Source: a virus
Direction: 5' to 3' (one strand)
DNA: 22,387 nt
IMG/VR virus record: IMGVR_UViG_3300017788_000197
Coordinates: 1 to 22,387 of that record
Shown here piece by piece: positions 1 to 22,387 of this stretch. The translations under genes and the position numbers were made by a program. The notes beneath the pieces were generated by a model, which worked only from the letters and a program-made list of their open reading frames with translations, was not told the origin of the DNA and searched no databases. Position 1 is the stretch's first letter. Every line of letters begins with the position of its first letter.

Positions 1-1
1 C

Positions 2-571
2 AAACCATCTGGAACAGTATCACAGTTGGTTGACTCTGCATCAGGCATTCACGCTCGCCATGCACCATACTACATTCGTACGGTTCGTGCTGACAAGAAA
101 GATCCTTTGGCCAAGATGATGGTCGACGCGGGCTTTCCCGTTGAAGATGATGTGATGAAGCCAGATCATACATATGTCTTTGCATTCCCCATGAAGACGC
201 CGGAGAATGCAGTATTTCGCAAGGACATGACTGCGATTGAGCAACTTGAATTGTGGCTGGAATATCAGAGACATTTTTGTGAACATAAGCCATCAGTTAC
301 CATTTCTGTCAAGGAAGATGAATGGATGGAAGTTGGTGCGTGGGTATATGAACATTTTGACGAAATGTCTGGTGTTTCATTCTTGCCATTCTCTGATCAT
401 GTTTACAAGCAGGCACCTTATCAAGATTGTACAAAAGAAGAATATGAAGCCATGCTTCTAAAGATGCCTAAGAATGTTGATTGGACTAAGCTGTCAGAAT
501 ATGAAAAGCGGGACACAACAACAGGTACTCAGGAGTTGAGCTGCACTGCAGGGGGCTGCGAGGTCATATGA
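2..571 (+). CDS. nrdJ: Class II (adenosylcobalamin-dependent) ribonucleotide reductase, C-terminal part
   Basis: The reading frame is open from the left window edge, so the gene starts outside. The first visible residues, KPSGTVSQLVDSASGIH, followed by HAPYYIRTVR, match the conserved C-terminal half of monomeric B12-dependent ribonucleotide reductases. The protein ends in CTAGGCEVI: two cysteines four residues apart, the redox pair that re-reduces the active site in class II enzymes. The family reduces ribonucleotides to deoxyribonucleotides for DNA synthesis and needs neither oxygen nor a separate radical subunit, a common phage choice. The stop overlaps a possible ATG of the next gene (ATGA). 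Base composition is balanced, unlike the A/T-rich genes after 1533. Family assignment is firm; whether it uses di- or triphosphates cannot be told from this part. Confidence 0.9.
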   Translation, partial: KPSGTVSQLVDSASGIHARHAPYYIRTVRADKKDPLAKMMVDAGFPVEDDVMKPDHTYVFAFPMKTPENAVFRKDMTAIEQLELWLEYQRHFCEHKPSVTISVKEDEWMEVGAWVYEHFDEMSGVSFLPFSDHVYKQAPYQDCTKEEYEAMLLKMPKNVDWTKLSEYEKRDTTTGTQELSCTAGGCEVI

Positions 572-585
572 CAGAGAGGACTCTA

Positions 586-738
586 ATGTGTGTATCGTGT
601 GATACAGAATACACGATAGAATATGATGAAGATGCCGTATCAGGTAAGGATTGCTACTGTCCTTTCTGCGGTCATCTTTATGATTTTGACGATGATGAAG
701 ATGAAGTTGACGAGTCCTGGAGTGACGAAGAAGAATAA
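586..738 (+). CDS. Small zinc-ribbon protein with acidic tail
   Basis: A 50-residue protein beginning MCVSCDTEYTIEYDED. It has two CxxC knuckles, CVSC near residues 2-5 and CPFC about 26 residues later, the pattern of a four-cysteine zinc ribbon. The tail is almost all Asp and Glu. The start at 586 is chosen because AGAGGA (575-580) sits five bases before it. An in-frame ATG at 568 overlaps the nrdJ stop (ATGA) and would give 56 residues. Similar small zinc-ribbon proteins accompany phage nucleotide-metabolism genes, but I cannot assign a function. Confidence 0.65.
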   Translation: MCVSCDTEYTIEYDEDAVSGKDCYCPFCGHLYDFDDDEDEVDESWSDEEE

Positions 739-771
739 ATAGTACATAAACTCATTCTAGAGAGAGAAATC

Positions 772-1080
772 ATGGACGACAATACATCAATTCAATTCAG
801 ACTTCGTTTGGCTCAGATCAATGGAATCAAAGAAGAGCAGATTGATGAAGTAAAAAGATCTTCTGGGCTTACTCCGAATGCTCCAGCAACAGAAGATCAA
901 AGAGCGCCAACGATGAAGACGTATCACTCTGCAATGGCAAAATATTCGCATCTACCGCCTCGTTCAGCACATATAAAAGCACTAAATGATACTATTGACA
1001 AACATGGTTCAGAAAATGCAAATGAGCATGTAACAAGACACTTTTATTCACACATGCAAAAACATTTGAGCGACGATTGA
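772..1080 (+). CDS. Unknown phage protein, 102 residues
   Basis: I do not recognise a family. The protein is hydrophilic and probably helical, with no signal peptide or membrane segment, and is rich in His toward the end (HVTRHFYSHMQKH). A purine-rich site (GAGAGAGAA) precedes the ATG. A weak late-promoter-like motif, AATAAATA at 734-741 (one mismatch from TATAAATA), lies just upstream and overlaps the stop of the zinc-ribbon gene. Composition is like nrdJ, so this belongs to the older backbone rather than the A/T-rich run that follows. Confidence 0.6.
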   Translation: MDDNTSIQFRLRLAQINGIKEEQIDEVKRSSGLTPNAPATEDQRAPTMKTYHSAMAKYSHLPPRSAHIKALNDTIDKHGSENANEHVTRHFYSHMQKHLSDD

Positions 1081-1104
1081 TCTGATTCCATACTATATAA
1101 TGGT

Positions 1105-1536
1105 ATGGATTATGAAAACCCCTGGATCTATCTAGATTCACCTTTTACTTCTGATATGATAATTGCCCACGTTGGCTTTGTGTACAAGATAACAAACACC
1201 AACGATGGGCGTTTTTATATTGGCAAAAAGCTATTCACTCGCGCTGGCTATAAAACAATCAAGAAGAAGAAGAAAAAGATTCGCGTGGAATCTGATTGGA
1301 AGAACTATTACTCTTCATCAGAAGAACTAAACGAAGATGTGCAGAAGCTAGGCAAGAACATGTTTTGCCGAGAGATACTTAGACTGTGCAAGTCAAAAAG
1401 CGAATGCACATATTATGAAGCCAAGTATCAATTTGAGTTATCCGTGTTGCTTGAAAATACATACAACAAATGGATACAGTGCAGGATCAGAAGAAATACA
1501 CAATTGAGAAATTTAAATTGTGGGATTAAATCATGA
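1105..1536 (+). CDS. GIY-YIG family endonuclease-like protein
   Basis: A 143-residue protein. After about 23 leader residues it has GFVYKI (24-29) and FYIGKK (37-42), the two strands that define the GIY-YIG nuclease fold. A Lys-rich segment (KTIKKKKKKIR) and a central helix with a conserved-looking Glu follow. Such proteins are commonly free-standing homing or repair-type nucleases in T4-like phages. It ends in an ATGA overlap with the PP-loop gene at 1533, so the two are probably co-translated. A TATAAT at 1096-1101 lies too close to the ATG to be its promoter. Target and activity are unknown. Confidence 0.8.
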   Translation: MDYENPWIYLDSPFTSDMIIAHVGFVYKITNTNDGRFYIGKKLFTRAGYKTIKKKKKKIRVESDWKNYYSSSEELNEDVQKLGKNMFCREILRLCKSKSECTYYEAKYQFELSVLLENTYNKWIQCRIRRNTQLRNLNCGIKS

Positions 1537-2234
1537 ATAAAGACATACATGGTTATTATGTAGTAAACAATCAAAAATTTCACTCTAAAATTGAGGCACT
1601 AATTTGTGCATCTGAACTACTCAATAAAATAAATCAAAAAATTAGTAACTCTAGTTTCAAAATAGATGATACTAAAATGTTAATAAAATGGAATTTTAAC
1701 GATGAAATTTTTGGAGCGTATAATTGGAAAATTGAACCAGAAGAAGATCTAGATACTCTATATCATAGAAGAGCATTACAACTTAGGCAAAAATACGATC
1801 ATATTATTATTTACTATAGTGGTGGTTCTGATAGTCACAATATGATAATGTCTTTTCTAAATCAAAATCTATTCATAGATGAAATCATTGTTCATCACGT
1901 AAATTCAGGAATAAAAATTCTTGAAAATTTGGGCATGAACGATGTTGACGCAAGAATACAACCCTTGACCGAGACAAAACTACAATTATTTCCTAGGTTA
2001 AGAGAAATATCAAGTTTATCTCCAAAAACAAAGATAAAGATATTTGACACGACTAATCACACGATTGAAAACTTTTCAAAAAAACATGACGAAAGTTGGA
2101 TATTAGGTGTCCAAGAAGAATTAAATCCCATAGATTCGGCAAAATACAATTTCATTCAATTTGATGACTATAAAAAAAATGTTGAAAAAAATACAAAAAT
2201 TGGAATTTTAGTTGGCTTGGACAAGCCTAAATAA
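1533..2234 (+). pseudogene. PP-loop ATPase-like protein, first part of a frameshifted gene
   Basis: Residues 92-101 read IIYYSGGSDS: a beta strand followed by the SGGxDS pyrophosphate-binding loop of N-type ATP pyrophosphatases (the fold of asparagine synthetase, TilS, MnmA and QueC). The whole frame aligns with the 424-residue paralogue at 2794: LYHRRALQLRQKYD against LYLDRAVKIRNNYD, and LVGLDKPK against LWGREKPA. This frame stops at 2232-2234, but the homology continues at once in the -1 frame from 2231. The break is confined to AAA at 2229-2231, because that other frame has a stop at 2228-2230. One missing A explains it; a sequencing or assembly error is possible. Strongly A/T-rich. The substrate is unknown. 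Confidence 0.75.
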
Positions 2235-2794
2235 GAATTAATAATGAAAAAGTATATCTATGTTTTGTCGACAGAGTCTACAATCAAAATTTATTTTATT
2301 CTGAAATGGAAAAATATTCAAATTGCCAAATTGAATTTTTTTATTCTAGTCCTGATGCTTGTGAATTAATATGCAAACAATCACATGAGTTAAAAAAATG
2401 GGTTTTATCATCTAAAAATAATATTAAAATGTTAACGGATTACCATCATATTGTTAACTCAACTACTTGTTTAAAAGTCAAAGAAAAAATACAAACTTTA
2501 AATAGACTTTCTAGATTGTTTTTTGAAGAGAATTCTAGAGCTATCTTATATCCAACAACATGGAAAAAAGATTGGTTTCAAGCAAAAAAATCAACTTTAA
2601 ATTGGAATTCAGAAGCCGATTTTTGGTTTCATAGTCGTTTTGATTCAAATTCTTTGCAGGGATCTTGTTGGAGAAATTCTATTCGATATGTAAGAGAAAA
2701 GATTGATGAACAATTTTTGGTAAAGTTTGATGATACAACAGGATATGATGGTTTTTGTGAATATTCAAAGTATTATGAAATAGGAAATATTTAA
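2231..2794 (+). pseudogene. PP-loop ATPase-like protein, second part after the frameshift
   Basis: The frame opens exactly at 2231 and runs on as IRINNEKVYLCFVDRVYNQN, then EFFYSSPDACELICKQSHELKKW. It matches the paralogue's IRYDDQGFYFFFNDALF and later LFLKQAHML in order. Joined to the first part it would make about 420 residues, the paralogue's length. If the break is real, an internal start (ATG at 2306) could still give a separate 162-residue polypeptide lacking the nucleotide loop. The stop TAA shares its last A with the next ATG (TAATG at 2792-2796), so translation through this half would couple to the paralogue. Confidence 0.7.
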
Positions 2795-4068
2795 TGACTG
2801 ACAAAGACAATCCATACTATTACTACTATAGTAAAAACAACACGACATATTTAAGTAAATTTGATGTTGTTAAGTCTGAACCTGATGTATTTTCAAAAAC
2901 AAGAGTATTTTTTCATATCCCTAATATTGAAAAATCCTTTAATGAAATGAATTTATACGAAGAGCCGATTGAAGATCTACAAAAACTTTACTTGGATAGA
3001 GCAGTTAAAATAAGAAATAATTACGATTACGTTGTGCTATTTTATAGTGGCGGTGCTGATAGTCATTGCATACTAGAAACTTTCATGTTAAATAATATTT
3101 TTTTAGATGAAATCGTAATATTTGATATGTTTGATACTACAACAAAAAAGCAAATAGAAATTGAAGACAGTGAAAAATTTTTATATTTGAATGCTGAAGG
3201 TCGAGGTCATGAAATTGAAAAATCAGCAATACCTTTGGCAAAGTATTTTGTTGAGAATTTTTCACCACGAACTAAAATAACTTATTTTCCTAAAATTCAA
3301 GAAGAGCATCTTCGTTTTTGGAACAATTTTAGTAAAAATAGTTTTCATCAAAATCTAGATTCAAATGTTACAGAGTTGATTTTAAATAGACCTGTTTTTC
3401 GTATTAGAGACACAAATGTCTTTAATCTAGATTGGAAAAAACTAAAACAAAATAAAAAAGTTGTTCATCTCTGGGGAAGAGAAAAACCAGCAATTCGTTA
3501 TGATGATCAGGGGTTTTACTTTTTCTTCAACGATGCTTTATTTCACTCTACATTTGATAACAAATATGATCTAACAACAGACGGTCTACCAACATATCAT
3601 GAATATTTTCATATACATCCAAGTTCCGCAAAATTGTTTTTAAAACAAGCACACATGTTGGTTAATAAATTACCAAAAAGTTTTTTTTATAAAGATAAAA
3701 AAATGATATTAGATACAAGATATTATCAAGATAAAGTTTCTGATATCATTTACAATTTTAAAGTAAAATTACCATATCAAGGATTAAAACCTGCAGATCT
3801 ATTTTTGGGCTATAAAAATAATCCAAACAATTATCCAAATTTTAAAAAAATTGTTGAACACGCAGGAATAAGTGCAACACAAGCATGGCCAAGCATTATG
3901 AAATTTTTCATTGACAATAAGAACTTGACCGCAATTGAAAATCATGATAACTTTAAAAAGTTTATCTATGATAATTTTTTCATACAAACAAAAAACAAGA
4001 GTTTTAATGTTTTTAATGATTTAACAACGTTGTGCATAACTAACAAATTTCATTTTAAAAAATGCTAG
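2794..4068 (+). CDS. PP-loop ATPase-like protein (AANH superfamily), intact paralogue
   Basis: A 424-residue protein with FYSGGADS at residues 83-90, the SGGxDS loop that binds the pyrophosphate of ATP. About 80 N-terminal residues precede it, unlike TilS or MnmA where the loop is close to the start; the placement is more like asparagine synthetase, but no glutaminase domain is present. After the loop come DEIVIFDMF, a WGREKPAI segment, FYFFFND and LKQAH, all shared with the broken paralogue. The C-terminal 130 residues are extra or diverged. Family knowledge: these enzymes adenylate a carboxylate, carbonyl or tRNA base before amidation or thiolation. Which reaction occurs here is unknown. 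The gene starts by TAATG overlap and ends seven bases inside the TctA-like gene. Confidence 0.75.
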   Translation: MTDKDNPYYYYYSKNNTTYLSKFDVVKSEPDVFSKTRVFFHIPNIEKSFNEMNLYEEPIEDLQKLYLDRAVKIRNNYDYVVLFYSGGADSHCILETFMLNNIFLDEIVIFDMFDTTTKKQIEIEDSEKFLYLNAEGRGHEIEKSAIPLAKYFVENFSPRTKITYFPKIQEEHLRFWNNFSKNSFHQNLDSNVTELILNRPVFRIRDTNVFNLDWKKLKQNKKVVHLWGREKPAIRYDDQGFYFFFNDALFHSTFDNKYDLTTDGLPTYHEYFHIHPSSAKLFLKQAHMLVNKLPKSFFYKDKKMILDTRYYQDKVSDIIYNFKVKLPYQGLKPADLFLGYKNNPNNYPNFKKIVEHAGISATQAWPSIMKFFIDNKNLTAIENHDNFKKFIYDNFFIQTKNKSFNVFNDLTTLCITNKFHFKKC

Positions 4069-5363
4069 AAATTATATTTTCCCTATTATTGGGTATTTTT
4101 GTCGGAATACTTGTTGGATTAGCGCCTGGTGTTGGAATAACAACTTCAGTCGTTTTCATGTATGGTTTTCTCATAGATCAGAGTTTATTGTTCAATATAA
4201 TTTTTTATTCTACTCTTTTGAGCACAACACAATATTTTGGTAGTATCCCCACTTTGATATTAGGTGTTCCGGGAGAAACAACTGGACTACCATTGATGAA
4301 ATTGAGAGAACAAATAATAAACGAAAACAAGTTGGAAGATGTATTATTTGGAACATCAATAGGAAGTTTTTTTGCCGCCATCTTTTCTTGTATTCTATGT
4401 TGGTATATAATTGTAAATTTTTCAAATGTACTATTCTATCTAAAAACTTATATGGTTTTGATATTTTCAGCTATAGGTTTTATACTATCAATTGTTTTTA
4501 GTGACAACAAATTATACCAGTCTTTTTTATTTTTTGTATTTGGCTGGTTGTGTTCAAAAATAGGGTTCAATATACAAACAAGAGAAGAGTTTTTAACTTT
4601 CAATAACATTTATCTATTTGGCGGATTGCCAACAATATCAGTCATCTTTGGCATCTATGGAATTCCAAAAATAATAGATTTTTTTAGTATCAATAAGATT
4701 GTTTTTAAGTATGATAATAATGTAAATTCTAGAAAAAAAATAATATGGGAAAATAAATTTGTAATTTTTAGATCTTCAATTATTGGATTTTTTTCCGGAT
4801 TGATACCTTTTTGCGGAAATTACATGAGTAGTTTCATAGCATTTTTTGTACAAAAAAAAATCGACTCTAAAAATTTTGTGGCTCAGGCAATAAGTTCCGA
4901 AACAGCAAACAATTCAGGATACATAGCCGTTCTTTTTCCGTTGTTGGCAGTAGGAGTTGCGATGACACCAACTGAATATATTTTTTTGGATATTCTTGAG
5001 CAAGGAAACATATCAATAAGCAAAAACAATGTAAACGAAATATTGTTTACTATTTTTATAACTTTAATGGTTGCAAATATAATCTGTATGTTTTTTTCTT
5101 GGAAAACAATCAAATTTATCATGTCTTTCTATCAAAAAATTCATCTACTTGTTCCACTATTTTTTATTGTTTTTGGTATTTTTACCATATATAATGCTGG
5201 TGTAAAATACTCACAAGAGATCTATTATTTGATAACTTTTTGTGTTTTTTCATTAATTGGTTTCGTGTTTAGAAGAAAAGACATGATACCATTTATTTTT
5301 GCATTCTTGTTACAAAACAACATAGAGAATGCATTGATATATACTAAAGCATTGTACTTTTAA
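4062..5363 (+). CDS. TctA-family membrane transporter subunit
   Basis: A 433-residue, very hydrophobic protein with about ten or more membrane segments. Two TctA hallmarks are visible, one per half: GLAPGVG (19-25) with YFGSIPTLILGVPGE (58-72), and SGLIPFCGN (245-253) with SETANNSGY (279-287). TctA is the large membrane subunit of tripartite tricarboxylate transporters, which import citrate or other carboxylates using a periplasmic TctC/Bug receptor and a small TctB subunit. A TctC-like gene follows directly, but I see no TctB. It is shorter than the usual ~500 residues. It overlaps the PP-loop gene by seven bases and shares its A/T-rich composition. The substrate cannot be predicted. Confidence 0.8.
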   Translation: MLEIIFSLLLGIFVGILVGLAPGVGITTSVVFMYGFLIDQSLLFNIIFYSTLLSTTQYFGSIPTLILGVPGETTGLPLMKLREQIINENKLEDVLFGTSIGSFFAAIFSCILCWYIIVNFSNVLFYLKTYMVLIFSAIGFILSIVFSDNKLYQSFLFFVFGWLCSKIGFNIQTREEFLTFNNIYLFGGLPTISVIFGIYGIPKIIDFFSINKIVFKYDNNVNSRKKIIWENKFVIFRSSIIGFFSGLIPFCGNYMSSFIAFFVQKKIDSKNFVAQAISSETANNSGYIAVLFPLLAVGVAMTPTEYIFLDILEQGNISISKNNVNEILFTIFITLMVANIICMFFSWKTIKFIMSFYQKIHLLVPLFFIVFGIFTIYNAGVKYSQEIYYLITFCVFSLIGFVFRRKDMIPFIFAFLLQNNIENALIYTKALYF

Positions 5364-5375
5364 ATGAGGATTATT

Positions 5376-6248
5376 ATGCATAGATTAATTTTTACCACAA
5401 TTTGCTTGTTATTGACATCACTAAACGCATTTGCACAAGAAATACTTCTTGTAAACACTGGATCTCTTACAGGAAATGTGATGTTTTATGCCAAAGAGAC
5501 ATCAAAAGTTCTAGAACAAAACAACATGAAGCATTTGATAAAGACAACAGGAGACAACTGTGCTTTGGGAAAAATGCTTTGGGATAAGTCTAATCAGCCA
5601 ATTTTGTTTTTTACAGGAAACAATTCCGGAAATTTGGATAAAAACATAGAAAACTGTTTCATTAATCCAACCAACGAAAATCTTTTCTATTGGATACTAT
5701 CGTCTCCGTTTTATTTTTGTTCAAGCGGACCTGACGGTAAGACACTCCAAGACTTTGTAACGCCCGGCACATCACATAAAGTAGCAACTGACATAATGCC
5801 AGAAATAGATAATATCTTTCAAGAAATAGACAAAAAACTAAACATAAAGACTAGATTGGTAAAAGTTGGAAACAACGGAACAAATATATCTATTAATATG
5901 GCCAAATCAAAAGAAGTTGATTTTACTTTTAGATCGGGCAAACTTGTTTCAAGTCAAACGGGTGGTAAGTGCTTTTTCTCGACCAAAAGCACAAAGACGC
6001 TAAAGACTCCTATTGAATTGTGGAACACATCTGATATATCATTTTTGTCTTCAGATTTCTTTATTATGGGAAAGAACTTCAAAACAAACGAAAAAGATGT
6101 AATTGTTTCATTAATTCAAAAAGCATGGAATGATAAACCATGGACAGAACTGCGAGTGAAAAGAGAACATGATGACGACATAGTTTCGTTTTCTTCAATC
6201 TCGGAGTACAAAACAAAAATTGACATGTTACTTAAATCCTTGAGATAA
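5376..6248 (+). CDS. TctC/Bug-like periplasmic solute-binding protein
   Basis: The first ~21 residues, MHRLIFTTICLLLTSLNAFA, form a signal peptide with a cleavage site before QE. The mature protein, about 270 residues, starts ILLVNTGSLTGNVMFYAKE and later has VTPGTSHKVATDIM and VGNNGTNISINMAKSKEVDFTF. This layout is that of Bug/TctC receptors, though the sequence is divergent. The start at 5376 is preferred because TGAGGA (5365-5370) lies five bases upstream; an in-frame ATG at 5364, next to the TctA stop, would put four extra residues before the signal peptide. With the TctA-like gene it would form a two-component carboxylate uptake system. Four cysteines in the mature part (in NCALG, NCFIN, FYFCSSG and GKCFF) could form disulfides. 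Confidence 0.7.
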   Translation: MHRLIFTTICLLLTSLNAFAQEILLVNTGSLTGNVMFYAKETSKVLEQNNMKHLIKTTGDNCALGKMLWDKSNQPILFFTGNNSGNLDKNIENCFINPTNENLFYWILSSPFYFCSSGPDGKTLQDFVTPGTSHKVATDIMPEIDNIFQEIDKKLNIKTRLVKVGNNGTNISINMAKSKEVDFTFRSGKLVSSQTGGKCFFSTKSTKTLKTPIELWNTSDISFLSSDFFIMGKNFKTNEKDVIVSLIQKAWNDKPWTELRVKREHDDDIVSFSSISEYKTKIDMLLKSLR

Positions 6249-6251
6249 GTC

Positions 6252-6770
6252 GTGTTTTTAGAAAAAAATATATGTGATAATTTTTTGTCTCTTTGTACAA
6301 AAGACATTGAAGTTTACAAATCGAATTTTAAAATTCATTACTCAAAAAAAAGAGATTCTACAGACATAGAAAAAAAAATCTATGAAACTTATGCTATTCA
6401 TGATAAATCTTTGTCTACTATATATTATGAATATCAATCTTCGGAATTTAATAAAAAAATACCTAAAGAATTTTATGATTACTACAATTTTGTTGAAGAA
6501 AAATGTTATATTAAGATATTGAAAATGCTTCCGGGCAATTTCATGATACCGCATTATGACAATTATTCAGGATTGAAAAACCCCGATGCTGGTGCATCTA
6601 GATTGTGGATTTCTTTGACCGAGCCAAAGTTTGGTCATCTTTTAATTATTGACGATAGAGTTTTTCATATGGTCAAACAAGGAACAGTAACTCGTTTTTT
6701 TCAAAACGAGTTACATTTTTCAGCAAATCTTGGTTATGAAGATAGATATGTAATGTTAATAACAGGATAA
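6252..6770 (+). CDS. 2-oxoglutarate/Fe(II)-dependent oxygenase
   Basis: A 172-residue protein from a GTG start three bases after the TctC-like stop. It has H101-Y-D103 (in MIPHYDNY), H155 (ELHFSAN) and R165 (YEDRYVM): the HxD...H iron triad plus the 2-oxoglutarate-binding Arg ten residues later, in a double-stranded beta-helix context. Spacing resembles the aspartyl/asparaginyl hydroxylase and phage prolyl-hydroxylase-like groups. The substrate could be a protein, a nucleic-acid base or a small molecule; nothing here decides it. No strong ribosome site is visible, so it may depend on coupling to the gene upstream. Confidence 0.75.
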   Translation: MFLEKNICDNFLSLCTKDIEVYKSNFKIHYSKKRDSTDIEKKIYETYAIHDKSLSTIYYEYQSSEFNKKIPKEFYDYYNFVEEKCYIKILKMLPGNFMIPHYDNYSGLKNPDAGASRLWISLTEPKFGHLLIIDDRVFHMVKQGTVTRFFQNELHFSANLGYEDRYVMLITG

Positions 6771-6797
6771 TTTTAATTTATAGAAAGTGAGAAAAAT

Positions 6798-7001
6798 ATG
6801 TTTAAATTATTGACTTTTGTGTTTGCTTTTATGATGTTTTTAATTTCACAACTGGCACTTGCTCAACCTAGAGATCGAACTTTAATTATAGGCATGGATA
6901 TTTCGGATAGTATCACCTTTGATCCATCTCGTCAAGCAGAAATTACGCCACCACTTACCATCGGTAATGTGTATGAAACTTTAGTTACGGCAACACTATA
7001 A
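6798..7001 (+). pseudogene. N-terminal stump of a family 5 extracellular solute-binding protein
   Basis: A 67-residue product with a signal peptide (MFKLLTFVFAFMMFLISQLALA, cleavage before QP) followed by RTLIIGMDISDSITFDPSR and IGNVYETLVT. That is the start of mature SBP family 5 proteins (DppA/OppA type), where a beta strand leads to a 'lDPa...nvyE.L' segment. Full-length members have roughly 500 residues, so over 85 percent is missing. The stop codon lies inside a perfect hairpin at 6992-7011. A GTGAGA-type site precedes the ATG, so a secreted ~45-residue peptide may still be made. Either a deletion remnant or a deliberately short periplasmic peptide. Confidence 0.6.
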
Positions 7002-7011
7002 ATATAGTGTT
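6992..7011. repeat. Perfect inverted repeat containing a late-promoter motif
   Basis: AACACTAT (6992-6999), a four-base AAAT loop, then ATAGTGTT (7004-7011). The eight-base arms are exactly complementary. There is no T-run after it, so it is not an ordinary terminator. It contains TATAAATA at 6997-7004 and the stop of the solute-binding-protein stump. Confidence 0.7.
6997..7004 (+). promoter_or_regulatory. T4-type late promoter motif, TATAAATA
   Basis: Exact match to the T4 late-promoter -10 box, 35 bases before the NUDIX ATG at 7039. The downstream leader carries two TGTCAAG copies and an AAGAGGAAAA ribosome site. Confidence 0.5.
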
Positions 7012-7038
7012 CTGTCAAGTGTTTGTCAAGAGGAAAAT

Positions 7039-7479
7039 ATGAAAACACTTAGATCTTTTTTACGCGAACAGGATAATGAAAGACAAGCAGCTGGCGCATT
7101 GTTCTATGCACAGGATACAGGCAAGTATGGTATTGCCAAGAGAAGCAAAGATTGCGATTGTCCACATACATATTCACCAGTAGGCGGATCAGCTGACACG
7201 AACGACAAGGATCTCATGGACACAGTCGTTCGTGAAGTTGGCGAAGAGATCGGATGTGAGATCACCAGAGATCAGCTCAAACACATCCATACGGACTATA
7301 GTAAACCCAATTTTCAGTATCATACATTTCTATGCACAATTCCAAAACAATCCGAGTTCATGCCAAATCTAAACTATGAAAATGATAGATTTGATTGGTT
7401 TGACAAAAATGAAATGCCCAAGAACTTGCATCCGGGCTTTTCGAAGATGCTCAAGGACTCATATCATAATCTTTCTTGA
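7039..7479 (+). CDS. NUDIX hydrolase
   Basis: A 146-residue protein with the NUDIX core GG (49-50) ... REVGEEIG (65-72). The second half of the box is canonical, with the metal-binding REVxEE. The first half is one residue longer than the consensus and lacks the usual Glu, so substrate or metal geometry may differ. NUDIX enzymes cleave nucleoside diphosphates linked to another group; phage versions may clean nucleotide pools, decap RNA or act on sugar nucleotides. It is the first gene after a late-promoter motif and has a clear GAGGAAAA site. Its composition returns to the phage average after the A/T-rich run. Confidence 0.8.
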   Translation: MKTLRSFLREQDNERQAAGALFYAQDTGKYGIAKRSKDCDCPHTYSPVGGSADTNDKDLMDTVVREVGEEIGCEITRDQLKHIHTDYSKPNFQYHTFLCTIPKQSEFMPNLNYENDRFDWFDKNEMPKNLHPGFSKMLKDSYHNLS

Positions 7480-7545
7480 CATTTTTATCAAAATAAGTAA
7501 AAATGTAAAATAATTTGTAATTAATAGTGAATAGGATAAATATAA

Positions 7546-8172
7546 ATGAGTTTTTTGAATCACAACATTCCAACAATAACTTGCTTCATTAGAAATGAAT
7601 ATCTTTTCAATCATAAGCAAGGTCATGGCGAATATTCTTTTTGTGATGTTCATAGTGTGGCATCTATAGAGCGAAGAGTTCCTTTATTTGAAGCATTTTT
7701 AGAAAATGGAGTAAATTGGACTAGACGACCTATAACGGCATTTTGTTGGAAACGTGACGCGCCTATTAGACCTTTACATGAACATGTTTATTGGGATTGT
7801 TTTAGCTCATATGTAGATGTTCAGGTGCGAGCTAGATTAAATAGACTTAGGGCTAAACTTGTTACTCCAAGCGGAGAAAAAAGAGAAGGTATATATTTGT
7901 TTACTTTAGATTGGGCCTTTGAAAATAAAGCAATGCTAGATACTAATTTTTCTGAGACACCCGAACATAAATGCGGTCATCTATTTCAAATGGATGAAGG
8001 TAATTATTACATATATCCTAACAATAGAGTTATTTGGCACGATAACGCTTGGGTTAAAGATCCAATAACTAAAAATCCAGGATACGAAATAGATCTTTCT
8101 ATCTATTCTGTAGAGAATGCAAATAAAATGCTAACGGACGATAGTTACATGACCGAGTTTAAAAATGTATAG
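7546..8172 (+). CDS. Conserved-looking unknown protein upstream of iscU
   Basis: A 208-residue protein I do not recognise. It looks globular and soluble, rich in aromatics, His and Cys (ITCFIRNEYLF, FCDVHS, EHVYWDCF, HKCGHLF), which could bind metal. TAGGAT at 7532-7537 provides a ribosome site. Its last eight bases overlap the start of the IscU gene, so the two are probably translated together, hinting at a role in Fe-S handling. That is inference from position only. Confidence 0.55.
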   Translation: MSFLNHNIPTITCFIRNEYLFNHKQGHGEYSFCDVHSVASIERRVPLFEAFLENGVNWTRRPITAFCWKRDAPIRPLHEHVYWDCFSSYVDVQVRARLNRLRAKLVTPSGEKREGIYLFTLDWAFENKAMLDTNFSETPEHKCGHLFQMDEGNYYIYPNNRVIWHDNAWVKDPITKNPGYEIDLSIYSVENANKMLTDDSYMTEFKNV

Positions 8173-8554
8173 CGACAAGGTAATAGATCATTTTGAGAAT
8201 CCACGCAACATTGGTTCTCTTGATCCAAAAGATAAATCCGTAGGCACAGGTCTTGTTGGAGCACCCGCTTGTGGAGATGTCATGAAACTGCAAATCAAAG
8301 TAGACGAGAACGGAATAATTGATACAGCGGTCTTCAAGACTTTCGGTTGCGGTTCTGCCATAGCAAGTTCAAGTTACATAACAGAATGGCTAAAAGGCAT
8401 ATCTCTTGATCAAGCATCAAAAATAAAAAATACTCAAATTGCACAACATCTTGCACTTCCGCCAGTAAAAATACATTGTAGTGTTTTGGCTGAAGATGCC
8501 GTCAAGACAGCAATAGAAAATTATAGAAGTAAAAATGTTCTCTCTAACTCCTAA
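8165..8554 (+). CDS. iscU: IscU-type Fe-S cluster scaffold
   Basis: A 129-residue protein of the expected length. All scaffold ligands are present: C36 in GAPACGDVM with D38, C62 in KTFGCGSAIASSS, and C105 in KIHCSVLAEDA. It also keeps LPPVK (98-102), the motif by which IscU is recognised by the HscA chaperone, so it could plug into a host ISC system. The scaffold assembles [2Fe-2S] clusters from sulfur delivered by IscS. No iscS, hscA or ferredoxin gene is in this window. It overlaps the gene upstream by eight bases and the A-type carrier downstream by twenty. Confidence 0.92.
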   Translation: MYSDKVIDHFENPRNIGSLDPKDKSVGTGLVGAPACGDVMKLQIKVDENGIIDTAVFKTFGCGSAIASSSYITEWLKGISLDQASKIKNTQIAQHLALPPVKIHCSVLAEDAVKTAIENYRSKNVLSNS

Positions 8555-8858
8555 CGCACAAGAATACATTCGCTCCATTTGCAAAGAGCATCAAAAACCA
8601 GCAGTCAAGCTACAAGTCAAAGGTGGCGGTTGTTCTGGCTTTGTCTATGACTATCAATTTGTAGATGAACAGCAAATCGAAAAAGATGATTTCATCATAA
8701 GCTTGAATGAATACAAATTTGTTGTAGATGGTATGAGTGTTTTTTATGTTGCGGGAACAGAGTTGGATTATGAGCAATCATTGGCAGGTAGTGCTTTGAA
8801 ACTAAAAAATCCACAACAAAAATCCAGTTGTGGTTGTGGAAAATCATTTAGTGTATAA
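8535..8858 (+). CDS. A-type Fe-S carrier protein (IscA/ErpA/HesB family)
   Basis: A 107-residue protein with the three invariant cysteines: C33 in KGGGCSGFVYDY and C99/C101 in SSCGCGKSF. DGMSVFYVAGTELDYEQSLAGS and KNPQ are also typical. A-type carriers accept clusters from the scaffold and pass them to target enzymes. It begins inside the end of iscU, so both are made from one message. Whether it is closer to IscA, ErpA or SufA cannot be settled by eye. Phage HesB-like carriers are known; pairing with a complete IscU is less common. Confidence 0.9.
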   Translation: MFSLTPNAQEYIRSICKEHQKPAVKLQVKGGGCSGFVYDYQFVDEQQIEKDDFIISLNEYKFVVDGMSVFYVAGTELDYEQSLAGSALKLKNPQQKSSCGCGKSFSV

Positions 8859-8863
8859 AGTCT

Positions 8864-8902
8864 TCGTTCGGCGACAAACCAGAATGTAGTCGTTCGGCGA
8901 CA
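8864..8902. repeat. Direct repeat TCGTTCGGCGACA, two copies 26 bases apart
   Basis: Identical 13-base copies at 8864-8876 and 8890-8902, directly after the A-type carrier gene. The second copy, with one more upstream G, folds as GTCG-TTCGG-CGAC. No T-run follows, so a terminator is unlikely. Function unknown. Confidence 0.6.
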
Positions 8903-8911
8903 TGCGACAAG

Positions 8912-9265
8912 TTGTCATACAGAATTCATGTTGCACCGCACACAAGAATCATATATAGTATGGATGTCGGCTCAATGGTGGGCGACAAGCAATGGAGGCG
9001 CACAATGTGGCCCTGGACTCTAGAAGAAAATCAATATCTAACCAAGTTTTTCAATACAAGCGAGAACAAGAAGACTGCTGATGCATTCTCACACAAGATG
9101 AAGACTATCACCTTGGATGTCACGGACATGCAGATTGATATGGTCTCAAAGATGTTTGGTCTTGTCAACAAACACACGGACAATCTCTTTGGTCTCTATG
9201 AAAACGTGTTCAACAAACAGGTGACTGACTATCGTAATGTTGTTCGCACGATGTGCAAGGAGTAA
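8912..9265 (+). CDS. Unknown protein, about 117 residues, start uncertain
   Basis: The frame reads SYRIHVAPHTRIIYSMDVGSM, then a Trp-rich stretch (QWRRTMWPWTLEE) and a long helical C-terminal part. I do not recognise the family. The start is unclear: TTG at 8912 gives the listed length, ATG at 8960 would remove sixteen residues, and neither has a clear ribosome site. The same frame stays open upstream into the 3' end of the A-type carrier gene, so a frameshift or non-standard start is possible. The next small gene follows three bases after its stop. Confidence 0.55.
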   Translation: MSYRIHVAPHTRIIYSMDVGSMVGDKQWRRTMWPWTLEENQYLTKFFNTSENKKTADAFSHKMKTITLDVTDMQIDMVSKMFGLVNKHTDNLFGLYENVFNKQVTDYRNVVRTMCKE

Positions 9266-9268
9266 TCA

Positions 9269-9466
9269 ATGAAGTTCTGTATGATAAGAAGAGCTGCAAG
9301 CAAGATCAAGGAAATCGCAAAGAAGGTTTTGGAAGCAATCACGAAAGCCAACAAGCGTCGTGCCGAGAGAGCAATCTCGCATGAGATGCGCTACTACTAT
9401 CAGAGAGAGTATCGCAACGACTTTCTAGACAAGTTTCCATATCGTGCGGTAACTCGCCGCGACTGA
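9269..9466 (+). CDS. Small, highly basic unknown protein
   Basis: A 65-residue protein with many Lys and Arg (ITKANKRRAERA, VTRRD), likely helical and able to bind nucleic acid or an acidic partner. An AGGAGT site (end of the gene upstream) lies just before the ATG. It is the last gene of its unit: an intrinsic terminator begins five bases after the stop. Confidence 0.6.
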   Translation: MKFCMIRRAASKIKEIAKKVLEAITKANKRRAERAISHEMRYYYQREYRNDFLDKFPYRAVTRRD

Positions 9467-9470
9467 TAGA

Positions 9471-9495
9471 AGGGGTGCCAAAAGCACCCCTTTTT
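9471..9495 (+). terminator. Intrinsic terminator
   Basis: AGGGGTGC (9471-9478), loop CAAAA, GCACCCCT (9484-9491), then a T-run. Perfect eight-base stem ending the unit that contains the Fe-S genes. Confidence 0.9.
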
Positions 9496-9530
9496 GCTAA
9501 GTGCTTGATTTCATTCACAAAATTTAGGCC

Positions 9531-9559
9531 TTGACTTTCGGACACATGGATAGTAGTAT
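9531..9559 (+). promoter_or_regulatory. Sigma70-type promoter for the phosphatase gene
   Basis: TTGACT at 9531-9536, 17-base spacer, TAGTAT at 9554-9559. AAATTTAGGCC directly upstream is repeated before the promoter at 10076, suggesting a shared module or UP element. Confidence 0.8.
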
Positions 9560-9565
9560 GGAAAC

Positions 9566-10045
9566 ATGTTTAGGGTATTTGTAGGTAGTAAAAACGAAGC
9601 CGTTCGCTTGGTCAAGCAACACAATGCGAAGCATTGGGTCAGTTTGCTTGATCTTGGCGATAGACAATTCTTTCCACCAGGGATGAATGATGTCAATCGG
9701 CTTTGGTTGAATTTTGAGGATGTGCTAAGGTCCACCGATCGCGGTGCGCCAACGCGAGATCATGTCCAGAAAATACTGGACTTTACCAAGGATCTCACCG
9801 ATGGCGTCGTGGTTGTGAACTGCTTTGCTGGTGTTAGCCGCTCGACGGCAGCTGCGCTTGCGATACTGTTCCAACATCATCGCTGTGTGGAGACGGCAGT
9901 TGCTGAGCTATTGGATGTGCGTCCGAACGCCTGTCCAAATCCTGTGATTAGCAAACACGCCGACGACATACTAGGCTGCAATGGACGCTTGTTCGACGCA
10001 GCCGAGCATATGGCGAAATCGAAGATTCTGGACATACTTCGCTAA
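9566..10045 (+). CDS. Protein tyrosine/dual-specificity phosphatase
   Basis: A 159-residue protein with CFAGVSRSTAAA: Cys86 and Arg92 form the C(X)5R phosphate-binding loop followed by the SRST helix. The residue before the Cys is Asn rather than the usual His. The end (NACPNPVISKHADDILGCNGRL) resembles bacterial tyrosine phosphatase family proteins known mostly from alphaproteobacteria. The enzyme removes phosphate from protein tyrosine or possibly other residues. The ATG lies only seven bases after the -10 box, so the message is nearly or fully leaderless, or a second promoter exists. Balanced base composition. Confidence 0.8.
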   Translation: MFRVFVGSKNEAVRLVKQHNAKHWVSLLDLGDRQFFPPGMNDVNRLWLNFEDVLRSTDRGAPTRDHVQKILDFTKDLTDGVVVVNCFAGVSRSTAAALAILFQHHRCVETAVAELLDVRPNACPNPVISKHADDILGCNGRLFDAAEHMAKSKILDILR

Positions 10046-10075
10046 GTCATTGAATTGATTGAATAAATTTAGGCC

Positions 10076-10104
10076 TTGACTTATCGCAGTTATCCACATA
10101 TACT
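10076..10104 (+). promoter_or_regulatory. Sigma70-type promoter
   Basis: TTGACT at 10076-10081, 17-base spacer, TATACT at 10099-10104, preceded by the same AAATTTAGGCC as the promoter at 9531. It drives the 47-residue gene at 10134. Confidence 0.85.
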
Positions 10105-10133
10105 GAGGATGTAAGTTGATTGATGAGGTAACG

Positions 10134-10277
10134 ATGAATCCGAACAAAGTGCAGTCTTCTTTTGATGAGGCTGTGTCCGATCCGACCCTTTGGGAAGGAT
10201 ACGAGCAGTGGCTTGATGAGCAGGCTAGCATTTCGGACTTTGAACTCTGGCATGAGGAAAACGAATACCAGGGTTGA
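10134..10277 (+). CDS. Small acidic unknown protein, 47 residues
   Basis: Begins MNPNKVQSSFDEAVSD and ends HEENEYQG. It is acidic with three Trp residues and no signal or membrane segment. GATGAGGT lies just before the ATG and a near-consensus promoter 30 bases further up, so expression is credible. Small acidic phage proteins made from strong early promoters often bind host enzymes; that role is inference. Confidence 0.6.
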   Translation: MNPNKVQSSFDEAVSDPTLWEGYEQWLDEQASISDFELWHEENEYQG

Positions 10278-10289
10278 TAAAAAAAGACC

Positions 10290-10318
10290 TTGACTCAACA
10301 AAAAAAGTTTGCTAGAAT
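10290..10318 (+). promoter_or_regulatory. Sigma70-type promoter of a short transcription unit
   Basis: TTGACT at 10290-10295, 17-base spacer, TAGAAT at 10313-10318. The unit would run to the terminator at 10476-10499, about 175 bases. Confidence 0.8.
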
Positions 10319-10353
10319 GCACAAAGAATGAAACGAGACAACTAAATAGAGAC

Positions 10354-10443
10354 ATGATGAATACAGAAATAAAACAGAATACTTTCCGCGTCACACTAAA
10401 GCCTGAATGGTCAGCCATTCAAGCAGAGAGGTTTGTCTTGTAA
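10354..10443 (+). CDS. Possible 29-residue peptide in a short terminator-ended unit
   Basis: Reads MMNTEIKQNTFRVTLKPEWS and ends ERFVL. It is the only sizeable frame in this unit. The ribosome site is weak. Its stop codon lies inside the stem described at 10435-10473, so the RNA structure may be the functional part and the peptide either a leader or incidental. Confidence 0.35.
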   Translation: MMNTEIKQNTFRVTLKPEWSAIQAERFVL

Positions 10444-10473
10444 GCGAAGTTCCATCTTCGTTACACACAAGAC
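10435..10473 (+). other. Two-part hairpin overlapping the stop codon of the short ORF
   Basis: GTCTTG (10435-10440) pairs with CAAGAC (10468-10473), and inside it CGAAG (10445-10449) pairs with CTTCG (10456-10460). It sits just before an intrinsic terminator and could act as an attenuator or as a small stable RNA. Confidence 0.5.
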
Positions 10474-10475
10474 AA

Positions 10476-10499
10476 GCCCTCCTTCGCGAGGGCTTTTTT
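10476..10499 (+). terminator. Intrinsic terminator
   Basis: GCCCTC (10476-10481), loop CTTCGC, GAGGGC (10488-10493), then six Ts. It separates the short unit from the tRNA array promoter that starts two bases later. Confidence 0.9.
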
Positions 10500-10500
10500 G

Positions 10501-10529
10501 TTGACAAAGTGATGAGTGCCAGATAGTAT
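10501..10529 (+). promoter_or_regulatory. Sigma70-type promoter of the tRNA array
   Basis: TTGACA at 10501-10506, 17-base spacer, TAGTAT at 10524-10529, directly behind a terminator. The predicted start near 10536 coincides with the first base of the pseudoknot described next. Confidence 0.85.
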
Positions 10530-10801
10530 CTGATACTCGGTAAACGCAACGAGGGCGTGTCCTGCACTAGATTAGGACGAACGGTCGGAACCGAGGATGA
10601 AAGTTGCGGCGAGAACGCAGCGAGTAAAATCTGGGTCAAGAAACATCAGAGTAACATCTGATGTTTTCTAGTGTGCATGAGGCGCTACCGCTGACGCGGG
10701 CGTGCGGTCGCTACTACGGCGAAACAATTGTTACCAATTTCCTTAGTAGAGGAGAGAGACAATATTTGTTGACCCATGCACACTAGAAAACATCAGAGTA
10801 T
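10530..10801 (+). ncRNA. Structured 5' leader or non-coding RNA upstream of the first tRNA
   Basis: No protein gene fits here. Visible pairings: CTCGGT (10536-10541) with ACCGAG (10590-10595), crossed by CGCAAC (10545-10550) with GTTGCG (10603-10608), which makes a pseudoknot. GTCCT/AGGAC (10559-10563/10574-10578) form a hairpin inside it. AACATCAGA (10642-10650) pairs with TCTGATGTT (10657-10665). A perfect 23-base inverted repeat (10657-10679 with 10775-10797) encloses about 95 bases. GGGTCAA (10633-10639) can pair with TTGACCC (10769-10775), giving competing folds. I do not recognise a known RNA family. Confidence 0.55.
10657..10797. repeat. Perfect 23-base inverted repeat, arms 95 bases apart
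   Basis: Arms at 10657-10679 and 10775-10797 are exact reverse complements; each contains TTTTCTAGTGTGCATG or its complement. The right arm ends five bases before tRNA-fMet. As RNA this is a long double strand that RNase III could cut. Confidence 0.9.
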
Positions 10802-10877
10802 CGCAGAGTGGAGCAGTGGTCAGCTCGCCTGGTTCATACCCAGGAGGACAGCGGTTCGAATCCGTTCTCTGCAACCA
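10802..10877 (+). tRNA. tRNA-fMet(CAT), initiator
   Basis: Cloverleaf with encoded CCA. The acceptor has the C1xA72 mismatch that marks bacterial initiator tRNAs; anticodon stem CCTGG/CCAGG with loop TTCATAC. First tRNA of the array. Confidence 0.9.
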
Positions 10878-11021
10878 AATTGGCATCACTCATGAGGTGA
10901 TGCCCTAGGATGCTTGTCAATGAAGCCTAGCCAGGTGGAGGCAAGTTAGTTGGGTCGCGCAATCCAATGAAGTCGCAAATGAGCGGTGGCACCGACATTT
11001 GTGGAGTCCTAGTGATAATGA
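10878..11021 (+). other. Structured spacer between tRNA-fMet and tRNA-Ser(TGA)
   Basis: 144 bases with no tRNA or ORF. GGCATCAC (10882-10889) pairs with GTGATGCC (10897-10904). CAAATG (10976-10981) pairs with CATTTG (10996-11001) around CGGT/ACCG (10984-10987/10991-10994). Likely a folded RNA or processing spacer; no family recognised. Confidence 0.45.
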
Positions 11022-11109
11022 GGAAGTGTGGGAGAGTGGTTTAATCCGTCAGTCTTGAAAACTGAAGGGCCTACGGGCTCCGTGAGTTCGAATCTCACCG
11101 CTTCCGCCA
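11022..11109 (+). tRNA. tRNA-Ser(TGA)
   Basis: Class II tRNA with long variable arm, anticodon loop CTTGAAA in stem TCAGT/ACTGA, discriminator G and encoded CCA. Confidence 0.92.
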
Positions 11110-11115
11110 AATTAT

Positions 11116-11191
11116 GGGGCGTTCGTCTAGAGGCCTAGGATCGCGGGCTTTCAATCCGCTTACAGGGGTTCGAATCCCCTACGCCCTACCA
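11116..11191 (+). tRNA. tRNA-Glu(TTC)
   Basis: Acceptor GGGGCGT/ACGCCCT, anticodon loop CTTTCAA, T-loop TTCGAAT, CCA encoded. Confidence 0.92.
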
Positions 11192-11359
11192 ATTTAGTCG
11201 CACACAGTCTACAGCGGAGGTACCTGGGATGTGTGGAGCAGAAATGCTTGATCAAATGATCTCGGCTAAGCAAGTTTTGCTAGTTTTTGTAGAAAACTAG
11301 CCGTACATGGTCGCGAAAGAAATAGAATGGGTATGTGCCATGGCATCCCATTCACTAAT
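11192..11359 (+). other. Structured spacer after tRNA-Glu(TTC)
   Basis: No ORF of note. GCTAGTTTT (11279-11287) pairs exactly with AAAACTAGC (11293-11301) over a five-base loop. GAATGGG (11325-11331) pairs with CCCATTC (11347-11353) around a second short stem. No T-run after either, so these are not terminators. Leads into the tRNA-like element. Confidence 0.45.
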
Positions 11360-11470
11360 ATCTTCATCACTCTGTGCATCCGGCGCGTCCGCGCTGATAT
11401 GCTGGGGCATATCCTGTCCATGCTGGGCGGGAGGTAGTTCGATTCTACCGATGCACAGAGTCATGAAGAT
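11360..11470 (+). ncRNA. tRNA-like structure with extended acceptor helix, no CCA
   Basis: GTGCATC (11374-11380) and GATGCAC (11450-11456) form a seven-base acceptor next to a perfect T-arm, GGTAG-TTCGATT-CTACC (11433-11449). A GCGC/GCGC D-like arm (11383-11386/11391-11394), a GATAT/ATATC arm (11396-11400/11409-11413) and a variable arm (GTCC/GGGC) fill the middle. The acceptor helix runs on to eleven base pairs, then after a 2x2 internal loop to eight more (ATCTTCAT 11360-11367 with ATGAAGAT 11463-11470). The D-loop is only four bases, the middle loop is eight bases and no CCA is encoded, so it is not an ordinary tRNA. Confidence 0.6.
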
Positions 11471-11475
11471 GTTAC

Positions 11476-11550
11476 GGGTCGTTAGCTCAGCGGTAGAGCG
11501 TCTGTTTTACACGCAGAATGTCGGCGGTTCAATCCCGTCACGACCCACCA
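11476..11550 (+). tRNA. tRNA-Val(TAC)
   Basis: Acceptor GGGTCGT/ACGACCC, anticodon loop TTTACAC, CCA encoded. Starts five bases after the tRNA-like element. Confidence 0.92.
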
Positions 11551-11554
11551 GTTT

Positions 11555-11630
11555 GGATCCTTAGCTCAATTGGCAGAGCATCTGACTCTTACTCAGAGGG
11601 TTCTCGGTTCAAATCCGAGAGGATCCCCCA
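11555..11630 (+). tRNA. tRNA-Lys(CTT)
   Basis: Acceptor GGATCCT/AGGATCC, anticodon loop CTCTTAC in stem TCTGA/TCAGA, CCA encoded. The discriminator base is C, unusual for Lys. Confidence 0.9.
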
Positions 11631-11911
11631 ATAACAATAAAGCGGCTTTATGATCGTGCTTCGGCACACAGACGGTGGGACTGCTGTGGAAAGTGTCCTG
11701 AGGCTTCGTGCCTCGCCGAACAAATTGCAAGTGTGGATGTAGTGAAAGCAAGGCCTCGAAAACCTTGTGAGACAACTAGCGCGGCTGGGTGCTGCACTGC
11801 CATGTGAATGGAGCTATTGTCAAGTAGCTACTAGCACCACGTACCTCTAACCTGAGCTAGACAGGCGAAATGATCCGGAATGAGAGAGGCCGGATGCTTG
11901 CAAACAATTAC
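11631..11911 (+). other. 281-base structured spacer before tRNA-Ala
   Basis: No coding frame or tRNA fits. Hairpins are dense: GTGC-TTCG-GCAC (11656-11667, the very stable UUCG tetraloop), GAGGC-TTCGT-GCCTC (11700-11714), and further AAGG/CCTT, GCTA/TAGC and CCGG/CCGG pairs. I tested it by eye against RNase P RNA and tmRNA signatures and found no match. A non-coding RNA is plausible. Confidence 0.45.
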
Positions 11912-11986
11912 GGGCCCTTAGTGCTAGTGGGAACACGTCGGTTTTGCATACCGAAGTCGGGAGTTCGACTCTCCCAGGGTCCACCA
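11912..11986 (+). tRNA. tRNA-Ala(TGC)
   Basis: Acceptor GGGCCCT/AGGGTCC keeps the G3-U70 pair that defines alanine identity; anticodon loop TTTGCAT; CCA encoded. Confidence 0.93.
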
Positions 11987-12029
11987 ATTTGACGGCTCAC
12001 GGATTGCAGTCTGTGAGTGCAGTCGATAT

Positions 12030-12105
12030 GCTCCCATCGTCTAGTGGTCTAGGACATTGCCCTCTCACGGCAAAAACATGGGCTCAAACCCCATTGGGAG
12101 TACCA
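12030..12105 (+). tRNA. tRNA-Glu(CTC)
   Basis: Acceptor GCTCCCA/TGGGAGT, anticodon loop CTCTCAC in stem TTGCC/GGCAA, CCA encoded. The 43-base spacer before it contains a CTCAC/GTGAG hairpin. Confidence 0.88.
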
Positions 12106-12111
12106 GTTGAT

Positions 12112-12188
12112 GGAGGCTATCGTCTAGTGGTTTAGGATGGCGGATTGTGATTCCGTAGGTGAGGGTTCAATTCCCTCTAGTCTCCCCA
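12112..12188 (+). tRNA. tRNA-His(GTG)
   Basis: An extra G at position -1 (12112) pairs with discriminator C73, the histidine identity signal. Anticodon loop TTGTGAT in stem GCGGA/TCCGT; CCA encoded. Confidence 0.93.
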
Positions 12189-12512
12189 TCAATCTCTAAT
12201 GAGATTGTTTTTGAATTTGTATTCCAACAATGGATCATCTTCAAAACGAATTATGCACCATTGCAATTGTTTGATTGCATCTTCAACAGATATATCAAAC
12301 CATTCGCCATGTGTGCGTTTGTAATTCAATTGCTTGTGTAAAATTTGTTCCAATAATCTGGCCTTGCTTTTGTCAACAAGTTCACGATGTTGGATCGTAA
12401 GCTTCTCGCTATGTCCAGTCTGTAGATTGCGGAGTCTTTCTTCGCAATCGTGAGTAATTCCAATCTTGACTGGCGAGTTTTTTGATGATATAATATAAAT
12501 GTAGTAATTCAT
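12189..12512 (-). CDS. T5orf172/Mug113-type GIY-YIG nuclease-like protein
   Basis: A 107-residue protein, MNYYIYIISSKNSPVKIGIT, then CEERLRNLQTGHSEKL. The YIYII strand, KIGIT and the RLRNLQTGH helix are typical of the T5orf172 branch of GIY-YIG proteins. It is encoded against the tRNA array, its stop touching the 3' end of tRNA-His and its start 12 bases from tRNA-Gln. A free-standing mobile or array-shaping nuclease is possible; no target can be named. No strong ribosome site was seen on its strand. Confidence 0.8.
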   Translation of the reverse strand: MNYYIYIISSKNSPVKIGITHDCEERLRNLQTGHSEKLTIQHRELVDKSKARLLEQILHKQLNYKRTHGEWFDISVEDAIKQLQWCIIRFEDDPLLEYKFKNNLIRD

Positions 12513-12524
12513 ATTAGTATTTAT

Positions 12525-12595
12525 TGCCCCTTCGTCTAACGGTAGGACAGCGGCCTTTGACTCCGCTTATTGTGGTTCGAATCCATGAGGGGCAG
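12525..12595 (+). tRNA. tRNA-Gln(TTG), no encoded CCA
   Basis: U1-A72 acceptor pair (TGCCCCT/AGGGGCA) as in bacterial tRNA-Gln, anticodon loop CTTTGAC, discriminator G. The next bases are CAT, not CCA, so the end must be added after processing; the other complete tRNAs here encode CCA. Confidence 0.85.
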
Positions 12596-12604
12596 CATGA
12601 GCGC

Positions 12605-12650
12605 CTAGAAGGTATAAATAGCAATATATAAGACTATTTGTACTTTCTAG
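12605..12650. repeat. 17-base-pair hairpin containing a late-promoter motif
   Basis: CTAGAAGGTATAAATAG (12605-12621) pairs with CTATTTGTACTTTCTAG (12634-12650); all 17 positions pair, two as G-U. The loop is 12 bases. TATAAATA lies in the left arm at 12613-12620. Confidence 0.75.
12613..12620 (+). promoter_or_regulatory. T4-type late promoter motif, TATAAATA
   Basis: Exact match to the late -10 box inside the hairpin stem, about 43 bases before the tRNA-like element. As at 6997, the motif is embedded in an inverted repeat. Confidence 0.45.
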
Positions 12651-12662
12651 GGTCAGCCATAC

Positions 12663-12732
12663 GCTACTGTCGGTGTTGTTGGGAAACACAGATGGACAAC
12701 ACTAGGACGCCGTTCGAATCGGAGCAGTAGCA
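12663..12732 (+). pseudogene. tRNA-like remnant lacking a D-arm
   Basis: Acceptor GCTACTG (12663-12669) pairs fully with CAGTAGC (12725-12731), followed by A and no CCA. A T-arm with loop TTCGAAT is present (stem CGCCG/CGGAG, one mismatch). Only three bases separate the acceptor from a five-base stem GTGTT/AACAC with loop GTTGGGA, which would show anticodon TGG (Pro) with U before and G after it. An 18-base segment follows. A competing stem GTGTTGT/ACAACAC exists. Either a decayed tRNA-Pro or a structural mimic. Confidence 0.5.
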
Positions 12733-12735
12733 TCT

Positions 12736-12825
12736 GGAGAATAAACTGTCGAGGAGACAGACTTGTTTGCTAAACAATGGGAGCCCCTAAAAGGGCTTGA
12801 GTTTCGAATACTCTGTTCTCCGCCA
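12736..12825 (+). tRNA. tRNA-Ser(GCT)
   Basis: Class II with long variable arm (AGCCC/GGGCT), anticodon loop TTGCTAA, discriminator G, CCA encoded. D-arm CTGTC/GACAG. Confidence 0.9.
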
Positions 12826-12828
12826 TTT

Positions 12829-12902
12829 ATCAGCGTAGTGTAACGGTAGCACGGCAGCCTCCAAAACTGCTTGTCAGGGTTCGAATCCTTGCGCTGGTGC
12901 CA
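12829..12902 (+). tRNA. tRNA-Trp(CCA)
   Basis: Acceptor ATCAGCG/CGCTGGT, anticodon loop CTCCAAA, discriminator G, CCA encoded. The last anticodon-stem pair is C-A. Confidence 0.88.
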
Positions 12903-12911
12903 AAATAGTCC

Positions 12912-12940
12912 TTGACATGCCCAGCATGTCATTGTATACT
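12912..12940 (+). promoter_or_regulatory. Sigma70-type promoter inside the tRNA array
   Basis: TTGACA at 12912-12917, 17-base spacer, TATACT at 12935-12940; starts the tRNA-Arg(TCT) group 26 bases further on. Confidence 0.88.
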
Positions 12941-12966
12941 TCAGATGTTGTTTGACAATTGAATAT

Positions 12967-13043
12967 GCTCCTGTAGCTCAACGGACTAGAGCTGCTCGTT
13001 TCTACCGAGAAGGTTGTGGGTTCGAATCCTGCCAGGAGCGCCA
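12967..13043 (+). tRNA. tRNA-Arg(TCT)
   Basis: Acceptor GCTCCTG/CAGGAGC, anticodon loop TTTCTAC, discriminator G, CCA encoded. Confidence 0.92.
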
Positions 13044-13063
13044 TTATACTTCCTTCAATTTAT

Positions 13064-13139
13064 TCCCCTGTAGCTCAGCGGTAGTAGCACCTGGCTGTTA
13101 ACCAGGGTGTCGTTCGTTCGATCCGAACCGGGGGAGCCA
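13064..13139 (+). tRNA. tRNA-Asn(GTT)
   Basis: Acceptor TCCCCTG/CGGGGGA, anticodon loop CTGTTAA in stem CCTGG/CCAGG, discriminator G, CCA encoded. Confidence 0.92.
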
Positions 13140-13143
13140 CTAC

Positions 13144-13219
13144 GCCTGCATGGTCCAAAGGCACAAGACGCCCGTCTCATACGCGGGAAATCCTGGTTCG
13201 ACTCCATGTGCAGGCACCA
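13144..13219 (+). tRNA. tRNA with CAT anticodon (elongator Met or lysidine-type Ile)
   Basis: Acceptor GCCTGCA/TGCAGGC is fully paired, so it is not an initiator. Anticodon loop CTCATAC, stem CCCGT/GCGGG. Whether it reads AUG, or AUA after TilS modification, cannot be decided by eye. Confidence 0.85.
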
Positions 13220-13223
13220 ATAC

Positions 13224-13317
13224 GGCCCTGTAGTTTAACGGTAGAACACCCGGCTTATACTCGGCATTGTCTCCAGATTAGAGAGCAGTCCAGGTTCGAA
13301 TCCTGGCGGGGCCACCA
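13224..13317 (+). tRNA. tRNA with TAT anticodon and a long variable arm
   Basis: Acceptor GGCCCTG/CGGGGCC, D-arm GTTT/GAAC, T-arm CCAGG-TTCGAAT-CCTGG and encoded ACCA are all good. The anticodon loop CTTATAC gives TAT (Ile, AUA codon). The variable region is 24 bases with a TCTC/GAGA stem, a class II feature that isoleucine tRNAs do not have. Discriminator A fits Leu, Tyr or Ile. The outermost anticodon-stem pair is C-C. Confidence 0.8.
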
Positions 13318-13322
13318 AATAC

Positions 13323-13400
13323 GGACTGATAGCTCAATTTGGTTAGAGCGCGCCGCTCATAACGGTGTGGTTCCAGGTTCAAGTCCTGGTCGGTCCACCA
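13323..13400 (+). tRNA. tRNA with CAT anticodon (lysidine-type Ile or elongator Met)
   Basis: Acceptor GGACTGA/TCGGTCC, anticodon loop CTCATAA in stem CGCCG/CGGTG, CCA encoded. Of the two non-initiator CAT tRNAs one is probably Met and one Ile2, but I cannot assign them. Confidence 0.85.
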
Positions 13401-13445
13401 TTATCCATTAGATGAGCATCAAAATAAAGAAGAAAGGTAATTACC

Positions 13446-13952
13446 ATGATTAATAGATTTTTTGGATGGTTTACAAAAGATTCAAGAATTCTTGTTCGTA
13501 ATGGACAGAGCATTATTGACAATAATAAGTTCTATAGTATTCGTTTGGCAACGCCAAACCCTGAAACCAAAACATCAAGTATCCTTGATAAGGATACTAA
13601 TGTAACCAACTTTCCAGAATTATCTGGAAATGATGATGTAACTATTTCTCTTGATTGGCTTCAAGACATCATTGATGGAATTGATAGCTGGGAAAGCATG
13701 GATGTGTATGCTCGTTGTCAGCAGGTTACAGATCGCGCCGAGAATGTAGGAGAAGCAATTCTAGTTTCAGTAAATAATCCTACGATTGGTGTACCATATT
13801 GCATTATTCAAACCACCGATGGTTTTTATTTCAAAGATACGGTTGATCAAAAGAAAGGTATTGATGTAATCCTAAAGGATGGTAGATGCGTTCGTGTATA
13901 CCGCGATAGCGACACAGATCTAAAAGAGTGGAAAATTGATGTTGACACTTGA
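13446..13952 (+). CDS. Unknown phage protein inside the tRNA array, 168 residues
   Basis: Begins MINRFFGWFTKDSRILV, then a soluble, acidic body with no motif I recognise. An AAAGG site precedes the ATG. It has no promoter directly upstream and so is probably expressed with the tRNA-Arg to tRNA-CAT group. The next array promoter begins inside its last codons (TTGACT at 13949). The C-terminal half alternates beta-type segments (GVPYCIIQTTDGFYFKDTV), suggesting a compact globular domain. Confidence 0.6.
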   Translation: MINRFFGWFTKDSRILVRNGQSIIDNNKFYSIRLATPNPETKTSSILDKDTNVTNFPELSGNDDVTISLDWLQDIIDGIDSWESMDVYARCQQVTDRAENVGEAILVSVNNPTIGVPYCIIQTTDGFYFKDTVDQKKGIDVILKDGRCVRVYRDSDTDLKEWKIDVDT

Positions 13953-13976
13953 CTTTCCAACATCTGATTGTATACT
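13949..13976 (+). promoter_or_regulatory. Sigma70-type promoter inside the tRNA array
   Basis: TTGACT at 13949-13954, 16-base spacer, TATACT at 13971-13976, overlapping the end of the preceding gene. A small TGTGT/ACACA hairpin lies in the leader before tRNA-Thr(TGT). Confidence 0.8.
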
Positions 13977-14006
13977 GCTCTTAGTTGTGTAAGAACACAG
14001 AATAGC

Positions 14007-14081
14007 GCCCATATAGCACAGCGGTAGTGCAGCGGTTTTGTAAACCGAAGGTCGGGAGTTCAATCCTCTCTGTGGGCACCA
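14007..14081 (+). tRNA. tRNA-Thr(TGT)
   Basis: Acceptor GCCCATA/TGTGGGC, anticodon loop TTTGTAA, CCA encoded. Confidence 0.92.
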
Positions 14082-14087
14082 TTTCAT

Positions 14088-14165
<78 letters not shown>

Positions 14166-14169
14166 TTAT

Positions 14170-14247
14170 GGGGGTATAGCTCAGTTAGTTTAGAGCGCAC
14201 ACTTGATAAGTGTGAGGTCGTAGGTGCAAATCCTACTATCCCTACCA
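14170..14247 (+). tRNA. tRNA-Ile(GAT)
   Basis: Acceptor GGGGGTA/TATCCCT, anticodon loop TTGATAA in stem CACAC/GTGTG, CCA encoded. The T-loop is TGCAAAT: position 55 is G instead of the almost invariant U. Confidence 0.9.
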
Positions 14248-14303
14248 AATCTAAGCCCACACTAAGACTTATAGGGTGTGATCATGCTGCCAATAAACCT
14301 AAC

Positions 14304-14379
14304 GGGCCCTTAGCTCAATTGGCAGAGCAGCATCCTTTTAAGTTGTGGGTTCGGGGTTCGACTCCCCGAGGGCCCTCCA
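14304..14379 (+). tRNA. tRNA-Lys(TTT)
   Basis: Acceptor GGGCCCT/AGGGCCC, anticodon loop CTTTTAA, CCA encoded. The discriminator is T, unusual for Lys. The 56-base spacer before it has a CACAC/GTGTG pair. Confidence 0.9.
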
Positions 14380-14384
14380 TTTAT

Positions 14385-14460
14385 AGTCTCTTAGTATAAC
14401 TGGACAGAACACTCGGCTACGGACCGAGAGATAAAGGTTCGAATCCTTTAGGGACTACCA
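14385..14460 (+). tRNA. tRNA-Arg(ACG)
   Basis: Acceptor AGTCTCT/AGGGACT, anticodon loop CTACGGA in stem CTCGG/CCGAG, CCA encoded. A34 would need conversion to inosine by the host deaminase TadA to read all CGY/CGA codons. Confidence 0.92.
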
Positions 14461-14466
14461 TTCAAC

Positions 14467-14544
<78 letters not shown>

Positions 14545-14587
14545 CTACAAACCACTAGCAACTTTAATCATGAAAGGAAAGTGTTCT

Positions 14588-14821
14588 ATGAAAATTCATA
14601 ATCTTAATGGTATGCAAAAGTCGCTATGTGATATTCTATGGGAGCTAGATGATTCTTCGGAATTATATGTATTTCTTGATGGTCTTCCAAAAAGACTTCG
14701 TAAAGAGGCCGAGTCTCTTATGCAGATCATGCTATTAAATAGCTTTGACAACACACAGAATGACGAGTATACTGATATGATGAGCAATATTTCAAATAAA
14801 GAAGGTCACACTATTCACTAA
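14588..14821 (+). CDS. Unknown small protein inside the tRNA array, 77 residues
   Basis: Begins MKIHNLNGMQKSLCDILWEL; acidic and helical, no motif recognised. The start at 14588 is chosen because GAAAGGAAA (14572-14580) precedes it by seven bases; an in-frame ATG at 14570 has no such site, and any longer frame would run into tRNA-Pro. It lies just upstream of the HNH nuclease gene and is probably co-transcribed with it from the promoter at 13949. Confidence 0.6.
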   Translation: MKIHNLNGMQKSLCDILWELDDSSELYVFLDGLPKRLRKEAESLMQIMLLNSFDNTQNDEYTDMMSNISNKEGHTIH

Positions 14822-14841
14822 GTAAATTGAAAGGAGGTAAC

Positions 14842-15399
14842 ATGTCTATCGGACTTAGAACGCTCGTACTAAATGCGGACTATCATCCAATATCATTGTT
14901 TCCTTTGCACACAATTCCAGTAGAGGATGCGGTGACACGACTGTTCAATGGTACTTGTCAGCTTGTGTATGAGCATGATCGTAAGATCCTCACGCCAACT
15001 CTGAACATGAAGTGGCCATCAGTCATTGCCAGGCTTGACACCAAGCGTGTCAAGGAACGTGTAAAGCTTGGTGCGGAAGGTCTGTATTACCGTGATCACG
15101 GTCTGTGTGCGTACTGCGAAACTCCTTTGACGCTGAAATGCATCACGTTTGATCACGTTGTTCCAAAGAGCAAGGGTGGTACCTATTCTTGGGACAATCT
15201 TGTTTCGGCTTGCAGCACCTGCAATCTACTGAAGGGCGATAGTTCTCCTGTAGGTAAGTGGGCACCAAAGCGTAGGCCTTACAAGCCCAGCTATTACGAC
15301 CTTCTCGCTGTTCGCAAGAAGTTTCCAATTCAAATCGATGACAAGAGTTGGATTCAGTTCATCGGAGAGTGGAAGGCACCAGTGGTGGTCAAGAACTAG
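14842..15399 (+). CDS. HNH endonuclease
   Basis: A 185-residue protein. C89-x-x-C92 and C124-x-x-C127 form a zinc site around D104-H105 (FDHVVPKSKGG) and N119 (SWDNL): a complete HNH motif. The ~80-residue N-terminal part, LRTLVLNADYHPISLFPL, is the leader commonly attached to this HNH group in phages and bacteria. The start at 14842 has a perfect AAGGAGG five bases before it; a TTG at 14827 would include that site in the coding region. The gene sits between tRNA groups, a typical niche for free-standing homing or packaging-related HNH proteins; which one is not visible. Confidence 0.88.
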   Translation: MSIGLRTLVLNADYHPISLFPLHTIPVEDAVTRLFNGTCQLVYEHDRKILTPTLNMKWPSVIARLDTKRVKERVKLGAEGLYYRDHGLCAYCETPLTLKCITFDHVVPKSKGGTYSWDNLVSACSTCNLLKGDSSPVGKWAPKRRPYKPSYYDLLAVRKKFPIQIDDKSWIQFIGEWKAPVVVKN

Positions 15400-15410
15400 A
15401 AATAGTTCTT
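15391..15410. other. Perfect GAAA-tetraloop hairpin at the end of the HNH gene
   Basis: AAGAACTA (15391-15398), loop GAAA, TAGTTCTT (15403-15410). It contains the HNH stop codon and its last two bases begin the -35 box of the next promoter. With no T-run it may stabilise the 3' end or hinder read-through. Confidence 0.6.
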
Positions 15411-15437
15411 GACTTACCCAACAAGATATAGTACTAT
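15409..15437 (+). promoter_or_regulatory. Sigma70-type promoter inside the tRNA array
   Basis: TTGACT at 15409-15414, 17-base spacer, TACTAT at 15432-15437; begins the tRNA-Tyr to tRNA-Leu group. Confidence 0.82.
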
Positions 15438-15452
15438 GTGAATAATGAATTC

Positions 15453-15545
15453 GGGAGCGTTGGTACTATGGTGTGTGTGCCATCCGACTGTAAATCGGAT
15501 CCCGTGTGGTAAACAATGCTGGTTCGACTCCAGCCGCTCCCACCA
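15453..15545 (+). tRNA. tRNA-Tyr(GTA)
   Basis: Class II as expected for bacterial Tyr: variable region of about 18 bases. Acceptor GGGAGCG/CGCTCCC, anticodon loop CTGTAAA in stem TCCGA/TCGGA, CCA encoded. Confidence 0.92.
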
Positions 15546-15549
15546 AATT

Positions 15550-15623
15550 GCGTGGTTGGTATATTGATTGTGCCTCGGCCTTCCAAGCCGATGAAACGAG
15601 TTTGATTCTCGTACCACGCTCCA
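15550..15623 (+). tRNA. tRNA-Gly(TCC)
   Basis: Acceptor GCGTGGT/ACCACGC, anticodon loop CTTCCAA in stem TCGGC/GCCGA, discriminator T, CCA encoded. Confidence 0.92.
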
Positions 15624-15628
15624 GTATT

Positions 15629-15703
15629 GCGGATGTAGCACAGCGGTAGTGCGTCACGTTGCCAACGTGAATGTCGTGGGTTCGATCCCCATCGTCCGCT
15701 CCA
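15629..15703 (+). tRNA. tRNA-Gly(GCC)
   Basis: Acceptor GCGGATG/CGTCCGC, anticodon loop TTGCCAA in stem TCACG/CGTGA, discriminator T, CCA encoded. Confidence 0.93.
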
Positions 15704-15708
15704 TTTTT

Positions 15709-15785
15709 GCCCTTGTATCCCAATTGGCAGAGGAGGCTGACTCAAAATCAGCATGTTGTCGGTTCGACTCCGACCGAGGGCACCA
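15709..15785 (+). tRNA. tRNA with Leu anticodon CAA, short variable loop
   Basis: Acceptor GCCCTTG/CGAGGGC, anticodon loop CTCAAAA in stem GCTGA/TCAGC, T-arm GTCGG/CCGAC, CCA encoded. Variable region is only ATGTT, whereas bacterial Leu tRNAs have a long arm. D-arm core CCCAATTGGCAGAGG is shared with the two Leu tRNAs that follow. Confidence 0.9.
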
Positions 15786-15925
15786 AAACACCGAATGCGA
15801 CGACCAGTATCGCATTCGGTTAGCACCGAAGTACGTTAGAGTTTGAACGTTTAAAGTGACGTAATGGCATATGAGAGGTCATATGACTCATTAGAACCAT
15901 CTCCGCTTCGGTGCGAATTTATTAT
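15786..15925 (+). other. Structured 140-base spacer between Leu-anticodon tRNAs
   Basis: ACCGAATGCGA (15790-15800) pairs exactly with TCGCATTCGGT (15810-15820). Next, GCACCGAAG (15823-15831) pairs with CTTCGGTGC (15906-15914), closing a multibranch region that contains ACGTT/AACGT (15833-15837/15846-15850). No coding frame. Likely a folded RNA. Confidence 0.5.
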
Positions 15926-16002
15926 GCTCCTGTAGCCCAACTGGCAGAGGCATTGGTCTTAGGAACCAAGTGTTGTGAGTTCGACTCTCACCGGGAGCAC
16001 CA
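15926..16002 (+). tRNA. tRNA with Leu anticodon TAG, short variable loop
   Basis: Acceptor GCTCCTG/CGGGAGC, anticodon loop CTTAGGA in stem TTGGT/ACCAA, variable region GTGTT only, discriminator A, CCA encoded. Confidence 0.9.
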
Positions 16003-16006
16003 TTTT

Positions 16007-16083
16007 GCAGTCGTAGCCCAATTGGCAGAGGCACTACCTTGAGGTGGTAGGTGGTGAGAGTTCAAATCTCTCCGACTGCACCA
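16007..16083 (+). tRNA. tRNA with Leu anticodon GAG, short variable loop
   Basis: Acceptor GCAGTCG/CGACTGC, anticodon loop TTGAGGT in stem CTACC/GGTAG, variable region GTGGT only, discriminator A, CCA encoded. Confidence 0.9.
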
Positions 16084-16088
16084 AATGT

Positions 16089-16712
16089 TTAATTACTTCT
16101 CCAATGTCTTGGGATCTCATCCTGCATTTGAGATTCTATCTCTTGTTTTATCTCTTCGTAATTTTCCGGTTGGTTTGTTTTTTTGAAGTTACTTTTTAGT
16201 TCCGAGAAATCAATATCTTCGTAATAAATACGTTGATCAAAAATATGAAGATGATTGACGCTAAAAAGATTTCTTGACAATCTTGATATCAAGATAGAAA
16301 TATCTTTAGGTATGATTTCTATCACATATTTTTTTTCTTTTTCGTATTTAAAAGTATGAAATTTATCAAGTCTATCTGCAATGTACCAGCTGGCTAATTG
16401 AGATACTATATCTTTTCGCATTAATAATATTTTGTATCCATTATTCATTTCACTTAGATAAGGGGACCTAAATTCTAAATCGTGAAACATAAATTTCAAT
16501 ATGTATCTATTTGTATTTTTTTTATAACTCATGTATTCCGTATAATGTTCTAGATAAATTTTATCCGAACTATAGATTTTAAAGTGCCAAGGTTCACGAA
16601 ATGATTTTATGTTAAGCCATTGTTCCAGCAGCTCAACAAAAGGTGTTGATCCGCATCTGGGCGCAACTCCAATGACAATTATGGGAAATTTGGTGACATT
16701 GATATCAATCAC
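16089..16712 (-). CDS. Sulfotransferase
   Basis: A 207-residue protein. GVAPRCGSTPFVELL (15-29) is the 5'-phosphosulfate-binding loop of PAPS-dependent sulfotransferases, and RKDIVSQLASW (99-109) is the 3'-phosphate-binding Arg...Ser segment. Such enzymes move sulfate from PAPS to a hydroxyl or amine of a sugar, lipid or protein. The GTG start overlaps the stop of the APS-kinase fusion gene (GTGA), so donor synthesis and use are translationally coupled. It is short for the family and more A/T-rich than its partner. The acceptor is unknown; surface glycans or phage sugars are reasonable guesses. Confidence 0.8.
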   Translation of the reverse strand: MIDINVTKFPIIVIGVAPRCGSTPFVELLEQWLNIKSFREPWHFKIYSSDKIYLEHYTEYMSYKKNTNRYILKFMFHDLEFRSPYLSEMNNGYKILLMRKDIVSQLASWYIADRLDKFHTFKYEKEKKYVIEIIPKDISILISRLSRNLFSVNHLHIFDQRIYYEDIDFSELKSNFKKTNQPENYEEIKQEIESQMQDEIPRHWRSN

Positions 16713-17488
16713 AATCCCATTTTCTTTCGTATCTTTGTCGCACTAATGCTTGTGACACTCTGATCAAATGTTTCTTGTTCAATCGTGTAACCGACATCGC
16801 GTCCATATGTGATATTGACGATATTTGGTACAGACTGAATGGCATACATGCCTTTATATTGGCAATCCAAATCGCGACGAATACGCTCTTCAATTTCATA
16901 TAATGAGAATGGATTGTTTTCATCGTGACAATCACGCACCATGATTACAACTTGTCCAGTCTTGGCGATTGCACGTTCAAACAATGCGCGGTGTCCCTTG
17001 TGCCAAGGCTGCCATCGTCCTAGCATTTGAACTGTTGGTTTTCTCCAATTGAACTTGGGGCGAATGTTGTTGATGATTGCATTTGCAATGAATGGAGCAA
17101 ATTTCTTTGCGTCCATTTCAGAAATACGAAAGTCATATTCATAGTGATGTGGTTTTTCAAAGAGAGCATTTGTGTCTTCATAACGACCCTGTTCAATCGT
17201 GTCCATCCATATGATCCAGTTTGCATCATATATCTTTCTCATGTCGATCAATGGACAAACAAAATCCACAATGACATGATTGGAATCAGAATCCTTCGCG
17301 AGAAGATGCATTCTTTGTGCTTGGCGCAATCTTCCCTCCAAAGAAAAATCCCAATCGTTATGCATCTTGCGTACATCGTCAGCGTTGTACCAAACGGTGC
17401 CGCTGTCTTTCATGCATTCAAGAAGTTCTTTTGCTAATGTTGTTTTTCCAGAACCCGGAAGACCCATGATCAGAATTCGATTTGACAT
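16709..17488 (-). CDS. Bifunctional APS-kinase-like / HxGH nucleotidyltransferase protein
   Basis: A 259-residue two-domain protein. Residues 1-~140: Walker A GLPGSGKTT (9-17), NADDVRKMHNDWDFS (35-49) and RLRQAQRM, the layout of adenylylsulfate kinase, which makes PAPS. Residues ~150-259: GRWQPWHKGH (HKGH 163-166), YGRD (228-231) and ISATKIR (248-254), a nucleotidyltransferase of the HxGH superfamily that includes NMN adenylyltransferase and ATP sulfurylase. If the second domain makes APS, one protein would convert sulfate to PAPS; NadM-like or cytidylyl transfer are alternatives. The ATG at 17488 is preferred to GTG at 17500, because the GTGGAG there is its ribosome site. Followed by the sulfotransferase. 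Confidence 0.8.
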   Translation of the reverse strand: MSNRILIMGLPGSGKTTLAKELLECMKDSGTVWYNADDVRKMHNDWDFSLEGRLRQAQRMHLLAKDSDSNHVIVDFVCPLIDMRKIYDANWIIWMDTIEQGRYEDTNALFEKPHHYEYDFRISEMDAKKFAPFIANAIINNIRPKFNWRKPTVQMLGRWQPWHKGHRALFERAIAKTGQVVIMVRDCHDENNPFSLYEIEERIRRDLDCQYKGMYAIQSVPNIVNITYGRDVGYTIEQETFDQSVTSISATKIRKKMGL

Positions 17489-17510
17489 TATATACTCCAC
17501 ATGATATGAT
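17482..17510 (+). promoter_or_regulatory. Sigma70-type promoter for the last tRNA group
   Basis: TTGACA at 17482-17487, 17-base spacer, TATGAT at 17505-17510, reading plus-strand into tRNA-Cys. It overlaps the start codon and ribosome site of the minus-strand APS-kinase gene, so the two directions may interfere. Confidence 0.8.
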
Positions 17511-17521
17511 CAACTATATAT

Positions 17522-17597
17522 GAGCGTGTGACCCGAATGGTTAGGGACCTGACTGCAACTCAGGTATATTTAGGTTCGACTCCTATCACGCTCTCCA
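17522..17597 (+). tRNA. tRNA-Cys(GCA)
   Basis: Acceptor GAGCGTG/CACGCTC, anticodon loop CTGCAAC in stem CCTGA/TCAGG, discriminator T, CCA encoded. Confidence 0.93.
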
Positions 17598-17605
17598 AAT
17601 CTGCA

Positions 17606-17680
17606 GGGACCATAGCTCAGAGGTAGAGCATCTGCTCGACACGCAGAGGGTCGTAGGTTCAAATCCTACTGGTCCCACCA
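17606..17680 (+). tRNA. tRNA-Val(GAC) with C at position 33
   Basis: Acceptor GGGACCA/TGGTCCC, anticodon stem TCTGC/GCAGA, loop TCGACAC. The base before the anticodon is C instead of the nearly universal U33. All other features are normal and CCA is encoded. Confidence 0.88.
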
Positions 17681-17683
17681 TTC

Positions 17684-17758
17684 GTCCTCATAGTACAATG
17701 GCCAGTACATCGCTTTGGTAAAGCGAAGATAGCAGTTCAATTCTGCTTGAGGGCACCA
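17684..17758 (+). tRNA. tRNA-Thr(GGT)
   Basis: Acceptor GTCCTCA/TGAGGGC, anticodon loop TTGGTAA in stem TCGCT/AGCGA, CCA encoded. Last tRNA of the array. Confidence 0.92.
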
Positions 17759-17761
17759 TCA

Positions 17762-17769
17762 TATAAATA
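17762..17769 (+). promoter_or_regulatory. T4-type late promoter motif, TATAAATA
   Basis: Exact late -10 box three bases after the last tRNA and about 24 bases before the Bax-inhibitor ATG, with a TGGGAG ribosome site between. Confidence 0.6.
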
Positions 17770-17793
17770 ATAAAAAATTATGGGAGTCACAGT

Positions 17794-18492
17794 ATGCAAA
17801 CGTATATACAAACTAATACTGCAGAACAATATGATGAAGGTCTTCGCTCATATATGATGGGTGTCTACAATCATATGATGGTTGCATTGCTTGTCACAGG
17901 ACTTACATCATATATCTCTGCGCCCTTTCTAAAATCACTAATTGGAACATCATGGTGGTTCATTTTTGCACTCATGCCGCTCGCATTTGTTTTGGTTCTA
18001 TCTTTTGGTATGCATAAAATTTCAGCGGGCATGGCTAAGACTTTATTCTATACATACGCAATCTCTATGGGGCTTAGTTTGAGTTCCATATTCATGCTAT
18101 TCACCACAGCAAGCATCGCAAAAGTATTTTTTATAACATCTGCAACATTTACTGCGGCTAGTTTATATGGATATACAACCAAGAAAGACTTGACAAGTAT
18201 GGGATCATTTCTATTCATGGGAATGATTGGACTATTGATCGCAAGTGTTGTCAATATTTTTTTGGCAAGTTCAATGATGTCTTGGATTATATCTATTGTT
18301 GGTGTTCTAGTCTTCACGCTGATGACTGCTTTTGATAGTCAAAAGCTAAAAGAAGAATATCTTAGCGGTGGAGAAGTTTATGGATTCGATTCTCAGGAAA
18401 AGAGTTCAATCTTCGGTGCACTATCGCTGTATCTAAATTTTGTCGTTATTTTCCAGTACCTACTAAACCTTATTGGCCAAAAGGATGAATGA
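17794..18492 (+). CDS. Bax inhibitor-1/YccA family membrane protein
   Basis: A 232-residue protein with seven predicted membrane segments, starting around LLVTGLTSYISAPF and ending LNFVVIFQYLLNLIG. The N-terminal DEGLRSYMMGVYNHMMVALL, the central TAASLYGYTTKKDLTSMG and the late LMTAFDSQKLKEEY are recognisable Bax-inhibitor-1 signatures; the last carries the conserved Asp region linked to pH-sensitive calcium leak in bacterial members. In bacteria the family sits in the inner membrane and is linked to stress and proteolysis control. Phage copies are uncommon; a role in holding membrane integrity or delaying lysis is inference. The gene has a late-promoter motif and a good TGGGAG site. Confidence 0.88.
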   Translation: MQTYIQTNTAEQYDEGLRSYMMGVYNHMMVALLVTGLTSYISAPFLKSLIGTSWWFIFALMPLAFVLVLSFGMHKISAGMAKTLFYTYAISMGLSLSSIFMLFTTASIAKVFFITSATFTAASLYGYTTKKDLTSMGSFLFMGMIGLLIASVVNIFLASSMMSWIISIVGVLVFTLMTAFDSQKLKEEYLSGGEVYGFDSQEKSSIFGALSLYLNFVVIFQYLLNLIGQKDE

Positions 18493-18495
18493 CTC

Positions 18496-18524
18496 TTGAC
18501 ACTATAACAAAACTGCTATATACT
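18496..18524 (+). promoter_or_regulatory. Sigma70-type promoter for the outer-membrane protein gene
   Basis: TTGACA at 18496-18501, 17-base spacer, TATACT at 18519-18524, starting four bases after the Bax-inhibitor stop. With the terminator at 19020 it defines a one-gene unit. Confidence 0.88.
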
Positions 18525-18565
18525 ATACATGCTAGTGTTTTCTAGCGATTTCAAAGGAGAAGTAA

Positions 18566-19012
18566 ATGATGAAGTATCTTTCTGCACTTGCGGGCGCCAT
18601 GATGGCAACCACCGCTATGGCTGGTGATCTTTATGTTGCTGGTAGCGTTGGAACACATGCTACTGGATCAGGTGATGCTGTTGTTGGCGTTGCTCTTGGC
18701 ATGGAGACACACAAGAATCTGCGCGTCGAGGCTGCATATGAATATGATGTAGCAAACAAGGGTAACAGGCTTTTTGCTCATGCTCTTCCTCAGACTCAGA
18801 TTCCAGGCACTGCTCTGACACCATATGTTCTTGTTGGTGTTGGTGTTGATCTTGAGTCACTTGATTCAAGATCAATGTATGCTCTTGGTGGCGGCGTTCG
18901 CGTCGAGTTGACCAAGTCAACTGATCTTGATCTTCGTTATCGTCGTGTTGATAATACCGATAACACAGACAAGCGTGAAGTCGTTTCTGCAGGCATTAGC
19001 GTAAAGTTCTGA
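18566..19012 (+). CDS. Small outer-membrane beta-barrel protein
   Basis: A 148-residue protein. MMKYLSALAGAMMATTAMA is a signal peptide, cleaved before GD. The ~129-residue mature part alternates hydrophobic and polar residues in short strands separated by turns (DLYVAGSVGTH, LRVEAAYEYDV, LTPYVLVGVGVDL, LDLRYRRVD) and ends in VKF, the terminal aromatic used for barrel insertion. Size fits an OmpX/OmpA-barrel-like or lambda Lom-like protein. AAAGGAGA lies five bases before the ATG, with its own promoter and terminator, so it should be strongly and separately expressed. It may alter the host surface, for instance to exclude other phages; that is inference. Confidence 0.8.
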   Translation: MMKYLSALAGAMMATTAMAGDLYVAGSVGTHATGSGDAVVGVALGMETHKNLRVEAAYEYDVANKGNRLFAHALPQTQIPGTALTPYVLVGVGVDLESLDSRSMYALGGGVRVELTKSTDLDLRYRRVDNTDNTDKREVVSAGISVKF

Positions 19013-19019
19013 TTTGGTG

Positions 19020-19053
19020 AGGTGACATGGGTAATCCATGTCACCTTTTTTTT
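19020..19053 (+). terminator. Intrinsic terminator
   Basis: AGGTGACATG (19020-19029), loop GGTAATC, CATGTCACCT (19037-19046), then a run of Ts. A perfect ten-base stem that ends the outer-membrane protein unit and touches the next start codon. Confidence 0.95.
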
Positions 19054-19887
19054 ATGCGAAATTTAATATATCAAGTAAACATAATTCAAGGTGAGGATAC
19101 ATATGCTGATTGTATAAAATCAGTTGCAGCATATTGTAAAAAATATAATATTGAGCATATTGTTCAAACTGAACCTCTGTTAAAAATAAAACCAAAAACA
19201 AATTATAGAAATCGAAAATATTTTGAATACGACGAGAAGATAAGAAAATATCATAGATTTCATACAGTGCATGTTCCGTATCTGTTGATATACGAGAAAG
19301 AAAATGCATTTGATTTACTTCATAGTTATGACAATATTTGTATTTTGGATAGAGATATCTTGATACGTCATTTTGCTCCAAATATTTTTGATGAAATAGA
19401 AGACTATGAATTTGCCGGAGTATTAGAAAATGATATTCCTGTTTTGCCAGGAAAGATAAGTGATTTTTTTTCTCGATCAAGAAAAAGATTAAGCATTCAA
19501 CAGTTTTATCCATTAAAAGATGAGGCTGATTTCAAGTGGACAATGAATGGCGCATCATATTATAACTGTGGAATGATGCTGCTATCTAACAAGATAAAAA
19601 AACACTTTGAAAAAGAAAATGCTAGACACTTTTTAGATAGAAAAGAATTTGAAAGATTCATAGAGGGTGAAAATTCTTGGTATCTAAGTACCGAACAAAC
19701 CCTCATCAATTTTTGGTTAAGAAAATATAAGATTAAAACAAAAGACTTGAGTTGGAAATGGAATGCACTCTATGGAATTCTAGATATGAAAACCATAAAC
19801 GAAGCATTTTTTGTGCATTTTTTTCAGGACATGAAATACTTGCCTGGTAAAAACATATATGAATCGGAATTAAAAGATCTAAAATGA
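19054..19887 (+). CDS. Glycosyltransferase-like protein (GT-A fold, GT8-like), first of a pair
   Basis: A 277-residue protein. YDNICILDRDILIR carries a DxD-type metal/sugar-nucleotide motif (D99-R-D101) after a hydrophobic strand, and later ASYYNCGMMLLSN, TEQTLINFWLRK and FFVHFFQDMK match, in order, the acceptor, helix and HxxG-like regions of GT8-type transferases. The start at 19054 (MRNLIYQ) is chosen because the paralogue at 19884 starts MKNLIYQ; an upstream frame from 19027 would run through the terminator. No ribosome site is visible in the T-run before it. It ends in ATGA overlap with the paralogue. Strongly A/T-rich. Confidence 0.65.
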   Translation: MRNLIYQVNIIQGEDTYADCIKSVAAYCKKYNIEHIVQTEPLLKIKPKTNYRNRKYFEYDEKIRKYHRFHTVHVPYLLIYEKENAFDLLHSYDNICILDRDILIRHFAPNIFDEIEDYEFAGVLENDIPVLPGKISDFFSRSRKRLSIQQFYPLKDEADFKWTMNGASYYNCGMMLLSNKIKKHFEKENARHFLDRKEFERFIEGENSWYLSTEQTLINFWLRKYKIKTKDLSWKWNALYGILDMKTINEAFFVHFFQDMKYLPGKNIYESELKDLK

Positions 19888-20957
19888 AAAATTTAATATA
19901 TCAATACAATTTTGACAACGACAATATAGTAACTGATTATTGTATTGGTAGCGTTAAAAAATATTGTGCAAGACATGAAATTGATTACTTTTGTCAGAAA
20001 GATCCAATTTTATATGTAAAGGAAAAGGAATCAAACTCAAATGACACCGGCCGGGCGGCGTGGAGGCCGCCGGAAAGAGGATTCATAGCCGAATTTGAGA
20101 AATTCAATTGCTTTTCAATGATTGATTACGATAACGTTTGCTTTATTGATTCAAATGTTTTTATGAAAAGCGAATCCGAAAATATTTTTGACACTATAAA
20201 AAATATACCAGATTATGAGATTGGTATGGTCCATGTTTTTGATCAACCATACGTTAATCGGAAAAATATAAAATACTTTGTGTCAAAAATTGTAAATAAT
20301 TATCTTGGATTAAGAGATGATGTTTTTCTACCCATAAAAAAAATTCATGACTCAAGCATCATTGACATTGCGTTGGATGATGTTTTTGTCTTTAGTAAAA
20401 AAACCATGAAAAAATATTTTGAAAATGTCAAAATTTATGATTGGATTAGGCAGGAAGATTTTGTAAAGTTTACTAAACTTTTGACATATGGAAACGCATC
20501 AACACAAGTAATGTTAAACTATTGGTGTTGGAAAAATAACATACATATAAATCGTTTGAATTGGAATTGGAATCTAAATTTCATAGAAAAAAATGTTGAA
20601 CAAGCAATAGAACATTCAGATAAAGCATATTTTTTTAGTTTTAAGTCAAAAATGGAATCTCGCGACTTTGGTTATCATTTGGCAACAAATATCGACACAG
20701 GACAAAATGAGCATAACAACAACTTTACAACACGACTAACCTTTTTAAGAAATCTAATAGAGAGCATTGACAAGCCATCAAAAAAAGAAATGGACAATTT
20801 GAAATTTTCACATGAAACAATCGAGAAGATAAAACAAAAAGCAATCTCAATTGCAAACGTGCATGATGAAAATGCAAGTTTTCAATCTAGTGATGTTGGA
20901 TTCATAATTCATCAACTACTAAAAGTAATTCGTCAATTACAAAGAGAAAATATATGA
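19884..20957 (+). CDS. Glycosyltransferase-like paralogue, 357 residues
   Basis: Starts MKNLIYQYNFDNDNIVTDYC and follows the upstream protein through YDNVCFIDSNVFM, where the DxD has become D-S-N (89-91), and STQVMLNYWCWKNNIHINRLNWNWN. The weakened DxD suggests an altered or lost metal site. About 60 extra residues at the C-terminus are helical and Lys/Glu-rich. A 27-base stretch at 20047-20073 encoding parts of TGRAAWRPPE is almost pure G+C in an otherwise A/T-rich gene. It is coupled to both neighbours by ATGA overlaps. Confidence 0.55.
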   Translation: MKNLIYQYNFDNDNIVTDYCIGSVKKYCARHEIDYFCQKDPILYVKEKESNSNDTGRAAWRPPERGFIAEFEKFNCFSMIDYDNVCFIDSNVFMKSESENIFDTIKNIPDYEIGMVHVFDQPYVNRKNIKYFVSKIVNNYLGLRDDVFLPIKKIHDSSIIDIALDDVFVFSKKTMKKYFENVKIYDWIRQEDFVKFTKLLTYGNASTQVMLNYWCWKNNIHINRLNWNWNLNFIEKNVEQAIEHSDKAYFFSFKSKMESRDFGYHLATNIDTGQNEHNNNFTTRLTFLRNLIESIDKPSKKEMDNLKFSHETIEKIKQKAISIANVHDENASFQSSDVGFIIHQLLKVIRQLQRENI

Positions 20958-21895
20958 AAGGGTATTTAACTCTTGCACATTCCGAAAATGAACAAGAGCC
21001 TGGAGGTAGTTTAGTACATCAGATCTCATGGAGAAATATTGAATATCTAAAAAAACTGGAAGGAAGACATTCAGTAGCAGGACTAATACGAGACTACAAA
21101 AAAGTAGACTACATACAAATGGCCTACTTGCAATGTCTTAGTCAAAAGATAAACAATCCCGAGTATCCTTTTGCTGTTATTACTGATGGGAATAGTTTTG
21201 ATAGACAACCTAAAAAAATACAGGATGCCTTTGATAAGGTAATCTTTCTTGAAAAAAACAGGACTATAGACAAAAAAAGAATAGACTGGCAACTATATGA
21301 TCTAACTCCCTTTGACGAAACAATTAAAGCTGAATCGGACTTGATTTACACGACGAACATGAAAGATTGGTGGAATGTTCTTACCCAGTATGATGTTGCA
21401 TTTGGTATGGGTGCACGAGATTACACAGGTAATCTTTCAAAAGTTAGAAAATATAGAAAAGAGTTTGATGAAGCATTTGTTCCTGATGTTTATACGGGTT
21501 TGATGTTTTGGAAAAAAACAGAAAGAGCCAAAAACTATTTTGATCTTACAAGAAAAATATACCAAAATTGGGATAGCATACAGAAAAAATTAAATACAAG
21601 AGATCCATGTAGCAATGATTTTGTTTTTGGTCTTGCTGCCAAGATGTTTCCAGATGCGACAAATCATATAGATTTTTTCAATCTTGTTCACATGAAACCT
21701 GCAATTAATCACATACAAGAACACGAAAAATGGTTTGAAAAATTTTCATGTGTGATTAATCCACCAGACATAGTGATCAACAACATAAAACAAAAATATC
21801 CTATTCACTATTTTGAAAAAGATTGGATTACAGATGAATTGATAGAAAAATATGAGACATCACTATCATTGAAAAAGATTTCTATCCTTACTTAA
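20954..21895 (+). CDS. Glycosyltransferase-like protein of a phage-common family
   Basis: A 313-residue protein: MKGYLTLAHSENEQEP, VDYIQMAYLQCLSQKIN, FAVITDGNSFDRQPK, YDLTPFDETIKAESDLIY and VYTGLMFWKK. This pattern recalls a family frequent in large aquatic phages and bacterial surface-sugar loci, with LTPFDETIK as its clearest signature; I place it among GT-A-like proteins from memory. ETIKAESD could hold the acidic metal-binding residues. Together with the two genes upstream it may modify phage or host surface sugars. It overlaps the convergent gene end by 30 bases. Confidence 0.55.
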   Translation: MKGYLTLAHSENEQEPGGSLVHQISWRNIEYLKKLEGRHSVAGLIRDYKKVDYIQMAYLQCLSQKINNPEYPFAVITDGNSFDRQPKKIQDAFDKVIFLEKNRTIDKKRIDWQLYDLTPFDETIKAESDLIYTTNMKDWWNVLTQYDVAFGMGARDYTGNLSKVRKYRKEFDEAFVPDVYTGLMFWKKTERAKNYFDLTRKIYQNWDSIQKKLNTRDPCSNDFVFGLAAKMFPDATNHIDFFNLVHMKPAINHIQEHEKWFEKFSCVINPPDIVINNIKQKYPIHYFEKDWITDELIEKYETSLSLKKISILT

Positions 21896-22387
21896 CCAAA
21901 TGTTATCCAATTCAACAAAATCATTTATCTTATTTACAAACAAAGAATTTTTTTGTGCAAATAGCATACCTTCATTCGCACCCATCCAAATCATGTCATC
22001 CCATGAGTTGATCCATTTGCTAATTCTAGAATAATCTTTTCTAAAATTATATGTGGGAACTGAATATATTTTAACAACCTCACGAAAAGCCGATCTCCAT
22101 TTGTGTTTAGGACTAGACATTCGTATTTCACTAACTATCTCAGTATTTGTCATCACGTAGTGAACGACATTTTTGTTTAAAGTTGTTTTTTTTAAACTAA
22201 CTTTTATCATATTGTCGCCAGGCAAATTGCTAGGCAAATTATGTTCCTCATCCTCTTCATTTTTTTGAAGATATAAACTTTTGTCCCATAACTTTATGCT
22301 AGCATTTCCAGAAGCATCTTTAATAAAAGGATTCCAGGTTCTCCAGAATTGAATGTGTTTAGATGTTCCTTTTACTTCAGGAATCGG
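21866..22387 (-). CDS. Unknown protein, C-terminal part, runs off the right edge
   Basis: The minus-strand frame is open to the window end, so the start lies outside. Visible residues include HIQFWRTWNPFIKDASGN, IKLWDKSLYL, HKWRSAFREVVKI and DDMIWMGANEGMLFAQKN. The order W...NP...KLW...AFRE..K...W..GA..G resembles the C-terminal part of glycosyltransferase-like proteins of T4-like phages, but this is from memory and not certain. A TTG at 22235-22237 is not a credible start because the frame continues well beyond it. Confidence 0.5.
   Translation of the reverse strand, partial: PIPEVKGTSKHIQFWRTWNPFIKDASGNASIKLWDKSLYLQKNEEDEEHNLPSNLPGDNMIKVSLKKTTLNKNVVHYVMTNTEIVSEIRMSSPKHKWRSAFREVVKIYSVPTYNFRKDYSRISKWINSWDDMIWMGANEGMLFAQKNSLFVNKINDFVELDNIWLSKDRNLFQ

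Follow-up and report, generated by a model that had tools for sequence, protein, structure and literature searches.

What does the spacer that separates tRNA-Glu from tRNA-Val encode in this viral tRNA array? The window, the 22,387-nt stretch of IMG/VR record IMGVR_UViG_3300017788_000197 analyzed here, carries an array of about 30 tRNAs. An initial inspection of the letters (the sequence-only reading) had placed a tRNA-like structure with an extended acceptor helix at 11360–11470, between genuine tRNAs. ARAGORN calls tRNA-Glu(UUC) and tRNA-Val(UAC) on its two sides, which confirms that location. The structure at 11360–11470 is real, but it is larger than first noted and its arms were mislabeled. 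The Glu-Val spacer of this T4-like phage array encodes a folded RNA of about 195 nt that extends upstream to about 11279, beyond the 11360 start first given. The phage is described as T4-like because the 197-kb record of the related contig L114 encodes a gp23-type capsid protein. In L114 the entire 199-nt Glu-Val spacer is conserved, and the RNA therefore includes the 5' hairpin and the probable H-type pseudoknot that precede the region first noted. At its 5' side the L114 RNA directly adjoins the tRNA-Glu CCA, and its 3' end stops a few nucleotides short of tRNA-Val. At the head of the array, a promoter-like site is preceded by a terminator-like site at 10474–10495.

The RNA is laid out as a hairpin (P1), the probable pseudoknot (P2), and then a five-way domain whose closing helix counts 12 + 8 pairs (up to 24) around a single C-C mismatch (Table 1). 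The minimum free energy in the window is −67.9 kcal/mol compared to −39.8 ± 4.0 for shuffled sequences (z = −7.1), and none of 200 shuffles was as good; the L114 copy has a fold z of −6.1. We infer a probable H-type pseudoknot at P2, which minimum free energy folding does not predict, and the P2 loop UGGUCGCGARAGAAA is nearly invariant. As first described, the T-arm (GGUAG UUCGAUU CUACC) abuts a long helix and there is no CCA. The long helix also stands, but its count does not: there are 12 contiguous pairs (ACUCUGUGCAUC/GAUGCACAGAGU), a C-C mismatch, and then 8 pairs. The 2 × 2 internal loop drawn earlier is actually a 1 × 1 C-C mismatch, since the adjoining A-U can pair. Four weaker outer pairs (UAAU/GUUA) are added in the window only.

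Table 1. Positions in the window of the spacer RNA parts, the flanking tRNAs, and the array head.
Feature	Position	Strand	Remarks
Promoter-like site TTGACA-17-TAGTAT, array head	10501–10529	+	Consensus scan; not proof of use
tRNA-Glu(UUC), upstream neighbor	11116–11191	+	ARAGORN; common to window, L114, L196, L275, L276; altered in L003 (read by eye)
5' hairpin P1 (GCUAGUUUU UGUAG AAAACUAGC)	11279–11301	+	Position kept in L003, L114, L196; inner pairs in 4/4
Stem P2, probable H-type pseudoknot (11303–11308 with 11333–11338)	11303–11338	+	Paired in window, L003, and L196; a single mispair in L114
Stem P3 (GAAUGGG 11325–11331 with CCCAUUC 11347–11353)	11325–11353	+	Two-sided changes A-U to U-A, G-C to A-U
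Outer closing helix, 5' strand (UAAUAUCUUCAU)	11356–11367	+	8 core pairs from 11360, invariant in 4 intact copies
12-bp acceptor plus extension, 5' strand (ACUCUGUGCAUC)	11369–11380	+	All pairs kept; sole variation U-A to U-G, L196
Added hairpin CGGCGC GUCC GCGCUG (first labeled D-arm)	11381–11396	+	24-nt net palindromic insertion here in L003
D-arm equivalent, loop UGGG 11403–11406 (UAGA in L114, L196)	11397–11412	+	Double change, A-U to C-G; loop and T-loop covary
Anticodon-arm position CCUGUCCA UGC UGGGCGGG	11413–11431	+	G-C to A-U double change, U-G to U-A
T-arm GGUAG UUCGAUU CUACC (T-loop UGCAAUU in L114, L196)	11433–11449	+	4/5 pairs invariant; outermost lost in L114, L196
3' strand, acceptor extension plus outer closing helix	11450–11474	+	Ends 1 nt 5' of tRNA-Val
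tRNA-Val(UAC), downstream neighbor	11476–11550	+	ARAGORN

Intact copies are present in four related phage contigs, namely the window, L003, L114, and L196, and L194 carries a cut-off copy. The L003 copy was found by a 16-base scan, and the L114 and L196 copies were found via neighboring genes and the conserved upstream stretch. All intact copies sit between tRNA-Glu(UUC) and tRNA-Val, both of which are altered in L003 as read by eye. Paired cells amount to 98% across the four copies compared to 32–49% in slid controls. Double-sided pair changes occur four times (twice in P3 and once each in the D-like arm and the anticodon-position arm) versus at most once in the slid controls; the intact copies form only two sequence groups, so there are few independent compensatory events. 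The 20 pairs of the closing helix are nearly invariant in sequence and thus cannot test the structure, and this near-invariance hints at a constraint at the sequence level. In L003, the insertion permits an alternative fold that is more stable, by about 2 kcal/mol, than the fold that bears the D-arm, which is perhaps an early step of decay. INPHARED, which holds the named phages, contains no homolog of the spacer RNA, and covariance model R1 gave no match beyond noise in 28 other phage records. A candidate homolog in L004 was a chance 16-base match. Candidate homologs in host genomes were rejected as well: the 99 inverted-repeat matches in genome contigs had been selected by the repeat itself, and the best two by the model fold as long hairpin-like helices without a T-arm.

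The arms of the five-way domain were assigned from the tRNA elbow. The middle hairpin loop and the T-loop occur in two combinations, UGGG with UUCGAUU and, in L114 and L196, UAGA with UGCAAUU. In tRNA numbering, G18-U55 becomes A18-G55 and G19-C56 is kept. The comparison set was 474 distinct tRNAs from the fetched phage loci. The D-loop carries GG in 419 of the 424 tRNAs with a TTC T-loop versus 4 of the 10 with TGC (Fisher p = 1e-8 as a plain count), and these ten mostly have YAG or AAG where GG is expected. TTT T-loops (n = 10 tRNAs) are mostly paired with G18-A19. The same D-loop/T-loop exchange separates the tRNA-Met of the window from that of L114 and L275. The coupled 18/55 exchange identifies the middle UGGG hairpin as the D-arm equivalent; therefore, the GUCC-loop hairpin before it, which the sequence-only reading had called the D-arm, is an added arm, and the former variable arm is the hairpin at the anticodon position. 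This pattern supports a tRNA-style elbow with 18–55 and 19–56 contacts in the RNA, which would mimic the elbow without the full tRNA layout as viral tRNA-like structures do. These two contacts also change together in phage tRNAs (G-U to A-G and G-C to A-U), and in the window such changes are found in tRNA-Ile and tRNA-Gly(tcc), with examples at 14170–14247 and 15550–15623.

Not all relatives have kept the RNA. L275, L277, and L278 hold a 76-nt decayed remnant in which the T-arm is gone and the stems are broken, L276 has a stub consisting of the last bases 5' of tRNA-Val, and in the more distant L220 tRNA-Glu and tRNA-Val lie side by side with no RNA between them. The RNA is therefore dispensable and accessory. 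The remnants provide a natural control, in that copies free of constraint lose their pairing and the four intact ones have kept it. The sequence-only reading took the element to be maintained rather than decayed and named observations in relatives that would speak against it: a normal tRNA at this place, which would show decay, or loss of pairing elsewhere. A normal tRNA at this place is found in no relative, but decay is seen in the three remnants and the stub. For the window copy the claim holds, with pairing kept via double changes and the elbow via the coupled 18/55 change, and the RNA appears to be constrained where it is intact.

The possibility that the element is an unusual but active tRNA of the tRNA-Sec or allo-tRNA kind follows from the arm labels first given, which imply a 6-bp D-stem, a 4-nt D-loop, and a long variable arm. 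ARAGORN names the element 'tRNA-???(gg)', and its drawing broadly agrees. The 6-bp stem and 4-nt loop have the size of a tRNA-Sec D-arm, and a long acceptor branch is common to the element and these tRNAs. However, the GUCC loop lacks GG and receives the large insertion in L003, there is neither a UCA nor any other proper anticodon loop, and the acceptor side, although joined to a T-arm, runs for 12 continuous pairs plus 8 and on into the leader without a CCA end, compared to acceptors of 7 bp in tRNA and 8–9 bp in tRNA-Sec or allo-tRNA. At the anticodon position the loop CAUGCUG has A33 instead of U33 and closes to a UGC triloop (CGC in L003) on 8–9 pairs; this hairpin is therefore non-decoding. 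The Rfam tRNA model (RF00005) run on 11356–11474 gave no match at gathering or at E ≤ 10, the Rfam tRNA-Sec model gave none at E ≤ 10, and no known Rfam family matched at E ≤ 10. An active tRNA is thus extremely improbable. No tmRNA was found in the window by ARAGORN or Rfam, and no tag frame is kept across the homologs. A small protein encoded by the open reading frame at 11307–11564 was rejected, the frame being different in L114 and interrupted by stops in L196. Phage tRNA-Ala(UGC) genes with a short D-arm (L005, L009, L019, L084, L090, and L098) resemble the element in that their acceptor is followed at once by a UGGG-loop hairpin, the hairpin after it carries UGC, and the T-loop reads UUCGAUU, but the pattern used to retrieve them already demands some of these features. 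Their acceptors are 7 bp long and contain G3-U70, their anticodon loops are proper ones, and most of them end in CCA. Assignment of the element to this class was rejected: its acceptor lacks G3-U70, its anticodon loop lacks U33, and the search pattern favored such matches.

Two further known systems are comparable. The rnaC and rnaD RNAs of T4 are small stable RNAs encoded beside tRNAs, seen by Northern blot, and with no known function (PMC9697503, PMC12685909); a search of the literature for their role returned only 'unknown function'. Like the element described here, they are small structured RNAs without CCA in the tRNA cluster of a T4-type phage, and rnaC ends in a T-arm (CCGGG UUCGAAU CCCGG). 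In contrast, rnaC has neither the 20-bp closing helix nor a UGGG-type arm, and expression has been demonstrated for the T4 RNAs whereas that of the present element is predicted. Model R1, run with filters off on L274 1909–2172, detected no homology to rnaC/rnaD beyond noise. The plant-virus tRNA-like structures of the TYMV type also keep the tRNA elbow while the remainder departs from tRNA. They form the 3' terminus of RNA genomes and undergo aminoacylation. Unlike them, the element lacks CCA and lies inside the array of a DNA phage.

We favor the reading that the spacer RNA derives from a tRNA, does not decode, and is a stable RNA comparable in kind to T4 rnaC/rnaD, freed by processing of the flanking tRNAs and probably docking on an elbow-binding partner. 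We give this reading a probability of about one half. The RNA would be co-transcribed with the tRNAs of the array. Because it abuts the tRNA-Glu CCA and nearly abuts tRNA-Val in L114, ordinary tRNA processing would release it: the RNase P cut at tRNA-Val would set its 3' end, and the 3'-processing that matures tRNA-Glu would free its 5' side. The 20–24-bp closing helix, standing in place of a CCA end, may protect both termini. With less certainty, the RNA would act in trans as a tRNA mimic that presents its elbow to a partner. RNase P, RNase Z, the ribosome, and tRNA-modifying enzymes all recognize the elbow. Viral RNAs are known to copy this feature (PMC4810234). The partner may be RNase P, the ribosome, or an enzyme that modifies tRNAs, or else a host defense factor directed at tRNA. 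Charging, EF-Tu binding, use by a synthetase, and decoding are unlikely because there is no CCA and no decoding loop. A role as an RNase P inhibitor is disfavored because the phage needs RNase P for about 30 tRNAs of its own. A more specific proposal, which we regard as possible but on balance unlikely, is that the RNA keeps only the elbow and a long capped helix, serves as a decoy or docking site for a host factor that reads the elbow, and is one of several exchangeable noncoding RNA modules in phage tRNA arrays; the factor may be a tRNA-directed defense nuclease or RNase P, for example.

The main rival is a processing or stability role in cis, in which the 20–24-bp helix would be an rRNA-style RNase III stem in a polycistronic tRNA precursor and its contents a stable plug. 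The long near-perfect helix does lie directly 5' of tRNA-Val, and the other folded spacers of the array keep this idea alive: a second multi-branched RNA with a 23-bp closing helix lies directly 5' of tRNA-Met (10657–10798), and it keeps that helix in L114 while its inside is replaced. RNase III stems are free to vary in sequence, yet the closing helix here is invariant; the elbow covariation and the inner double changes are left unexplained; and L220, L275, and L276 manage without the element beside the same tRNAs. We regard the cis role as possible but on balance unlikely. A degenerate, functionless pseudo-tRNA gene on its way to being lost is a somewhat poorer prospect. It would fit the decayed or deleted copies, the missing CCA and decoding loop, and the high turnover of the array (altered T-loops in L003 tRNAs), but intact copies hold their pairing and their coupled 18/55 change, and the long closing helix is a gain rather than a loss. 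Its strands are identical between the window and L114, while tRNA-Val is only 80% and tRNA-Lys 72% alike.

A DNA-level inverted repeat, such as a mobile element end or a recombination or replication site that merely resembles an RNA, could account for the invariant sequence of the 21-bp near-perfect repeat and for array modules that appear swapped between phages, as with the RNA before tRNA-Met. It is very unlikely, since the spacer RNA is single copy in the 197-kb L114 record, its inner stems covary, and its T-arm and elbow are kept. Phage tRNA arrays are read as tRNAs separated by spacers, but one spacer of this array encodes a conserved folded RNA, apparently with a tRNA elbow, that has no role in translation. 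Should this RNA be made and bind a factor that handles tRNAs, it would inform both the role of T4 rnaC/rnaD and the ways in which phages respond to tRNA-directed defenses. The coupled 18/55 and 19/56 changes offer a simple test of elbow mimicry in other phage RNAs.

Other spacers of the same array also look like folded RNAs. The RNA at 10657–10798 has a fold z of −8.8; its inside is common to the window, L275, and L276 and different in L114, L194, and L196 between near-identical closing strands. A copy of one of the closing strands (AACATCAGAGTAAC) lies just upstream, making an alternative pairing possible. At the start of the array (10537–10640), a pseudoknot might arise from CTCGGT/ACCGAG and CGCAAC/GTTGCG; L114, L275, and L276 are similar, and Rfam found nothing in this segment. 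The Met-Ser spacer (10900–11015) is 82% identical to L114, with CTAGGA/TCCTAG closing and apparent compensatory changes, and is seemingly a structured RNA. The Lys-Ala spacer (11640–11900) is hairpin-rich and, where it aligns with L114, 77% identical; its counterparts in L114 and L276 finish with a T-arm-like hairpin, GTTGG TTCGATT CCAAC. Departures from standard tRNAs are also seen. On the minus strand at L196:4329 and at the matching place in L114 there is a Glu-like tRNA that lacks CCA and has a closed anticodon loop of 4–6 nt; ARAGORN names it tRNA-??? in L196. The tRNA-Glu and tRNA-Val of L003 (2910–2990 and 3250–3320) have the T-loops GGCAGCA and GCAGTAC, without the UUC motif. A likely tRNA-Ser(GCT) at 12733–12826 is missed by ARAGORN in the window, but the program calls it at the corresponding site of both L003 and L114. 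Two more folds, at 11195–11272 (TTAGTCG..CGGCTAA) and 12663–12731 (GCTACTG..CAGTAGC), resemble a cloverleaf but lack a normal anticodon arm, and the latter is conserved in L003.
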